From NCBI RefSeq assembly GCF_041380365.1, contig NZ_CP159981.1, forward strand, positions 992,001 through 1,056,000: a stretch of DNA of 64,000 nt. The letters run 5' to 3'. Below are positions 1 to 64,000 of this stretch, piece after piece. Position numbers and translations under genes: made by a program. The notes beneath the pieces were generated by a model, which was not told where the DNA came from, ran no database searches, and saw nothing but the letters and a program-made list of their open reading frames with translations. Positions within the stretch are counted from its first letter, which is position 1. Every line of letters begins with the position of its first letter. Source of the stretch: Buchananella sp. 14KM1171 (GTDB lineage: Bacteria; Actinomycetota; Actinomycetes; Actinomycetales; Actinomycetaceae).

Positions 1-972
1 CCGCAGTACGGCATCACCGCGCACTGGGTGGAGGACTCCCAGGACCCCGACTCCTGGCGGGCCGCGGCCGATGAGAACACGGTGGCCTTCTACGGCGAGA
101 CCGTGCCCAACCCGACCGGCGACGTCTTCGACATCGAGGCCGTGGCGAACGCCGCCCACGCGGTGGGCGTGCCGCTCATCATGGACAACACGGTGGGCAC
201 CCCCTACCTGATCCGGCCCTTCGAGTACGGCGCGGACATCGTGGTGCACTCCGCCACCAAGTACCTGGGCGGCCACGGCTCCACTATCGCGGGCGCGATC
301 GTGGACTCCGGCAACTTCGACTACTCCGCCTCCCCGGAGCGCTTCCCCGGCTTCAACGAGCCCGACGCCAGCTACCACGGCCTGGTCTACGCCCGCGACC
401 TGGGCGTGGGCAGCCCGCTGGGAGCCAACCTGGCGTTCATCCTGAAGGCCCGCGTGCAGCTGCAGCGCGACCTGGGCATGGCGCTGTCCCCGTTCTCCGC
501 GTTCCTGCTGGCCCAGGGCATCGAGACCCTCTCGCTGCGCATGGACCGCCACGTCGCCAACACCCACGTGCTGGCGCAGTTCCTGGAGAACCACCCGGCG
601 GTGGAGGCGGTGCACTGGGCCTCCCTGCCTTCCTCCCCCTACTACGAGGTGGCCCAGCGCTACTACCCGCGCGGCGCCTCCGCGCTGTTCTCCTTCGACA
701 TCAAGGGCGGCCTGGAGGCCGGGCGCGCGTTCGTCAACGCCACCAAGCTGTTCTTGCACCTGGTCAACATCGGTGACGTGCGCTCCCTGGTGAGCCACCC
801 CGCCTCCACCACGCACTCCCAGCTCACCGAGGAGCAGCTGCGCGCCGCCGGCATCGGCCCGGGTACGCTGCGCCTGTCGGTCGGTTTGGAGGACCCGGAG
901 GACCTGATCGCGGACCTGGAGCAGGCGCTCGCCGCCGGGCAGGCCGCAGCTAAGGCCGCTGGCACCCTCTAG
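1..972 (+). CDS. metY: O-acetylhomoserine sulfhydrylase (5'-truncated)
   Basis: Open from the first base, so the N-terminus lies outside the window. The enzyme replaces the acetyl group of O-acetylhomoserine with sulfide to give homocysteine, using PLP in the cytoplasm. The Cys/Met-metabolism PLP fold is clear: a 'MDNTVGTP' Asp at fragment residue 62 and the PLP lysine in '[11 protein letters not shown]' at residue 87. The C-terminal part has the family motif '[14 protein letters not shown]' and '[17 protein letters not shown]'. The pairing with metX 38 bp downstream supports MetY rather than cystathionine gamma-synthase. Confidence 0.95.
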
Positions 973-1010
973 GCCGCCCTCCCGTCACATCCCAGGAGCG
1001 AGGTGGAGCG

Positions 1011-2336
1011 ATGAGCAGGCCCGGCCACGACCCCAGCCAGCTGCGCGCGAGCGGCGGCTGGCTGGAGGGCGACCCAGTGGGCAACCGCCAGTTCGCCGAG
1101 CTGGGCTGGCTGCGCACCGAGTCCGGCGAGGAGCTGCCCATCCGCCTGGCGTTCGAGACCTTCGGGGAGCTCAACGCGCAGCGCTCCAACGCGGTGCTGG
1201 TGCTGCACGCCCTGACCGGGGACTCGCACGTGGCCGGCCAGGCCGGGCCGGGGCACCCGAACGGGCCGTGGTGGCCGCAGCTGGTGGGGCCGGGCCAGGC
1301 GATCGACACCGACCGCTACTTCGTGGTGGCCGCCAATATCCTGGGCGGCTGCCAGGGCTCCACGGGCCCGTCCTCGCTGGCCCCGGACGGGCGGCCGTGG
1401 GGCTCGCGCTTCCCGCAGTTAACCCCGCGCGACCAGGTGGCGGCGGAGATGCGCCTGGCCGACCACCTGGGCATCTCCCGCTTCCACCTGGTGATCGGCG
1501 CGTCCATGGGCGGGCACCGGGCGCTGGAGTGGGCGCTCATGTCCCCCGACCGCGTGGAGAACCTGGTGGTGATCGCCTCCGGGGCGCGCACCACGGCGGA
1601 CCAGATCAGCTGGGCCTACCCGCAGCTGGCGGCCCTGGAGCTGGACCCGGCCTTCAAAGACGGCGACTACTACGACGCCCCGCCCGGCCAGGGCCCCTAC
1701 CGCGGTCTGGGGATCGCGCGGGCGATCGCGCACGCCACCTACCGCACTGCCGACGAGCTCAACGCCCGCTTCGGCCGCGTGCCGCAGAAGACGGAGGAGC
1801 CGCTCACGGGCGGCCGCTTCGCCGTGCAGTCCTACCTGGAGTACCACGCCACCAAGTTGGCGGTGCGCTTCGACGCCGGCTCCTACCGCACCCTGACCCA
1901 CGCGATGATTAGGCACGACGTGGGCCGCCGCCGGGGCGGTTACGTGCGCGCCCTGCAGCAGATCGCGGCGCGCACCCTGGTGGTGGCGGTGGATTCCGAC
2001 CGGCTCTTCCCGCCGGCCGAGTCCCACCTGATCGCCTCCCACGTGCCCGACGCCCAGCTGATGATGCTCTCCTCCCCCTGCGGCCACGACGGCTTCCTGG
2101 TGGAGAGCGAGGAGCTGGCCGCCGCGCTGCGGGAGTTCCTGGCCACCGCCCCGCAGTTGGAGCCGGCCCCCCTGCTGGAGCCGGTGGATTTCGCGTCCGA
2201 CGCTGCCGCCCCGCCCGCCTCAGGGGGCGCCGCCCCGGACGGCGGCGAGGAGAGCTCCACTGCCCGCCTGACCGAGCTGTTCGCCCGCCGCCGCACCTCC
2301 AACGCCAGGGGCGGCTGGTACGACACCCGCCGCTGA
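1011..2336 (+). CDS. metX: homoserine O-acetyltransferase
   Basis: Acetylates homoserine with acetyl-CoA and feeds MetY just upstream; both form a methionine operon. This is an alpha/beta hydrolase fold protein with the nucleophile elbow 'GASMGG' (Ser about 165), the acid in 'VAVDSDRLFPP' (about 328) and His in 'CGHDGF' (about 359). The family motif 'NILGGCQGSTGPSS' is present. The ATG at 1011 follows the AGGAGCGAGGTGGAG region. The last 60 or so residues are an Ala/Pro-rich, low-complexity tail that is not part of the usual enzyme (about 370-380 aa). It contains a one-mismatch copy of the dispersed GACGTTGCCGCC motif at 2198-2210. Confidence 0.95.
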   Translation: MSRPGHDPSQLRASGGWLEGDPVGNRQFAELGWLRTESGEELPIRLAFETFGELNAQRSNAVLVLHALTGDSHVAGQAGPGHPNGPWWPQLVGPGQAIDTDRYFVVAANILGGCQGSTGPSSLAPDGRPWGSRFPQLTPRDQVAAEMRLADHLGISRFHLVIGASMGGHRALEWALMSPDRVENLVVIASGARTTADQISWAYPQLAALELDPAFKDGDYYDAPPGQGPYRGLGIARAIAHATYRTADELNARFGRVPQKTEEPLTGGRFAVQSYLEYHATKLAVRFDAGSYRTLTHAMIRHDVGRRRGGYVRALQQIAARTLVVAVDSDRLFPPAESHLIASHVPDAQLMMLSSPCGHDGFLVESEELAAALREFLATAPQLEPAPLLEPVDFASDAAAPPASGGAAPDGGEESSTARLTELFARRRTSNARGGWYDTRR

Positions 2337-2404
2337 GCCACCCGAGCCCGGGGCCGGGCCGGTTTCGCTGCGCGTGAGGTGGGGAGGCGGGCGGGAGGAA
2401 CGTC

Positions 2405-3520
2405 GTGCAAAGTAGAGGCATGAGCGAGCAGGTGCAGCTGACCGACTGGGTCCCAGACGTGCTGGTGGGATTCGAGCAGTGCGTCATCGAGCTGGAGCCG
2501 GATGAGGACACCCCCACCCTGGCCACCCTGGTGCGCCTGGAGGAGGAAAACCAGCCCGAGCAGCCCACCTTCGCGCTCCTGCACATCCACGGCTGGAACG
2601 ACTACTTCCACCAGGTGGAGCTGGCCCACCAGATCGCCTACATGGGCGGGGCCTTCTACGCGCTGGACCTGCGCAGGTACGGCCGCTCGATCCGGCCCGG
2701 CCACCCGCGCGGCTACATCGAGAACATCTCCACCTACGACGAGGAGATCGGCGCCGCCATCGCCCACATCCGGGCCGTCCACGGCGACCTGCCGCTGGTG
2801 CTGATGGGGCACTCCACGGGCGGGCTCATCTCCACCCTGTGGGCGCACCGCAACCCCGGCGCCCTGGCGGGCCTGATCCTGAACTCCCCCTGGCTGGAGA
2901 CGGAGGGCACCCTGGTGGGGCGCACCCTGCTGCACGGCTTCCTGGAGGCCCTGGGCAGCATGTCGCCGCGCTCGGAGTACAAGCTGGCCGTGCCGCCGGA
3001 CTACCAGGAGCTCAGCGGTCCGTGGCTGGAAAAGTGGGGCGAGCAGCCGGAGTGGGCCAATGACTACCCCAACGACCCGGCACTGGTGGGCTGGGACTTC
3101 ATCGACGGCTACTGCACCACCACCTACATGATCGCCAGGCCCGGGTGGGCGCGAGCGATCGCGCACGCGCAGATGGAGATCACGGCGGGCGTCAACATCG
3201 ACTGCCCGATACTGCTGGCCCACTCGCACGCCTCGGCCGCCCCGGACGGCAACGACGTCTCCACCCGCTACGCGGACACCGTGCTGGACGTCGACCTGAT
3301 GGTGCAGCGCGGCATGCAGCTGGGCGACGAGGTCACCCTGCTGAAGCTGCGCGCCCCGCACGACGTGACGATGGCCGAGCCGCCCGTGCGCGAGCGCCTC
3401 TACCGGTCCCTGGCCGCCTGGCTGGTCGGCAACGTGCTGGTGCGCCCCGCCTTCACCCCGCTGCTGGCCGAGGCCGCCAGCGCCCCCACCGCCCCCGCCT
3501 CCGGCCTGTACGTGATCTGA
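2405..3520 (+). CDS. alpha/beta hydrolase (serine aminopeptidase S33 / lysophospholipase-like)
   Basis: A cytoplasmic hydrolase of about 371 aa. 'HIHGWNDYF' forms the oxyanion-hole strand, 'LDLRRYGRS' matches the monoacylglycerol-lipase/PldB-type motif, 'GHSTGG' is the nucleophile elbow and a late 'PHDVTM' supplies the probable catalytic His. The substrate is unknown. The GTG at 2405 lies 4 nt after GGGAGGAA (2393-2400); an ATG at 2420 (protein starting MSEQ) is the alternative start. It stands alone downstream of metX. Confidence 0.85.
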   Translation: MQSRGMSEQVQLTDWVPDVLVGFEQCVIELEPDEDTPTLATLVRLEEENQPEQPTFALLHIHGWNDYFHQVELAHQIAYMGGAFYALDLRRYGRSIRPGHPRGYIENISTYDEEIGAAIAHIRAVHGDLPLVLMGHSTGGLISTLWAHRNPGALAGLILNSPWLETEGTLVGRTLLHGFLEALGSMSPRSEYKLAVPPDYQELSGPWLEKWGEQPEWANDYPNDPALVGWDFIDGYCTTTYMIARPGWARAIAHAQMEITAGVNIDCPILLAHSHASAAPDGNDVSTRYADTVLDVDLMVQRGMQLGDEVTLLKLRAPHDVTMAEPPVRERLYRSLAAWLVGNVLVRPAFTPLLAEAASAPTAPASGLYVI

Positions 3521-3623
3521 ACCGCCGGTAACTCAAACGGTTTTGGGGCGCTCGTCCACAACCATCTCGCGCCCCGCCACCGGGTGGGTAATACTTGTTT
3601 TGGCTGAATCGAAAGGAGCCAGA

Positions 3624-3824
3624 ATGAACCTCGACGACATCAAGAGCAAGGCCACTGAGCTGAAGGACAAGGCCGCCGAGGCGCTGGGGAGCGACAAGGT
3701 AGAGGCCGTGACCGACAAGGTCCTGGACGGCGCCGCCACCGCAGCGGACAAGGTCACCGGCGGGAAGTTCACCGACAAGATCGCCTCCGCCCGCGACGCC
3801 ATCGACGAGAAGCTGGGCAAGTAA
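3624..3824 (+). CDS. small antitoxin-family protein (Rv0909/MT0933-like)
   Basis: A 66-aa Lys/Ala/Asp-rich helical protein that resembles the short MT0933-type antitoxin family of actinobacteria ('LDDIKSKATELKDKAAEAL'). The ATG at 3624 is chosen because GAAAGGAG (3611-3618) sits at the right distance. A -10-like TAATAC lies near 3588. No partner toxin ORF is adjacent: the neighbours are a hydrolase and a membrane protein. A toxin-antitoxin role is therefore not shown, and a general stress or CsbD-like helical protein is equally possible. Confidence 0.7.
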   Translation: MNLDDIKSKATELKDKAAEALGSDKVEAVTDKVLDGAATAADKVTGGKFTDKIASARDAIDEKLGK

Positions 3825-3848
3825 GCGCACGCATTGCCAGCCCAAACC

Positions 3849-3878
3849 GAGCGCCCAGGTGGAACCACCTGGGCGCTC
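3849..3878. terminator. intrinsic terminator-like hairpin
   Basis: The inverted repeat GAGCGCCCAGGTGG / CCACCTGGGCGCTC lies 24 bp after the small antitoxin-like gene and has a very short loop. There is no strong U-tract. Confidence 0.7.
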
Positions 3879-3981
3879 CCCATTTGGGACTAACCGGGCG
3901 CCGTCGCGTTTTCCTCCCCGCGTATGAGCCGCAACGCTCCCGCGATGGCGCATGATTTACCCATAAGAAAGGAGCCAATTC

Positions 3982-4662
3982 ATGAGCTACCCCTCCTACC
4001 CGGGCACTCAGCCCGAGCAGCCGAACACCGATCCGTACTCCGCCCCGAGCGGCCAGCCCGCTTACGGCGCCTACGCGCCGGTGGGCTCCGTGCCGGTCAG
4101 CCCCGCCCCGGTGGTGACCGCCGGCCCCGTGCCCAAGCGCACCGGCCCAGTCACCATGCTGGTCCTCTCCATCGTTGGACTCATCGTCGCCCCGATCATC
4201 ATGGTCGTCGGCGTGATGGTGCCGCTCATGGACATCGCCACCACGGCCGTCACGGTCGACTCCGGCGGTCAGGTGCACCTGACTGCGGGCGACAAGATGA
4301 TCACCCCCGCCCTGGCTGCCGGGAATACCCCGAACTCGGAGAGCCTGATCGCCAGCTGCACCCTGGTGGGTGACAACGGCTCCACCGTCTTCGCCACCCG
4401 CATCTCCGGCATGGGCGACCTGCCCATCTACACCGTTCCGGCCGACGGCAACTACCTGGTCGACTGCCCCTACCCGCAGGTCAGCATCATGAAGGCCATC
4501 AACCTCGACGCGCTGGGCGAGTTCGTCGCCCCGGTGATCATCGGCATGGTCGTCGGCTTCGTGGCCTTCGTCTGCCTGATCATCTCGATCGTGTGGCTGG
4601 TCAAGCGCAACAAGGCGATCAAGCTGGCCAAGCAGGGCGCCTACCCGCAGATGTATTCCTGA
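3982..4662 (+). CDS. membrane protein with Pro-rich N-terminus and two TM helices
   Basis: 226 aa, not assigned to a named family. Residues 1-50 are Pro/Tyr/Ser-rich ('YPSYPGTQPEQPNT'), as in many actinobacterial DUF4190/DUF4352-like small membrane proteins. One hydrophobic helix lies at about 53-80, a polar and probably extracytoplasmic domain with two Cys ('IASCTL', 'LVDCPY') at about 85-175, and a second helix at about 185-210 ahead of a basic tail. GAAAGGAG precedes the ATG by 8 nt. It is monocistronic, bounded by hairpins at 3849 and 4679. Function unknown. Confidence 0.75.
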   Translation: MSYPSYPGTQPEQPNTDPYSAPSGQPAYGAYAPVGSVPVSPAPVVTAGPVPKRTGPVTMLVLSIVGLIVAPIIMVVGVMVPLMDIATTAVTVDSGGQVHLTAGDKMITPALAAGNTPNSESLIASCTLVGDNGSTVFATRISGMGDLPIYTVPADGNYLVDCPYPQVSIMKAINLDALGEFVAPVIIGMVVGFVAFVCLIISIVWLVKRNKAIKLAKQGAYPQMYS

Positions 4663-4678
4663 CGTTTGCGCACGAGTT

Positions 4679-4712
4679 GTGGGGGCGGGGTTCTACAGAA
4701 CCCCGCCCCCAC
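4679..4712. terminator. intrinsic terminator
   Basis: A perfect 15-bp stem (GTGGGGGCGGGGTTC, loop TACA, then its complement) sits 16 bp after the stop of the membrane protein gene. Confidence 0.85.
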
Positions 4713-4751
4713 AGTCGTTCTCGCGCCGCCCCGCCTGCCGGCGAACACCAC

Positions 4752-4827
4752 GCGCCCGGTGCCCGGCGCCACGCTCGGGGTGCCACGCTCCGGGGTGCCA
4801 GGCGCCCGGTGCCCGACGCCCGGCGCC
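4752..4827. repeat. GC-rich imperfect direct repeats
   Basis: GCGCCCGGTGCCCGGCGCC at 4752 recurs with one change 50 bp later at 4802. Between them are two near copies of CACGCTC(C)GGGGTGCCA. This fills the space between two convergent genes, and no gene is seen. Confidence 0.5.
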
Positions 4828-4850
4828 AGCTCAGCGGCTCAGTCGCGTGC

Positions 4851-7064
4851 TCATCCGGCCAGGCGCGAGCGGAAGAACTCCTGCTCCATCGCCTGGACCC
4901 GAGCGGCCTGCGCGTTCGTGGAGGCCCCGCCGTGACCGCCCTCGATGTTCTCGTGGTAGGTCACGTCCTTGCCGGCCCCCAGCATCCGGTAGGCCAGGGT
5001 GCGGGCGTGGGCCGGGTGCACCCGGTCGTCCTTCGTGGAGGTGGTGAAGAAGATCGGCGGGTAGTCGGCCTGCGGGTCGAACAGGTGGTAGGCGCTGAAG
5101 GTGCGCATGAACTCCCACTGGGCCGGGTCGTCCGGGTCGCCGTACTCCGCCACCCAGGAGGCGCCCGCCAGCAGCGTGTGGAAGCGGCGCATGTCCAGCA
5201 GCGGCACCTTGCACACGATCGCCCCGAAGTGGTCCGGGTACTGGGTGAGCATGTTGCCCATCAGCAGGCCACCGTTGCTGCCACCCCAGCAGCCCAGGCG
5301 GGAAGCGCTGGTGTAGCCGCGCTCCACCAGGTCCGCCGCCACTGCCGCGAAGTCCTCGTAAGCCTTGTGGCGCTTCTCCTTCAGGGCCGCGGCGTGCCAG
5401 CGCGGCCCGTACTCGCCGCCGCCACGAATGTTAGCCACCGCGTAGACGCCGCCCTCCGCCACCCACGTGGCGCCCATGACGGCCGCGTAGCCCGGCAGGT
5501 AAGAGACCTCGAAACCGCCGTAGCCGGCCAGGATCGCCGGGGCGCTGGAGTCGGCCACGAAACCGGGCGGGGTCACCACCGTGTACGGGATGCGGGTGCC
5601 GTCCAGCGAGGTCGCAAAGTGCTGCTCGGCCTTGTAGCCGGCGGCGTCGAAGTACGCCGGGGCGCTGGCCAGCGCCTCGTATCCCCTCACCTCGCCGCGC
5701 TCGCTCAGCCGCAGCACGCCCAGCGTGGTCGGGGTCAGGTAGCCGGTGGCGGTCAGCCACACGTCGTTGCTCTCCAGCGCGTTGACCGGCGCCACGCCCA
5801 GCGTGAGCCGCTCGCCCTGCGCAACCGGCACCTGCAGCGCGTGGCCGCGCCACACCAGCTTGGACGACGCCTCACCCGCCGTCCCCTTCGCCTCGCCGCC
5901 ACTCGCGGCGGCCGACGAATCGGCGGCGCCGGCGGCAACGTCGGCCACCCGGTAGTGCACCTCCAGGCGGGAGGCCACGTCCTCCAGCACGGTCAGCAAG
6001 AGCAGGTCGTCGGTACAGGTGTACTGCTCCAGGGCGGCGTTCTGCGTCGGGGTGAAGATCACCGTGCCCTCGCGCGAACCGGCCAGGAAGGCGGGCAGGT
6101 CGAAGGCAACCAGCGAGCCGGAGGCCACGTCCAGGTCCCCCACCTGCCAGTCCTCGCGCGTGCGCACGAACAGCACGTCCTTCCACACGCCCAGCTCGTG
6201 CACGCGCGGCACGTCGATCCAGGAAATCGGGGCCTCAAGCGGGTCAGGGTAGGCGGCAAAACCGCCCTCCACGATGCCCAGGGAGTGGGAGTAGAAGTTG
6301 TGGCTCACCGCGATCTCGTCGCGCACGTAGCCCGGGCGGCGGGAGTGAGACACCCACACGCCCATGTCGCTCTCATCGGCGCGGTAGACCTCCACGGCCT
6401 CGCCCATGTCCGTGCCGCGCCGCCACACCGCCACAGTGGTCGGGTAGCCGGAGGTGCTCATGGTGCCCTCGCCCCGGTCGGTGACCAGCAGCGTCGTGTC
6501 ACCCGCCTCGTCAGCCCAATCCAGGGCGCCCTTCGCCTCGGGCCGGTAGAAGCCGCCCTCCACGAACGAGAGCGTGGTCAGGTCGAACTCGCGGGTCACG
6601 TCCGCGTCGCTACCACCCGGGGAGAGGGTGATCAGGGCGCGCTCGCAGGCCGGGCGCAGCACCTGGGCGCCGTGCCACACCCACTTCACGCCCTCGGCCT
6701 CAGCCAGCGCGTCCAGGTCCAGCAGCACCTCCCACTCCGGCTCGCCGCTGCGGTAAGACTCCCACGTGGTGCGCCGCCACAGGCCGCGCTCGTGCTGGGC
6801 GTCCTTCCAGAAGTTGTAGAGCAGGCCCTCGCGCTCCGCCACCATCGCGATCTTGCGGGTGTCGTCCAGGATCTCGCGGATCTTGGCCTCCGTGGCCTGA
6901 CAGTGCGGCAGGGCCGCCAGCGCCGCCTCCGAGTGCTCGTTGCGCTGACGCACCCACGCCAGCGCCTCGGGGCCCTCCACCTCATCCAGCCAGGCGATGT
7001 CCGCCTCCGGGGCGCTGGACGGCAGCGGGTGGGTGGTGTTCGCGGCGTGCGGGGAATCGGTCAC
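4851..7064 (-). CDS. prolyl oligopeptidase, family S9A
   Basis: A 737-aa cytoplasmic serine peptidase that cleaves short peptides after proline. The N-terminal half is a beta-propeller. The C-terminal alpha/beta hydrolase domain has the nucleophile in 'GGSNGG', Asp in 'STKDDRVHP' and His in 'EGGHGG'. 'ILAGYGGFEVS' and 'NIRGGGEYG' are family hallmarks. The GTG at 7064 is chosen because GGAAGGA lies 5 nt upstream; the open frame continues further 5' without similarity. The propeller carries an Ala/Ser/Gly-rich insertion ('ADVAAGAADSSAAASGG') that holds an exact copy of the dispersed motif at 5931-5943. It is a single gene, convergent with the membrane protein and tandem to hspR. Confidence 0.93.
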   Translation of the reverse strand: MTDSPHAANTTHPLPSSAPEADIAWLDEVEGPEALAWVRQRNEHSEAALAALPHCQATEAKIREILDDTRKIAMVAEREGLLYNFWKDAQHERGLWRRTTWESYRSGEPEWEVLLDLDALAEAEGVKWVWHGAQVLRPACERALITLSPGGSDADVTREFDLTTLSFVEGGFYRPEAKGALDWADEAGDTTLLVTDRGEGTMSTSGYPTTVAVWRRGTDMGEAVEVYRADESDMGVWVSHSRRPGYVRDEIAVSHNFYSHSLGIVEGGFAAYPDPLEAPISWIDVPRVHELGVWKDVLFVRTREDWQVGDLDVASGSLVAFDLPAFLAGSREGTVIFTPTQNAALEQYTCTDDLLLLTVLEDVASRLEVHYRVADVAAGAADSSAAASGGEAKGTAGEASSKLVWRGHALQVPVAQGERLTLGVAPVNALESNDVWLTATGYLTPTTLGVLRLSERGEVRGYEALASAPAYFDAAGYKAEQHFATSLDGTRIPYTVVTPPGFVADSSAPAILAGYGGFEVSYLPGYAAVMGATWVAEGGVYAVANIRGGGEYGPRWHAAALKEKRHKAYEDFAAVAADLVERGYTSASRLGCWGGSNGGLLMGNMLTQYPDHFGAIVCKVPLLDMRRFHTLLAGASWVAEYGDPDDPAQWEFMRTFSAYHLFDPQADYPPIFFTTSTKDDRVHPAHARTLAYRMLGAGKDVTYHENIEGGHGGASTNAQAARVQAMEQEFFRSRLAG
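5931..5943 (-). repeat. dispersed motif CGACGTTGCCGCC, exact copy
   Basis: Read on the minus strand, the extended context is GTGGCCGACGTTGCCGCC. It lies in the variable linker of the prolyl oligopeptidase. Confidence 0.6.
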
Positions 7065-7163
7065 GGTGGGTCCTTCCACATGGTGGGCGTTTGCGGCCGC
7101 CTCGAGCCTACCGCCTCCGCGCGGCCCGCCACTCCACGAAAAACCGAGCCCACCCAAACCGCG

Positions 7164-7195
7164 GCCGCCCGCTCGAGCCGGCTCGAGCGGGCGGC
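7164..7195. terminator. palindromic terminator downstream of hspR
   Basis: A perfect 32-bp dyad (GCCGCCCGCTCGAGCC and its complement) starts 29 bp past the hspR stop. On the minus strand it is followed by a T-rich stretch (GGTTTTTCG). It most likely ends the dnaK operon. Confidence 0.75.
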
Positions 7196-7223
7196 AGTCC
7201 GGTGCCGGACCACACCGGGTCGG

Positions 7224-7709
7224 CTAGTAGGGACGCTGCGGGCGCCACAGCACCAGCGCGGAGCGCGAGGGCGAGCTTGGCGCCGCCTGTGCCCGCCACG
7301 GCCGCTGCCGGGCAGCGCTCACCTCTCCCCCAGCGGAGGCCGTGAACACGGCGTGCGACTCACCCGTGCGCTGCCGCAGCCTGACCACCTCCGTGGACAA
7401 CGCCGCCGCCTGGGAACGCAGCACCGCGTTCTCCGCCTCCGCGCGCTCCAGGGCGCGCTCCAGCTCCAGCACTCGCGCAATGCCCGCCAAGCTGATGCCC
7501 TCCGCGCGCATCTCCTGGATCCGCCGCAGGTCCCTCACGTCACTGCTCGAATAGCGCCGCCCCCGCCCGGAAGTGCGGCGCGGGCTAACCAAACCGAGCC
7601 GGTCGTATTGGCGCAGGGTCTGCGGGTGCATGCCAGCCAACTCGGCCGCCACAGAAATGACGAACAGTGCGGCGTTAGACGCCGGCTCTGCCTGAGAAAA
7701 CTGCTCCAC
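7224..7709 (-). CDS. hspR: HspR, MerR-family heat-shock repressor
   Basis: The repressor of the dnaK operon in actinobacteria binds HAIR operators (TTGAGT-N7-ACTCAA), with DnaK as co-repressor. The N-terminal winged helix-turn-helix is clear: 'ISVAAELAGMHPQTLRQYDRLGLVSPRRTSGRGRRYS' in pieces, then 'DVRDLRRIQEM'. A dimerisation coiled coil follows (about residues 75-120, 'LELERALERAEAENAVL') and then a basic, variable tail. The start is a GTG at 7709 after GGGGTGGAG; no ATG fits. It is the last gene of the operon, so it is made with its own co-repressor. Operator copies lie upstream of dnaK at 11776 and 11840. Confidence 0.93.
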   Translation of the reverse strand: MEQFSQAEPASNAALFVISVAAELAGMHPQTLRQYDRLGLVSPRRTSGRGRRYSSSDVRDLRRIQEMRAEGISLAGIARVLELERALERAEAENAVLRSQAAALSTEVVRLRQRTGESHAVFTASAGGEVSAARQRPWRAQAAPSSPSRSALVLWRPQRPY

Positions 7710-7763
7710 CTCTCCACCCCCTACTGTTCGGGGCGGGGGCGGCTAACCGCCCCCGCCCGCGAC

Positions 7764-8834
7764 CTAGCTTTCCGACGCCTTGGGCATCCCCGCACGCACC
7801 TGCTGCGCCAACCCCTCGCGGGGGTTGGCCTGTTCCAGCGCCGCCGCCAGATCCCGGGCGTGCTCCGTTGCCTCCCGGTTCATGTCTGCCGGGTAGACAA
7901 CCGTCACGTCCAGGAAGAGATCGCGCTCGGTGCCCGCCGTGGAGGCGCCACCGCGCACCCGCAGCGTCTGCGGCCCCTTGCCTGCCGGGATCTTCACCCT
8001 CGTGGACGTGCCATCCAGCTTCGGCACCTCCACCACGGCCCCCAGCAGCGCCTCGCCCACCGTGATCGGCAGGTCCATGTGCACCCTGCCGTCCACCAGG
8101 CGCAGCACCGGGTGCTTCTCCACCGTTACCTTCACGTACAGGTCGCCGGGCTGGCCCCCGCCGGGGGCCAGCTGACCCTTGCCCGGCACCTTCAGCTTCT
8201 TTCCGCTGACCACCCCGGCCGGCACGCGCACCGACACGGCGCGGTCCCCCACCTTCAGGTGCACCGTGTCTCCGTTGAGCGCCTGGAAGAAGCCTATGGT
8301 GGCGTGGGCGTTAACGTCCGCGCCCCGGCGCGGGGCGTGCGCAGACGCCCCGGCCCCAAAGCCCCCGGGCCCGGCGAATCCGCCCGCCCCACCGGGGCCA
8401 CCAAAGCCCGCGAAGCCGCCGGCGCCGGCCGCGCCCGCGCCGGCCCCGAACAGGCCGCCCAATATGTCCTCGAAGCCAGCCCCGCCGTTGCCGCCGGTGC
8501 TGAAACGCACCCGAGCCCCACCCGGGCCGCCAAACATGCCGCCCAGGATGTCCTCGAAGCCCGCGCCGCCCGGCCCGCCGGCACGGAAGCGGGCCCCACC
8601 GCCGTACATCGAACGCAGGGCGTCGTACTGCTTGCGGTCCTCCGCGTTGGACAGGACGGAGTAGGCCTCAGAGATCGCCTTGAAGCGCTCCTCCGCCTCC
8701 GGGGTCTTGTTGTGGTCCGGGTGGTACTTGCGCGCCAGCTTGAAGTAGGCGCTCTTAATCTCCTTGTCAGAGGCGTCCTTAGAAACCCCCAACACGCTGT
8801 AGAAATCCTTCTCTAGCCAATCCTGACTAGCCAT
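7764..8834 (-). CDS. dnaJ: DnaJ-type co-chaperone lacking the zinc-finger domain
   Basis: Stimulates DnaK ATPase and delivers clients. The J domain occupies residues 1-75 with the HPD tripeptide in 'KYHPDHN'. A long Gly/Phe-rich region (about 76-165) carries two near-repeats, '[15 protein letters not shown]' and '[15 protein letters not shown]'. The C-terminal client-binding domains then follow directly. The CXXCXGXG zinc finger of classical DnaJ is absent and I see no cysteine in the protein, so by architecture it is CbpA-like (type II). Its place between grpE and hspR shows it is the operon's DnaJ. GGGAGGAGGAG precedes the ATG. Confidence 0.92.
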
Positions 8835-8906
8835 GCTCTCCTCCTCCCTCTAGCGAGGCCACTGGTTCAGTCGTCTATGTTTCGCCGGCGCGCACCGCCC
8901 CGTCCT

Positions 8907-8968
8907 GGGCGGCCCGCCAGCTCGGGCGCCCCATTCCGGGCGGCTCGCCAGCTCGGATGCCCCATTCA
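8907..8968. repeat. 31-bp tandem repeat between grpE and dnaJ
   Basis: Two 31-bp units starting GGGCGG(C/T)(C)CGCCAGCTCGG and ending CCCCATTC(C/A), with a third partial unit from 8969. They fill most of the 155-bp gap between the grpE stop and the dnaJ start. Confidence 0.7.
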
Positions 8969-8989
8969 GGGCAGCTCCCGCAGCGCCGA

Positions 8990-9706
8990 TCACTCGGGCT
9001 GGTGCACCGCCACGCGCGCCGCGCGCAGCACCTTCTGCCCGGCCCGGTAACCCGGCTGAATCACCTGGTGCACCGTCTCCACGCTCACCTCCGGGTGAGG
9101 CTGAGCAAACAGCGCCTCGTGCTGAGTCGGGTCGAACTCGTCCCCCGCCGCCCCGAAACGCTCCAGCTCGCACCGGCTGGCCAGCACGTGCTCCAGCTTC
9201 TCCGCGATCGCGCCCACCGGGCCAGTCAGGTCGCCGTGCTCGCGCGCCAAGTGGATGTCGTCCAACACCGGCACCAGCGCCTCCAACAGGGCGTGCTCCC
9301 CCGCCGCCTTCGCCGCCGCCGCCTCGGCGCGGGAACGACGCACGAAGTTGGAATACTCCTGCGACAGGTTGAAGTGATCCGCCCGGGCCCGCGCCAACTC
9401 CTCACGCGCCGCCGCCAGCTGCTCCTCCAGGCTCGGCTCGGCCGGCACAGCGCCCTCCCCGCCGTCACCACTGCAGCAGCCCTCCCCGGCATCCCCGGGC
9501 TCACCGGCGCCATCGGCAGCAGCCACGTCCTCGGGCTCACTGCCCGCGCCGACACCAGCCCCGGTCCCGGTCCCAGCCTCGCTGGCCTGGCCACTAGCAG
9601 CGGCCGCGGCGGCAACGTCGTCCACCAAAGCGGCCTCGCTCATGGCCTCGTTAATCGCGTCAACCAGGTGCGCGTCAGGCGTCACGCCATCGTTCTCGTT
9701 GCTCAT
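8990..9706 (-). CDS. grpE: GrpE nucleotide-exchange factor
   Basis: Releases ADP from DnaK. The 238-aa protein has an acidic, Ala/Gly-rich N-terminal extension (about 1-95), a long coiled coil from 'SLEEQLAAAREELARARADHF', and the beta-domain ending 'QPHPEVSVETVHQVIQPGYRAG'. GGAGGAAGCT precedes the ATG. The N-terminal extension includes two adjacent Cys ('EGCCSGD') and an exact copy of the dispersed motif (9608-9620) encoding 'DDVAA'. It is second in the dnaK operon. Confidence 0.95.
   Translation of the reverse strand: MSNENDGVTPDAHLVDAINEAMSEAALVDDVAAAAAASGQASEAGTGTGAGVGAGSEPEDVAAADGAGEPGDAGEGCCSGDGGEGAVPAEPSLEEQLAAAREELARARADHFNLSQEYSNFVRRSRAEAAAAKAAGEHALLEALVPVLDDIHLAREHGDLTGPVGAIAEKLEHVLASRCELERFGAAGDEFDPTQHEALFAQPHPEVSVETVHQVIQPGYRAGQKVLRAARVAVHQPE
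9608..9620 (-). repeat. dispersed motif CGACGTTGCCGCC, exact copy
   Basis: The minus-strand context is GGTGGACGACGTTGCCGCC, in the variable N-terminal extension of grpE. Confidence 0.6.
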
Positions 9707-9805
9707 AGCTTCCTCCAGGCCGGGGCCGGGCCCCGCGATCCGAATCGAAAAGTTCTCCAGCGGCCAGCCCAGTCAAGCCAGCCGGTGTGGCCGGGCGGCC
9801 GGGCC

Positions 9806-9837
9806 GGGTGGCGGGCACCTAACGGCACCCGCCACCC
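9806..9837. promoter_or_regulatory. intra-operon hairpin between dnaK and grpE
   Basis: The inverted repeat GGGTGGCGGG / CCCGCCACCC with a 12-nt loop lies 15-46 bp after the dnaK stop. A stem here, without a U-tract, fits 3'-end protection of dnaK mRNA or partial attenuation that keeps dnaK above grpE-dnaJ-hspR. This role is inferred from position. Confidence 0.6.
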
Positions 9838-9851
9838 AACCCGGCGACCAA

Positions 9852-11708
<1,857 letters not shown>

Positions 11709-11775
11709 GTTTGGCTCCTTTTCTGCTGCGGCTCTTGCCGCTTGGTTGGGCTGCCTCGCATTTCTGCGCGACAGG

Positions 11776-11794
11776 TTGAGTCAGATGTACTCAA
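11776..11794. promoter_or_regulatory. HAIR operator 1 (HspR-binding inverted repeat)
   Basis: TTGAGT-CAGATGT-ACTCAA is a perfect match to the HAIR core with the canonical 7-nt spacer, 68 bp upstream of dnaK. Heat-shock regulation by HspR is inferred from this and the linked hspR. Confidence 0.9.
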
Positions 11795-11839
11795 TCTTCG
11801 AAGTTGAGCCGGAGTGTGTCAATCCGAGTTCGCTCAAAG

Positions 11840-11858
11840 TTGAGTCTACTTGGCTCAA
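11840..11858. promoter_or_regulatory. HAIR operator 2
   Basis: TTGAGT-CTACTTG-GCTCAA carries one mismatch in the second half-site. It lies 64 bp from operator 1 (about six helical turns). A weaker third match, TTGAGC-N7-TGTCAA, lies between them at 11804-11822. Confidence 0.8.
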
Positions 11859-11999
11859 CGTTGGGGAGGGCGAGGCTATTCCCAGCGATGCGCGCAGGAG
11901 AGGGTGACGCACATCACTACAATCTCCCAGGGATTGCGCAGGAATCCTTTGGGGTCCCACCAGGCTCCGGTGTCACAGTTGTTCCCGAGGGATGCAGTA

Positions 12000-12033
12000 G
12001 GCGGGGCCGCTCCGGGGAGGGAGCGGCCCCGCC
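12000..12033. terminator. strong hairpin with no obvious gene to terminate
   Basis: A 14-bp perfect stem (GGCGGGGCCGCTCC, loop GGGGAG, complement), followed by GTTCGTTTG on the plus strand. dnaK points away and the next gene starts at 12350. It therefore ends either a short unannotated transcript from 11860-12000 or leftward transcription coming from the 12105 repeat. I see no coding gene in 11860-12000. Confidence 0.7.
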
Positions 12034-12104
12034 GTTCGTTTGCCCGCGCTGGACCCGCCCCTCTTCCCGGGCCTCTCTTCCTGCGGCGCCCATCCCCGGC
12101 CCCC

Positions 12105-12211
12105 AAGCTCGCAAATGCTGCAACCGGGTACATCCGACCGCTTCGTGCCACGCCCCCAAGCGGTCACACGTACCCCAACCACACACTCGTACGCTCGGTG
12201 CCACCCCAAGC
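12105..12211. repeat. 107-bp intergenic hairpin repeat, copy A
   Basis: Runs from AAGCTCGCAAATGCTGCAAC to CGCTCGGTGCCACCCCAAGC. Its core is a hairpin (12126-12175): GGGTAC pairs with GTACCC, then GACCGCTT with AAGCGGTC across a small internal loop. Two almost identical copies lie at 13598 and 13760, and diverged copies at 42504, 50975 and 51172. It contains no convincing ORF. Confidence 0.85.
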
Positions 12212-12249
12212 GCCCGCAGCCCCACGACCTCTCTCGACTGCCCGCTCCG

Positions 12250-12268
12250 GTGGATAACTTCTATCCAC
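12250..12268. promoter_or_regulatory. inverted repeat upstream of the DUF559 gene
   Basis: GTGGATA-ACTTC-TATCCAC has 7-bp arms and lies 82 bp before the DUF559 start. Each arm resembles a DnaA box with one mismatch (TTATCCACA), in opposite orientations. An operator is as likely as a DnaA pair. Otherwise 12212-12349 shows nothing. Confidence 0.4.
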
Positions 12269-12349
12269 AACCTCGACGCACACCGCGCGCTCCCCTACCG
12301 TGCGCACCTGGCGTTGCGTGCCCATTCACGGGCGCATCAACGTTGACGT

Positions 12350-13408
12350 ATGTCCTCCAGAAACCCTTGGGATGAGATCGCCTCCCACCTGCACGTCAGT
12401 TCACGATCAATCCGACGCCGTTCACTCCCGAACGGGGCCGCGCAGTTGCGGCTCGGCTGCTGGCTGTCCCTGCCCAGCGACTTTGCCGACCGCTCCCGCA
12501 TCCAACGCCGCTTGTTCTCTCACCGCGCGCGGCTCCTGTCGTTCGCACGCCAGCACGCCGACGCTCACTTCACCCTCCATTCCGCCCTGGCATTGCACGC
12601 TATCCCGACGTGGCGCGCGTGCCCGGAGGTGAACATTCGGCGCCAACACAGTTTCTGTAGCCACCCATTCAACGCGCTCACCGACCCCTTGATTCAGCTA
12701 GCCGAATGCCGCACCCGGATCGAGCGCACCTCCTCGTTGTTGGAGCCGCTGACGCTCGCTGCCCCCTTCCCAGCCACCGCCCGCGTGGATTCCTTGGAGG
12801 ACACAGCGATAATCTGCGCTGCCCGGCTCCACCCGCTGGAGGGGTTCGTTGCGGTTTGCGCGATCCTGCGGCGCCTTTGCTCCTTCGACCGCTTCGCCCT
12901 CGAAGAATCGCGCCAACGCGAGGAGGCCGCCCGAGCGCGCCTTTTGAGCCTGTTGGCTGAGAAGCCGCTGCGCAATTTTGCCCGCGCCCACGCGATTATT
13001 TCGTTGGCCGACGCTGCCGCCGAGTCAGTTGGAGAACGTGCGCTCCTGTGGGCCCTCCTGACCGTTTCTCCCGTCCGCCCGGAGACTCAGTGCCGCTGGG
13101 AATTGGAGGGGAGCGTCTACTTCACGGACTTCTTCCTTGCCGGAGAGCGCACCGTGTTGGAATTCGACGGCGCGACCAAGATGGGTGACAACGACATTGA
13201 CTTCGCCAACTCCCGCCGCGAGCAGATGGAGCGCCAGTTGCGGCTGGAGCGTGCCGGGCTGAGGGTGCTGCGCTACCAGTGGAGAGACTTTGACTCCTTT
13301 GACCACCTGCGGGCACTGCTTTGTCAACATCTCTCGATAGGGTCCACTCGCTTGCCCTCCGAGCATCGCCGCCTTTGGGTTCCGGAGCCGCCAAGGTCGT
13401 TTTCGTAG
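12350..13408 (+). CDS. DUF559-type endonuclease-like protein
   Basis: 352 aa. The C-terminal 110 residues match the DUF559 / Vsr-like PD-(D/E)XK pattern: 'FLAGERTVLEFDGATKMG' then 'RREQMERQLRLERAGLRVLRYQWRDF', where the E-F-D and the later R-W/D region would form the nuclease core. The N-terminal two thirds ('HADAHFTLHSALALHAIPTWR') resemble the AbiEi/transcriptional-regulator-like halves common in actinobacterial DUF559 proteins. The start is uncertain: the ATG at 12350 has no good ribosome-binding site. It is flanked by hairpin repeat A upstream and B and C downstream. A one-mismatch dispersed motif lies at 13009. Biological role unknown. Confidence 0.75.
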   Translation: MSSRNPWDEIASHLHVSSRSIRRRSLPNGAAQLRLGCWLSLPSDFADRSRIQRRLFSHRARLLSFARQHADAHFTLHSALALHAIPTWRACPEVNIRRQHSFCSHPFNALTDPLIQLAECRTRIERTSSLLEPLTLAAPFPATARVDSLEDTAIICAARLHPLEGFVAVCAILRRLCSFDRFALEESRQREEAARARLLSLLAEKPLRNFARAHAIISLADAAAESVGERALLWALLTVSPVRPETQCRWELEGSVYFTDFFLAGERTVLEFDGATKMGDNDIDFANSRREQMERQLRLERAGLRVLRYQWRDFDSFDHLRALLCQHLSIGSTRLPSEHRRLWVPEPPRSFS

Positions 13409-13597
13409 GTTGCCCGGTCACTGCGGGAGGCGGTCGCGGGGCGTCCGGCCCACCACCCGGTGCCCTGCTCCCATTCCCGAGCCCATTCCCGGGCAGACGT
13501 CCCCGGGCCCTACCCCGATCCCGCCGCCAGCCCAGGCCCCCACCCCAAGCACCGCGCCCGGGCCCCATCCCCCGAGCCAGACCCCCTGCCCGCCCCC

Positions 13598-13704
13598 AAG
13601 CTCGCAAATGCTGCAACCGGGTACATCCGACCGCTTCGTGCCACGCCCCCGAGCGGTCACACGTACCCCAACCACACACTCGTACGCTCGGTGCCACCCC
13701 AAGC
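13598..13704. repeat. 107-bp intergenic hairpin repeat, copy B
   Basis: Nearly identical to copy A. In the stem (13619-13668) the closing A-T pair of the inner helix becomes G-T (GAGCGGTC for AAGCGGTC), which still pairs. It lies in the 604-bp gap after the DUF559 gene. The rest of that gap (13409-13597, 13867-13982) is C-rich low-complexity DNA with no gene I can support. Confidence 0.85.
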
Positions 13705-13759
13705 ACCGCGCCCAGGCCCGCCCGCCCATCGCCCGAGCCAGACCCCCCTGCCCGTCCCC

Positions 13760-13866
13760 AAGCTCGCAAATGCTGCAACCGGGTACATCCGACCGCTTCG
13801 TGCCACGCCCCCGAGCGGTCACACGTACCCCAACCACACACTCGTACGCTCGGTACCACCCCAAGC
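13760..13866. repeat. 107-bp intergenic hairpin repeat, copy C
   Basis: Same orientation as copy B, 162 bp downstream of it, with the hairpin at 13781-13830. One base differs in the 3' flank (CGGTACCACC instead of CGGTGCCACC). Confidence 0.85.
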
Positions 13867-13982
13867 ACCGCGCCAGGCCCGATCGCCCGCGCCCGGCGCC
13901 ACCGCAAACCCTCGCTAGCGCCACCCCGCGAGCCCGCACGCCGCCTGCGCCTCGTAACGCGACCGCAGCGCCCCTGCCTCCA

Positions 13983-13988
13983 TAGACT
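13983..13988 (+). promoter_or_regulatory. -10 box TAGACT of the polysaccharide locus
   Basis: TAGACT lies 24 bp before the GTG of the first glycosyltransferase gene, with GGAAAGG in between. The same hexamer sits at the expected place upstream of the 42819 cupin, the 33596 dehydratase and the 45961 glycosyltransferase. Confidence 0.5.
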
Positions 13989-14012
13989 GGGGCGGACGGA
14001 AAGGACCTTGAC

Positions 14013-15704
14013 GTGAGCATGAAAGCGAAGTTGCTGCCCGCTGCGGCTTCGGCGGCGCTGAGCCTTGTACCCCTGCGCGCCAGCTACCGCTTCGCGCTGG
14101 GCGCCGCGCAGGTGGCCGCCAACCAGGGCAACCCCACGGCCGCCTGGTTCCTGTTTAACCGTGTCTTTCGCACCGCCACCTCTCCCGCTCTCGCGGTGGA
14201 GCGGGCGCTGGCAGGCGTGCGGGCAGCCCGGTTGACTCTCAACGGACACGGCCCGGAGGCAGAGACGGTCAGCACGGTCACGGAGGTCACTGCCACGCAG
14301 CTCGCCATCTGGGAGACGACGCTACGGACGGCCCTGGACCTGTTAGACGAGATGTGGGCAGCGGGCGCGCTACAGCACCCCACGCCCATTGCCCTGGACC
14401 TGGCTCTGGAGACGCTGGCACTCGCCTTCCATCCCGGCATTCAGCAGCGCGCCGGTTCTCCCCTGGTGGAGTCCGCCACCCGGACACACGCGCTGTTGGA
14501 TCGCCCGTTTATCCGCGAAGGCGTGCGCACCTACCTTCCCACCACGCCCACTCCCCCGCGTGACGACGCCGCCACGCCCGCACCGCACCAGCCCGACGCC
14601 ACCACGCCCACTCCCCCGCGTGACGACGCCGCCACGCCCGCATCGACCCGTCCGCAACGCCTGCTGGTGTTGGCGGACGGCAAGGACGCATTCATCGCGG
14701 CGGCGGTGGACCGGTGGAAGAGCACGCCGGGCGTGGAGGTGCGTTTCCAGCAGTTGAAGGGCAGGGATTGGAACCTCCGGGAGACCCTGCGACTGCGGTT
14801 GACGAATTCCCCCACGCCCATCCCGGACTTCTTGGCAGCAGACCTAGCCTGGGCTGACACGGTTTTGATCGAGTGGGGGGAGGCGGCTGCGGCCCGCATC
14901 TCCGGGATGGACTTCCCAGGGCGCCTGTTGGTGCGTATTCACCGATTCGAGGCTTTCACGGTGATGCCGCAGTTGTTCAACCTGCGCAAGATAGATTCGC
15001 TCATTTTTGAGGTTGATTCGGTGCGCACGGCGTGGGAGCGCTCGATGGGGGAGGCTGCGGCCTCGGTCCCGGTGGCGATGGTGCCGCTGGAGTGTCGCTT
15101 GCAGCAGTGTGCGCTGCCGAAGTTGGGTAGCTGGAGTAAGACTTTGGCGCTAGTCGGCTGCGGCTCGACGGTGAAGGACCCGGCTTGGGCACTGGAGGTG
15201 CTGGCTAGGCTGCGGGCGGTTGATCCGGCATGGCGGCTGCATCTTGTGGGCGATGTGCTCACTTCGTCGCTGGTGCAGTCGGACGAGGAGCGGGCCTACG
15301 TTGAGCGGGTGCATTCCGCGCTGGCTCGGGCCGGCGATTCGGTTTCCCAGCTGGGTTTCCGCACCGATATTCCGCAGGTTTTGCAGCATGTCGGCGTGAT
15401 TCTCTCTAGCTCTCTGGTGGAGGGGACGCACGCGGCGGTGCTGGAGGGGGCCGCGAGTAAGGCGTTGCCTGTGGTGCGGGATTGGCCGCATGTGGCGGCA
15501 ATCGGGGGCGCTACGGCTAACTTCCCGCAGGAGTGGGTGGTGTCTTCGCCCGAGGAGGCGGCGGAACGGATCTTGGCGTGGGACGGCCGTCTGGATGATG
15601 CCGCCCAGGAGTACGTTTTGTCTCGGTGGGACGAGTCCGTTGCGGGACCTTGGTTGGACGACGTGGTGTTGGGACGCCCCCTTTCCTCGCGCCAGTCCGC
15701 GTGA
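14013..15704 (+). CDS. glycosyltransferase, GT4-like C-terminal domain
   Basis: 563 aa. The C-terminal 330 residues look like a GT-B glycosyltransferase: 'RLLVLADGKDAF' opens a Rossmann half, 'LALVGCGSTVKDPAWALEVLARLRAVDPAWRLHLVGD' resembles the nucleotide-sugar half, and 'SSSLVEGTHAAVLEGAASKALPVV' is the usual E-x7-E region. The N-terminal 170 residues are helical and unassigned. The Pro-rich linker is built from a 60-bp DNA repeat (about 44 bp identical at 14539-14582 and 14599-14642) encoding 'TPTPPRDDAATPA' twice. GTG at 14013, with ATG at 14019 as alternative. Sugar and acceptor are unknown; the neighbours imply surface polysaccharide synthesis. Confidence 0.75.
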   Translation: MSMKAKLLPAAASAALSLVPLRASYRFALGAAQVAANQGNPTAAWFLFNRVFRTATSPALAVERALAGVRAARLTLNGHGPEAETVSTVTEVTATQLAIWETTLRTALDLLDEMWAAGALQHPTPIALDLALETLALAFHPGIQQRAGSPLVESATRTHALLDRPFIREGVRTYLPTTPTPPRDDAATPAPHQPDATTPTPPRDDAATPASTRPQRLLVLADGKDAFIAAAVDRWKSTPGVEVRFQQLKGRDWNLRETLRLRLTNSPTPIPDFLAADLAWADTVLIEWGEAAAARISGMDFPGRLLVRIHRFEAFTVMPQLFNLRKIDSLIFEVDSVRTAWERSMGEAAASVPVAMVPLECRLQQCALPKLGSWSKTLALVGCGSTVKDPAWALEVLARLRAVDPAWRLHLVGDVLTSSLVQSDEERAYVERVHSALARAGDSVSQLGFRTDIPQVLQHVGVILSSSLVEGTHAAVLEGAASKALPVVRDWPHVAAIGGATANFPQEWVVSSPEEAAERILAWDGRLDDAAQEYVLSRWDESVAGPWLDDVVLGRPLSSRQSA

Positions 15705-15721
15705 TTTGACGAGCTATTGGC

Positions 15722-15734
15722 CGACGTTGCCGCC
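15722..15734 (+). repeat. dispersed motif CGACGTTGCCGCC, exact intergenic copy
   Basis: ATTGGCCGACGTTGCCGCC lies 13 bp after the stop of the 14013 gene, so here the motif is not under coding constraint. Confidence 0.65.
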
Positions 15735-15887
15735 CGCCGCCCGCAGTGGAGTTGGGCTGCCTGATTCGCCGCCTTTTGTGTGCGCGCTCATCGCTGGGGG
15801 CTGGGTGGAGAGCGGCACGCGTCACGATCCCTACTTGGCCCTGCGGGGGCGGGGTAAAGTGGCTGACGCCAACAGGAATGGGAGAAC

Positions 15888-17666
15888 ATGAAGCGTCTTT
15901 ACCTGGCGATCAAGGAGCTGCTGCCGGTGCTGCCGGCCGGCACCAATCGGTTCCTGCTCATCTATGTGGTGAGCACCTCCGCTCTGGCGCTGCTCGACCT
16001 GTTCGCGCTCGGTTTGCTGGCGGCCATCCTGACGCCGATGCTGACCGGGGACGCGGCCTCGGTGCCGCTGGTCGGCGAGATTCCTTCCAGCTATTACGGC
16101 CCGCTGCTGCTGGTGGCGTGCGCGTTGATGATCTTGAAGGGCGTGCTGGCCTTGGTCATCCAGTGGTTCGCCACCCGCACCTTTGCGCGCTACGAACTAC
16201 AGGTGGGCGATTCGCTGTTCAACGCCTACATCCGCTCCCCGTGGACGGATCGTCTGGCGCGCTCCACCTCCCAGATCGTGCGCCTGGCGGACGTCGGCAT
16301 CGCGAACACGATCGCGGGCGTGTTGATGCCCGCGATTTCCCTGCCGCAGCAGGTGGCCACGTTCCTGTCGGTGCTGGTGGTGTTGTTCATCGCCCAGCCG
16401 TCCATCGCGGCCATCACGCTGATCTACCTGGGCATCATCGCGGCCTTCCAGTACTTTGGGCTGTCGCGCTCCTTGGTGACTGCGGGCAACGTGAATCTGC
16501 GCTATTCGATGAAGATCACCCGCCTGATGACTGAGATGGTGGCGGCGTTGAAGGAGATCACGCTGCGCGACCAGTTCACGGACGTGGCGCGCGTGGTGCG
16601 GGAGAACCGTGAGCACTCCACGCGGGCGCGGGCCAATTTGCAGTTCCTCTCCTCGGTGCCGCAGCGCCTGATGGAGGCCGCCCTCGTGTTCGGTTTCGTG
16701 CTCATCGGCACGATCTCTTACTTCCTGAGCGGCCCGGAGCAGGCGTTTGCGTCCATCGCCTTGTTCGGTATCGCCGGAATGCGCATGGTGCCCTCCCTGG
16801 TGACGTTCCAGTCGGTCATGACTACGACTGCTAACACGCTGCCCCACTTGGAGGCGGTCATGCGTGACATCCGCGCCGCCGAGGGCTACGTGACGCGCGC
16901 CGAGCAGGTGGGCAAGGAGCCGTTGGAGGAGGACCCGGGCCAGGTGGTGCTCAGTGGCGTCTCCTTCACCTACCCCGGTGCCCCCGAGCCGGCGGTGCAG
17001 GACATCGACCTGACTATCCCGATCGGCTCTTCCTTGGGCATCGTCGGCTCCTCTGGGGCCGGCAAGTCCACGCTGGTGGACATCCTGCTGGGCCTGCTGG
17101 TGCCCAGCGAGGGCAGCATGCGTATCGGCAGCAAGGACCTGCCCGACGTGCTGCAGGCGTGGCGCTCCCGCGTGGGCTACGTGCCGCAGGAGGTGGCGCT
17201 GTTCGACGCCACGATCGCGCAGAACATCGCGCTGACCTGGGGCGAGGACATCGACGAGGAGCGCGTGATGTGGGCGCTGGAGCGCGCCCAGCTCGGCAAG
17301 ATGGTGGCGGAGCGCCCCGGCGGCATCAACGCCCGCATCGGTGAGCGCGGCATCGCCCTGTCCGGTGGTGAGCGCCAGCGCCTGGGCATCGCCCGCGCTC
17401 TCTACAACCGCCCGCTGGTGCTGGTGATGGACGAGGCCACCTCGGCGCTGGACACGGCCACCGAGGACGCCGTCTCCCAGGCGATCCGGGAGCTGCACGG
17501 CGAAGTCACGGTCATCTCGATCGCCCACCGCCTGTCCACGATCCGCCACAACGACCAGATCGCGTTCATGCGCGGCGGCCGCATCACCGCCACCGGCACC
17601 TTCGAGGAGCTGGTGGAGGCGGAGCCGGACTTCGCCATCCAGGCGCACTTGGCTGGCCTGGTCTAG
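15888..17666 (+). CDS. ABC exporter, PglK/MsbA-like flippase
   Basis: A 592-aa half-transporter with a fused ATPase, expected to act as a homodimer in the membrane. About six TM helices fill residues 20-310. The nucleotide-binding domain has Walker A 'GSSGAGKS', Q-loop 'GYVPQEVALFD', signature 'LSGGERQR', Walker B 'LVLVMDEATSALD' and H-loop 'SIAHRLSTI'. Overall form and place among wecB, wecC and glycosyltransferases suggest flipping of a lipid-linked glycan, as PglK does; the substrate is inferred. GGGAGAAC precedes the ATG, and TAAAGT near 15856 could be the -10. Confidence 0.88.
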   Translation: MKRLYLAIKELLPVLPAGTNRFLLIYVVSTSALALLDLFALGLLAAILTPMLTGDAASVPLVGEIPSSYYGPLLLVACALMILKGVLALVIQWFATRTFARYELQVGDSLFNAYIRSPWTDRLARSTSQIVRLADVGIANTIAGVLMPAISLPQQVATFLSVLVVLFIAQPSIAAITLIYLGIIAAFQYFGLSRSLVTAGNVNLRYSMKITRLMTEMVAALKEITLRDQFTDVARVVRENREHSTRARANLQFLSSVPQRLMEAALVFGFVLIGTISYFLSGPEQAFASIALFGIAGMRMVPSLVTFQSVMTTTANTLPHLEAVMRDIRAAEGYVTRAEQVGKEPLEEDPGQVVLSGVSFTYPGAPEPAVQDIDLTIPIGSSLGIVGSSGAGKSTLVDILLGLLVPSEGSMRIGSKDLPDVLQAWRSRVGYVPQEVALFDATIAQNIALTWGEDIDEERVMWALERAQLGKMVAERPGGINARIGERGIALSGGERQRLGIARALYNRPLVLVMDEATSALDTATEDAVSQAIRELHGEVTVISIAHRLSTIRHNDQIAFMRGGRITATGTFEELVEAEPDFAIQAHLAGLV

Positions 17667-17709
17667 GTTTTCTCGATTTCCTTCACAAGGTTGACGAAAG
17701 TAGACACAC

Positions 17710-18966
17710 ATGACACAGGTGCGAAACGAAACGGTTTGCGTGGTGGGCCTTGGCTACATCGGCCTGCCTACGGCGGCCGTGTTGGCGCAGGCTGGGTACG
17801 AGGTGATCGGCATGGACGTCTCTGACCGTCACGTCGATGCGGTCAACCGGGGCGAGCTGCCGTTCGTGGAGGCCGGCCTGGGCGAGGTGGTGGCGGAGCA
17901 GGTGCGCGCCGGCCGCCTGCGCGCCACCAAGGAGGTGCCGCCGGCCAGCGCCTACATCGTGGCGGTGCCCACCCCGTTCAAGGGGGACAACCACGCGGCT
18001 GACCTGTCTTTCATCGAGGCCGCGTCGCGTTCGATCGCCCCGCAGCTCAAGGGTGACGAGCTGGTGATCCTGGAATCCACCTCCCCGCCGTCGTCCACCG
18101 AGTTCATGGCACAGGTGATCCTGTCGGAGCGTCCCGACCTGAGCCTGGACGGCTCGCAGGGCCGGGCGGTGGTCCACTTTGCGCACTGCCCCGAGCGGGT
18201 GCTGCCGGGCCGGATCATGGAAGAGATGGTCACCAACGACCGCATCGTGGGTGGCCTGACCCGCGCGGCCGCTGAGCGGGCCCGCGACCTGTACGCCTCT
18301 TTCTGCCAGGGCGAGATCGTGCTGACCGACGCGCGCACGGCGGAGCTGGCCAAGCTGGTGGAGAACTCTTTTAGGGACGTCAACATCGCGTTCGCCAACG
18401 AGCTCTCGCTGCTGTGCGAGAAGCTGGACATCGACGTGTGGGAGCTGATCTCCCTGGCCAACCGCCACCCGCGCGTGAACATCCTCAGCCCCGGTCCGGG
18501 CGTGGGCGGCCACTGCATCGCCGTGGACCCGTGGTTCATCGTCTCCGCGCTGCCGGAGCAGGCCCGCCTGATCCGCACGGCCCGCGAGGTCAACGACGCC
18601 AAGCCGAGCTTCGTGATCGACCAGGTCAAGGCGGCCGTGGCCGGCAAGGAGCAGCCGGTGATCGCGGCCTTCGGCCTGGCGTTCAAGGCCAACATCGACG
18701 ACCTGCGCGAGTCCCCCGCCGTGGCCATCACCGCCGCCCTCGCCCGGGAGCTGCCGCAGGCGCGCGTGCTGGCGGTGGAGCCGCACGTGACGGAGCTGCC
18801 CAAGCAGCTGGCCGGCCTGGCGAACGTGGAGCTGGCGGACGCCCGGGCCGCCTTGGAGTTGGCCGACGTTGCCGTCCTGCTGGTGGATCACGCGGCCTTC
18901 GCCCCGCTAGGCCAGTGCCTGCCGGCGTCGCTGCCGGTGGTGGACACCCGCGGTTTTTGGCGCTAG
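17710..18966 (+). CDS. wecC: UDP-N-acetyl-D-mannosamine dehydrogenase
   Basis: Oxidises UDP-ManNAc twice with NAD to UDP-ManNAcA, using the product of WecB encoded convergently next door. 418 aa of the UDP-glucose/GDP-mannose dehydrogenase family: NAD-binding 'VVGLGYIGLPTA', 'ILESTSPPSSTEFM', the family helix 'KLVENSFRDVNIAFANEL', and the catalytic Cys in 'GPGVGGHCIAVDPWF'. 'VDPWF' and 'AFGLAFKANIDDLRESPA' point to the WecC/ManNAcA branch rather than UDP-glucose dehydrogenase. The ribosome-binding site is weak (GAAAG). A one-mismatch dispersed motif lies at 18864. Confidence 0.92.
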   Translation: MTQVRNETVCVVGLGYIGLPTAAVLAQAGYEVIGMDVSDRHVDAVNRGELPFVEAGLGEVVAEQVRAGRLRATKEVPPASAYIVAVPTPFKGDNHAADLSFIEAASRSIAPQLKGDELVILESTSPPSSTEFMAQVILSERPDLSLDGSQGRAVVHFAHCPERVLPGRIMEEMVTNDRIVGGLTRAAAERARDLYASFCQGEIVLTDARTAELAKLVENSFRDVNIAFANELSLLCEKLDIDVWELISLANRHPRVNILSPGPGVGGHCIAVDPWFIVSALPEQARLIRTAREVNDAKPSFVIDQVKAAVAGKEQPVIAAFGLAFKANIDDLRESPAVAITAALARELPQARVLAVEPHVTELPKQLAGLANVELADARAALELADVAVLLVDHAAFAPLGQCLPASLPVVDTRGFWR

Positions 18967-18977
18967 GTGAATGAGTA

Positions 18978-19010
18978 GAGGGGGCGTCGGAACGGTTCCG
19001 ACGCCCCCTC
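18978..19010. terminator. bidirectional terminator between wecC and wecB
   Basis: A 16-bp near-perfect stem (GAGGGGGCGTCGGAAC / GTTCCGACGCCCCCTC) sits between two convergent genes and can serve both. Confidence 0.9.
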
Positions 19011-19030
19011 TGCTCGCGCGGGTGGGGCCG

Positions 19031-20176
19031 CTAGGCGGCGAAGTCCGCCATCCGCTCCCCGCGTCCCAGCAGCGCGGCGATAGCCGCCACGGAGCGCTGG
19101 GCGGCCAGGCCGTCGCCGTAGGGGTTCACGGCCATCGCCATCGACTGGTAGGCGGCAACGTCGTCCTTCAAGGCGCTGACCTCCGCAACGATGCGGTCTA
19201 GGTCGGTGCCGATCAGCTTCACGGTGCCGGCGGTGACCGCCTCGGGGCGCTCCGTGTTCTCCCGCAGCACCAGCACGGGCTTGCCCAGCGAGGGCGCCTC
19301 CTCCTGCACCCCGCCGGAGTCGGTGAGCACCACGTGGCTGGCGGCGATCAGGTGGCTGAACTGGTTGTAGTCCAGGGACTCGGTGAGCACCACGTTCTCC
19401 AGGCCCTCCAGGTGCGGCAGGATCTGGGCGCGCACCGCCGGGTTGCCGTGCATGGGGTAGACGATCAGGTCCTGCGGGTAACGGCGCGCCAGCACGGCCA
19501 GCGCCCGCCCGATCCGGGCCATGGGTTCGCCCCAGTTCTCGCGGCGGTGGGCGGTCAGCAGCAGGATGCGCCGCCCGGAGGCCACCGCCTCGGTGAGCCC
19601 CGGCGACTCGAAGGCGGCCGGGCGGGCGGTGGCGTACTTCAGCGCGTCGATCACCGTGTTGCCGGTGACGGTCACGGCGGCCGGGTCCACGCCCTCGCGC
19701 AGCAGGTTGTCGCGCGACTGCGGGGTGGGCGCCAGGTGCAGCTGGGCGATCTGGGAGACCAGGCGGCGGTTGCCCTCCTCCGGGAAGGGGCTGGCCAGGT
19801 CGCCCGAGCGCAGGCCGGCCTCCAGGTGCACCACCGGGATCTGCCGGTTGAACGCCGCCAGGGCAGCCGCCGCCACCGTGGTGGTGTCGCCCTGCACCAG
19901 CACGGCAGACGGGTTCACCTCAGCCAGCAGCGGGTCCAGGCGGTGCAGGATCTTGCCGGCCAGCTGGTTTAGGCCCTGCCCTTGGGCAAAGACGTCCAGG
20001 TCCGCCTCCGGGGTGATGCCGAACAGCGAGTTGACCTGGGTGAGCATCTCCTTGTGCTGCCCGGTCACCACGCAGTAGGGCTGCAGCTGATCCGATTCGC
20101 GCAGCGCGTTGATGACCGGAGCACACTTGATGGCCTCCGGGCGGGTGCCGTAAATGACCATGATCGAGGGCTGCAC
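19031..20176 (-). CDS. wecB: UDP-N-acetylglucosamine 2-epimerase (non-hydrolysing)
   Basis: Interconverts UDP-GlcNAc and UDP-ManNAc, supplying WecC. The 381-aa protein has the family motifs 'MVIYGTRPEAIK', 'VLVQGDTTTV', 'VHLEAGLRSGD', 'LLTAHRRENWG' and 'LTDSGGVQEEAPSLGKPVLVLRENTERPE' in pieces. The GTG at 20176 is chosen over the ATG at 20161 because AAAGGGGAGG lies 4 nt upstream. It is transcribed opposite to wecC and the glycosyltransferases around it. An exact dispersed motif lies at 19151, encoding 'DDVAA'. Confidence 0.95.
   Translation of the reverse strand: MQPSIMVIYGTRPEAIKCAPVINALRESDQLQPYCVVTGQHKEMLTQVNSLFGITPEADLDVFAQGQGLNQLAGKILHRLDPLLAEVNPSAVLVQGDTTTVAAAALAAFNRQIPVVHLEAGLRSGDLASPFPEEGNRRLVSQIAQLHLAPTPQSRDNLLREGVDPAAVTVTGNTVIDALKYATARPAAFESPGLTEAVASGRRILLLTAHRRENWGEPMARIGRALAVLARRYPQDLIVYPMHGNPAVRAQILPHLEGLENVVLTESLDYNQFSHLIAASHVVLTDSGGVQEEAPSLGKPVLVLRENTERPEAVTAGTVKLIGTDLDRIVAEVSALKDDVAAYQSMAMAVNPYGDGLAAQRSVAAIAALLGRGERMADFAA
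19151..19163 (-). repeat. dispersed motif CGACGTTGCCGCC, exact copy
   Basis: The minus-strand context is AAGGACGACGTTGCCGCC, near the 3' end of wecB. Confidence 0.55.
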
Positions 20177-20341
20177 GGGCCTCCCCTTTCTGGCCCCGCC
20201 GCGAGCGCGGGCGGGCCTTAAAACTGCTGCCTATCTTAGGCGCGCTGTGAGGCCGCGCTCACTGGCATGCCGGGCCGGGCGCGCGGGGAAGGTGGGAGAC
20301 TAGTTGCGTTACGAATGTGCTGACCCCACGGGGAGACTTTA

Positions 20342-21529
20342 ATGACCGCCAAGCCGAAGCTCTTGATCATTAGCTTTTCGTCCCTGCGCTCGGACGCGCG
20401 GCTGCTGAAGCAGATCCGGATGGCGGTTGGCCGTTACCACGTCACCACTTGCGGCTTCGGGGCGGCGCCCGACGGCGTGGACCAGCACCTTGAGATGCAG
20501 TACGCCTCCCCCAGCAAGCTGTGGGACGTGCTGCTTGAGTTCAAGCTCTACACGCGCGGCTACTGGATGATGCCGATGGTCAAGCAGGCCAAGGCCCTGC
20601 TGCGCGGCAGGAAGTTCGACGTGATCCTGGCCAACGAGATCGAGACGCTGCCGCTGGCGCTCTGCCTGCGGCCCACCTGCGGGGTGCACGCGGACCTGCA
20701 CGAGTACTACCCGCGCATGAACGAGGAGCACGCTCCGTGGGCCAAGCGCATCGGCCCCTGGTACTTCTGGCTGTGCAAGAAGTACCTGCCGCGCGCGGCC
20801 AGCTCCACGGCGGTGGTGGGCGTGGTGGCTGAGGAGTTCAGCCGCAACTTCGGTGTCGAGGTCGGGTTCGTCGGGAACAACACGCCGTTTCACGACATCG
20901 AGCCGACCGAGGTGCGCTCCCCCATCCGCTGCGTGCACTCCGGCACCTCTGATCGTGCTCGCAACATCATGTCCCTGGTGGAGGCAGTGGTGGCCACGCC
21001 GGGCTACACGCTGGACCTGTACCTGACCAAGAACGACCCGCCGCACCTGGCCGAGCTCGCCGAGATCGCGCGGCGGGAGGAGCGCGTCACCCTGCACGAG
21101 CCGGTGCCCTACGAGGACCTGATCGATACCCTCAACCAGTACGACCTGGGCCTGCACTTGCTGCCCCCGATCAACTACAACTTCGCCAACACGATGCCGA
21201 ACAAGATCTTCGACTTCCTGCAGGGGCGAATCGGTGCCATCGTTGGCCCTACCCCGAAGGCAATGGCTGACGTGGTCCGGGAGACCGGTTTCGGCGTCGT
21301 CACCGAGGGGCACAGCGCAAAGGACATGATCGAGGTGCTGCGGGAGTTGACCCCGCAGAGGGTGGCGGAGTTCAAGGCCGCCGCCCACGCCGCCGCCTTC
21401 GAGAGGTCCTCGGAGCGTGAGGTGCCCAAGTGGGACGCGGCGCTGCGGGCGATCCTGCGGCGCGGTGGTTTCCCTGGCGCGCAAGCCGATGACTTCCTGG
21501 CCCCCTTGCCCGGACAGGACGCGGCTTGA
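20342..21529 (+). CDS. glycosyltransferase (GT-B fold, GT4-like)
   Basis: 395 aa. The N-terminal Rossmann domain starts 'KLLIISFSSLRSDARLLKQ'. 'DLHEYYPRMNEEHAPWAKR' is typical of capsule-type GT4 relatives. The C-terminal half holds 'CVHSGTSDRARNIMSLVEAV' (donor domain start) and 'YDLGLHLLPPINYNFANTMPNKIFDFLQGRIGAI', the acidic nucleotide-sugar-binding region. GGGGAG lies 7 nt before the ATG. It overlaps the next gene by 4 nt, so the two are co-transcribed. Donor and acceptor unknown. Confidence 0.82.
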   Translation: MTAKPKLLIISFSSLRSDARLLKQIRMAVGRYHVTTCGFGAAPDGVDQHLEMQYASPSKLWDVLLEFKLYTRGYWMMPMVKQAKALLRGRKFDVILANEIETLPLALCLRPTCGVHADLHEYYPRMNEEHAPWAKRIGPWYFWLCKKYLPRAASSTAVVGVVAEEFSRNFGVEVGFVGNNTPFHDIEPTEVRSPIRCVHSGTSDRARNIMSLVEAVVATPGYTLDLYLTKNDPPHLAELAEIARREERVTLHEPVPYEDLIDTLNQYDLGLHLLPPINYNFANTMPNKIFDFLQGRIGAIVGPTPKAMADVVRETGFGVVTEGHSAKDMIEVLRELTPQRVAEFKAAAHAAAFERSSEREVPKWDAALRAILRRGGFPGAQADDFLAPLPGQDAA

Positions 21530-22737
21530 ACCCCAACGATCCCGGTGTTTCCTTGACCGGTGCTGAGGCCGGTGCCCTCCACGAGGCTGGGGCCTCCTCC
21601 CCCGGGCCCGTATCCGGCGGGGACCGCCCCGCCGGCCGCCCCCGCGTGCTGGTGGTGACCACCTGGCTGCCCACGCCCGCCCACCCGGTGATGGGTTCCT
21701 TTGTGCAGCGTGACATCGCGGCGCTGGCTGCGGTGGCCGACGTGCGGGTGGTGCATCTGTGCCGCCCGAGCCTGCTGGCCGGTGCGCCCGCCCGGGACTC
21801 GATCGCGGCCGGGGAGCGGCGCGTGCCGGTGGAGCGCATCGCGTTCGAGCCGGGCCGGCCGTGGCGGTGGGGCGCGGCGCGGCGCCGCCTGCGCGCTCTG
21901 GCCTCCGCGTGCGACGTCGTACACACGATGGCGTTCTCCTCCGCCCTGCCGTTCCTGGCACGCCGGCCCGGCAAGCGGTGGGTGCACACCGAGCACTGGT
22001 CCCTGTTCGTCCAGCCAGCCACCGGTTGGCGTCGCCGCCTGCCCGGGCTGGCCGCCCGGCTGCTGCGCCGCCCCGACGCGACCGTGGGCGTCTCTGCCTT
22101 CCTGGCCGGCCGCCTGGAGGAGCTGACCGGCCGCCCGGTGGTGGCGGTGCCGAACATCGTCGACGTCCCGCCGCCCGCCCCCCGCACGCCGGTGGGTGCG
22201 CGGGGACGCGCGGACGGCTCGCTGCGCCTGATGGGCGTGGGCGGGCTGGTGCCCGGCAAGCGGCCGCTGCTGGCGGTGGAGGTGACTGCGGAGCTGCGCC
22301 GCCGGGGGGTGGCAGCTGACCTGACCTGGTTCGGAGACGGGGAGCTACGCGCCGAGGTGGAGGAGCTGGCGAGCCGGCTCGGGGTGCCGCTCACGCTGAC
22401 CGGCTTCGTGCCGCACGGTGAGCTGCGCCAGCGCTACCGGGACTTCGACCTGTTCCTGGGCACCACGGCGTTCGAGACCTTCTACCTGGGCGCCGCAGAG
22501 GCGCTGGCCAGTGGCCGGCCCGTGGTGGCGGGCGGCGAGGGCGGGCACGCCGCCTTCGTGCTGCCCCCGGCCGGGCGGATCGTGGCCGGGCAGGACCCGG
22601 CTGCCTTCGCCGACGCCGTTCAGGCCGTGCTCGCCGACTGCGACGAGCTGAGCGCGCAGGAGATCGGGGCCGAGCTGCGCCGCGACTACTCCGCCGCCGC
22701 GCTGGCCCGGGCCTACCTGGCGCTCTACCGGGGCTAG
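21526..22737 (+). CDS. glycosyltransferase family 4
   Basis: 403 aa. 'VLVVTTWLPTPAHPVMGSFVQRDIAAL' is the classic GT4 N-terminus, 'WVHTEHWSLFV' and 'VGVSAFLAGRLEEL' follow, and the donor domain has 'LMGVGGLVPGKRPLLAVE' and 'FETFYLGAAEALASGRPVVAGGEGG' (E-x7-E type). The start is a TTG overlapping the upstream stop (TTGA at 21526-21529); a GTG near 21647 would drop only the disordered leader. Its 3' end overlaps the convergent 22734 gene. Confidence 0.88.
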   Translation: MNPNDPGVSLTGAEAGALHEAGASSPGPVSGGDRPAGRPRVLVVTTWLPTPAHPVMGSFVQRDIAALAAVADVRVVHLCRPSLLAGAPARDSIAAGERRVPVERIAFEPGRPWRWGAARRRLRALASACDVVHTMAFSSALPFLARRPGKRWVHTEHWSLFVQPATGWRRRLPGLAARLLRRPDATVGVSAFLAGRLEELTGRPVVAVPNIVDVPPPAPRTPVGARGRADGSLRLMGVGGLVPGKRPLLAVEVTAELRRRGVAADLTWFGDGELRAEVEELASRLGVPLTLTGFVPHGELRQRYRDFDLFLGTTAFETFYLGAAEALASGRPVVAGGEGGHAAFVLPPAGRIVAGQDPAAFADAVQAVLADCDELSAQEIGAELRRDYSAAALARAYLALYRG

Positions 22738-24683
22738 GCGGCCCCGCTCCTTAGCCGCTCCCGGCTGCCCAGTAGCAGGGCCGCCAGCACCGGCAGGAGC
22801 AGCAGGAGCGGGTAGGCGTACCTGGCCTCGGCGTGCACCGGGGAGATCATGCACATCGCCCAGTGGCCGGCCACCATCGCGGCCAGCAGTAGGGTGCCCT
22901 CCCGGCGCCTGATGAACAGGCCGGCCAGCAGGATCGCGGCCGCCCAGACCCAGCCGCCCACGGACAGGGTCCAGCCCACCAGCGGGGTGCCCTGCGCGTG
23001 TTCGTTAATGAACTGCGCGTAGCCGCGCATGTCTTCCTTGGGGACGGGCGGGTGCACGGCCGCCGGATCGATCTTCGCGATGTCCTCTTCGCTGTCACCG
23101 TGGATTAACCGCAGGATGGAGAACCAGTCGTAGGCCCCCACCTTCCAGTAGCGGGTGCCCGGGTACCAGTAGCCTCGGGTGCCCACCAGGGTGGCGTTCA
23201 GCGCGGTGCGCGGGTGCTGCTTGACCAGCCCCAGCCACAGGCGCGCGTAGTCGGACTTGTGTGCCTCCAGCGCCACGGCGTCCAGCGCGCCCTTGGTGTT
23301 GTCGGCCAGGCTCGGCCGGTAGATCTCCGCCAGGTCCACGCCCGGGTAGAAGCGCTCGATTTCCGCCAGCTGCTGCGGGCTCAGCTCCGCGCGGTGGTCG
23401 CGCACGATGCCGGCGATCTGCTGGGAGGGCACGGAGTAGGCCTCCACCACCGAGCCGGGCTTGGCGTCCAGGAATCGCATCAGGCCGGCGTGGGCCAGCG
23501 TGTAGGTGCCCAGGCCCACCGAGATGGACAGGAGCCACGACACTGCGGGGACGCGCAGCGTCCGCCGCCAGGCCGGCGCGGTGGACTCCCGGCCGCCGGC
23601 GCGCCCGGCGGCCCGCCCCGTGAACCACAGGTACGCGGCGCCCACCACGCCCACCAGGACCATCACGTAGACGCCTGTCTTCTTTGCCAGGCCCATGGCC
23701 ACGACCCCGCCGGCCAGGATGATCCACAGGCGAACCGGCACGCCGGTGCCCGCAGAAACGGCGCGGACCACCCGCAGGATGGTGACGGTGGTCAGGACGG
23801 TGATGACTGCCAGCCACACGTCCTTCCAGACGCTGGCCGAATACCAGGCCACGATCGGGAAGAGCGCGTAGAAGGCCAGCGCCACCCAGCGGGCCCGGGC
23901 GCTCACACCCAGCTCCCGCATGCCGCGCAGGGACCAGACCAACAGGGCCGCCAGCACCGCCTGCTGGGTGAGGGTGACCAACCCGATCCCCCCGGCGATC
24001 GAACCGGTCAGCCACCTGAACGGGACCAGCAGCGCCGCGATCACCGCCGTCATGGCCAGCGGGTGGTGGTCGGAGTAGCCGGAGTGACCCAGGGCCTGCA
24101 TCAGCTGGTTGTAGGAGTCGAACGAGGTCATGCCCGGCCAGAGCATGAACCAGTAGGGCAGCCACGCCGCCCACAGCAGCGCGAACTGCGCCCAGCCCAC
24201 CCAGGCCGGCTCGCCGGCCCTAGCGCCACTGGCCCCAGCGCTACCGCCGGCCCTAGCGCCACTGGCACCGGCGCCGCCGTCTTCGGCCCCGGCCCCGGCG
24301 CTACCGGCGGCCCCGGTGCCGCTTCCACGCTCGGAGCCGCCACCACTGGGGGCGGCGTCCTGGCGCACGGCCGGCGCAGCGTCGTCCACCCCGCCGCCCC
24401 CGCCGCCGGCCTGACCCACCGCGCGGCGGTCCAGCCAGGCGTTCATCGCGGCAAACAGGGCGGCCAGCGCGGCAAAGAGCCCCACCGTGCTCGCCCCACT
24501 CTGCACCAGCAGCTCACGCAGGGCGCCGTCCGTGTTGGGCAGCACCTGGTCGTAGGCCTCCACCCGCTCCCCCACCCGCCAGGCGAGCGCGAAAACGGGG
24601 GCCAGCACGCCGACGGCAACCAGCACCCGGCGGTTCACCCCCAGGTGCGCGGTCAGCGGACGGGCAGGTAGAAGATCAGTCAT
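22734..24683 (-). CDS. polytopic membrane protein, DUF6020-like (possible GT-C transferase)
   Basis: 649 aa with about 12 or more hydrophobic segments. 'WLPYWFMLWPGMTSFDSYNQLMQALGHSGYSDHHPLAMT' (in pieces) and 'YSASVWKDVW' resemble the DUF6020 family. The Asp in an early loop and the long periplasmic-type stretch (about 420-560) recall GT-C glycosyltransferases that use lipid-phosphate sugars; this is inference. A Gly/Ala/Ser linker of about 65 residues ('GASGARAGGSAGASGARAGE') sits between the first two and the remaining helices and is built of DNA repeats. It overlaps the upstream asparagine-synthase-like gene by 8 nt (ATGACTGA), so the two are translationally coupled. Confidence 0.78.
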   Translation of the reverse strand: MTDLLPARPLTAHLGVNRRVLVAVGVLAPVFALAWRVGERVEAYDQVLPNTDGALRELLVQSGASTVGLFAALAALFAAMNAWLDRRAVGQAGGGGGGVDDAAPAVRQDAAPSGGGSERGSGTGAAGSAGAGAEDGGAGASGARAGGSAGASGARAGEPAWVGWAQFALLWAAWLPYWFMLWPGMTSFDSYNQLMQALGHSGYSDHHPLAMTAVIAALLVPFRWLTGSIAGGIGLVTLTQQAVLAALLVWSLRGMRELGVSARARWVALAFYALFPIVAWYSASVWKDVWLAVITVLTTVTILRVVRAVSAGTGVPVRLWIILAGGVVAMGLAKKTGVYVMVLVGVVGAAYLWFTGRAAGRAGGRESTAPAWRRTLRVPAVSWLLSISVGLGTYTLAHAGLMRFLDAKPGSVVEAYSVPSQQIAGIVRDHRAELSPQQLAEIERFYPGVDLAEIYRPSLADNTKGALDAVALEAHKSDYARLWLGLVKQHPRTALNATLVGTRGYWYPGTRYWKVGAYDWFSILRLIHGDSEEDIAKIDPAAVHPPVPKEDMRGYAQFINEHAQGTPLVGWTLSVGGWVWAAAILLAGLFIRRREGTLLLAAMVAGHWAMCMISPVHAEARYAYPLLLLLPVLAALLLGSRERLRSGAA

Positions 24684-26289
24684 TCTCGATCCCTAGGCCG
24701 ACGAGCGGATTCCAGCGCCCGGTGAGCAACTGGCGGGCGAAAACACCCAGCGGGTGGCGCCCGCTGGCCAGCTGGGCGGCGAACGCGGGCCGCGAGATGT
24801 CCCCGGCGTGCATGTCCAGCCCCAGCGGGTGGCGCATGACGTGCTGGGCAACGTACAGGTTGTTCAGGGCCTTCTTCACGCGCAGCGCGGCCAGAACTCT
24901 ACCGATCTTGGCGCTCGCGGAGGCGGAGACGGCCTGCTGGCGGTGCTCGGGCACCTCCTGGCCGGTGGCGGCCGCGAAGTAGCGCTCCACGTAACGGCGG
25001 TACCAGTCGCGGTTGTAGGCCAGCTCCTGACTGATTCGCCCCGCAAATTCCCACATGGGCGCGTCCAGCATCGGCAGGTCCCAGGCGAGCCCGGCCTGCT
25101 CGTAGGCGCGCATGGAGTTGTTGATGTACTTGGGTTGACGCTCGGTGATGTTGACCATCTCCACGGCGTCGGCCCACAGCAGGCGGTCCTCGCCGCCCCG
25201 GTAGCGGCCGGTGGCCTCCAACTGGTCCACGATCCAGGCCACCTCCTGGCGCACGCTGTCCTGCACGGAGGGCGCCAGGCCACGATCCAGGGCGCAGTGG
25301 TGGTGGTAGATGATCCGGCACAGCTGGTCCATATCCATGCCGCCGGCCAGCAGCAGGTCCTCATCGTGCAGGTTGCCGATCACCGTGTGGCCGGGCAGCA
25401 CCACGTCCTCGCTGCCGCCGATCACGCCGTTCTTCTCCAGCGCGTTGATGGCGTACCAGTCCTGCACGTGCGGCAAGGAGGTGGCGCCCCAGGCGTACTG
25501 GATGAACTCGGCGGCATCCGGCCCGGCCCAGGCGGCCTGCACGGCGCCGCGCCGCATCTCCACCAGCTTCCAGTCGAAGCCGCCCAGGGCGGCCAGGCGG
25601 CGCGAGACCTCGGTTTCCTTCGAGCCGGGCAAGCCGTAGGTGAAGCACAGGACGTTGGTGACGCCGTGGTTCTTCAGCCAGGCCACCAGCAGGCGGGAGT
25701 CCAGGCCACCGGAGAGGGGGATGATCAGGCGGAAGCGGCCCAGGCGCTCCACCATCGCGGCCATCGACTCATCCAGGGCGGCGCTGAAGGCGGCGTCGGC
25801 CTCCTGCGGGTCGGTGATCCGCTGGGCGGCGGGCACCTGGAAGGAGGGCAGAGTGCGGTCGTGCTCGCCGGTGGTCAGGTCCACGCGCACGGTGAAGCCT
25901 CCCTGCAGCTGGCGCACCCCCTGCAGCAGCGTGCGCTCGCCCCACGCGAATCCACTGGCGTAGAACTGCTGCTGCGCCACCGGGTCCAGGCGCAGCCGCA
26001 TGCCGCGCCCGCCCAGCTGGGAGGGGCGGTCTGCCACCACGATCTCGGTGCCGGTGTCCGCCCACAGCAGCGGGTAGGAGCGCGGGATGTCCGTGGCGAG
26101 CACCAGCTCGGATTGGCCGACGCTCACCCCGGCCTGCCCGATCCTGAGCCCGCCCCCCGTGGCGGCCTGGGCCAGCGCTGCCGGGTTGGCGCTCTCCAGG
26201 CGCGCCGAGCCGAGCGCGTTGAGGGTGACCTGCTGGCCCGGAGCCAGGTAGCCGGTGAAGTGGCGAGTGGCAACAAAAACTCGACGCAT
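24676..26289 (-). CDS. asparagine-synthase-like ATP-dependent ligase
   Basis: 537 aa. The C-terminal half is an Asn_synthase PP-loop domain: 'RLIIPLSGGLDSRLLVAWLKNHG' with the SGGLDS ATP-binding motif, then 'CFTYGLPGSKETEVSRRLAALGG'. The N-terminal 190 residues keep the shape of the glutaminase domain ('LLQGVRQLQGGFTVRVDL') but the start is Met-Arg-Arg-Val, not Met-Cys, so the catalytic Cys2 is missing. The ATG at 26289 has GGAGGAAGC directly upstream. It is coupled to the 22734 membrane protein. In a ManNAcA locus, amidation of a uronic-acid carboxyl is plausible (inference); ammonia or a partner glutaminase would be the nitrogen source. Confidence 0.85.
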   Translation of the reverse strand: MRRVFVATRHFTGYLAPGQQVTLNALGSARLESANPAALAQAATGGGLRIGQAGVSVGQSELVLATDIPRSYPLLWADTGTEIVVADRPSQLGGRGMRLRLDPVAQQQFYASGFAWGERTLLQGVRQLQGGFTVRVDLTTGEHDRTLPSFQVPAAQRITDPQEADAAFSAALDESMAAMVERLGRFRLIIPLSGGLDSRLLVAWLKNHGVTNVLCFTYGLPGSKETEVSRRLAALGGFDWKLVEMRRGAVQAAWAGPDAAEFIQYAWGATSLPHVQDWYAINALEKNGVIGGSEDVVLPGHTVIGNLHDEDLLLAGGMDMDQLCRIIYHHHCALDRGLAPSVQDSVRQEVAWIVDQLEATGRYRGGEDRLLWADAVEMVNITERQPKYINNSMRAYEQAGLAWDLPMLDAPMWEFAGRISQELAYNRDWYRRYVERYFAAATGQEVPEHRQQAVSASASAKIGRVLAALRVKKALNNLYVAQHVMRHPLGLDMHAGDISRPAFAAQLASGRHPLGVFARQLLTGRWNPLVGLGIEND

Positions 26290-26378
26290 GCTTCCTCCAG
26301 GTTCGCTCCCGCCGGGCCGACCGGCGCCGCTCCAGCCTAGCAACGGCGCCGCAGCAGCCACTATGGGACAATTCGACC

Positions 26379-27650
26379 ATGCACGTGCTGTGGCTTCCCT
26401 CTTGGTTTTCCGCCTTCGCGGGCGACATGGCGGGCAGCTTCTTCACCGAGCAGGCTGCCGCCCTAGCGGGGGCCGGGCTGGAGGTGGGCGTGCTGGCCCC
26501 GCAGCCGGTCAACTTCGCCCTGCCGCGCCGCACCCCGGTGCGCCTGAGTCAGGAGGGCGGGGTGGCGGTGGCCCGTTTTGCCGCCCCGCAGGTGATCGCC
26601 ACTACGCGCCGCCTGTCCACCCTGTGGGCCGCCCCCGCCCTGCACGCCGCCTACGCCGCCTACGTGCGCACCCACGGGGTGCCCGACGTCCTGCACGCCC
26701 ACTCCCTCTACCCCGGCGCCTTCTTTGCCGCCCACCTCTCCAGGCGGGAGGGGATCCCCTTCGTGTACACCGAGCACCGCTCGCTGACGCACATGCCCGT
26801 GCGCACCTGGGCGGGACGGGCCAGCGAGCGGGCCGTGGTGGCCGCCGCCACGCACCGCACCGCCGTTTCGCGGGGGCAGGCCGACCACCTGACCCAGCGC
26901 TTCGGCCCGCAGTCCGGCGCGTGGCTCTACACCCCCAACCTGCTGCCGCTGGGGCAGCCCGAGGTGGATCAGGCCGCGCCCGCGAGCGCGAGCGCACCGG
27001 CCGGGCGCGGCCCGGTGCTGGGTCACCTCTCCCTGCTGGGGGAGGAGAAGCGCACGGACCTGATCGTGGCCGCCTTCGAGGAACTGCACGCCCACTGGCG
27101 CGCCTGCGGCGCCCCGGCCCACTCCCGCCCGCTGCTGCGGATCGCGGGCCCCACGGACGGGCCGGACGGGCAGCGCACCCGCGCCCAGGTGGCCGCCAGC
27201 CCGGCACGCGAGCAGATCGAGCTGACCGGGCAGCTGGAGCGCGCCCAGATCCCCGCCTTTTGCGCCGGCCTGGACTTGTTCCTGCTGCCCTCCGACACGG
27301 AGACCTTCGGGGTGGCCGCCATCGAGGCGCTGGCACAGGGCACCCCCGTGATCGCCACGCGCACGTGGGGAGGGCGCTCGGTGGTGCAGGAGGGCGACGG
27401 CCACCTGGTTCCCATCGGGGACGCCCCCGCCCTCGCCGCCGCCATCCGCGCCCAGCTGGCCGGCCCCCGGCCGGCCGGCGCCAACACCGCCGGCCCCGAC
27501 CCCCGCGCCGCCGGTGACTGCGCCTTCACCCCCGAGCCTGCCGGGGTGCGCGCCGAGCGCGCCCGCCGCTGCGTGGAACGGTTCGGGGCGCAGGCGTGGA
27601 TCGCGCGGTGGCGGGAGATTTACCAGCAAGCGGCAACGTCGTCCAGGTAG
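26379..27650 (+). CDS. glycosyltransferase family 4
   Basis: 423 aa. 'MHVLWLPSWFSAFAGDMAGSFFTEQAAAL' (in pieces) is the GT4 opening; 'DVLHAHSLYPGAFFAAHLSRREGIPFVYTEHRS' and 'LLPSDTETFGVAAIEALAQGTPVIATRTWGG' hold the donor-site Glu pair. No Shine-Dalgarno is visible; the ATG follows 90 bp of divergent promoter DNA, so a leaderless start is possible. An Ala/Pro-rich insertion ('AAPASASAPAGRGP') separates the two Rossmann halves. Its last codons overlap a one-mismatch dispersed motif (27629-27641). It is followed 15 bp later by the next transferase. Confidence 0.88.
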   Translation: MHVLWLPSWFSAFAGDMAGSFFTEQAAALAGAGLEVGVLAPQPVNFALPRRTPVRLSQEGGVAVARFAAPQVIATTRRLSTLWAAPALHAAYAAYVRTHGVPDVLHAHSLYPGAFFAAHLSRREGIPFVYTEHRSLTHMPVRTWAGRASERAVVAAATHRTAVSRGQADHLTQRFGPQSGAWLYTPNLLPLGQPEVDQAAPASASAPAGRGPVLGHLSLLGEEKRTDLIVAAFEELHAHWRACGAPAHSRPLLRIAGPTDGPDGQRTRAQVAASPAREQIELTGQLERAQIPAFCAGLDLFLLPSDTETFGVAAIEALAQGTPVIATRTWGGRSVVQEGDGHLVPIGDAPALAAAIRAQLAGPRPAGANTAGPDPRAAGDCAFTPEPAGVRAERARRCVERFGAQAWIARWREIYQQAATSSR

Positions 27651-27665
27651 GGAGAGAGAAAAGAA

Positions 27666-28775
27666 ATGCAGCCTCTAGAGCGCCCGGCGATGGTCTACCA
27701 CGTGCCCTACCCGCTCAATCCGGCCGCCACCAGCGCCTCCGGCATCCGGCCGGTGAAGATGCGCCAGGCGTTTGCCGACCTGGGCTACCGCGTGTTCACG
27801 GTGGCCGGCAGCGTGGCCCAGCGCCGCCTGCAGATGCGTAAGGTGGCCGGCTTCCTGGCGGCGGGCGGCAGAATCGACTTCGCCTACTCGGAGTCCTCCA
27901 CCCTGCCCACCGCGCTGACCAGCCCCCGGCACGTGCCCACCCACCCGTGGCTGGACCTGTCCTTCCTGGAGCGCCTGGCCAAGCACGGCGTGCCGGTGGG
28001 CCTGTTCTACCGGGACATCTACTGGGCCTTCCCGGAGTACAAGCAGAGCGTTGGCACGCTGATCTCCACCGCCACGTCGTTCTTCTACCGCTGGGACCTG
28101 CGCCGCTACCGCCGCATCCTGACCCGCCTCTACCTGCCCTCGCTGGCGATGGCGCCCTACGTGCAGGGCGTGGCCCCCCACCAGTTCGCCGCCCTTCCCC
28201 CCGGTTGCACCATTGCGGACGACGCTCCCGCCGACCGCCTGGAGAAGGCCGGCCTGCAGCTGTTCTACGTGGGCGGGGTGGGCGCCCACTACGGGCTGCA
28301 CGAGTGCGTGGCCGGCGTGCAGGACTCCCCGGCGCGGCTGTGGCTGTGCACGCGCCCGGCCGACTGGCGCGCCGCCCGCGCCGACTACGAGGGCGTGATC
28401 GGAGACCACACCGAGGTGGTGCACGAGTCCGGGGCGGACGTGGCGCGCCGCCTGGCCAGCGCCGACATCGGGGTGCTGTTCACGGCGCCGCAGGAGTACC
28501 GAGAGTTCGCCATGCCGTTCAAGCTGTTTGAGTACATCGGGGCTGGCATCCCGATCCTGGCCTCGGAGGGGACGCTAACGGGCGAGTTCGTGGCCGAGCA
28601 CGGCCTGGGCTGGACGCTGCCCTACAACCGCACCGCCCTCTCGAAGCTGCTCACCCACCTGGCTGAGCACCCCGAGGAGGTAGAGCGCGCCGCGCAGCGG
28701 GTGCGGCAGATCGCGCCGCAGCACACCTGGCTGGCGCGGGCCGCGCAGGTGCGCGACGACCTCACCGGCGCCTAG
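27666..28775 (+). CDS. glycosyltransferase (GT-B, GT4-like)
   Basis: 369 aa. 'YHVPYPLNPAATSASGIRPVKMRQAFADLGY' opens the acceptor domain, 'LFYRDIYWAFPEYKQ' and 'LQLFYVGGVGAHYGLHECVAGV' follow, and 'EYREFAMPFKLFEYIGAGIPILASEGT' is the donor-site signature. AGGGAGAGAG precedes the ATG. It is co-transcribed with the 26379 gene. The tail overlaps the convergent acyltransferase by 4 nt, so no terminator separates them. Confidence 0.85.
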   Translation: MQPLERPAMVYHVPYPLNPAATSASGIRPVKMRQAFADLGYRVFTVAGSVAQRRLQMRKVAGFLAAGGRIDFAYSESSTLPTALTSPRHVPTHPWLDLSFLERLAKHGVPVGLFYRDIYWAFPEYKQSVGTLISTATSFFYRWDLRRYRRILTRLYLPSLAMAPYVQGVAPHQFAALPPGCTIADDAPADRLEKAGLQLFYVGGVGAHYGLHECVAGVQDSPARLWLCTRPADWRAARADYEGVIGDHTEVVHESGADVARRLASADIGVLFTAPQEYREFAMPFKLFEYIGAGIPILASEGTLTGEFVAEHGLGWTLPYNRTALSKLLTHLAEHPEEVERAAQRVRQIAPQHTWLARAAQVRDDLTGA

Positions 28776-30652
28776 TTGTTCCCGGTCGCCTCCAGGGAGG
28801 CAAGCTCGGTGGCCACCAGCTGGGCGTAGAGCTCCTGCCCGGGCGCCAGCGGGTGGATCATGTCCACCGAGAGCAGCTCCGGCTTGCCGGCCACTGCTTC
28901 CTTCCAATCGGCCACCCGCACCCGCCCCGGGTGGGCGGCGGCCACCTGCCACACGGCCGCGTTGGCCTTCTCCACCCAGGAGTTCGCCTCCGGCGCGGCC
29001 CCAGTGAGCAGCAGCAGCTTGCGCTGCGGTCCCATGTAGTCCAGCAGGGATTCGAAGTCCGCCACCTCGGCGGAGTCGTTCGTGGACAGGGCGACCACCA
29101 CCAGGGGGCGTTCTCCCGCGGCCTGGTCGGCGGCTCGCAGCAGGGTCAGGGCATCGCGGGCAGACCGGCTCTTCTTGGCGTCCACGTGGGCACCCGGGAC
29201 CTGCCGGAGCAGGGCCTGCGAGGCGAGCACGGTAACCGAGTCCCCGATCACGGTCACCTTGGTGCCGTCCAGCCGTCCTGCCGCTGCGGTGGGGGCGCCG
29301 CCCGTGCGGGCCAGGTATTCGCGCTGGGCCACCTCCGCCTGCGTGATCGCCAACTCCACGCTGGACTGGGCGGGCTGGCGCGCCAGCGCCACCGCCGTGC
29401 CACCAAGCAGGGCCACGCACAGCCCGGCCACCGCCAGGCGGAGCGGGACGGGCCCGCCCCGCAGGCGCTTGAGGGCAGCCAGGCCGCCGCGCCGCAGGGG
29501 CTGCTCCACGAAGCGGTAAGAGAGCGCCGCCAGCAGCACGCTGACCAGGGCCACCCCCCACAGCCGGCCGTACTTGTTGAGGTGGCGCAGCGTGTAGTAG
29601 CTGATGATTAGCACCGGCCAGTGCCACAGGTAGATGGCGTACGAGCGCTCTCCCAGCCACACCAGCGGCCGCAGCTCCAGCACCTGGGCCAGCCACCGGC
29701 CCGGGCCGGGCTGCGCCACCACCTCCGGGGTGAGGGCCTGCAGCACCGCCACGGCGAGCACGGAGGCGTAGATGAGCGGGAGCATCGACTGGGCGGCGTC
29801 GCTCATGCCCGCCAGGCCCGGCAGGGGCAGGTTGCGGGCCACGGCGGCCACCAGCAGGCCGGCCACCCACCCGGCCGAGCCGCGCGCCCAGATCCACGCC
29901 CGGTAGCCGCGGGAGGGGCGCTGCACCTGGGCCGCCGGCAGGAGCGCCCTGCCGTGGGCCAGGGCCAGCGCCGCGCCCAGCATGAGACCGAAGGCGTGCG
30001 TGTCTGTGCCCAGGTAGACGCGGGAGGGGTCGGCGCCGGCGCCGCGCAGGTGGTGGCCCCACCAGATGGACAGCAGCGCGAGCCCGATCGCTCCGGCGCT
30101 CAACGCCGCCCGCCTGGGCACCGGCCGGGCAAAGGCGCGGTTGGCCAGCCAGAATCCGCCCAGCAGCACCAACGGCCACACCAGGTAGAACTGGGCCTCC
30201 ACCGACAGGGACCAGATGTTGGTAAAGAGCTGGGGCAGCCCGCGCTCGAAGTAGCTGGCCCCCGCCCAGATGTCCGCCCAGTTGCTGACGAACAGGAGGG
30301 AGGAGGCAACCTGGCGGCGCATGTTGAGCAGCATGTCCGGCACCCCGGCCACCGCCGCGACTGCCGCGATGACCAACACCACGGTGGCCAGCGCCGGGAA
30401 CAGGCGCCGCAGCCGCCGCTTGGTGAAGGCCCGCATGTCCACCCTGCCCTTGTTCCTGATCTCCAGCAACAGCAGGGAGGTGATCAGGAAGCCGGAAATC
30501 ACGAAGAAGAAGTCCACGCCCACGCGGCCGGCCGGCACCCAGAGGGGAAAGAGGTGGTAGCCCAGCACCAGCACCACCGCTGCCGCGCGCAGGCCGTCTA
30601 GTCCGGGCATGCGCTGGGGTCGCAGCGCCTTGGCGGCGTCCTGGTGGTTCAT
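28772..30652 (-). CDS. OatA-like O-acyltransferase (acyltransferase 3 plus SGNH domain)
   Basis: 626 aa. The N-terminal Acyl_transf_3 domain has about 10-11 TM helices: 'MPGLDGLRAAAVVLVLGYHLF' with the conserved Arg and His, 'GVDFFFVISGFLIT', 'FTKRRLRRLFPAL'. A SGNH/GDSL-like extracytoplasmic domain follows from about residue 450: 'VTVIGDSVTVL' (Ser), 'VVALSTNDS' (Asn) and 'SVDMIHPLAPG' (Asp/His). Such proteins O-acetylate peptidoglycan or surface glycan outside the membrane; its place beside the polysaccharide locus suggests glycan O-acetylation. The ATG at 30652 is chosen for its AAGGAGAAAC leader. Confidence 0.9.
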   Translation of the reverse strand: MNHQDAAKALRPQRMPGLDGLRAAAVVLVLGYHLFPLWVPAGRVGVDFFFVISGFLITSLLLLEIRNKGRVDMRAFTKRRLRRLFPALATVVLVIAAVAAVAGVPDMLLNMRRQVASSLLFVSNWADIWAGASYFERGLPQLFTNIWSLSVEAQFYLVWPLVLLGGFWLANRAFARPVPRRAALSAGAIGLALLSIWWGHHLRGAGADPSRVYLGTDTHAFGLMLGAALALAHGRALLPAAQVQRPSRGYRAWIWARGSAGWVAGLLVAAVARNLPLPGLAGMSDAAQSMLPLIYASVLAVAVLQALTPEVVAQPGPGRWLAQVLELRPLVWLGERSYAIYLWHWPVLIISYYTLRHLNKYGRLWGVALVSVLLAALSYRFVEQPLRRGGLAALKRLRGGPVPLRLAVAGLCVALLGGTAVALARQPAQSSVELAITQAEVAQREYLARTGGAPTAAAGRLDGTKVTVIGDSVTVLASQALLRQVPGAHVDAKKSRSARDALTLLRAADQAAGERPLVVVALSTNDSAEVADFESLLDYMGPQRKLLLLTGAAPEANSWVEKANAAVWQVAAAHPGRVRVADWKEAVAGKPELLSVDMIHPLAPGQELYAQLVATELASLEATGNN

Positions 30653-30738
30653 GTTTCTCCTTGCCGGGGCTTGAGTCCCTATTGTGGCTGAGGCCCTGCC
30701 TGCGGCGGCAATCGGCTCTTGTGAAACAATGCGGAGCA

Positions 30739-31998
30739 ATGTCCACTTCTTCTGCCCGCCTGCGCCGCGACCAGGTCCGGCCCACCCGGTGCTCCTACTT
30801 CGACGCCGGGGCCTGCCGGTCCTGCTCCCAGCTGCCCGTCCCCTACGGCCAGCAGGTGGCGGCCAAGCAGGCGCAGCTGGAACGTCTGCTGCCGGCCGTA
30901 CCCGCGTGGTTGGCGCCGCAGCGAAGCGCGCCGGAGCGTTTTCGCACCTCCGTGAAGCTGGTGGCCGGCGGCAGCGCCGCCCGCCCCAAGCTCGGGATCG
31001 CCGGGGCGGACTTTGCCGGGGTGGACCTCTCGCGCTGCCCCATCGTGGACGCCCGCATCGAGGCCGCCCTGCCCGCGCTCAAGCGGGCGATCACCGAGGC
31101 GGCCCTCACGCCCTACAGCGTGCCGCGCCGCCGGGGAGAGCTGAAGAACGTGCTGGTCACAGTCAGCGAGCGCGGCGAGCTGATGGTGCGGTTCGTGCTG
31201 CGCTCCCGCGAGCGCCTGGGGGCCTTGCGCGCCGCCCTGCCCGCGCTGCACCGGCGCTTGCCCAAGCTGCGGATCGTGACGGCCAACCTGCTGCCCGAGC
31301 ACGTGGCCCTGCCCACCGGACAGGAGGAGATCGCGCTGTCCGGCCCGGCCTACCTGCCGCTACCGGTGGGGGACGTGACGCTCTTTGCCCACCCCGGTTC
31401 CTTCCTGCAGACCAACACGCAGGTGGCCGGCCAGCTCTACCGGCGCGCCGGGGCGTGGCTGGCTGCCCGCCGCCCGGCCCACGTGGTGGATCTGTTTTGC
31501 GGCATGGGCGGTTTCGCCCTGCACGCCGCAGCGGCGGCGGCCGACGTCGCCGCCCCTACCTCCCCCTCCACCGCGCCGGGTGGTGGGGAGGCCAACGTCG
31601 TCCCTGACGGCGGGAAGGCGGAGCGGCCGGCCGGAGCGGTGACCATCCAGGGGGTGGACGTCAGCGCCGCCTCCATCGCCTCCGCCAGGCGCGCGGCGCG
31701 GGCGGCCGGGCTCGCGGCGGACTTCAACGTGGCTGACCTAACGCGCCTGGTGGACCTGGAGGTGCCGGCGGGGGCGGCCGTGATCGTCAACCCGCCCCGA
31801 CGCGGGGTGGGCGAGTTGATGACCCACTGGCTGGAGCAGTGCGCGGCCAGCACCCTGATCTACTCCTCCTGCAACCCGGCCACACTGGCCACCGACCTGG
31901 AGCGCCTACCGTCGTGGCGGCCCGTGGAGGGGCAGTTGTTCGACATGTTCCCGCACACCTCCCACTGCGAGGTCGCGGTGCTGCTGGAGAGGGACTGA
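30739..31998 (+). CDS. rlmC: 23S rRNA (uracil-5)-methyltransferase, RlmC type
   Basis: 419 aa. SAM-dependent m5U methylation of 23S rRNA with an Fe-S cluster. Cluster cysteines appear in 'TRCSYFDAGACRSCSQLP' and 'LSRCPIV'; the SAM site is 'VVDLFCGMGGFALH'; 'VIVNPPRRG' and the catalytic Cys in 'IYSSCNPATL' follow; and 'FPHTSHCE' is the RlmC/RumB end. A 50-residue Ala/Pro/Gly insertion ('AAAADVAAPTSPSTAPGGG') follows the SAM loop and carries a one-mismatch dispersed motif (31542). The ATG at 30739 follows GGAGC. Confidence 0.9.
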   Translation: MSTSSARLRRDQVRPTRCSYFDAGACRSCSQLPVPYGQQVAAKQAQLERLLPAVPAWLAPQRSAPERFRTSVKLVAGGSAARPKLGIAGADFAGVDLSRCPIVDARIEAALPALKRAITEAALTPYSVPRRRGELKNVLVTVSERGELMVRFVLRSRERLGALRAALPALHRRLPKLRIVTANLLPEHVALPTGQEEIALSGPAYLPLPVGDVTLFAHPGSFLQTNTQVAGQLYRRAGAWLAARRPAHVVDLFCGMGGFALHAAAAAADVAAPTSPSTAPGGGEANVVPDGGKAERPAGAVTIQGVDVSAASIASARRAARAAGLAADFNVADLTRLVDLEVPAGAAVIVNPPRRGVGELMTHWLEQCAASTLIYSSCNPATLATDLERLPSWRPVEGQLFDMFPHTSHCEVAVLLERD

Positions 31999-32000
31999 GG

Positions 32001-32444
32001 ATGCGCACGGTCGTCAAGCACTACCGGGAGCTCACACGCGACGAGCTCTACGCGATCCTGCAGGTACGCGCCCAGGTGTTTGTGCTGGAGCAAAGCTGCC
32101 TCTACCCGGACGCCGACGGCCTGGACCCGCTCTGCCTGCACGTCTGGCTGGAGGACGACGGTCAGATAGTGGCCTACCTGAGAGCGCTCCCGCCCGGGGC
32201 CAAGTTCGCCGAAGCCTCGCTGGGCCGAATCCTGACCACCCGGCGCAGGCAGGGCCTGGGCACGGCGGTGGTGCGCGCCGGGCTGGCGGCACTCGACCAC
32301 CACTTCGGCACCGGTTGCGTCAGGATCGAGGCGCAGACGCAGGCACTGGCTTTCTACCAGGGACTGGGCTTCACCGCCCAGGGCGAGCCTTTCCTGGATG
32401 CAGGGATCGAGCACGTCAAGATGCTGCTCACCCCGCCCCCCTGA
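32001..32444 (+). CDS. elaA: GNAT N-acetyltransferase, ElaA-like
   Basis: 147 aa. 'LYAILQVRAQVFVLEQSCLYPDADGLD' (in pieces) and 'LGRILTTRRRQGLGTAVVRAGL' match the ElaA branch of GNATs, with acetyl-CoA bound at R-R-Q-G-L-G. 'IEAQTQALAFYQGLGF' is the C-terminal strand pair. It starts 2 nt after the rlmC stop behind GACTGAGG, so it is the second gene of that operon. Substrate unknown. The 32445-32537 gap holds repeats of CCTAGGTGGGCC and no gene. Confidence 0.88.
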   Translation: MRTVVKHYRELTRDELYAILQVRAQVFVLEQSCLYPDADGLDPLCLHVWLEDDGQIVAYLRALPPGAKFAEASLGRILTTRRRQGLGTAVVRAGLAALDHHFGTGCVRIEAQTQALAFYQGLGFTAQGEPFLDAGIEHVKMLLTPPP

Positions 32445-32537
32445 GCACACCTGAGGGAGGCGGGCCACTGGGAGACGGCCCCTAGGTGGGCCGCCGGGCG
32501 CCAGGTGGGCCCTAGGTGGGCCGGGCCCAGCCGGTCC

Positions 32538-33596
32538 TTAGATGAGGGAGGCCCAGAACTCCTTGTCCAGGTGGGCCGGGAGGTCGGCGGCGGCCTTGGC
32601 CAGCTCGGCCGGGTCCAGCGGTTCCACGTGGGCGCGGCTGACGTGCGGGTGGTTGCAGGCCACCAGCTGCTCGTTCGGGTCCAGGCGGATCTCTTCCAGC
32701 TTCTCCCCCGGGCGCAGGCCCGTGAACTCGAAGTGAGGCTCCACGCCCGCCTCTGCGGCCATCTCCTCGACGACGCGCACTATGCGCACCGGGTCGCCCA
32801 TGTCCAGCACCAGCACGTCGCCGCAGGCGGCCTCCACGCCGGCCTCCAGCACCAGCTGGCAGGCCTGCGCCACCGTCATGAAGTAGCGCACCACGTCCGG
32901 GTCCGTCACCGTGACGGGCTGGCCGTGGTTGAGCTGGCTGGCAAAAGCCCACAGGGCCGAGCCGCGCGCACCCAGCACGTTGCCAAAGCGCACCGAGCAG
33001 TACTCCAGCTCCTGGGTCTGCCCGTACCAGGAGGTCAGGCGCTCGGCCACGCGCTTGGAGAAGCCCAGCGCGGTGGTGGGAGAGGCGGCCTTGTCCGTAG
33101 AGATGTTGATCAGGTGCTTCACCCCGTACTTCACGCTCAGGGACAGCACCGTGTCAGAGCCCAACACGTTGGTCTTCCAGGCCTCGGCCGGGTACTGCTC
33201 CAGCAGCGGGGCGTGCTTCAGCGCGGCGGCGTGCACCACGATCTCCGGGCGCTTCTCGGCAAAGATCTGCTCCATGCGCTCGGTGTCGCGCAGGTCCGCC
33301 AGCACCACGTGGGCGTTGTCCAGCAGCGCGCGGCCCTCCAGCAGCAGCTGGGTGGCGTGAAGGCCGGACTCGTCGCGGTCCAGCAGCACCAGCTCGGCCG
33401 GCTTCAGCTGGTAGATCTGGCGGCACAGCTCGGTACCGATGGAACCACCGGCGCCGGTCACCAACACACGCTTGCCCGCGAACTGGGCGCGAACCGCGTC
33501 AGAAATCTCGGGAGCGGTGTCCAGCCCACCGCCGATGCGGTGAGCCAACCAGTCCCAGTCAGCGGGGTTGTTCAAAGAAGGCAGCGTTGTTGTCAC
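32538..33596 (-). CDS. soluble CapD/FlaA1-type nucleotide-sugar 4,6-dehydratase/epimerase
   Basis: 352 aa, extended SDR fold. 'RVLVTGAGGSIGTELCRQI' binds NAD(P); 'VVHAAALKHAPLLEQYPAEAWKTNV' and 'ISTDKAASPTTALGFSKRVAE' carry the CapD/FlaA1 T-D-K-A and SKR motifs, replacing Tyr-x3-Lys of other SDRs. 'RFGNVLGARGSALWAFASQL' and 'FTGLRPGEKLEE' complete the family. The N-terminal TM region of CapD/PglF enzymes is missing, so this is the short soluble form that makes a dehydrated or epimerised UDP-HexNAc for the glycan locus. The GTG at 33596 has no Shine-Dalgarno but sits 8 nt after a TAGACT box, suggesting a leaderless mRNA. Confidence 0.87.
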   Translation of the reverse strand: MTTTLPSLNNPADWDWLAHRIGGGLDTAPEISDAVRAQFAGKRVLVTGAGGSIGTELCRQIYQLKPAELVLLDRDESGLHATQLLLEGRALLDNAHVVLADLRDTERMEQIFAEKRPEIVVHAAALKHAPLLEQYPAEAWKTNVLGSDTVLSLSVKYGVKHLINISTDKAASPTTALGFSKRVAERLTSWYGQTQELEYCSVRFGNVLGARGSALWAFASQLNHGQPVTVTDPDVVRYFMTVAQACQLVLEAGVEAACGDVLVLDMGDPVRIVRVVEEMAAEAGVEPHFEFTGLRPGEKLEEIRLDPNEQLVACNHPHVSRAHVEPLDPAELAKAAADLPAHLDKEFWASLI

Positions 33597-33604
33597 GGCC
33601 AACG

Positions 33605-33610
33605 AGTCTA
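33605..33610 (-). promoter_or_regulatory. -10 box TAGACT for a probably leaderless transcript
   Basis: On the minus strand TAGACT is followed by 8 nt and then the GTG start of the CapD-like gene. This would put the transcription start at or next to the start codon. Confidence 0.55.
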
Positions 33611-33687
33611 GTTCCCCGCCCTGGCATTGCGCTAAGGGAGGACGCCACAAGTGAGCATTAGTGACGTGTGAAGCGTCACCGGCTCGC

Positions 33688-34617
33688 TCAGAAGGTGCAC
33701 TCCGCGCACGGGTGCGGCCCGGTGCGGCCCTCCTCGCCCCGGTCCAGGGCGTCGATCGCCGCCAGGTCCGCGTCCGTGAGCAGGCCAGCCACGTCCAGGG
33801 CGGCCAGGTTCTCGCGGCAGCGTGCCGGCGAGGTGGACTTCGGGATGACCACGCGCCCCTGGCGCAGGTGCCAACCCAGCACCACCTGGGCGGGCGTGGC
33901 GCCCAGGCGGGCGGCGATGGACGTGATGGCCTCCTCCCCGAAGCAGGCGCCGCGCACCAGCGGGCTCCAGGCCTGCACGTAGATGCCCCGCTCCACGCTG
34001 TAACGCTCCAGGGCCTCGTTGCGCAGGTACGGGTGGCACTCGATCTGGTTGACCACCGGGGCGATGCGAGCCCCCGGCATGATCAGGTCCAGGTGCTCGA
34101 CCTCGAAGTTGGCCACGCCGATGGAACGCAGGCGCCCGGTGCCCACCAGCTCCTCCATGGCCGCCCAGGTCTCCTGCAGCGGATGGCGGTCCACCACCGG
34201 CCAGTGGATCAGGAACAGGTCCAGGTAGTCCAGGCCCAGCTCCTCCATGGTCTGCTCGAAAGCCGGGCCCACGTCGCGCGGGTGGTGCTTCTGGTTGTGC
34301 AGCTTGGAGGTAACAAACAGCTCCTCGCGGCTCACCTCTCCGTCAGCGATCGCCTCCCGCAAGGCCCGCCCCAGCTCGGCGTGGTTCAGATAGAACTGGG
34401 CGCTGTCGAAGTGGCGGTGGCCGGCCCGCACGGCGTCGCGGAACACCGCCACGGCCTCCTCCCCGCGCAGCTTGTAGGTGCCAAAGCCGAAGGCCGGCAT
34501 GGTGTATCCGCTGGACAGCCGCACCTGCGGCAGGGCAACGGACGGCCGGGAGGTGGGGGCGGCGCCGGCGGCAGCGTCGTCCATGTTGGCGGCGGAGGGG
34601 GAGAACTGGTCAGTCAT
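33688..34617 (-). CDS. aldo/keto reductase
   Basis: 309 aa, NADPH-dependent TIM-barrel reductase. Catalytic residues lie in 'HFDSAQFYLNHAELG' (Asp, Tyr), 'LFVTSKLHNQ' (Lys) and 'LDLFLIHWPV' (His). 'RSIGVANFEVEHLD' and 'VIPKSTSPARCRENL' bind the cofactor. The N-terminal 35 residues are an Ala-rich leader that carries a one-mismatch dispersed motif at 34567; the family begins near 'LPQVRLSSGYTMPAFGFGTY'. The start ATG overlaps the upstream GNAT stop (ATGACTGA), so the two are coupled. Substrate unknown. Confidence 0.9.
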   Translation of the reverse strand: MTDQFSPSAANMDDAAAGAAPTSRPSVALPQVRLSSGYTMPAFGFGTYKLRGEEAVAVFRDAVRAGHRHFDSAQFYLNHAELGRALREAIADGEVSREELFVTSKLHNQKHHPRDVGPAFEQTMEELGLDYLDLFLIHWPVVDRHPLQETWAAMEELVGTGRLRSIGVANFEVEHLDLIMPGARIAPVVNQIECHPYLRNEALERYSVERGIYVQAWSPLVRGACFGEEAITSIAARLGATPAQVVLGWHLRQGRVVIPKSTSPARCRENLAALDVAGLLTDADLAAIDALDRGEEGRTGPHPCAECTF

Positions 34618-35053
34618 GGCGGTACACATTCGTCTCTCGGGTGGCAAAACCGCAGCGGCGGTAGAGGCGGTTGGCGGCCTCGCGGGAGGGGCGCGAGGTC
34701 AGGTCCACGGTGCGGCAGCCCTTCTCGCGGGCGTGCGCCACGGCGGCGGAAACCAGGGCGGCACCCGCCCCCTGCCCGCGGGCGGCCTCATCGACCACCA
34801 CGTCCTCGATCCAGGCGCGCACCCCCGTGGGGATCGTGAAGGTGACCAGGGAGAGCGTGCCCAGCAGGGGCAGGCTGCCGTCTGCGGTGGGCCGATCGGA
34901 GCGGAAGACGAACAGGTCCAGGCAGTCCTGCTCCACCAGGGAGCGCACCGACTGCTCGTCCAGCGGCTGGGCGGAGCGCGAGAGCTGGGGCAGCAGCCGC
35001 GCAAACATCTCCAATAACTCCGGGGAGTATTCGGTAACTAGCTCAACTGCCAA
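34610..35053 (-). CDS. GNAT-family N-acetyltransferase
   Basis: 147 aa. 'WIEDVVVDEAARGQGAGAALVSAAVAHARE' holds the acetyl-CoA loop (R-G-Q-G-A-G), and 'LTSRPSREAANRLYRRCGF' is the usual C-terminal motif. A TTG start at 35053 is chosen because AAGGAGG lies 7 nt upstream; a longer frame to 35230 is Pro/Arg-rich and lacks similarity. It is the first gene of a two-gene unit with the aldo/keto reductase. Confidence 0.85.
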   Translation of the reverse strand: MAVELVTEYSPELLEMFARLLPQLSRSAQPLDEQSVRSLVEQDCLDLFVFRSDRPTADGSLPLLGTLSLVTFTIPTGVRAWIEDVVVDEAARGQGAGAALVSAAVAHAREKGCRTVDLTSRPSREAANRLYRRCGFATRETNVYRHD

Positions 35054-35271
35054 GGCTTCCTCCTTGCGGCGGGCGGGACGTGATGTATCGATTTTGCCCT
35101 CCCCGCGCCCGGCCCGCTCAGGAAAGCGCCGGGCGGGGCGCGATTGCCTGCGGCGGGGCGGTTGGCCGGGAGGCGGGGCGCGCGGTTGGGCCGGCGGCGG
35201 GGCGGCGCTTTCGTCCCCACCGGTCGGCAAGTCGGTGGCGCGCTGGGCCCGAACGCGCCAGTATTACAGTC

Positions 35272-36132
35272 ATGTCGCAGAACAACACCCCCGGGTTTGA
35301 GCCAGTCGCGAGCCAGCCGCAGGCAGGCGCCACTCCTGCCCCCGCTCCCGCCTACCGGCCCCCGATCGGCGTGGACGCTTCCCCGATCTGGCCCTCCCAG
35401 CCGGGTGGCGCCGCCGCACCGCAGGCCTCAGTGCCGCAGGCCTCAGGCCCGCAGGCCGCCGTGCCGAGCGGTGCCCCTGCCGGCCAGGGCGCGCCGGCCG
35501 CTGCGGTTGCGCCCGCTGGCGCCGCGACTGTTTCGGCTCAGGCCGCCCCGGTACAGGCACCCTCCGCTAAGCCGGTCGGGGTGGCCGACGCCGCCGCGCC
35601 TGCCGCCCGGTCCAAGGTGGCCGCTCCTCGCGCCGGCAGGCGGGCCCAGCAGCGCCGCTCTTCGGGCGAGGGGAAGAGGGCCATGATCGGCGTGGGCGCG
35701 GTGGCCGCCGCCGTGACCGTCGGCGTGGGCGCGTGGCTCGGGGCCTCCATGCTGGGTGACAAGGGGGCCGCTCCCGGCGAGCTCACGGTGGGGCAGTGCG
35801 TGAACTGGGAGAACATCACCGACGTGGTCAAGCGCGCCGACAAGCCCGTGATCGTCACGGACTGCGCCAAGGCCCACGACGGGGAGGTCATCGCCATCGG
35901 CACGGTGCCGGAGGGCTTCGACTTCCTCTCGCGCCACGAGGTGATCCTGCCGGTGTGCACCGACGCGTTCGACTCTTATATAGGTGTGGCTTACTCCCAG
36001 TCGGCCCTGTCGGGCAGCTACTTCGATGCCCGCCAGTCCAGGTGGGAGGACGGAGAGCGGGAGTTCGCGTGCATCGCGCACACCTCGGACGGCTCTAAGC
36101 TCGAGGGCTCCGTGAAGGATTCTCAGCGGTAG
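35272..36132 (+). CDS. septum-formation family protein (single-pass membrane)
   Basis: 286 aa. The N-terminal 135 residues are Pro/Ala/Gln-rich and disordered ('PQASVPQASGPQAAVPSGA'). A basic stretch 'RAGRRAQQRRSSGEGKR' precedes one TM helix (about 141-163). The extracytoplasmic domain 'LTVGQCVNWENI', 'VTDCAKAHDGEVIAIGTVP', 'VCTDAFDSYIGV', 'REFACIAHT' has the four Cys and the spacing of the actinobacterial Septum_form family. The precise role is unproven. No Shine-Dalgarno is seen: AGTATT at about 35260 suggests a leaderless start at the ATG. Confidence 0.8.
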   Translation: MSQNNTPGFEPVASQPQAGATPAPAPAYRPPIGVDASPIWPSQPGGAAAPQASVPQASGPQAAVPSGAPAGQGAPAAAVAPAGAATVSAQAAPVQAPSAKPVGVADAAAPAARSKVAAPRAGRRAQQRRSSGEGKRAMIGVGAVAAAVTVGVGAWLGASMLGDKGAAPGELTVGQCVNWENITDVVKRADKPVIVTDCAKAHDGEVIAIGTVPEGFDFLSRHEVILPVCTDAFDSYIGVAYSQSALSGSYFDARQSRWEDGEREFACIAHTSDGSKLEGSVKDSQR

Positions 36133-36152
36133 CAAACCGGGTGTGGTGGGGC

Positions 36153-36171
36153 CGGCGGCTGTGAGCCGCCG
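36153..36171. terminator. terminator-like hairpin
   Basis: CGGCGGCT-GTG-AGCCGCCG, extended by a partly paired GGGG/CCCC, lies 20 bp after the septum-formation gene. Confidence 0.65.
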
Positions 36172-36287
36172 ACCCCTCGCCTTCCACCCGTCGCCTGGCT
36201 GCCGCTCTCGGGGGCTCCCGCCCTCGGGGGCTCCCGCCTCGGGAGCGCCGCATATAAGGGAGGTGCACGCAGGGGGCGGCGTGCGGA

Positions 36288-36417
36288 GGCGTCGCACGTA
36301 GGAGGCACCCCACGCGGGGGCGGCGCACACAGGGGGCGGCGTGCGGGAGGGGCGTCGCACGCAGAGGGCCGCACGCAGGGGCGTCGCACGTAGGAGGCAG
36401 CCCACGCGGGGGCGGCG
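36288..36417. repeat. 38-bp direct repeats in a G-rich intergenic region
   Basis: GGCGTCGCACGTAGGAGGCA (start of a 38-bp unit) occurs at 36288-36325 and 36380-36417 with a single change (CCCC/GCCC). Smaller shared blocks GGGGGCGGCGTGCGG lie between and before. The 470-bp gap (36133-36602) otherwise holds no supported gene; 36480-36602 is AT-richer and probably the promoter region of the GH101 gene. Confidence 0.7.
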
Positions 36418-36602
36418 CTTGCCACGGCCCCTCCCGCTCCGCCTCCGGGGCGCACCTGCGCCCATCCGGGCGCCCCGCGCACAAAACGACCCGTCCCCTG
36501 AGCGTTTTTGCCCTGAAACAGCAATTTCACTCACGTGATTGCACTGTTGGGCGGCTTTCCATATGCTGAACCCACACTTTGTCCAGCGACAGGGAGTCAA
36601 AG

Positions 36603-39600
36603 ATGCCTCAACGTTCCCGTGCCCGCCTTATCGCGGGTTCCGCCGCGGTAGCGCTCATCGCTTCGGCGATGCTCGCGCCAGCCGCCCTAGCAGATGAGGG
36701 GGTGGGTGAGGTAACGCCTTCGGCTGCCGAAGTGGTCCCCGACGCGTACACCTACACCCGTGTCCCTCACACTCAGCTCACCGCTGTCTCCGCCGACTCT
36801 GAAGAACTCACCGGCGAGGGCGCCAACGGCGCCAAGGAGAAGGCCGTAGACGGTGACAACGACACCTACTGGCACACCAAGTGGGCGAACGTTAACCCGG
36901 TCCCGGCTCCGCCGCACGAGATCGTGATCAAGGTCGGCGAGGCCGGCGGCATCCAGAACATTGGCAAGATCGACGTCGTTCCGCGCCAGTCTTCCAACGC
37001 CTCTGGCCGCACCCACGAGTGGCAGCTGTTCTACTCGGTGTCTGACGACATCCAGAACTCCGCCAACTGGGAGGAGATCGCCTCCGGCGCTTGGGCGGAG
37101 GACCACCCCAACCGTCTGCAGACCAAGTCCATCATTCTGCCGCGTCTGATCACCGCCACCCACTTCAAGTTCGTGGCCAAGTCCTCTTGGGGCGGTAAGG
37201 AAGGCTCCACCGAGAACGTCACCTCCATGGGTGAGTTCATCCCCTACACCGCCACCGGCGACCCAGAGCCGGAGCCCAGCAGCTCCGCCACCACGCCCGG
37301 TACGCCCGAGGGCCCCGGCACCCTGCCGGCCGTTCCCGCCGGCGTCAAGGTGATCGAGGACTCCAAGCTCAAGGTTGAGCTGGACCCGACCCTGCCCTAC
37401 GTGCGTAACTACACGGACAAGGCCTCCACGCAGCAGATGCGCGGCAAGATCGGTAACGCCCCGGTCACCGTTCGCCTGAACAACGGCTCCTCCACCGTCA
37501 CCGCCACCGTCGGCGCTCCGGTCGCCACCGCCACCTCGGTGCGCTACCCGCTGACCTTCACTGGCGGCACCATGGACGTGGTCTACACCCTCGCCGACGG
37601 CGTGGTCACCATGACCCTGGAGAACGTGGCTGCCTCTACCGGCTCCCCCAAGATCACCTCCGTGGAGATGCCCACGCTGGACCTGGTCTCCGCCGTCGCC
37701 GCCCAGGACGGCGCCGCCCTGGCGCTCGCCCGCCTGGACGTGAACCGTGACAACACGGGCCGCACCGACGAGTTCATCGCCATCAACGGCTCTGCTCGCC
37801 TGTACGAGCAGCGTGGCTCCACCTACGCCTTCGCCAACACCGGTGGCGTTGCTGCCGCGCTGGAGACCAACGCGATCGTCGACGACAAGCGCGAGGACGG
37901 CACCACGCACGTCTCCCACATGGACCTCAACCGCTGGTACTCCTCCGTGCGCGCCGCTGAGGGCGCCCGCTTCGGTACCATCCGCGCCGGTTCCTTCACC
38001 GTGGAGTCCCAGTTCGCCGAGGACGGCCTGGCCACCCACTCCAAGCTGACCCCGAAGACCAAGGCCGAGTGGGCGCCGTTCGTGAAGGTTGCCTTCGCCG
38101 CCGACCAGAACAACGACACCAAGGTTGACTGGCAGGACTCCGCGATCCGCTACCGTGACATCGACATCGAGGCCCGTGGTAGCGAGAAGGTCGCCACCAC
38201 GGTCATCACCCGCATCCCGTTCAACATCGTCTCCCAGGCCACGCACCCGTTCCTGAAGACGCTGGACGACACCAAGCGCGTGGCCCTGGCCACCGACTTC
38301 CTGGGCCAGCAGGCCATGCTGAAGGGTTACCAGGCTGAGGGTCACGACGCGGCCCACCCGGACTACGGAGGCAACTACAACTTCCGCGCCGGTGGCCTGG
38401 AGGACATCAACAAGCTGGCTGCGGAGGCGGAGAAGTTCAACACCTCCATCGGTGTGCACGTCAACGTCACCGAGCAGTACCCGGAGGCCCGCAACTTCGC
38501 CGACACCCCGTACCACATGAACAGCCGTGGCTGGAACTGGATGAACCAGTCCTGGTACATCAACGGCCGTGTTGACCTGGGTTCCGGCAAGGTGCTCAAG
38601 CGCTTCCAGCAGTTCCGCGACGAGGCGCACCGCAACCTGGACTGGCTCTACATCGACGTCTTCTACGACTTTGGTTGGAAGGCTGACCGCCTGGCCCGTG
38701 AGCTCAACGCTCAGGGTTGGCGCGTGGGCTCGGAGTGGTCCGACAAGTTCGAGCGCATCTCCATCTGGTCCCACTGGGCCAACGACGAGAAGTACGGTGG
38801 CAAGGCGAACAAGGGTATTAACTCCCAGATCATTCGCTTCATCGACAACTCCAACAAGGACAACTTCAACCCGCACCCGCTGCTGGGCTACTCCCAGGTC
38901 AAGGACTTCGAGGGTTGGACCGGTAAGGTCGACTGGAACGTCTTCTACAGCAACATCTGGGAGAACAACCTGCCGGTGAAGTTCCTGCAGCTTTCCCCGA
39001 TCATGAAGTGGGACGACGCTGCCGGCCGTATCACCTTCAAGAACGGCACCGTTGCTTCCGGCGCTTCCGGCCTGACCGGCAACTTCAACTCCGGTAGCGG
39101 CACCACCTTCACCTACGACGGTGCCGAGGTGCTGCGCGGCACCAAGTACCTGCTGCCGTGGACCGACAACGGCACCGCGCAGGGCGCCAAGCGTCTGTAC
39201 CACTTCAACCCGGAGGGTGGCTCCACCACCTGGACCCTGACCGACGCGTGGAAGACCCAGACCTCCCTGAAGCTGTACAAGCTGACGGACCAGGGCCGCG
39301 TCGAGGTGCGCGACCTGCCGGTTTCCGCCACCAAGACGGTCACGATCGAGGCGGAGGCCAACCAGCCTTACGTCATCTACCCCTCCACCAGCCTGCCGAC
39401 GCCGGTTGCGCCCGAGTGGGGTAAGCACTCCATGATCAAGGACCCGGGCTTCAACTCGAACGCCCTGACCGACTACGAGACCACCGGTAACGTCTCCGTC
39501 GCCAAGAACGACCGCGCTCAGTACGTTGCCAAGCTCGGCGAGGGCGCCTCTTCGCTGGCGCAGAAGCTGAACAACAACCAGGCCCTGCCGGCCGGCACCT

Positions 39601-42416
39601 ACGACGTGTGGGCTTACGTCCAGATCGGCGAGAACGCCGCTCCTGGCGTCCGCCCGGTCAAGCTGTCCGTCTCCGGCGCCGGCGTCACTGCGGGCAAGTA
39701 CCAGGAGAAGGTTGGCGAGGTTCCCACCACCAGCCTGTCCCAGACCACGGCCCTGAACGCCACCGCGTCTGACCAGAAGTTCCGCTACTACTACCAGCGC
39801 GCTCGCGTCATCTTCAAGACCGACGGTTCCGCCCCGGTGACCTTCAAGGTTGAGGCCGGCGACGGCGCGACCCCGGTTTACGTGGACGACCTGCGTATCG
39901 TGAAGTTCACCGAGCCGAACGACAAGGCCCCGACGGACAAGACCATCCTGTTCGAGGACTTCGAGCACACCGACACCGGTTACTGGCCGTTCGTCACCGG
40001 TCCCGCCCAGGGCGGCGACGCGCGCACCCAGCTGTCTCGCCTGAACGCCCCCTTCACCCAGAAGGGCTGGAACCCGGGCAACTACGGCGCTAACGGCAAG
40101 CTGGTGGACGACGTTCTGGACGGCGAGTGGTCCCTGAAGCTCCACGAGGAGAACCAGGGCCTAGTCCTGAAGACCACGCAGCAGTCCATGCCGTTCAAGG
40201 CGGGCAAGCGCTACCGCGTGTCCTTCGACTACCAGAACGGTATTGCCCCGTACTACAAGTTCGTGGTCGGTTACGACTCCGCCCGCCAGGGCGCTCGCCC
40301 GAACCAGACCATCCTGGACCAGGTTGCCCTGCCGGTGAAGCAGACCACTACCACCTTCTCCCACGAGTTCGTGGCCGGTGGCTGTGGCGCCTACTTCGTG
40401 GGTATCGACTCCCTGGGTGGTGCTCCGCTGCAGTCTGACCTGATCATCGACAACCTGCGTGTCGAGGAGCTGGGCAACGCCACCGAGGTGCCGCCGTGCG
40501 CCGCTGCGGACATCCGTCTGCCGCAGGGCACCGTCTCCCTGGTTGGTGGCGAGACCGGCAAGGTCTACACCGCGATCACCAACAACGAGTCTGTGGCGAT
40601 CACCAACATCAAGCACACCCTGACGGCCCCCGAGGGCTGGACGGTTGCTGCTACCGGTTCCTCCACCTACCCGGTCGAGGTTGCCTCCCTGGCTCCGGGC
40701 GAGACCGCCTACGCCGAGTGGAACGTGACCCCGCCGGCCGCCCCGACGGACACCAAGCTGGCCGCCCGTATCGCCTACACCGGCCCGCACGGCGCCACCG
40801 CCGCTACGGCGGAGCGCGCCATGGTGGTGCTGCGCGGCCTGCAGGACGGCAAGAACTGGCTGTCTGACCTGCCGTTCCTGAACGAGATCAACGGCTGGGG
40901 CCCGATCGAGCGCGACCAGGCCAACGGTGAGAACCAGGCCGGCGACGGTCGTCCGCTGAAGATCGGTACCGACCAGACCTTCGCCAAGGGTCTGGGTACC
41001 CACGCCCGCTCCTCCGTGGAGTTCGACCTGGCCGGTCGCTGCACCTCCTTCACCGCGAAGGTCGGTGTGGCCGACTACCAGCAGGCCAAGGGTTCCGTTG
41101 TGTTCGAGGTTTGGGGCGATGGCCGCAAGCTGGCCAACACGGGCCTGCTGACCCGCAGCCTGACCCACAACTTCAACGTGGACATCACCAACGTCAAGCG
41201 TCTGAAGCTGGTGGTCACCGACGGTGGCAACGGTATCGGTAACGACCACGCCAACTGGGGTGAGGCCGCTGTCACCTGTGGCACTGCCCCGTCTCAGGAG
41301 CCGTCGCAGACCCCGTCGCAGACCCCGTCGCAGACCCCGTCGCAGACCCCGTCGCAGACCCCGTCTCAGCAGCCGACCGAGCAGCCGACCGAGCAGCCGA
41401 CCCAGCAGCCGACCCAGCAGCCGACCCAGCAGCCGACCGAGCAGCCGACCCAGCAGCCGACCCAGCAGCCGACCCAGCAGCCGACCCAGCAGCCGACCGA
41501 GCAGCCGTCCGGCCCGGTGGTGGACCGCATCCAGGGCCCGTCCCGCGTGGACACCGCCCTGGCCGTGGCTGCGGACCCGGCGTTCGGCAAGCGCTTCGCG
41601 GTGCTGGCTAACTCGGCCTCCTTCGCCGACGCTCTGTCTGCCGCTCCGCTGGCTGACACCCTGGACGCGCCGGTCCTGCTGACCAACGGCAAGGTGCTCG
41701 AGCCTCGCGTGCTGTCCGCCCTCAAGGCGCGCGGCGTGCAGGAGGTCTACCTAGCTGGTGGCGTCCAGGCCGTCTCCGCTGATGTGGAGAAGGCTCTGCG
41801 TGGCGCGGGCATCTCCGTCCACCGCGTTGCCGGTACGGACCGCTACGCCACGGCTGCCGCGCTCGCTCGCGCCGCCCTGGCGATGAACCCCGACCTGACG
41901 CGTGTCCTGGTTGCCGACGGCAACGACTTCGCTGACGCCGTCTCCGCTTCCGGTGTTTCCGGTCGCGCAAACGCGGTCGTGGTCCTCTCCTCCGGCAACA
42001 AGATCCCTGCGGCCACGAAGAGCTTCCTGGACGGTGCTCAGATGGGTCGTGCGGTGAGCGCGGTCGGTGGCAAGTCCGCTGCGGCGCTGAGGTCCCTGGG
42101 CTTCGTTGAGGGCATCACCTTCAACAGCTACGTCGGTGCTGACCGCTACGAGACCTCCGACGTGGTTGCGACGGGCCTGGGTTCCGGCGCCAAGAACGTT
42201 GTTCTGGCCACCGGCGCGCTGTTCCCCGACTCCCTGGTCGGTGGTGCGCTGGCCAACGAGCGCGACGGCGTGGTGCTGTTGGTGCGTAAGACTCAGGTGC
42301 CGGCTGGTGCCGCCGAGTTCCTGCGCGCGAACAAGCCGACCCGCGTCACCCTGCTGGGTGGCACGGCGTCGATCGCCGAGTCCGTCAAGGCCGAGGTTGA
42401 GCGACTGATCAAGTAA
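36603..42416 (+). CDS. secreted endo-alpha-N-acetylgalactosaminidase (GH101) with cell-wall-binding repeats
   Basis: 1937 aa, secreted enzyme predicted to release Gal-beta-1,3-GalNAc (core-1) from mucin-type O-glycoproteins. Signal peptide residues 1-30, cut after 'APAALA'. About 60-215: F5/8-type carbohydrate-binding domain ('AVDGDNDTYWHTKW'). About 560-810: GH101 catalytic barrel with likely nucleophile Asp685 ('LYIDVFYDFG') and acid/base Glu711 ('VGSEWSD'). About 1305-1400: NEW3-type domain. 1419-1560: NPCBM ('GTHARSSVEFDL'). 1564-1637: tandem QTPS/QQPT linker. 1638-1937: three cell-wall-binding repeats type 2 ('RVAGTDRYATAAALAR'), which attach the protein non-covalently in place of an LPXTG anchor. 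AGGGAG lies 6 nt before the ATG at 36603. Confidence 0.95.
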   Translation: MPQRSRARLIAGSAAVALIASAMLAPAALADEGVGEVTPSAAEVVPDAYTYTRVPHTQLTAVSADSEELTGEGANGAKEKAVDGDNDTYWHTKWANVNPVPAPPHEIVIKVGEAGGIQNIGKIDVVPRQSSNASGRTHEWQLFYSVSDDIQNSANWEEIASGAWAEDHPNRLQTKSIILPRLITATHFKFVAKSSWGGKEGSTENVTSMGEFIPYTATGDPEPEPSSSATTPGTPEGPGTLPAVPAGVKVIEDSKLKVELDPTLPYVRNYTDKASTQQMRGKIGNAPVTVRLNNGSSTVTATVGAPVATATSVRYPLTFTGGTMDVVYTLADGVVTMTLENVAASTGSPKITSVEMPTLDLVSAVAAQDGAALALARLDVNRDNTGRTDEFIAINGSARLYEQRGSTYAFANTGGVAAALETNAIVDDKREDGTTHVSHMDLNRWYSSVRAAEGARFGTIRAGSFTVESQFAEDGLATHSKLTPKTKAEWAPFVKVAFAADQNNDTKVDWQDSAIRYRDIDIEARGSEKVATTVITRIPFNIVSQATHPFLKTLDDTKRVALATDFLGQQAMLKGYQAEGHDAAHPDYGGNYNFRAGGLEDINKLAAEAEKFNTSIGVHVNVTEQYPEARNFADTPYHMNSRGWNWMNQSWYINGRVDLGSGKVLKRFQQFRDEAHRNLDWLYIDVFYDFGWKADRLARELNAQGWRVGSEWSDKFERISIWSHWANDEKYGGKANKGINSQIIRFIDNSNKDNFNPHPLLGYSQVKDFEGWTGKVDWNVFYSNIWENNLPVKFLQLSPIMKWDDAAGRITFKNGTVASGASGLTGNFNSGSGTTFTYDGAEVLRGTKYLLPWTDNGTAQGAKRLYHFNPEGGSTTWTLTDAWKTQTSLKLYKLTDQGRVEVRDLPVSATKTVTIEAEANQPYVIYPSTSLPTPVAPEWGKHSMIKDPGFNSNALTDYETTGNVSVAKNDRAQYVAKLGEGASSLAQKLNNNQALPAGTYDVWAYVQIGENAAPGVRPVKLSVSGAGVTAGKYQEKVGEVPTTSLSQTTALNATASDQKFRYYYQRARVIFKTDGSAPVTFKVEAGDGATPVYVDDLRIVKFTEPNDKAPTDKTILFEDFEHTDTGYWPFVTGPAQGGDARTQLSRLNAPFTQKGWNPGNYGANGKLVDDVLDGEWSLKLHEENQGLVLKTTQQSMPFKAGKRYRVSFDYQNGIAPYYKFVVGYDSARQGARPNQTILDQVALPVKQTTTTFSHEFVAGGCGAYFVGIDSLGGAPLQSDLIIDNLRVEELGNATEVPPCAAADIRLPQGTVSLVGGETGKVYTAITNNESVAITNIKHTLTAPEGWTVAATGSSTYPVEVASLAPGETAYAEWNVTPPAAPTDTKLAARIAYTGPHGATAATAERAMVVLRGLQDGKNWLSDLPFLNEINGWGPIERDQANGENQAGDGRPLKIGTDQTFAKGLGTHARSSVEFDLAGRCTSFTAKVGVADYQQAKGSVVFEVWGDGRKLANTGLLTRSLTHNFNVDITNVKRLKLVVTDGGNGIGNDHANWGEAAVTCGTAPSQEPSQTPSQTPSQTPSQTPSQTPSQQPTEQPTEQPTQQPTQQPTQQPTEQPTQQPTQQPTQQPTQQPTEQPSGPVVDRIQGPSRVDTALAVAADPAFGKRFAVLANSASFADALSAAPLADTLDAPVLLTNGKVLEPRVLSALKARGVQEVYLAGGVQAVSADVEKALRGAGISVHRVAGTDRYATAAALARAALAMNPDLTRVLVADGNDFADAVSASGVSGRANAVVVLSSGNKIPAATKSFLDGAQMGRAVSAVGGKSAAALRSLGFVEGITFNSYVGADRYETSDVVATGLGSGAKNVVLATGALFPDSLVGGALANERDGVVLLVRKTQVPAGAAEFLRANKPTRVTLLGGTASIAESVKAEVERLIK

Positions 42417-42434
42417 CTCTCCTCGAGTTCACTC

Positions 42435-42475
42435 CCGGTGGGGTGGGGCCGCAAGGCTCCACCCCACCGGCCTTT
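42435..42475 (+). terminator. intrinsic terminator of the GH101 gene
   Basis: The stem CCGGTGGGGTGG / CCACCCCACCGG with a 12-nt loop is followed by CCTTTTGT. Confidence 0.9.
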
Positions 42476-42503
42476 TGTCTCCCACGCGCCCACCGCCCCC
42501 ACC

Positions 42504-42596
42504 CTCGCAAATGTGACAACGGGGTACATCCGACCGCTTGGTGCCACGGCACCGGTCGGTCGCATGTACCCCAACCGCACACTTGTACGCTCGGGG
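42504..42596. repeat. intergenic hairpin repeat, copy D
   Basis: Diverged copy of the 107-bp family, starting CTCGCAAATGTGACAAC. The hairpin (42521-42572) is fully formed: GGGGTACAT/ATGTACCCC, CGACCG/CGGTCG and an inner GGTGCC/GGCACC. The inner stem differs from that of the other copies yet still pairs. The region after it to 42770 holds no gene. Confidence 0.8.
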
Positions 42597-42776
42597 GCAA
42601 ACCACCCCGCCACCCCGGCGGGCAACCCCCACCACCACCGCTCCCCACCGCCCGCTGCCTCCACGGCGTCCACCTTCTCCCCCGCCCGCGCGGCACAGGT
42701 TAGGTACGCCGAACCAAATTGCCTGGGGCGGCGAAATTGCTCCCCCAATTCGGTGGAGATAACGCCAAACTCCCCC

Positions 42777-42782
42777 TAGACT
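42777..42782 (+). promoter_or_regulatory. -10 box TAGACT of the cupin gene
   Basis: Lies 36 bp before the ATG, giving a leader of about 30 nt that contains ACAGGAGGAAAG. The -35 region is weak. Confidence 0.5.
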
Positions 42783-42818
42783 GGACTTAGCCCATTTTTT
42801 GAGTCAACAGGAGGAAAG

Positions 42819-43244
42819 ATGGCTTACTACATCGGCCCGGACGCCGGCAAGCAGCCCATGGTCACCGACATCGAGAAGATGACCAAGGACAACGACAAGT
42901 TCCGCGTCACCGTCTGGACCGGCGAGCACCTGCAGCTCACGGTCATGTCCATCCCGGTCGGCGGCGACATCGGCCTGGAGGTCCACGAGGGTGTCGACCA
43001 GTTCCTGCGCATCGAGGCCGGTAAGGGCCGCTGCGAGATGGGCCTGACCGAGGACAACCTGGACTTCGTGCGCGAGGTCGAGGACGACGACGTGATCCTG
43101 GTCCCCACCGGCTACTGGCACAACATCACCAACATCGGCGACGAGCCGCTCAAGCTCTACACCCTGTACGGTCCGGCCGACCACGTGGCCGGCACGGTGC
43201 ACGACACCCAGGCCGACGCCGAGGCCGACCCGAACGAGCACTGA
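42819..43244 (+). CDS. cupin-domain protein
   Basis: 141 aa, one small beta-barrel. The metal-ligand motifs are 'GGDIGLEVHEGVDQFLRIEAGKG' (here with E-x-H-x4-Q-x2-R-x-E, G(X)5HXH-like) and 'ILVPTGYWHNITNIGDEPLKLYTLYGP'. Family members range from sugar isomerases to metal-dependent oxidases; this one is most like the free-standing cupins annotated as possible mannose-6-phosphate-isomerase-type proteins, function unproven. AGGAGGAAAG precedes the ATG. Terminators on both sides make it monocistronic. Confidence 0.85.
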   Translation: MAYYIGPDAGKQPMVTDIEKMTKDNDKFRVTVWTGEHLQLTVMSIPVGGDIGLEVHEGVDQFLRIEAGKGRCEMGLTEDNLDFVREVEDDDVILVPTGYWHNITNIGDEPLKLYTLYGPADHVAGTVHDTQADAEADPNEH

Positions 43245-43267
43245 TCGCTCGCATCTAGGCGTCAAAT

Positions 43268-43308
43268 CCGCCGCCCTTCCGCGCTGGGAGGGCGGCGGTC
43301 CCCTTTTT
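43268..43308 (+). terminator. intrinsic terminator of the cupin gene
   Basis: The stem CCGCCGCCCT / AGGGCGGCGG with an 11-nt loop is followed by TCCCCTTTTT. Confidence 0.9.
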
Positions 43309-43445
43309 CGCGCCGCCTCTCGCTCCCCCCAACCGGCCGCCTCCCCCTCCCTCTCAACCGGCCGCAGCCCGGCCGATTCCCGCCTTAGCGTGCTGCCCAC
43401 TACCCGGCGCGGCGGTATCGTGGGCGCTGGCAAGGAGGCGATGTG

Positions 43446-44750
43446 ATGATGACGCGCGAGCCGCTGACGTGGATGGCGGATGGGACGCTGAAGCAGGTCA
43501 ATCCGTTCTCTGGTACGCAGGTGTGGACGGTGCCGGGGCGGGGGAACCGCCCGATCGGCCGCCCGCCGGCGGTGAGCGAGCCGCTGGGACCTGACGCCCA
43601 CACGGCCACCTGCGCGTTCTGTTCGGACCGCACCGCGCAGACCCCGCCGGAGAAGACCCGCCTGCACGCCGGCGAGCTGGTGCGCGGCGCCGATCCCGCG
43701 CTGGCGGCCCTGCCGGCCGATTTTCGGCGCATCCCCAACCTGTTTGAGATCGTTTCCTTCGATTACTGGCGCCGCAATTACGACTTTGGATTGGACGACG
43801 CTGCCGCCGCCCGCCAGGAGCAGTGGTTGGCTGACCCGCTGGGACGCGAGCGCGTGGCCGGTGTGGTTGAGGCCAAGCTGCGCGCCGCCGGGGCGAGCGG
43901 AGCGGAGGCGGACTGGGAGCGGCTGGATGAGCGGGCGCGCCGGGAGCTTTCCGCCCCGTTCTTCGGGGGCAGCCACGACGTGATCGTGGCCCGCCGCCAC
44001 TACACGGACGAAGCCACCACCACGGCTGACCTGGCCAGTTGCGGCACGCTCAGCCCGGCCGAGCACCGCGACTACGTGGCCATCACGGTGGACGCGCTGC
44101 GGGACCTGTACGCCTCGAACCGCTACGTGCGCTACGTGCAGGTGTTCCAGAACTGGCTGGCGCCGGCGGGCGCGAGCTTTGACCACCTGCACAAGCAGCT
44201 GGTCGGCATCGACGAGCGCGGCGGGAACATCGAGTTGGAGATCGCCCAGGCGCACGCCAACCCGAACCTGTACAACGACTGGGGCGTGAACTATGCCCAC
44301 CGACACAACCTGATGGTGGCCGCCAACGAGCACGCGGTGGCATTCGCGGGCTTTGGGCACCGCTACCCGTCCCTGGAGGTCTATTCCAGAAGCTCGGCCA
44401 CCTTCCCCTGGGAGGTGAGCGCTGCGGAGCGCGACGCGATGAGCGACCTGCTGCACGCCCTACACGCCGCCGCCGGCGCACACCTGCCCAGCAACGAGGA
44501 GTGGCACCACCAGCCCCCGGATGCGATCACGCCAATGCCCTGGCGCGTGGTGATCAAGTGGCGCGTCTCCACCCTGGCGGGATTCGAGGGTGGCTCGAAG
44601 ATCAACACAAATACCATCGACCCGTTCACGCTACGCGACCGGGTCACGGCCGCCCTGCGGGAGCTGCGCGAGCGCGGCGCGATCGCCAACCTGGCCATCG
44701 CCGAGGAGGTTTCGCTGCCGGTTAATCCGCTCGCGTATCTGCGCAGCTAG
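43446..44750 (+). CDS. DUF4921 protein, galactose-1-phosphate uridylyltransferase-like
   Basis: 434 aa. A Cys pair 'CAFCSDRTAQTPPEKTRL' and 'FRRIPNLFEIVSFDYWRRNYDFG' open the protein, and 'VQVFQNWLAPAGASFDHLHKQLVG' carries the G-A-S-x2-H-x-H-x-Q-like motif of HIT/GalT nucleotidyl transferases. A second GalT-like half follows ('EEWHHQPPDA'). It is probably a nucleotidyl transferase or phosphorylase on a sugar nucleotide; the substrate is unknown. AAGGAGG (43432-43438) favours ATG 43446 (or 43449). A one-mismatch dispersed motif lies at 43796. Confidence 0.8.
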   Translation: MMTREPLTWMADGTLKQVNPFSGTQVWTVPGRGNRPIGRPPAVSEPLGPDAHTATCAFCSDRTAQTPPEKTRLHAGELVRGADPALAALPADFRRIPNLFEIVSFDYWRRNYDFGLDDAAAARQEQWLADPLGRERVAGVVEAKLRAAGASGAEADWERLDERARRELSAPFFGGSHDVIVARRHYTDEATTTADLASCGTLSPAEHRDYVAITVDALRDLYASNRYVRYVQVFQNWLAPAGASFDHLHKQLVGIDERGGNIELEIAQAHANPNLYNDWGVNYAHRHNLMVAANEHAVAFAGFGHRYPSLEVYSRSSATFPWEVSAAERDAMSDLLHALHAAAGAHLPSNEEWHHQPPDAITPMPWRVVIKWRVSTLAGFEGGSKINTNTIDPFTLRDRVTAALRELRERGAIANLAIAEEVSLPVNPLAYLRS

Positions 44751-44797
44751 CTGAACCGGCTACCTGGCGCCTGGCGCGGGGTGGTTCGGGCCGTTCC

Positions 44798-45961
44798 TCA
44801 GGCGCGCGCCAGCCGCGAACCGGCCAACTGGTAGCGCAGAGGGCCCTGCGGGTGGAACAGCGCCCAGCACCGGTGGGGCAGGATCGTGCCCAGCGAACGC
44901 AGACGGGAGCGCCGTTTGACCAGCGCCTCCGTCTGGTCCCGGCTGGACTGCCCCGTACTGAGTGCCTTGATCAGGGCCCATTCGTTTCGCGACAGGCAGG
45001 CTGCGGCCCCGGGGTCCAGGCTGAGCACCCATCTAGTCTTCTGCGCCAACTCCGCCACTGACTGCTCATCCCACCCGAGCGTTAGGCGCTTGATGGCGAC
45101 GTCGGGCAGGTTTTGCCGCAGCAGCTTTACTAACAGCGAGCGCCGTTGTGCCTTGTTGCGCATCCACGGCTGGGTGGGGGCAAGCAGCTCGTCCAGGTAC
45201 TTCAGGTCCTCGCCTACCGGACGGTCCGTGGTGGTGGCGCGTACCTTCTGGTCGTCGTGCACTAGGTAGCCCGGGGGCCCAAAGGCGAAAGCCACCTTGA
45301 AGCCGCCAAACCAGAATCGGGTGGCGAACAGGATGTCCTCCCCCGTGGGCACGCCCTCCGGGAAGCGCTGCTCCCCCAGGGCCGTTCTCCGTATGAGCCC
45401 GAGGGCAGACATGCGGTAGACCAGCCGATCGCGCACGCCGTCTAGGTGCTTCCTTCTGTTCAGCCTGACCGGCGGGGTGGGGGCGTTGGTGCCATCTGGC
45501 TCGACTCGGTTTGCCAACACGTAGTCGAATGGCCCGTCGGGGGCGTTGGCCCATTCCACCCACCGGTCGATGGTGCCGGGTTCAAACGTGTCATCTGAGC
45601 CAAGCAGGCTCACAAACTCTGCCGTGGCGGCATCAAAGCCAGCGTTCATGGGGCCAGCTGGGCTGGCTATCCCGTCCATGTGGGACAACAGCAAGACACG
45701 CGGATCCTGCGCCCACTCTCCCAGAGATTGCTGGATCAAGGCAGGCTCGATGTTGTGGGCCACCACGATCGCTCGTGTGGGAGTGGAGTTGCCCGTCAGC
45801 ACGGAGGCGACGGCTCGGGCGATGGGGCGCTCAGCGCGGTGCACGGCGATGACCACGTCCACGAGCGGGCGGGCCCCGCCGGTCGCGTCCTGCGCCCGCC
45901 GCGCCTGCCTGGGCGCATCTGCCCGGGTGGGGACGGACCGGGAATCTGCCTGCTCCTGCAT
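44798..45961 (-). CDS. glycosyltransferase family 2
   Basis: 387 aa, GT-A fold. 'PLVDVVIAVHRAERPIARAVASVL' starts the Rossmann-like half, 'PMNAGFDAATAEFVSLLGSDDTFEP' supplies the DXD-equivalent 'SDD', and 'EDILFATRFWFGG' is the catalytic 'ED' motif. The C-terminal 150 residues are a helical, Arg-rich tail with no recognised domain. ATG 45961 is preferred over an ATG at 46102 because GGAGGGGAG lies 7 nt upstream, and the extra 47 residues look non-coding. It is a lone gene; acceptor unknown. Confidence 0.85.
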   Translation of the reverse strand: MQEQADSRSVPTRADAPRQARRAQDATGGARPLVDVVIAVHRAERPIARAVASVLTGNSTPTRAIVVAHNIEPALIQQSLGEWAQDPRVLLLSHMDGIASPAGPMNAGFDAATAEFVSLLGSDDTFEPGTIDRWVEWANAPDGPFDYVLANRVEPDGTNAPTPPVRLNRRKHLDGVRDRLVYRMSALGLIRRTALGEQRFPEGVPTGEDILFATRFWFGGFKVAFAFGPPGYLVHDDQKVRATTTDRPVGEDLKYLDELLAPTQPWMRNKAQRRSLLVKLLRQNLPDVAIKRLTLGWDEQSVAELAQKTRWVLSLDPGAAACLSRNEWALIKALSTGQSSRDQTEALVKRRSRLRSLGTILPHRCWALFHPQGPLRYQLAGSRLARA

Positions 45962-46162
45962 CCCTAAACTCCCCTCCACGGTCGGATCGGCACCATGCGC
46001 CAACTGTCTTGAACCCTCGCCTGGCAAAGGACTCGTGGTACTGATCCGGCGGGTCGCCGCGAACCGCTCCGAATACCGTTGCCGGGCTGTGCCTACTCTC
46101 ATCCCGTGTTAGGTATTTCCCTGCGACTGTGACGGCGCGCAGTCACTACCAAGGCCTGACGA

Positions 46163-46168
46163 AGTCTA
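46163..46168 (-). promoter_or_regulatory. -10 box TAGACT upstream of the GT2 gene
   Basis: On the minus strand TAGACT lies about 200 bp before ATG 45961, giving a long leader (45962-46160) in which I see no riboswitch or gene. The rest of the 45962-46318 gap is featureless apart from a short GACTG/CAGTC dyad at 46127-46145. Confidence 0.4.
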
Positions 46169-46318
46169 TCAATGCCACCTGGCGGGCAAGGATTGGGCGC
46201 GGGTCTTGCTGGCTCCGACCACCTGGTGAGCGGCTCCTCACGGTCTGGCCAGCCTTCCGCACAGCGGGCAGCCCTGGCTGGGCACGCCGCCGCTCGATGC
46301 CCCTGCGCCCTATTGCGG

Positions 46319-47128
46319 CTAGGCGGAGCGCTCACCGAGCGCGTCCAGGCGCCAGCGCACCGCCTCCAGGAACGGCCCGAAGGACAGGAACTTCTCCACG
46401 GCCGCGCTGCCCGGCTGCGCCCACACCTCGCGCGGGGTGCCCAGCCGCTCCAGGCGCCCGTTCACCATCACCCCTACGCGGTCGGCCACGGTGAAAGCCT
46501 CGTCGTGATCGTGGGTGACGTACAGGGCGCTGATGCCGGCCGCCCGGATGATCCCGCGCAGCTCCACCGTCAGGTGCTCGCGTAGGGTGCGATCCAGGGC
46601 GGAGAGCGGCTCGTCCAGCAGCAGCAGGCGCGGGCTGGCCGCGAGCGCCCGCGCCAGGGCCACGCGCTGGGCCTGCCCGCCGCTGAGCGTGCCGATGGGG
46701 CGCCGCTGGTAGCCCCCCAGGCCCACCAGCTCCAACAGCTCGGCCACCCGCTCCTCCCGCTCCGGCCTCGAGAGCTCCTTGGGCAGGGCGTAGCCCACGT
46801 TGCCCGCCACGTCGCGGTGGGCAAAGAGCTGGCCGTCCTGGAACATGAGGGCAAAGCCGCGCTTGTAGACCGCAACAGCGTCGATGCGCTGGCCGCCAAA
46901 GCGGATCTGCCCGGCCGCCAGCGGCTCCAACCCGGCCACGGCGCGCAGCAGCGTGGACTTCCCCGACCCCGACTCGCCCAGCAGGGCAACGATCTCCCCG
47001 CCACCAGCCTCACCGGGCGCGGAGGCACCCTCGCCAACAGCGGGCGGCGTGCCCACGGTGAGGCTGACCCGGTCCACTGCGGCCAGGTCCCCGTAGCGCA
47101 CGGTGACGTCGTCGATTTCCAGGCTCAC
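46319..47128 (-). CDS. thiQ: thiamine ABC transporter ATPase
   Basis: 269 aa. Walker A 'GESGSGKST', signature 'LSGGQAQR', Walker B 'LLLLDEPLSALD', switch His in 'YVTHDHDEA'. It couples ATP hydrolysis to the ThiP permease. The GTG at 47128 overlaps the thiP stop (GTGA) and has GGAGGTGTCC upstream. A Gly/Ala/Pro insertion ('GTPPAVGEGASAPGEAGGG') interrupts the strands before Walker A. It is the third gene behind the TPP riboswitch. Confidence 0.9.
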   Translation of the reverse strand: MSLEIDDVTVRYGDLAAVDRVSLTVGTPPAVGEGASAPGEAGGGEIVALLGESGSGKSTLLRAVAGLEPLAAGQIRFGGQRIDAVAVYKRGFALMFQDGQLFAHRDVAGNVGYALPKELSRPEREERVAELLELVGLGGYQRRPIGTLSGGQAQRVALARALAASPRLLLLDEPLSALDRTLREHLTVELRGIIRAAGISALYVTHDHDEAFTVADRVGVMVNGRLERLGTPREVWAQPGSAAVEKFLSFGPFLEAVRWRLDALGERSA

Positions 47129-48789
47129 CAGGACACCTCCTTGGGGTGGGCTTTCTCCACCAGCAGCATGATCGCTGCCGTCATCACCGCCAGCAGCACC
47201 GAGGCTGCCACGGCCATGCCCTGCGTGTAGGCACCGGGGCGGGAAAGCAGGCGGAAGATCATCACGGGCAGGGTGGGTCCCTCCGGGCGGGCCAGGAAGC
47301 TCGTGGCACCGAACTCGCCCAGGGACACCGCCAGGGCGAAGCCCGCGGCCAGTGCCAGGGCCCGGGCCAGCACCGGGAACTCGATGGTGGCCAGCACCCG
47401 CCACGGGGAGGCCCCCAGGGCGGCGGCGGCCTCCGCCTGGCGCGGGTCGATCGCCCGCAGGGAGGGCAAAACGGTGCGCACCACCAGCGGGATGGCCACA
47501 ATCGCCTGCGCGATCGGGATCAGCACGATCGAGGAACGCAGGTCCAGGGGCGGGCGGTTCAGGGTGATGAGGAAGCCGAAACCCACCGTCACGGCGCTCA
47601 CCCCCAGCGGGAGCATGAAGGTGGCGTCCAGCAGGGCAAGGGCCGCGCGGGCGGGGCGGCGGCGGGGACGTCGTGCCAAAAGCAGGCTCACTGCGGCGCC
47701 CAAAGTGACGGCCAGCAGCGCGGCCCAGGCGGCGATGTGAAGCGAGTTGAGGGCGGCCTCACCCACCGTCACCAGCATCGCCGAATCGCGCGGGGCGCGA
47801 AACAGGTCCGCGTAGTTGTCCACCGTCCAATGCCCGGAACGCTGCAGGGAACGCACCACTAGCTGAGCGATCGGGGCGGCGATCAAGAACAGGCCTAGCG
47901 ATGTGACGGCGACGGCGGGAACGTCGGCCCTCCCAAGGCGCGGCTGGGGGCCGGCCACCCCACGCAACGCCACGGCACGCTCACGGCGGGCGCGCGCCCG
48001 GCCGGAGACGTAGAGTGCGCCGGCCACCACCACCAGCTGCACGATCGACAACACGGCGGCCGCACGCAGGTTGAACAGCGAGACGGTCTGGAAGTAGATC
48101 TCCGTCTCGATGGTGCCCGCACCCAGGCCGCCCAGGATCAGCACGATCCCGAAGGCCGTCACGCAGAACAGGAAGACCAGGCTCGCCACAGACGTGATCG
48201 CCGGGGCCAGCGCCGGGAGGGTCACGGTCCAAAACACGCGCGCCGGGCGGGCACCCAGGGCGGCGGCGGCTTGGGCGGGGCGGTCGTCCATCGCGGCCCA
48301 CGTGGAACCCAGCGAGCGCACCACCAGCGGGAAATTGAAGAAGACCATGGCAATCACCACGGCCGTCATCGTGCCGTCCAGTTCCAGCGCCGCAAACGGC
48401 CCGTTCTTATCCAGCAGGTTGCGAAAGGCTGTGCCCGCCACCACCGTGGGCAGCACGAACGGGATCGCCACCAGGGCGCGCAACGCCAGCCGCCCCTGGA
48501 AAGAGCGCCGGTAGAGCACGTGCGCCGCCGGCAACCCCAGGGCCAGGGACAGGGCGGTGGCCACGCTGGCCTGCAGCAGGGTCTGGCGCAAAATCCGCCA
48601 CGTGCGCGGCTTGGTGAGCACCTCCAGGGCCCCGCTGCCGTCCCAGGCGCCGTCCGGGAAGAATCCGCGCATGAAAAGGGCCGCCACGGGCCACGCGAAG
48701 AACACGGCCAGCACGGCCAGCGGCACCACGGCCGTGGCCACCCACCAGGTGCGCCAAGTCAACCGTCCCAGCAAATCGCGCATCGCCAT
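47125..48789 (-). CDS. thiP: thiamine ABC transporter permease (fused)
   Basis: 554 aa with about 12 TM helices, two permease domains in one chain as in ThiP and FbpB-like proteins. Each domain ends with an EAA loop: 'AAAALGARPARVFWTVTLP' and 'AAAALGASPWRVLATIEFP', which dock on ThiQ. The linker between halves ('RLGRADVPAVAVTS') carries a one-mismatch dispersed motif at 47914. Start ATG 48789 (MAMRD) or 48783 (MRDLL); no clear Shine-Dalgarno, which fits translation coupled to the hairpin region upstream. Confidence 0.9.
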   Translation of the reverse strand: MAMRDLLGRLTWRTWWVATAVVPLAVLAVFFAWPVAALFMRGFFPDGAWDGSGALEVLTKPRTWRILRQTLLQASVATALSLALGLPAAHVLYRRSFQGRLALRALVAIPFVLPTVVAGTAFRNLLDKNGPFAALELDGTMTAVVIAMVFFNFPLVVRSLGSTWAAMDDRPAQAAAALGARPARVFWTVTLPALAPAITSVASLVFLFCVTAFGIVLILGGLGAGTIETEIYFQTVSLFNLRAAAVLSIVQLVVVAGALYVSGRARARRERAVALRGVAGPQPRLGRADVPAVAVTSLGLFLIAAPIAQLVVRSLQRSGHWTVDNYADLFRAPRDSAMLVTVGEAALNSLHIAAWAALLAVTLGAAVSLLLARRPRRRPARAALALLDATFMLPLGVSAVTVGFGFLITLNRPPLDLRSSIVLIPIAQAIVAIPLVVRTVLPSLRAIDPRQAEAAAALGASPWRVLATIEFPVLARALALAAGFALAVSLGEFGATSFLARPEGPTLPVMIFRLLSRPGAYTQGMAVAASVLLAVMTAAIMLLVEKAHPKEVSW

Positions 48790-48800
48790 CCAAGATAGGG

Positions 48801-48836
48801 CTTGGCCCGGGGTGGGTGTGCCCACCCCGGGCCAAG
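48801..48836. promoter_or_regulatory. intra-operon hairpin between thiB and thiP
   Basis: A perfect 16-bp stem (CTTGGCCCGGGGTGGG, loop TGTG, complement) starts 7 bp after the thiB stop on the minus strand. Position and strength fit 3'-protection of thiB mRNA or partial termination, giving more binding protein than permease, as in other ABC importers. Confidence 0.75.
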
Positions 48837-48843
48837 GCACCCC

Positions 48844-49929
48844 CTACTGGGCCACGGCCTCGGTCCAGGCCTCGATCCACTCGGTGCGGTGCTTGCCGAT
48901 CTCGGCCGGCGCCACGAACTCCGGCTTGCTGGACAGCGGCCCGAACTTCACCAGCGCCTCCGGCAGGGCGGCCTCAGACATCACCGGGTACATGTACATG
49001 TTGTCCGGGATGGACTCCTGCACCGGCGTGGACAGCATCCACTCCAGGAACTTGTTGGCACCCTCCGGGTTCTTGGCGCCGGCCAGCACGCCGGCGTACT
49101 CCACCTGACGGAAGCAGGTCTGGTCCAGGTTGGCCACGGAGGCCTCGGTGCCGGCCTCGTTGACGAAGTAGGACGGGGAGGAGGCGTAGGAGACCATCAG
49201 CGGGTAGGCGCCCTTGCCCTCACCGGCGGAGAAGTCGGTGCCAAACGCGTCCGACCAGCCCGCCGTGACCTTAACGCCGTTCTCCTTCAGCTGCTTCCAG
49301 TAGTTCAGGTAGCCGTCCTCACCGAAGTGGGAGACGGTGGCCAGCAGGAAGGCCAGGCCCGGGGAGGAGGAGGCCGGGTTCATGACCACCAGCTGGTCCT
49401 TGTACTCCGGCTTGACCAGGTCCTCGAACGTGGCCGGCAGCGGCAGGTTCTTCTCCGCGTACCAGGTCTTGTCCGCGTTGATGCAGACGTCGCCCATGTC
49501 CACCGGGACCAGGCCCGGGGCGCCCTCGATGGTGAAGTTCTCCGCGCCGGCCGGCAGGGTGACGGTGGCGGGAACGGTCACGCCCTCGTCGATCAGGCGG
49601 GAGGCGAAGGTGTTGTCCACGCCGAAGAACGCGTCGCCCAGCGGGGCGTCCTTGGACAGGGCCAGGGCGTTGGTGAGCTCGCCAGCGTCGCCCTGCTCGA
49701 CGATGGTCAGCTTGTAGCCGGTCTGGGCCTCGAAGTCCGCCTTCAGGTCGTCCGGGACGTTGAAGGACTCGTGGGTGACCACCGTGACGCTCTTCTCGCC
49801 CCCGGCCCGGGTGGAGGCGGCCGCGCCCTCCTTGGACTCGGCCGGCGCCGGGGTGGAGGCGGAGCAGGCCGCCAGGCCCAGGGCGGAGGCCGCAGCGATG
49901 GCCACGGCGATGGTGTGCTTGATGCGCAT
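48844..49929 (-). CDS. thiB: thiamine-binding lipoprotein
   Basis: 361 aa. A lipoprotein signal with lipobox 'LGLAAC' (Cys22), then the periplasmic-binding fold: 'SVTVVTHESFNVPDDLKADFEAQTGYKLTIVEQGDAGEL' (in pieces) matches the ThiB subfamily opening, and 'GDAFFGVDNTFASRLIDEGV' and 'GWSDAFGTDFSAGEGKGAYPLMVSYASSP' (in pieces) follow. It captures thiamine outside the membrane. AAGGAGAAAA precedes the ATG. It is the first gene after the TPP riboswitch, which supports thiamine rather than iron as ligand. Confidence 0.93.
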   Translation of the reverse strand: MRIKHTIAVAIAAASALGLAACSASTPAPAESKEGAAASTRAGGEKSVTVVTHESFNVPDDLKADFEAQTGYKLTIVEQGDAGELTNALALSKDAPLGDAFFGVDNTFASRLIDEGVTVPATVTLPAGAENFTIEGAPGLVPVDMGDVCINADKTWYAEKNLPLPATFEDLVKPEYKDQLVVMNPASSSPGLAFLLATVSHFGEDGYLNYWKQLKENGVKVTAGWSDAFGTDFSAGEGKGAYPLMVSYASSPSYFVNEAGTEASVANLDQTCFRQVEYAGVLAGAKNPEGANKFLEWMLSTPVQESIPDNMYMYPVMSEAALPEALVKFGPLSSKPEFVAPAEIGKHRTEWIEAWTEAVAQ

Positions 49930-49972
49930 TTTTCTCCTTCAGCTAGGTGTGAAGGGGTGCATGAGAAATCTC

Positions 49973-50058
49973 GACTCCCTTCGCCGGTACTAACCGGATC
50001 AGGTTCGAGGGTCTGCCTGGTGGCACTCTCAGCTCAGCCCGTGGGCTTTGCTCCCCTG
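49973..50058 (-). promoter_or_regulatory. TPP riboswitch (THI element)
   Basis: Read on the minus strand: GGGGAGC, then GGGCTGAGCTGAGAGTGCC, then ACCCTCGAACCTGATCCGG, TTAGTACCGGCGAAGGGA. These are the conserved J-regions and P2/P4-P5 helices of the thi-box. It lies about 45 nt ahead of thiB. High thiamine diphosphate should switch off thiBPQ; whether at translation or transcription cannot be read directly. Confidence 0.95.
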
Positions 50059-50536
50059 TCGCAGATAACGATTCTACCCGGGCCCGTTTTCACCCCCGCC
50101 ACGCCGCTGCCGGGACGTTTGTCACCCCGACTCGGGGGACGACGCTGCCGCCCCACCGCCCCCAGGGACGACGCTGACACCCCACCGCCCCCTTTCTGCG
50201 GCTCCACCCAGATGAGGGAGTTGGGCCCCGGGCTGAGCAAAGGGCTGGATCGCCGCCGAGCGACGGCATCGGGTCCTTGGCGCTCAGCCCGTACGCAAAC
50301 GGTCGAGCCTCTTTTGCAGCTCCCGAGTCGTTGGTGCAACTCGTCGGGCCCTTACGCGACTCGTTGCAGCGTTAATCCGTGCCGTAGTGCTACACGAGCT
50401 GCAAGAAAGCTAGGACCGGTGCCGCAACGGCGCAACGGGAGCACCAAAGGCGCAACCGTTTGCGCAACTGCCCGCCGGCCTGGGCCTGTTCCAGCGCAGC
50501 TCCGCACCGAAGGCCGGTCTGGCCCGGGACGTGACG
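50059..50536. other. 478-bp region without a gene
   Basis: Contains two near repeats of GGGACGACGCTG(C/A)C(G/A)CCCCACCGCCCCC (50137-50200), the first being a one-mismatch copy of the dispersed motif (50140-50152). It also holds many GCAAC/GTTGC words between 50310 and 50480. I see no ORF with coding character; this is presumably the promoter region of the thi operon on the minus strand. Confidence 0.5.
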
Positions 50537-50568
50537 AGGCGGGGGAGCGTTTCAACGCTCCCCCGCCT
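50537..50568. terminator. terminator downstream of the DUF4235 gene
   Basis: A perfect 15-bp stem AGGCGGGGGAGCGTT, loop TC, complement, 36 bp past the DUF4235 stop (minus strand). Confidence 0.8.
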
Positions 50569-50603
50569 GCTCAGCGCCCAGTCACCTGAGGCGTTTGCCT
50601 ACC

Positions 50604-50882
50604 TTAGGCCTTCTCGATCTGAGCCTTGCGGCGCGGGTCGTATTCCTTGGGCCCGTACATGTGCGCCGCAGCGCCCACGGCGCCACGCTGCAGCAGCGTG
50701 AAGACGACGCCGGAGACCGCCGCGTACACCAGCACCTCGCCGATGCTGACGTCCGGGTCGTTCGAGTCCGCCGGGGCCTCGCGCCCGGTGGAGATCTGCC
50801 ATGCCTTCTTGAGCAGGAAGTTCGCGGCGAAACCCGCCACGGCGGCGGCGGCCACCTGGGTGACCTTCCATCCAATGTCCAT
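50604..50882 (-). CDS. DUF4235 small membrane protein
   Basis: 92 aa. Two hydrophobic segments (about 5-25, 'VTQVAAAAVAGFAANFLLKKAW', and about 47-68, 'IGEVLVYAAVSGVVFTLLQR') flank a polar turn 'STGREAPADSNDPDVS'. The arrangement and the K-x-W motif match the actinobacterial DUF4235 family; function unknown. AAAGGGG lies 6 nt before the ATG. Monocistronic. Confidence 0.88.
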   Translation of the reverse strand: MDIGWKVTQVAAAAVAGFAANFLLKKAWQISTGREAPADSNDPDVSIGEVLVYAAVSGVVFTLLQRGAVGAAAHMYGPKEYDPRRKAQIEKA

Positions 50883-50974
50883 GTGTGCCCCTTTCCGGGA
50901 TCAACCCTACATTCGCCGGGCCCGGAAGCGGCGGGCTTGTTCGCCTCGCGCCTAGCGCGCCCCCGGTTCCACCC

Positions 50975-51123
50975 CACCCGCATCGGCGATGCACCGTGGC
51001 ACCGAGCGCACAAGAGTGAGCTCGGGGTACAAACGACCGACCGGGGGCACACCCCCAAGCGGTCGCACGTACCCCAACCGCACAACCGTACGATCGGGGG
51101 CACAAACCCCACCCCAACACCAA
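50975..51123. repeat. intergenic hairpin repeat, copy E (149-bp tandem unit 1)
   Basis: Begins CACCCGCATCGGCGATGCAC. The hairpin (51024-51075) has GGGGTAC/GTACCCC, CGACCG/CGGTCG and an inner GGGGG/CCCCC with loop CACA. The flanks carry a direct repeat, CGCACAA..GT..G.TCGGGG, on both sides of the hairpin. Same family as copies A-D by stem sequence and flank. Confidence 0.8.
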
Positions 51124-51171
51124 CCACCCCGCGCACCGCACGGGTATCTACACCCGCACTGACTCCACCCC

Positions 51172-51320
51172 CACCCGCATCGGCGATGCACCGTGGCACC
51201 GAGCGCACAAGAGCGAGCTCGGGGTACAAACGACCGACCGGGGGCACACCCCCAAGCGGTCGCACGTACCCCAACCACACAACCGTACGATCGGGGGCAC
51301 AAACCCCACCCCAACACCAC
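51172..51320. repeat. intergenic hairpin repeat, copy F (149-bp tandem unit 2)
   Basis: Direct copy of unit E, 197 bp downstream, with only two differences seen (AGTGAG to AGCGAG; CCGCAC to CCACAC). The hairpin is at 51221-51272. The remainder of the 788-bp gap to 51670 has no supported gene. Confidence 0.8.
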
Positions 51321-51509
51321 CCCGGCCCCACTCCACCACCCCGCGCCGCAACCCAAGCGCTCGGTTTTCCTGGTGCGCCCTTTGCTCAATTACCCGGCGC
51401 TTGCGGGCACCCCACCGGGCGCGCGGGGCCGCGAGTTTTCGCCTCCCCGGCCACTTTTCCCCGCCGGAGCTGAGCCCGCGCGGGCTCGCGCGGGCGCCAC
51501 GCACCCCCT

Positions 51510-51529
51510 CCCCGGTAGATTTACCGGGG
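51510..51529. terminator. hairpin upstream of the Fe-S oxidoreductase gene
   Basis: CCCCGGTA-GATT-TACCGGGG, a perfect 8-bp stem 140 bp before the start codon. It could end transcription coming from upstream or act in the leader. Confidence 0.5.
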
Positions 51530-51670
51530 GTGTCTTCGGTGGGCGGGCGGGCACGATCTGTCCCGTCCCTCTCGCCGTTGCCCCACTGCGCAGCACGGCC
51601 CGGCCCCGCTGCGCGGCTCGGCCCGGTGCCGCTAGCCACCCCACTGCCCAGACCGTTTCGGAGTTCCACC

Positions 51671-54226
51671 TTGCCGCTGCTTTCAGTTGTCTCGCTCGCG
51701 TTGGCGTTGGCCGCCACCGCCGCCGGGGTGGTCCTCTTTGGCCGCGGCGCGGCCGTGCTGGTGCGCAACATGTCCGTGGGCCGCCCCGCCCCCGACCGCA
51801 CCGGGCAGCCCGCACGCCGCGTCTGGCTGAGCCTCGCCCAGGCGGTGGGTCACCAGGCCTTCCGGGGGCGCCCGTTGATTCGGGCCGCGCACTGGGTGGT
51901 GATGGTTTCTTTCCCGGTGCTGGTTCTGACTTTGTTGGGCAGTTACGGCCAGCTGGTTAGCCCCACGTTCCATCTTCCGCTGGTGGGCCAGTGGCCCGGT
52001 TTCACGTGGCTGGTTGAGCTCTTCGCCTGGGCGGGCACGCTCGGCATCGTGGCACTGATGGTGGTGCGCAGCCTGACCGGGCGCGGCCGCCCCGCCGACG
52101 CCGCCCCAGACGCCGCCCCCGACGCAGCCAGCACCCCAGCCGCCCCCGAAACCCCCACCGAAACCACCGAAACCACCGCAACCGCCGCCCCGGCCGGCAC
52201 CCGCTTCCGGCTCTCGCGCTTCCTGGGTTCCTCCTGGTGGCAGGCCCGTTACGTGGAGTGGACCATCCTGGGCGTGGTGGTGTGCGTGCTGGCGCTGCGG
52301 GCCCTGGAGTGGGCGTACGCCGCCAATCTATTCGAGGCCTACTGGCTGCTGCCGGGCGGCGCGCAGGGCTCTGGCGGCCCCGCTTTCAACCCGTACGGCA
52401 CCGACCCGGCCGCGCCCCTGGCGCACTCGCTCCCGGTCGACGCCCCCGCCCCCGCCGCCCCCTCGAAGTGGGTCTACCCGTTGACCTGGTTCCTGGGCGA
52501 GGCGCTGCGCGGCCTGTCGCTGCCCACCCTGCAAGCAGCGATCACCCTGACGGCTCTGGCGAAGATTCTCATCTCGACGGCCTGGTTCGCGGTGGTGGGC
52601 CTCTCGCCCGCGATGGGCGTGGCCTGGCACCGCTTCCTGGCCTTCGTGAACATTTACGGCCGCCGCGAGCTGGACGGCTCCAAGGCCCTGGGCCCGGTGG
52701 CCCCGCTGTTGGTGGACGGCACCCCCCTGACCCCGGAGCTAACCGACGAGCTGGACGACGACGCCGTCCTTGGCACCGGCACCATCGCCGACTTCACGTG
52801 GAAGGGTCTGCTGGACTTTTCCACCTGCACCGAGTGCGGCCGCTGCCAGGAGGTCTGCCCGGCCTGGAATACCGGCAAGCCGCTCTCCCCGAAGCTCCTG
52901 GTGATGTCGCTGCGGGACCACCACCACGCCGCCGCCCCCTTCATGCGGGCCGCCGCCGCCCTGGGCACTCAGGTGGACGACGTTGCCGCCGGCCCGTCTG
53001 CCGATGCGGCCGACCTCGCTGCGGCCGAGGACCGGGGGGAGGCGGGCGGAGCGTCGGCCACCCCTGCCTCTATTCACGGCAGCGACCTGCTGGGGGCGCT
53101 CATGGCGGTGGGCGCGGCGCCGGAGGCGCGGGAGCTGACCGCGCGCCAGATCGCCAGTCAGGGGTTGCCGAACGTGGTGGGCAGCGCGATCACGCCGGAG
53201 GTGCTGTGGAGCTGCACCAACTGCGGTGCCTGCACCCACCAGTGCCCGGTGGACATCGAGCACGTGGACCACATCGTCAACCTGCGCCGCCACCAGGTGC
53301 TCATGGAGTCGGCCTTCCCGAGCGAGCTGGGCAAGGTGTTCCGGGGCCTGGAGACCAAGGGCAACCCGTGGAACGCGGCGGCCCGCAAGCGCATGGAGTG
53401 GGCCAAGGGTTTGGACTTTGACGTGCCGGTGCTGGGCGAGGACGTGGAGGACGCCACCGAGGTGGACTTCGTCATGTTCGTCGGCTGCGCGGGCGCGTTC
53501 GAGGACCGCGCCAAGAAGACCACGGCCGCGATCGCGCAGCTGCTGCACATCGCCGGGGTGAGCTTCGCGGTGCTGGGCTCCAGCGAGGGCTGCTCCGGCG
53601 ACCCGGCCAGGCGCGCCGGCAACGAGGTGCTGTTCCAGCTACTCGCCTCCGCCAATATCGAGGCGCTGCAGGAGGCCAAGGCGAAGCGGATCATCGTCTC
53701 TTGTGCGCACTGCTTCAACACGATCGCGCGGGAATACCCGCAGCTGGGCGGCAGCTTCGAGGTGCTGCACCACACCCAGGTGCTCAACACGCTGGTACGC
53801 GAGGGGCGGCTGCGGCCGGTGCCTCCGCCGGCGGGGCAGGCCCGCCAGGTCACCTTCCACGACCCGTGCTTCCTGGGCCGCCACAACCAGGTCTACACCC
53901 CGCCGCGCGAGCTGCTGGCCGCCGCCAGCGGCGGCGCGCAGGTGGTGGAGATGCCCCGCAACCGGGACAACGCCATGTGCTGCGGCGCCGGTGGTGCGCG
54001 CGTGTGGATGGAGGAGTCCCTGGGCGTTTCCATTGGGGCCACGCGCGCGGCGGAGGCCGCCAGCACGGGTGCACAGGTGGTGGCCACGGCCTGCCCGTTC
54101 TGCACCACGATGCTCACCGACGGCACCAACAAGAACGCCGGCGCCGACGGGCAGGCCCTCGAGGTGCGTGACGTGGCCCAGCTGATGCTGGAGGCCGTGC
54201 GGCGCGGGCAGGAGCAGGAGTCCTAG
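51671..54226 (+). CDS. membrane-bound Fe-S oxidoreductase (heterodisulfide-reductase-like, CCG domains)
   Basis: 851 aa. The N-terminal 330 residues contain about five TM helices (NarI-like membrane anchor) with a Thr/Ala/Pro-rich cytoplasmic loop. Two 4Fe-4S ferredoxin motifs follow, 'CTECGRCQEVCP' and 'CTNCGACTHQCP'. Two CCG domains come last: 'FVGCAGAFED', 'SEGCSGDPARRAG', 'HDPCFLGRHN', 'AMCCGAGGARVWME'. It resembles the large actinobacterial iron-sulfur reductase Rv0338c; electron partner and substrate are unknown. The TTG at 51671 is chosen because CGGAG lies 7 nt upstream. An exact dispersed motif ('DDVAA') lies in the linker between the two ferredoxin motifs. The 3' end overlaps the convergent gene by 4 nt. 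Confidence 0.88.
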   Translation: MPLLSVVSLALALAATAAGVVLFGRGAAVLVRNMSVGRPAPDRTGQPARRVWLSLAQAVGHQAFRGRPLIRAAHWVVMVSFPVLVLTLLGSYGQLVSPTFHLPLVGQWPGFTWLVELFAWAGTLGIVALMVVRSLTGRGRPADAAPDAAPDAASTPAAPETPTETTETTATAAPAGTRFRLSRFLGSSWWQARYVEWTILGVVVCVLALRALEWAYAANLFEAYWLLPGGAQGSGGPAFNPYGTDPAAPLAHSLPVDAPAPAAPSKWVYPLTWFLGEALRGLSLPTLQAAITLTALAKILISTAWFAVVGLSPAMGVAWHRFLAFVNIYGRRELDGSKALGPVAPLLVDGTPLTPELTDELDDDAVLGTGTIADFTWKGLLDFSTCTECGRCQEVCPAWNTGKPLSPKLLVMSLRDHHHAAAPFMRAAAALGTQVDDVAAGPSADAADLAAAEDRGEAGGASATPASIHGSDLLGALMAVGAAPEARELTARQIASQGLPNVVGSAITPEVLWSCTNCGACTHQCPVDIEHVDHIVNLRRHQVLMESAFPSELGKVFRGLETKGNPWNAAARKRMEWAKGLDFDVPVLGEDVEDATEVDFVMFVGCAGAFEDRAKKTTAAIAQLLHIAGVSFAVLGSSEGCSGDPARRAGNEVLFQLLASANIEALQEAKAKRIIVSCAHCFNTIAREYPQLGGSFEVLHHTQVLNTLVREGRLRPVPPPAGQARQVTFHDPCFLGRHNQVYTPPRELLAAASGGAQVVEMPRNRDNAMCCGAGGARVWMEESLGVSIGATRAAEAASTGAQVVATACPFCTTMLTDGTNKNAGADGQALEVRDVAQLMLEAVRRGQEQES
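52978..52990 (+). repeat. dispersed motif CGACGTTGCCGCC, exact copy
   Basis: Context AGGTGGACGACGTTGCCGCCGG, in the variable Ala/Gly/Asp linker of the Fe-S oxidoreductase gene. Confidence 0.6.
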
Positions 54227-55263
54227 TTAGCGTCCTCTTCGGGGACGAACTCCACTAGGAAGCCGTCCTCGTCCACGACGCGCCCGCCGGATGCCTGCGC
54301 TAGTGCTGCGGCGGCGGACTCGATCTGCTGGGCGGCCACTAGGCGGTCACGCCGTACAGAGCGAGGCACCCGCACTGGGCCGGTCATCGTGTAGTCGTTG
54401 GGGAGCCATTTCAGTTGGTAGCACACCACGCCCGCCGGGGCCCACGCCTCACCCTGGATCACCAGCGGCGGGTTTTCTTCTCCCGTGGCGGCCAGGTCTA
54501 TCTGGTAGGAACGGCCAGGCAGGCGCAGGTTGTATCCCATGCGGACGGCGGGGCGGGACAGGGCGGCCGCGTCGGCGGCGTCGACCCTGGCGTGCAACTC
54601 CGCGCGCTCCTCCTCGCTCATGTCGGCAGAAGCGGCGCGGGCCAGGGCCACGCCACGGTTTTGCACCCGGGAGCGCGCGGCGGAGGCGGCGGCCGGGGCG
54701 GCATCCAGGTCCGGCTCCGGTAGCGAGGTGAAGGGCAGGTGGACCGTGTTCAGCACCGCCAGGGCCGCGGGCTCCTCCAGCCAGATCGGCGCGTACACCG
54801 TCATGTTCACGGCCGAATCCGGGTCCGGTACCAGCACGCCCGCGCCCGGACGCTGGGGCGAATCGGCCACACGCAGGGCGCCCGCCAGGCGCCGGGCCAT
54901 CCGGCGCAGCATGCCCAGCGCGGCCAGCTCGTCCCCGGCGGGCACGCCCGCCGGGAACAGGTCCATCAACGGGTCCGCCCCGTAGAGCTGTACCGGCAGC
55001 GGGCCGCTGCGCACCTGCGGGCAGCGCAGCAGGTAGGCCTGCGCGGTCCACGCCGGCAGCTCCAGGGCCATGCGGGTGGCGTTGTCCACCGCCCACGGGC
55101 CGGTCAGGCTCGCCTCCCCGGTCAGGTGCAGCAGGCCCGGCATGAGCCAACCAGCGGTCGGGTCCAGCGAGACCGCGAGCGCCTCGATTTCCTCCGGCGC
55201 CACGTCCTCGGCCACCGCCAGCAGCGCAAAGGAGCGCCCGGTCTCGATCTCAAGCAGGTCCAT
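54223..55263 (-). CDS. conserved hypothetical protein
   Basis: 346 aa; I do not recognise a family. No signal peptide or TM helix is visible. The N-terminal 160 residues are mixed alpha/beta ('ALLAVAEDVAPEEIEALAVSL', 'AVDNATRMALELPAWTAQAYLLRCP'). A polar, Ala-rich helix region ('SADMSEEERAELHARVDAADAAAL') lies in the middle. The C-terminal half is beta-rich ('MGYNLRLPGRSYQIDLAATGEENPPLVIQGEAW', in pieces). GGGGGAG lies 7 nt before the ATG, 3 bp after the dcd stop, so it is probably co-transcribed with dcd. Confidence 0.75.
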   Translation of the reverse strand: MDLLEIETGRSFALLAVAEDVAPEEIEALAVSLDPTAGWLMPGLLHLTGEASLTGPWAVDNATRMALELPAWTAQAYLLRCPQVRSGPLPVQLYGADPLMDLFPAGVPAGDELAALGMLRRMARRLAGALRVADSPQRPGAGVLVPDPDSAVNMTVYAPIWLEEPAALAVLNTVHLPFTSLPEPDLDAAPAAASAARSRVQNRGVALARAASADMSEEERAELHARVDAADAAALSRPAVRMGYNLRLPGRSYQIDLAATGEENPPLVIQGEAWAPAGVVCYQLKWLPNDYTMTGPVRVPRSVRRDRLVAAQQIESAAAALAQASGGRVVDEDGFLVEFVPEEDAN

Positions 55264-55266
55264 GGT

Positions 55267-56016
55267 TCACTCCCCCTCGCGCGGCTCGGTGGGCGTCTGC
55301 TCGGTGGGCGCTGCGGTAGGCGCGGGGAAAGAAGGGGCGGGCGCGGCAACGTCGGCCACCTGCTCGGCGGGCGCGTGCTCGGCAAGCGCGTGCTCGGCGG
55401 GCGCGTGCTCGGCGGGCGGGACGTAGCCGCGAGAGACGTCGGCGCGGGAGAAGTTCAGGTGCGAGCGCGACGCGGTGGGGCCACGCTGCCCCTGGTAACG
55501 CGAGCCCTGCGCGCCCTGCCCGTAGGGGGCCAGCGCGGCGGAGGTGAGCTGGAAGAAGCAGAGCTGGCCCACCTTCATGCCCGGCCACAACAGGATCGGC
55601 ATCGTGGCGGTGTTGGAAAGCTCCAGGGTGATGTGCCCCGTGAAGCCGGGGTCGATGAATCCTGCGGTGGAGTGGGTGAGCAGGCCCAGGCGCCCCAGGG
55701 AGCTCTTGCCCTCCAGGCGGGCGGCGACGGCGTCCCCCAGGCTCACTAGCTCGAAGGTGGAGCCCAGCACGAACTCGCCCGGGTGGAGCACGAATGGCTT
55801 GTTCGGGTCCACCTCGATCAGGCGGGTGAGGTCGCTCTGATCGGCGGCCGGGTCGATCACCGGGTAGCGGTGGTTGTCGAAGAGGCGGAAGAAGCGGTCC
55901 AGGTGCACGTCCACGCTGGAGGGCTGCACCATCGCCGGGTCCCACGGGTCCAGAGAGATCTGGCCGACTTCAACCTGGGCGCAAATGTCTCGATCAGAAA
56001 GCAGCATGCCTGCCAT
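55267..56016 (-). CDS. dcd: dCTP deaminase
   Basis: Converts dCTP towards dUTP/dUMP for thymidylate synthesis. The first 190 residues are a complete dCTP deaminase: '[21 protein letters not shown]', '[22 protein letters not shown]' (in pieces), the active-site '[36 protein letters not shown]' (in pieces), and '[15 protein letters not shown]'. Actinobacterial homologues are often bifunctional, with dUTPase activity. A tail of about 55 residues is added, made of four 15-bp DNA repeats encoding 'PAEHA' (55361-55418) and a one-mismatch dispersed motif (55342). ATG 56016 (MAGM) or 56007 (MLLSD); AGGAAC favours 56016. Confidence 0.93.
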
Positions 56017-56150
56017 TATGGCGTTCCTAGCCCGCCAGCAGGAGGGCTGGAGGGCCCGAATCTGCCGCAGATTTCCCCGTCAGGTGGGCGAAAGTGGCGT
56101 CCCCGCACCGCGCGGGTTACACTGTCTGGGCACGCCGCAACCGGCGTCGT

Positions 56151-56221
56151 GCGGGCGTAGTTCATCGGTAGAATGGAAGCTTCCCAAGCTTCAGAGGCGG
56201 GTTCGACTCCCGTCGCCCGCT
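56151..56221 (+). tRNA. tRNA-Gly (anticodon CCC)
   Basis: A full cloverleaf: acceptor GCGGGCG/CGCCCGC with discriminator T, anticodon stem GAAGC/GCTTC around loop TTCCCAA, and T-loop TTCGACT. CCA is not encoded. A TACACT box at 56118 gives a -10 about 28 bp upstream. The mobile zone begins about 150 bp downstream, but I see no att-like duplication of the tRNA 3' end. Confidence 0.95.
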
Positions 56222-56233
56222 CTTAGGGAAAAT

Positions 56234-56260
56234 CCCCGGCAGGAACACTGCCGGGGTTTT
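56234..56260 (+). terminator. intrinsic terminator of tRNA-Gly
   Basis: CCCCGGCAG-GAACA-CTGCCGGGG followed by TTTT. Confidence 0.92.
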
Positions 56261-56378
56261 GCCTTATGTGCGCCCCGGGCAGTCGAGTGGGCCCACGCTG
56301 ACGCGCAGCGGCAGTGGGGATCCCGCCGCCCGCATCCCCCGCCGAATCCCAGCAATCCGACCCGGGCCCTCCTCGAAG

Positions 56379-56477
56379 CTCGACATCCCGCTACTCAACT
56401 CGACGTTCGCCTCCTCAACTCGGCGTTCGCCTCCTCAACTCGGCGTTCGCCTCGTCAACTCGACGTTCGCCACCTCA
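56379..56477. repeat. 20-bp-period array 1 (direct units, cut by an IS)
   Basis: Five units with core CTCGACGTTCG or a variant start at 56379, 56399, 56419, 56439 and 56459, exactly 20 bp apart, with spacers like CCTCCTCAA. The array is broken at 56477 by the IS1249-like element and resumes in phase at 60346 once the IS and one copy of the 8-bp target duplication are removed. Confidence 0.85.
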
Positions 56478-57261
56478 GGGTTAATGCTCAAAAAGTGTGT
56501 ATGAAGTGGGGACTTTTCCGTACTGGCCGTAGGTAAAAGTCGGGGTGCACAAGCTCTGAGAGCATGTGCGGTGTCTGGTGTTAGCAATCGTCCTCGTTGT
56601 GGTGTATGCGATCGCAAGTGCGTGAAGAACGGTCGGTCCAAGACCGGCAAGATGCGTTGGCGCTGCCTGGGCTGTAACGCCTCGCTGAGCGTCAAGCGTG
56701 TGGACAAGACGGCCTTGATGGAATTCGGCCTCTTCCTGCAGTGGGTATGGGGCAAGCAAGACGCCCGCAGCCTGGCTGCCGCCAGGGGCTGGTCTCTAGC
56801 CACATTTCGCCGTCGTTTGGCATGGTGCTGGCAGGTTGAAGTACTACCTCCCAAGCCCACCGGGCAGGTCCATGACTACCTGCAAATCGATGGCACGTAC
56901 TTCAATTCCTGGTGCTTGTTAATCGCTTTCGATGGCACACAAGTGGTGTCCTGGCAATGGTGCGAGCGAGAAAACGCACCAGCCTACCGCCAGCTCTTAT
57001 CCAACCTGCCCCAACCCGACCTGGTCATTCTCGACGGGGCTAACGCCGCCGCGCGTGCTGTTAAAGACCTATGGCCCCAGGCCAAGACCCAGCGTTGTCT
57101 CTTCCACCTACAAGCCACCATCACCAAGCACCTAACCCGCCAGCCCCGCCTAGAAGCAGGCCGTGAAATCAAGGCCCTTTCCCAAGGACTAAGCCGGGTA
57201 GAAAGCCAAGACCAAGCCCGTGCCTGGATGCAGCAATACCAAGCCTGGGAGACCAAATGGC

Positions 57262-58561
57262 TGAACCGTCCTGGGTTTGGTTCCGGTGGTCAGCCTGAAA
57301 GGATTGACCTATGCCGAAGCGTTTCTCCCCAGAGTTCAAGTCGCGTGCTGTTCGTCTTGTCAGCGACCGTCTGGCATCGGAGCAGACAGTCTCTCTCACC
57401 AGTGTTCTACGTGAGGAAGAGCGTCAATCTCGGGGTGGGGTATGAGACGATGCGCCGCTGGTATCGCGATCCCAGCCTGAGACAGGATCTTGAACATGCC
57501 CCATCAAGGAGTGCGAGGTGGCCCGCCTGCGGCGGGAAAACGCTCAGCTCCGCCAGGTCAACGAGATCCTGAAGGCAGCCTCGGCTTTTTTCGCCAAAGA
57601 ACTCGACCCCCGGTACCCGAAATGATCGCTTTCATCGACGCGGGCCGAGCCAAGTGCCGGGGTTGAACGCATCTGCAAGACTCTCACCGAACACCGCCAA
57701 GGCGCCTTCATCACGGGTGCGAGGGTATGGCAAGGCCAAGAACCGTACGCCCTGGCAGCGCTGCTTACGAGATGCCGCTTTGATCCCAGTCATCAAGCTC
57801 ATCCAGGCAGAGAACACTTACGTGTACGGGTGGCTAGATGTGGCATGCCCTCAAACGCGAAGGCTAGGACGTGGGGCGCGAACAATACTGGCCCCAGCTG
57901 GCGAGGGAGATTTGCCGGGCTCAGGGGCGTTGTGTCTGCCCCGGGTAGGCGCCAAGCTGGAGTGCTCCTGGGACCGATTACGCGCCCAGATCTGGTTGAA
58001 CCCCCGCTTCGCGCGCAGTGCCCCTAACCAGTTGTGGGTGGCCGACATTACATACGTTCGCACCCGCAGCGGGTTCGTTTACACCGCCTTCGTAACAGAT
58101 GCCTTCAGCCGCAAGATCGCTGGCTGGGCAGTGAGTAACACACTCAATGCCCAGGCTCTACCCCTGCAGGCCCTGGAACGAGCTATCGCTACTGCCAAGG
58201 GCAGTGTCGAGGGATTGGTCCACCACAGCGATCACGGCAGCCAGTACGTCTGTGTCGCCTACCATGAACGCCTGGTCGAAGCAGGAATTGATGCCTCTAC
58301 CGGCACCGAAGGAGAATACTTGCGACAACGCACTGGCCGAAACTGTCAACGGCTTGTACAAGAGCGAGTTGATCTACTCCCAGCACTGGGCCGGACTGAC
58401 CGAAGTCGAATGGGCGACCCTATGCTGGGTGAACTGGTGGAACAACACCCGCCTGCACAGCGAACTGGGCTATGTCACACCCCAAGAAACCGAAGACCGC
58501 TACTACCAACACCACACCCACCAAATGAGCACCGCCTAGGAACCAAACCCAGGACGGTTCA
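57262..58561 (+). mobile_element. IS3-family element 1 (degenerate)
   Basis: A 1300-bp element with perfect 23-bp inverted repeats beginning TGAACCGTCCTGGGTTTGG (57262-57284; 58539-58561) and a 4-bp target duplication TGGC (57258-57261, 58562-58565). It is inserted in the codon for Trp of the outer transposase ('ETKW'). Confidence 0.92.
57311..58540 (+). pseudogene. IS3 element 1 transposase orfA/orfB remnants
   Basis: orfA opens at 57311 ('MPKRFSPEFKSRAVRLVSD'), shifts frame near 57420 ('VGYETMRRWYRD') and again near 57505 ('ARLRRENAQLRQVNEILKAA'). orfB is scattered over several frames with an internal stop. Recognisable parts are 'VADITYVRTRSGFVYTAFV' (first Asp), 'HHSDHGSQYV' (second Asp) and, one frame away, 'DNALAETVNGLYKSELIY' (Glu). 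Transposition by this copy is not possible. Confidence 0.88.
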
Positions 58562-58963
58562 TGGCACGACTTCCTAGCCCAACGCACCTACGCGCGCGAT
58601 AAGACCACCAACCGCCCCGCCTGGGCCAAAGCCAACCAGACCTGGTGGTACACCCACCCTCGCCTGCGACGAGTACGCGGCTTGTTCAGGCATCTAATCA
58701 AGACCAGCCAACTGTTTACCTACCTAGAGTTCTGCCCTCCCAGACCCCGCACGACTTCACCGTTGGAAGGAGGGATCAACAAAGCCATCAAAGACCTTCA
58801 ACGCCAACACCGAGGACACAGTCCTCAACACGCCCAACGCGCCGTGGAGTGGTTCCTCACCACCCAAACAGTCTCGCCCTACCGGCCCTCAACAAGCCAA
58901 ATCCTCCAAGCGAAAACCCGGGCCTCAAAACCCGCGATCCCGGGTCTGGTGCAAGTTTTGGTG

Positions 58964-59821
58964 TCAGTTTGTGTAGATTGTTTCGTATTCGATTGGGGTG
59001 AGTTTGCCTAGGCGGGCTTGGCGGCGTCGGCGGTGGTAGGTGGATTCGATCCAGTGGCGGATGGCGGTGGCTAGTTCCTGACGGGTTTCCCACTTGCGGG
59101 TATTGAGCACGTTCTTCTGTAAAAGCGCGAAGAAGGACTCCATGGCAGCGTTGTCCGCACATGTACCGGCCTGTCCCATGGACTGGACCAGCCCGTAGGC
59201 GAGGGCAGCTTGCCGGTAGGCCGTGGAAGTGAACTGCGCACCACGATCTGAATGGATTACACACCCGGCTGGTGGGTGGCGGTCTGCTACCGCCTGGGCC
59301 AAAGCGTTAACCGCGAGAGAAGCGCTCATGGACGTAGCACTGCTAAGAGCCACGATCCGGTTAGACCACACGTCCTTGATCGCACACACATACAACTTGC
59401 CCTGAGTGGTGGGATGTTCGGTGATGTCAGTAAGCCAGAGACGGTTAGGCCCATCGGCATGAAAGACCCGCCCAACCAGATCAACCCCAACGCTTCTAGC
59501 GCTCTTGGTGGTCTTGGTCTTGCCTTTGGGTGCAGTAATAGACCTAATGCCCAACTCGTGACAGATCGACCACACCGTGCGGCTAGCCACCTTGACTCCC
59601 TGGCGGGCCAGCTCATCGGTAATCAGCCGGTAGCCAAAAGCAGGATCAGCACTATGGATGGCCCTCACCCGTTCCTTTAAGTAGCTACGGCGTTGTTCTA
59701 GCCGGCTTTGCCTACACCCGCGCCACCGGTAGAAAGGCTGGCGGGCGATACCAAGCACCCGGCAGATCCGACTAACCGCTATGCCCAAACCAGCTAGTTC
59801 TTCTACCAGGGGGTAGATCAT
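58964..59821 (-). CDS. IS3-family transposase OrfB (integrase-core)
   Basis: 285 aa, complete. HTH_21-like start 'LVEELAGLGIAVSRICRVLGIARQPFYRWR' (in pieces), then the rve integrase core with DDE residues in 'LWLTDITEH', 'CVIHSDRGAQFTS' and 'DNAAMESFFALLQK'. The ATG overlaps the orfA stop (ATGA). OrfB would act as an OrfAB fusion by -1 frameshift or by re-initiation; no A6G-type slippery string is obvious at the overlap (CCCAAAATGA). Confidence 0.93.
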   Translation of the reverse strand: MIYPLVEELAGLGIAVSRICRVLGIARQPFYRWRGCRQSRLEQRRSYLKERVRAIHSADPAFGYRLITDELARQGVKVASRTVWSICHELGIRSITAPKGKTKTTKSARSVGVDLVGRVFHADGPNRLWLTDITEHPTTQGKLYVCAIKDVWSNRIVALSSATSMSASLAVNALAQAVADRHPPAGCVIHSDRGAQFTSTAYRQAALAYGLVQSMGQAGTCADNAAMESFFALLQKNVLNTRKWETRQELATAIRHWIESTYHRRRRQARLGKLTPIEYETIYTN

Positions 59822-60108
59822 TTTGGGTTCACATCACGGGCCAGGTAAGCCGCCGCCCTTCTAAGGATGAAGCACTCTTCTTCCTTTAACCGCAACTGGC
59901 GCTCTAACTGCGCGATGCGGGCCTTGTCCTCACCCGCACTAGCCTTGAGCACACCCTTAGAAACCTGCTCGCGTCTGATCCAAGCATCCAGAGTCGAACC
60001 CCCAATCCCAAAATCAGCTGCTACCTGCGCCAACGTCATCCCAGCAGGACGATTCAACGCAAAACGCACCACATCCTGACGGAATTCCGGCGCATACTTC
60101 CTGGGCAT
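59818..60108 (-). CDS. IS3-family transposase OrfA
   Basis: 96 aa. Helix-turn-helix DNA-binding protein 'KYAPEFRQDVVRFALNRPAGMTLAQVAADFGIGGSTLDAWIRR' (in pieces), followed by the leucine-zipper part 'KARIAQLERQLRLKEEECFILRRAAAYLA' (in pieces). The ATG at 60108 is chosen by family length; the frame stays open upstream to 60156 without similarity. Confidence 0.92.
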   Translation of the reverse strand: MPRKYAPEFRQDVVRFALNRPAGMTLAQVAADFGIGGSTLDAWIRREQVSKGVLKASAGEDKARIAQLERQLRLKEEECFILRRAAAYLARDVNPK

Positions 60109-60169
60109 CACAGCCCCTTCCCGCGAGACCAACAGCCCCGCAACCAGTGACACCAACCATTACACCATT

Positions 60170-60192
60170 CCCCCCCCCCCCCCCCCCCCCCC
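60170..60192. repeat. homopolymer of 23 C
   Basis: An uninterrupted run of 23 cytosines, starting 2 bp outside the right end of IS3 element 2. A tract of this length is either a slippage hot spot or an assembly artefact. Confidence 0.8.
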
Positions 60193-60345
60193 GCCCACAA
60201 GCACCTAAAAACGCCCTTGTACGACACCGCCTTCAGCCCCGAAGACGGCAACCACACACGCAAAGGCTGGGCAGGAAGAACCACCTGAACACCCCAAGAC
60301 ACGCCCGAGATTTACACACTTTTTGAGCATTAACCCCCACCTCAA

Positions 60346-60614
60346 CTCGACGTTCGCCACCGAGTTAACGTCTAGATTCGACCCCAAACGTCTAGCTGAA
60401 GACCCAAACGTCGAGATTGGATACCAAGCCCCCACAGCGTGGCCTCACGCCCGAGTAGCTTCAGTCCGACATCCCCGCGCTCAACTCGACATTCCGCTAC
60501 TCAACTCGACGTTCGCCCCCTCAACTCGACGTTCGCCCCCTCAACTCGACGTTCGCCACCGAGTTAACGTCTAGATTCGACCCCAAACGTCTAGCTGAAG
60601 ACCCAAACGTCGAG
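60346..60614. repeat. 20-bp-period array 2 (direct then inverted units, twice)
   Basis: The first half has a direct unit CTCGACGTTCG at 60346 (the continuation of array 1), then inverted units ending AACGTCTAG or AACGTCGAG at 60365, 60385 and 60405. The second half has direct units at 60485, 60505, 60525 and 60545, then inverted units at 60564, 60584 and 60604. All steps within a block are exactly 20 bp. A 79-bp block is identical at 60340-60418 and 60539-60617. The array ends 23 bp before the RluA-like start codon. Confidence 0.88.
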
Positions 60615-60639
60615 ATTCGCTCCCCCACGATCTGCCAGC

Positions 60640-61887
60640 ATGGTCGTCATGAGCCCCGCTTCCCCTCCAGACCCCGCGCCGCCCAGTGCGCCCGAGGGAA
60701 AGACCGCGCAAGCCACACCCTCGCCCTTCCCCACACCCTCGCCCTTCCCCACACCCTCGCCCCTCCCCACACCCTCGCCCCTCCCCACACCCTCGCCCCT
60801 CCCCACACCCTCGCCACTCTCCACACCCGCTCATCCCCGGCGCCGCCCCCAGCCGCTGCCGGCCCGGGACGGCCTGCGCCCGTCCCGCCTGGGCAAGCGG
60901 TTGGGCGTGAGTCAGGCCCGGGCACTGACCTGCACGCTGGGCGAGTGGGTCGGCGCGAACATCCCGCGCCTGGAGCCGCGCCAGGTTGAGCGTGCCTTCG
61001 CGGCCGGGGACGTGGTGGACGCGTGGGGGCATCCCCTGCCGTGGGACACGCCGGCCACGGCCTTGGAGCGCCCGGTCTACCTCTACCGGCCGCTGCCTGA
61101 CGAAACCGCTCTGCCGCCTATCCCCGTTGTTCATCGGGGCGACGGCTGGCTGGTGGTGGACAAGCCGAAGGGTCTGGCCACCATGCCGCGCGGGGCTTAC
61201 GTGGCCCGCTCGGTGACGGTGGCGTTGCGCCGCCAGGAGAACAACGCGGACCTCACGCCCGCCCACCGCCTGGATCGCGGCACCTCCGGCCTGCTGTTGT
61301 TCACCGCGCGCCCGGATTTGCGCCGCGCCTACCAGGAGCTCTTTGCGCAGCAGCACGTGCGCAAGACCTATATTGCCGCCGCTCCTGCCCCGCCTTCTTC
61401 GTGGCCGACGTTGCCGCCCGCCTCCCCCTCCAGCCCGCGCCCCTGCGTCCGGCCTGAGCGGGTGGCAGGCTGGTGCAGCCCGCAAGTGGCGGTTACCGTG
61501 ACCGCCGATGGCTGGCTGCGCTTGGAGAGCCGGCTGGCAAAGACGGGCATCCGGGTCACCTCCACTGCGGGACGGCTGCCGAGCAACGCGGTCACCTTCC
61601 TGCGCCCGACCGCCGAGGCTGTCACGGTGCGCGGGCTGCGCTTTCCGCTCTACGAGGTGCGCCCGGCCACCGGCAAGACCCACCAGATTCGTGTTCATTT
61701 CGCGGCCCTGGGCTTGCCTTTGGTAGGGGATTCGCTCTACGGCGGTTTCGACGCTGCGCCCTACGGGGCGGCCGAGGCCCCGGGCACGGCCACCTCTCTT
61801 CAGCTTCACGCCGCCGGTTTGGAGTTCACTGACCCGCAAACTGGCCAGGAGGTTGCGCTCTGGCTCCGTGACAAGGTCGTTGTGTAG
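60640..61887 (+). CDS. RluA-family pseudouridine synthase with Pro-rich N-terminus
   Basis: 415 aa. Isomerises uridine in rRNA or tRNA. The core has 'VVDKPKGLATMPRG', the catalytic Asp in 'PAHRLDRGTSGLLLF', and 'ATGKTHQIRVHFAALGLPLVGDSLYGG' (in pieces). An S4-like domain at about 95-150 ('LGVSQARALTCTLGEWVG') is degenerate. Residues about 28-63 are six 18-bp DNA repeats (60721-60828) encoding SP(F/L)PTP. An insertion 'PAPPSSWPTLPPASPSSPRP' is read through an exact dispersed motif (61406) in a frame different from other genes. Start ATG 60640 or 60649; no Shine-Dalgarno. Confidence 0.88.
   Translation: MVVMSPASPPDPAPPSAPEGKTAQATPSPFPTPSPFPTPSPLPTPSPLPTPSPLPTPSPLSTPAHPRRRPQPLPARDGLRPSRLGKRLGVSQARALTCTLGEWVGANIPRLEPRQVERAFAAGDVVDAWGHPLPWDTPATALERPVYLYRPLPDETALPPIPVVHRGDGWLVVDKPKGLATMPRGAYVARSVTVALRRQENNADLTPAHRLDRGTSGLLLFTARPDLRRAYQELFAQQHVRKTYIAAAPAPPSSWPTLPPASPSSPRPCVRPERVAGWCSPQVAVTVTADGWLRLESRLAKTGIRVTSTAGRLPSNAVTFLRPTAEAVTVRGLRFPLYEVRPATGKTHQIRVHFAALGLPLVGDSLYGGFDAAPYGAAEAPGTATSLQLHAAGLEFTDPQTGQEVALWLRDKVVV
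61406..61418 (+). repeat. dispersed motif CGACGTTGCCGCC, exact copy
   Basis: Context GTGGCCGACGTTGCCGCCCGCC, in the insertion of the RluA-family gene. Here it is read as W-P-T-L-P-P, not D-V-A-A. Confidence 0.65.
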
Positions 61888-61994
61888 GTCCTGAGAGTTT
61901 GGCGGGCGACATAATTCACCTAACGCCAAGTCTTGTCACCCCTTACAGCCCGCACCACCTCAACCGACTACAGCACCACACACTGGGGGTGAAT

Positions 61995-62104
61995 CTCGAC
62001 GTTTGACTGGTCGACTCGACGTTTGGGGATGAATCTCGACGTTTTGAGGGGTCCAAACGTCGAGTTTGGGTAACAAACGTCGAGCTGACCAGGCAAACGT
62101 CGAG
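61995..62104. repeat. 20-bp-period array 3 (three direct, three inverted units)
   Basis: CTCGACGTTTG-type cores start at 61995, 62015 and 62035; CAAACGTCGAG cores start at 62054, 62074 and 62094. The two innermost cores form a dyad spanning 30 bp. The first direct and last inverted spacers are also partly complementary (CTGGTC/GACCAG). It lies 107 bp after the RluA-like gene. Confidence 0.88.
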
Positions 62105-62317
62105 CGGAGAATCCAACCTGGCTTGCGCCACTTTAGTGTCCTAGGAGGGTGAGTAGCTCTTGGGCGTGGGACATCAGGACTGCCCCCCAAATCACCACCA
62201 TTTGCACGAATCAGGTCAGGCATGAGGAAGCGCGCAGCGTGGGGTGCGTCCCGATATCTCGCCTAGTCCTGCGCTGCCTTCCCACCGCCTTGCCTCACCT
62301 GCCTTGCTAAACCGGTC

Positions 62318-62392
62318 GACCTAGACCTTGTGCAGCCGACCTAGACCTTAGAGCGCTACGCAAGGTCTAGGTGGAGTGCATAAGGTCTAGGC
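62318..62392. repeat. 20-bp-period array 4 with a different core
   Basis: Two direct copies of CGACCTAGACCTT at 62318 and 62338, then two inverted copies AAGGTCTAGG at 62362 and 62382. The geometry is the same as arrays 1-3 (20-bp step, convergent, about 32-bp central dyad) but the core sequence differs. It abuts the truncated end of an IS remnant. The stretch 62110-62317 shows nothing else. Confidence 0.8.
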
Positions 62393-62421
62393 CGTACAAA
62401 GTTGAAATAATGTGGTCGGTC

Positions 62422-62865
62422 GACCATGTCGGGAGCGGGTAGAGGCTCTAGGAGGGCTTGCCGGGCCGTTTTCTTCTCTTGGTCGCACCACTGCCAAGCA
62501 ATGACATGCTTGCCGGTGTAAGCCACAAGGAGACACCAGCCTTGGAAGTAGGTGGCGTCCAGCATGATCACCGGGTGGACTTCACCAGTTGGGGCGGGCT
62601 GCGGGATCTCAATGTTCCAGCACCAGGCCGTCTGGGCCCGAAAGGAACGTCCCGTCCCGCCCGTTGAGTACTGAGGAACCGGCCCTAAGAGCCATGCCGC
62701 GAACGCCTCTGCCTGGGCGCGTCTGGTGATGTCTGGCCGGTGCTGAACGCTCGATCCGCCGCAGGTCTTGCACCGCCACCTAGTCTTGCCCGTGCTGGTC
62801 TGGCCATTCCTGACCATCTTCGCTTCACATACACCACAACACGGCGAATTCCTAGTAACGCTCAC
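62422..62865 (-). pseudogene. IS1249-like transposase, N-terminal fragment
   Basis: The GTG at 62865 corresponds to the start of the 56571 transposase. It contains 'CCGVCEAKMVRNGQTSTGKTRWRCKTCGG' (Cys-pair finger, in pieces) and the first DDE Asp in 'IMLDATYFQGWCLLVA', then stops matching at 'PAPDMV', just before the second Asp. About half of the protein is lost, so it is inactive. It is a relative, not a duplicate, of the 56571 gene. Confidence 0.85.
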
Positions 62866-62958
62866 CGAACATGCTCTCAAAGCATGTTCAACCAGACTCT
62901 CACCTACTCCCCCAAAGGAAAAGAGCCCCTCGCGTACACACATTCCTGCCGCTAACCC
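62422..62958 (-). mobile_element. truncated IS1249-like element
   Basis: The right end (62935-62958, TACACAC...GCTAACCC) is a diverged copy of the outer element's terminal repeat. The leader (CTTTGAGAGCATGTTCGGTG) also matches the leader of the 56478 element. Everything beyond 62422 is missing. Confidence 0.75.
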
Positions 62959-63121
62959 CCTGGGGAGCTGCCCCAGGGCGTGTTCTCACCCAGCACCAAG
63001 TTTTGTCTGCCCTTGCGGAGCTCGCCGCCCGAGACGCCCCTCGCTCGACGCCATCGACACACCAACACCCCGGAATGGGAATATCTCCATTAGCCCCGTT
63101 ACTGGGCGCGGCCCAGCGCAC

Positions 63122-63682
63122 ATGAGCAAGCTCCACGTTGCGCATGAGAAGGTTATTCCCGAGGTGGAGGCAGCTAGGATTCTTGCTCGCACTACCCTGT
63201 TTCCCATGCCTCTTGTTGTTGCAGCTGCGGTGGTGGCCCCTGACCGGGTGTTGCGCGCCCAGGACATTCGGCTTCTGGCCGCCCAGCGTTCGTATCCGGC
63301 TCACTTGGCTGGCCAGTGGGAGTTACCAGGCGGGAAGGTGGAGGCAGGCGAGTCTCCGGAGCAGGCTCTTCACCGCGAGCTGCAAGAGGAGCTGGGCATC
63401 GCGGTCGAGCTGGGCCCAGAGGTGGTTTTCGCCCCGGCCCCGCAAGAGGGCTGGCCGATTCTGGACGGCCTGCGCATGAGGGTGTGGCTTGCCTATCTGA
63501 CCGGTCGAAACTTGCCGCAGCCGGGCGAGGCGCACAACTCTGTGCGCTGGGTGAACAGCACCGCGAGCGCCCAGTTGGCCTGGCTGCCCACCAACGCCCC
63601 TATTGCCGAGGCGTGCTTTGAGGCTGCGCGCGTCGCGACGATCGGCGCCTCACCCACCGCGCTGGCCCGTCACGGCGCCTGA
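63122..63682 (+). CDS. NUDIX hydrolase, MutT-like
   Basis: 186 aa. The Nudix box is complete: 'GGKVEAGESPEQALHRELQEELGI' (in pieces G-x5-E-x7-R-E-L-x-E-E-L-G-I). 'WELPGGK' and the C-terminal 'VRWVNSTASAQLAWLPTNAPIAE' are typical of MutT-type (d)NTP pyrophosphohydrolases, which clean 8-oxo-dGTP. The specificity is not proven. The start is uncertain: ATG 63122 gives a 25-residue leader and ATG 63206 begins at the Nudix fold; neither has a good ribosome-binding site. Confidence 0.87.
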   Translation: MSKLHVAHEKVIPEVEAARILARTTLFPMPLVVAAAVVAPDRVLRAQDIRLLAAQRSYPAHLAGQWELPGGKVEAGESPEQALHRELQEELGIAVELGPEVVFAPAPQEGWPILDGLRMRVWLAYLTGRNLPQPGEAHNSVRWVNSTASAQLAWLPTNAPIAEACFEAARVATIGASPTALARHGA

Positions 63683-63774
63683 ACCCGCCCGCCTCATGGC
63701 GAAGCCACCCGCCACCCCTTGGCGATTAATACGACACTTTTGCGCTTGACGTCACCATCTGCCAGACTGCGCCT

Positions 63775-64000
63775 ATGCCCAAGATCATCGGCTCCACCCT
63801 GGCGGAACACCGCGCCCGCACTCGCGACAAGCTGTTCGCGGCCCTGGCGACGTTGCTAGAGCAGCGCGGCTTCGATTCCATCACCCTGGCCGAAATCGCC
63901 ACGGAGGCGGGTGTGGGCCGCACGGCGGTCTACAACCACTTCAAGGACAAGGACTCCCTGTTGCTGGGCTTCATTGCCCACGAGACCACGGCCTACGTTG
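63775..64000 (+). CDS. TetR-family transcriptional regulator (3'-truncated)
   Basis: The first 75 residues only; the rest is beyond the window. 'TRDKLFAALATLLEQRGFDSITLAEIATEAGVGRTAVYNHFKDKDSLLLGFI' (in pieces) is a canonical TetR N-terminal helix-turn-helix. A CAGACT box 6 nt before the ATG and TTGACG at 63746 suggest a leaderless or very short-leader transcript. Target unknown. Confidence 0.92.
   Translation, partial: MPKIIGSTLAEHRARTRDKLFAALATLLEQRGFDSITLAEIATEAGVGRTAVYNHFKDKDSLLLGFIAHETTAYV

What the first reader, a model, noticed from the sequence alone, without database searches (positions are those of the whole stretch)
56379..62392. Convergent arrays of repeats with an exact 20-bp period, at four places, with two different cores
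Seen in sequence: blocks of direct units (core CTCGACGTTCG or CTCGACGTTTG) face blocks of inverted units (CAAACGTCGAG or TTAACGTCTAG). Within a block, steps are exactly 20 bp: 56379, 56399, 56419, 56439, 56459, then 60346 after IS removal; 60365/85/405; 60485-60545 then 60564/84/604; 61995/62015/62035 then 62054/74/94. A fourth array (62318-62392) has the same geometry with an unrelated core, CCTAGACCTT. The central dyad is always 30-32 bp. Twenty base pairs is about two helical turns, so all cores lie on one face of the helix, which fits a multimerising DNA-binding protein. That the core changes while the architecture stays suggests a system with several specificities. I do not recognise a described element with this layout; candidates are transposon-end binding arrays, iteron-like or partition sites, or a selfish repeat.
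Basis: partly seen in the sequence, partly recalled or inferred. Interest (0 to 1): 0.82.

Follow-up and report, generated by a model that had tools for sequence, protein, structure and literature searches.

The report
Nuclease genes with matching repeat arrays
The odd facing repeats are one member of a widespread bacterial system that appears to be undescribed: a gene for a DNA-cutting enzyme sits beside or between matching repeat arrays, each enzyme has its own repeat 'word', and copies of the arrays have scattered through the chromosome like tiny selfish elements.

Summary
Arrays of 9-bp cores with an exact 20-bp step converge on a 30-bp dyad. The chromosome holds about 255 such steps against 8 in the backward control; 400 kb each of two relatives holds none. 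The 'unrelated' fourth core is near-homologous (CTAGACCTT vs CTAGACGTT), and three further core families share the layout.

The key finding is a trans factor. The chromosome encodes exactly four paralogous Vsr-fold endonucleases. Each lies beside arrays with its own core: A next to dnaE, B on both sides of its gene, D, and E, which flanks window 12350-13408 on both sides. Across Actinomycetales, 26 of 82 homologous loci carry convergent arrays, only at period 19 or 20. Controls gave 0/195 windows (relatives) and 2/100 (same genomes; both are dispersed copies of a core used there by a nuclease). In 22 loci arrays flank both sides, usually with one core. Cores and period follow the nuclease tree. 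The array-nuclease-array cassette at ispF-cysS is missing from two sister species. Inverted cores do not covary, so this is not an RNA hairpin.

Best reading: selfish nuclease-array cassettes, working like RAYT/REP or homing systems but with a different enzyme and different repeats. Binding and cleavage are untested. Type C arrays remain without a nuclease.

The parts
12350..13408 (+). Vsr-fold endonuclease of the array family (nuclease E), 352 aa, next to dnaK
   Evidence: AlphaFold model residues 224-331 match Vsr 1cw0 (Z 12.2) and I-Bth0305I 3r3p (Z 12.0); E229, D260, E271, D273, K277 nearly invariant in about 75 homologs
12107..12200 (.). Type E array, 5' side of nuclease E (19-bp step GTACA..., 30-bp inner dyad GACCGCT/AGCGGTC)
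13600..13855 (.). Two type E arrays (162-bp duplication), 3' side of nuclease E
42503..42596 (.). Dispersed type E array
51006..51099 (.). Dispersed type E array
51203..51296 (.). Dispersed type E array
56379..56477 (+). Type A array 1, forward arm, interrupted by an IS; core CTCGACGTT, 20-bp step
56478..60336 (.). Nested IS insertion (Mutator/MULE-type transposase carrying IS3-like insertions) inside array 1; target duplication CCACCTCA at 56470-56477 and 60337-60344
60346..60415 (.). Type A array 1, last forward unit, 12-bp centre and inverted arm
60485..60614 (.). Type A array 2 (4 forward + 3 inverted units)
61995..62104 (.). Type A array 3 (3 + 3 units), 3' of a pseudouridine synthase gene
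62321..62390 (.). Type B array (2 + 2 units, core CTAGACCTT); its nuclease is at genome 1410884

Best explanation
These are the repeat half of a family of selfish 'nuclease-array' cassettes. A Vsr-fold (PD-(D/E)XK/EDxHD-like) endonuclease recognises a short core repeated every 19 or 20 bp (about two helical turns), in two arms facing each other across a roughly 30-bp dyad. Several nuclease molecules can therefore stack on one face of the DNA and meet at the centre. The gene sits beside, often between, two such arrays with its own core. Cutting at or near an array, followed by recombinational repair, lets arrays or whole array-gene-array cassettes be copied into other intergenic places. Solo arrays are non-autonomous copies that persist 3' of genes, where they do little harm. 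Paralogs and orthologs have changed their core while keeping the geometry. Shown: geometry, association, core specificity per nuclease, dispersal, presence/absence at ispF-cysS, fold, conserved catalytic residues. Inferred: binding, cleavage, the recombination route, selfishness.
For: Only four genes of this family were found in the genome, and each is adjacent to arrays of a different core. Across the order, 26/82 homologous loci carry convergent arrays, only at period 19 (17) or 20 (9), against 0/195 windows of two relatives (Fisher p 7e-16) and 2/100 windows of the same genomes (p 2e-8); those two are GGATAGG-type copies, a core of nucleases in those genomes. In 22 loci arrays lie on both sides, usually with the same core. 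Cores and periods follow the nuclease tree. Orthologous dnaE- and dnaK-linked nucleases in the sister species Buchananella hordeovulneris have different cores but the same period, 20 and 19. The B cassette is absent from ispF-cysS in two sisters. Fold: Vsr Z 12.2, homing endonuclease I-Bth0305I Z 12.0. Inverted cores and spacers do not covary.
Against: Neither binding nor cleavage has been tested. About half of the homologous loci (41/83) show no array by these detectors. Type C arrays (about 20 elements) have no detected nuclease. Arrays at rrn operons and 3' of genes could have been retained for a host function. The N-terminal 220 residues have no confident fold match, and 90-145 is low confidence. 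The period-on-tree test is modest (7 changes, 10.6 expected, P 0.009). All loci come from one order, so they are not independent.
Confidence: 0.7

Rival explanations
1. The nuclease-fold protein works mainly as an autoregulator or roadblock: arrays are operators that control its own gene and act as transcription or replication roadblocks at 3' ends of genes, including the three rrn operons.
For: Arrays lie just outside the nuclease gene on one or both sides. Of 23 array loci with genes called on both sides, only one lies between divergent genes. The largest arrays follow all three 5S rRNA genes.
Against: Catalytic residues are almost invariant. A terminator-like hairpin with a T run (56236-56262) already separates tRNA-Gly from array 1 (sequence). 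Dispersal is strong in this species and little seen in sisters, which fits copying better than an essential site. The cassette is present or absent at a conserved junction.
Confidence: 0.2
2. RNA-level elements: paired arrays form hairpins that act as bidirectional terminators or stabilise mRNA, as proposed for some REP sequences.
For: Inverted cores can pair; arrays lie 3' of genes; type B and C elements are near-palindromic.
Against: Innermost cores are fully complementary in only 13/49 elements. Variable positions 3, 8 and 9 pair no more than re-paired controls, and spacers pair less (4.5 vs 5.5 of 11). Exact 20-bp steps are not needed by RNA. No such model explains the nuclease association.
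Confidence: 0.05
3. Passive MITE-like repeats mobilised by a DDE transposase; the IS inside array 1 or the ISL3 inside the rrn array is the driver.
For: IS elements sit inside arrays; REPs in other bacteria are reported IS targets (PMC1525189, listed).
Against: Each IS has its own terminal repeats and an 8-bp target duplication and simply interrupts the array. I saw no target duplications or conserved outer ends on type A arrays. IS genes are not what the arrays share across species; the nuclease is.
Confidence: 0.04

Closest known systems
RAYT / REP (BIME) system of gammaproteobacteria (PMC2817692)
   Same: A nuclease/transposase gene flanked on both sides by intergenic repeats that are also scattered genome-wide; several paralogs with different repeat classes; repeat and protein phylogenies agree.
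   Different: RAYT is an HUH Y1 transposase and REPs are single hairpins with a GTAG head. Here the enzyme has a Vsr/PD-(D/E)XK fold and the repeats are 19/20-bp-stepped direct units in two facing arms with no hairpin covariation.
EDxHD (Vsr-like) homing endonucleases, I-Bth0305I
   Same: Catalytic domain fold (Z 12.0); dimerises on a very long target of nearly 60 bp (PMC3943268); fits selfish spread by cleavage and repair.
   Different: No intron, intein or interrupted target; the gene is flanked by complete arrays; recognition is apparently by iterated units; many dispersed solo arrays.
Vsr mismatch endonuclease / DUF559 (PF04480) / REase_MTES_1575 (PF18741)
   Same: Same nuclease fold; sub-threshold Pfam matches to both families.
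   Different: Extra ~220-residue N-terminal region; linked to repeat arrays, which I found reported for neither family.
Iterons, parS/KorB-like or phage stoperator arrays (from own knowledge)
   Same: Helically phased direct repeats with a cognate protein.
   Different: No Rep or Par gene seen; two facing arms; the partner is a nuclease; chromosomal and intergenic.

Membership tests
RAYT/REP | Gene flanked by repeats that are also dispersed in the genome | tested here: met
RAYT/REP | Associated protein is an HUH Y1 (IS200/IS605-like) transposase | tested here: not met
   Fold is Vsr-like nuclease, Z 12.2; Pfam matches are DUF559/MTES_1575. Absence of a Y1 transposase elsewhere in the genome was not tested
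RAYT/REP | Repeat is a palindromic hairpin whose stem covaries | tested here: not met
   (type A)
EDxHD / Vsr-like homing endonuclease | Vsr-like catalytic domain with conserved acidic residues | tested here: met
EDxHD / Vsr-like homing endonuclease | Gene inside an intron/intein or free-standing, absent from the cognate site in some relatives | tested here: inconclusive
   Cassette absent at ispF-cysS in two sisters, but the gene is flanked by whole arrays rather than interrupting one
EDxHD / Vsr-like homing endonuclease | Cleaves its target and drives gene conversion | not testable with these tools
   Needs biochemistry or genetics
DUF559 / MTES_1575 | Match above the curated Pfam cut-off | tested here: not met
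   Best 18.1 vs 20.6 bits and 28.3 vs 38.2 bits; same fold, so a divergent relative
Plasmid iteron / partition site | Linked replication or partition gene | tested here: inconclusive
   None among the neighbouring proteins scanned, but not all neighbours were scanned

The most novel reading that the evidence does not exclude
A new class of mobile genetic system in Actinomycetales: a Vsr-fold nuclease that assembles cooperatively on two facing, helically phased arrays of its own core, copies those arrays and its gene between intergenic sites, and repeatedly re-evolves its core while keeping a 19/20-bp step. It would give a function to a set of uncharacterised DUF559-like actinobacterial nucleases.
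Probability: 0.6. Interest if true: 0.92.

Novelty: categorically new. Interest (0 to 1): 0.86.

Why it matters
It links an uncharacterised nuclease family to a readable DNA target, so each protein's probable recognition sequence can be read from its own flanks. It gives many natural protein-core pairs for working out how a nuclease changes specificity, offers a Gram-positive counterpart to RAYT/REP built on different chemistry, and explains large intergenic arrays, including those after every rRNA operon of this species. The central question, whether the nuclease binds and cuts its array, can be tested directly.

Tried and rejected
The genome contigs and viral-contig scans with the type A pattern gave nothing; the window's own genome may be masked there. 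The G019 hit (L051) was judged a chance match; the G128 four-unit CTGGACGTT array (L050) lies by serine recombinases and was not pursued. Hairpin/terminator idea rejected by the covariation test; the apparent covariation came from mixing types A and B. Rfam finds only a TPP riboswitch and a tRNA in the window. PADLOC and NCBIfam give no confident family. No solved structure is related by sequence; the fold search needed the model. Alignment A2 was too diverse for the search for related loci. Literature: no paper found linking DUF559, MTES_1575 or Vsr to repeat arrays, or printing the core in a relevant context; most subscription journals are not held. A type C nuclease was searched for with A1 and PF04480 and not found. 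A first gene call set the window nuclease start at 12446; homology favours ATG 12350. An AbiEi-like N-terminal domain was suspected from memory; Pfam gave no support, so it is not claimed.

Full report
WHAT WAS CHECKED. The window lies at 992001-1056000 of a closed 2,364,007-bp chromosome, called G000 here. A same-genus homologous locus in G001 is 100% identical to a Buchananella hordeovulneris MAG, apart from an N run. So G000 is, by the tool's genus grouping, a Buchananella species (Actinomycetaceae). Exact-core pairs always have a 20-bp step although 18-24 was allowed. 255 steps are found at up to 2 mismatches against 8 for the backward control, and no array with this core in 150 family genomes. 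A core-free scan for convergent repeats lights up essentially only period 20 in G000 DNA. It gives no period-20 hit in 407 kb of a second same-genus genome (G002) and 400 kb of another genus.

ANATOMY. A type A element is typically 3 forward and 3 inverted units (arms of 2 to 10). The core is CT(C/A)GACG(TT/AA), with 11-bp spacers and a GC-rich 12-bp centre, so the central dyad is 30 bp (29 bp in rrn-type elements). Elements are intergenic. Of 23 array loci with called genes on both sides, 7 lie between convergent genes, 15 between tandem genes and 1 between divergent genes (own count). The largest clusters directly follow the 5S gene of all three rrn operons. Two IS elements have landed inside arrays with 8-bp duplications.

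MORE FAMILIES. The fourth array of the finding (type B, CTAGACCTT) is one base from the CTAGACGTT variant of type A; type B has about a dozen copies in G000 and one in G001. The generic detector then found type C (CTTGTCC/A, about 20 elements) and type D (TGAGGGGTT), both with the 20-bp step and 30-bp dyad. It also led to type E (19-bp step, GTACA..GACCG), several copies of which are in this very window. So the same architecture carries at least five cores in one genome.

HAIRPIN OR PROTEIN SITE. If arms paired as RNA or cruciform, facing cores should covary. They do not. Among 49 unique type A elements the innermost cores are fully complementary in 13. Variable positions 3, 8 and 9 match no better than re-paired controls, and spacers match worse (4.5 vs 5.5 of 11). 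Together with strict phasing this favours recognition of double-stranded DNA by a protein.

THE PARTNER. All-against-all comparison of predicted proteins picked out one paralogous family whose members sit beside arrays. A profile search finds exactly four members in G000. One at 463174, next to dnaE, has three type A elements. One at 1410884 has type B arrays on both sides. One at 1620505 has a type D array upstream. One at 1004449 (window 12350-13408, next to dnaK) has type E arrays on both sides. Homologs in G001 and G002 are flanked by arrays with other cores. The dnaE-linked orthologs have CTCGACGTT in G000 and GGCGACAAG in G001, both at 20 bp. The dnaK-linked orthologs (51% identical) have GTACA..GACCG and TTGGCGTTGGG, both at 19 bp. 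Specificity has therefore changed at orthologous loci while the step was kept.

GENERALITY. Of 180 family genomes, 90 have strong homologs, and more occur across the order. In 82 homologous loci of about 4 kb, convergent repeats (at most 3 of 27 mismatches) occur at period 19 in 17 and at period 20 in 9, and at no other period from 15 to 25. Control windows give none at 19/20 in 195 (Fisher p 7e-16). With a looser test it is 38/82 against 1/195 (p 1e-22). In 100 windows taken from the same genomes there were two hits (p 2e-8), and both are GGATAGG-type arrays, a core of nucleases in those genomes. In 22 loci arrays flank both sides, usually with the same core. Counting arrays outside the gene, 42 of 83 loci are positive, 28 at period 19 and 14 at period 20. 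On a tree of 40 nucleases, neighbours share cores, and the period changes 7 times against 10.6 in shuffles (P 0.009). Genomes with several paralogs tend to carry a different core for each. These loci share ancestry, so the p-values overstate independence.

MOBILITY. In G000 the ispF-cysS junction is 1.7 kb and holds half a type C array followed by B array, nuclease, B array. In G001 the same junction is about 220 bp with what looks like a solo array. In G002 it is about 75 bp with nothing. The cassette is thus gained or lost as a unit; which of the two happened is not shown.

THE PROTEIN. The model of the window nuclease (mean pLDDT 70.6, shallow alignment of 5) has a confident C-terminal domain. 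It matches E. coli Vsr (Z 12.2, 2.1 A over 101 residues) and the catalytic domain of homing endonuclease I-Bth0305I (Z 12.0). E229, Q247, D260, E271, D273 and K277 are almost invariant in about 75 homologs, so catalysis is probably intact. The N-terminal part is presumably the DNA-reading part; its fold is not established here.

HOW IT PROBABLY WORKS. Shown: geometry, one core per nuclease, flanking, dispersal, presence/absence, fold and catalytic residues. Inferred: subunits bind successive cores on one face, meet at the dyad, and cut; repair copies arrays or cassettes to other intergenic sites. This resembles RAYT/REP, where the gene is always flanked by two REPs and the phylogenies agree (PMC2817692), and EDxHD homing endonucleases, which act on targets of nearly 60 bp (PMC3943268). 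It belongs to neither by the tested features. A regulatory or roadblock role remains the main rival.

NOVELTY. No held paper links this nuclease family to such arrays; subscription journals are mostly absent, so prior description cannot be excluded. Type C arrays, with no nuclease found, are unexplained.

Noticed in passing
L014, L027, L032 (G000 rrn operons): The largest type A clusters follow the 5S gene of all three rRNA operons and share units, as if homogenised; one is split by an ISL3 element with target duplication CGAAAACC.
   Followed up: partly
G000 type C arrays (e.g. L011 4265, L024 5332, L110 2334): About 20 CTTGTCC arrays with a near-perfect central palindrome but no detectable nuclease of this family; similar AACTTGGCC arrays in G001 (L091 6626, 8943).
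   Followed up: partly
L155-L157 (Curtobacterium): DUF559-like genes of three Curtobacterium strains each have a long palindrome (GCACAAC(A/G)..GAACC) shortly downstream; possibly the local equivalent of the arrays.
   Followed up: no
L050 (G128) about 2878-2955: Four direct units of a CTGGACGTT-like core at 20-bp steps with no inverted arm, near two serine recombinase genes.
   Followed up: no
window 60168-60193: Run of about 23 C beside the end of an IS3-like element; a phase-variable tract or an assembly artefact.
   Followed up: no
window 56478-60336: Nested insertion: a Mutator/MULE-type IS carrying IS3-like insertions, one with a disrupted frame.
   Followed up: partly
window 60713-60828: Six 18-bp tandem repeats inside the 5' part of the pseudouridine synthase reading frame.
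   Followed up: no
window 41287-41507: 12-bp tandem repeats inside a 1945-codon reading frame.
   Followed up: no
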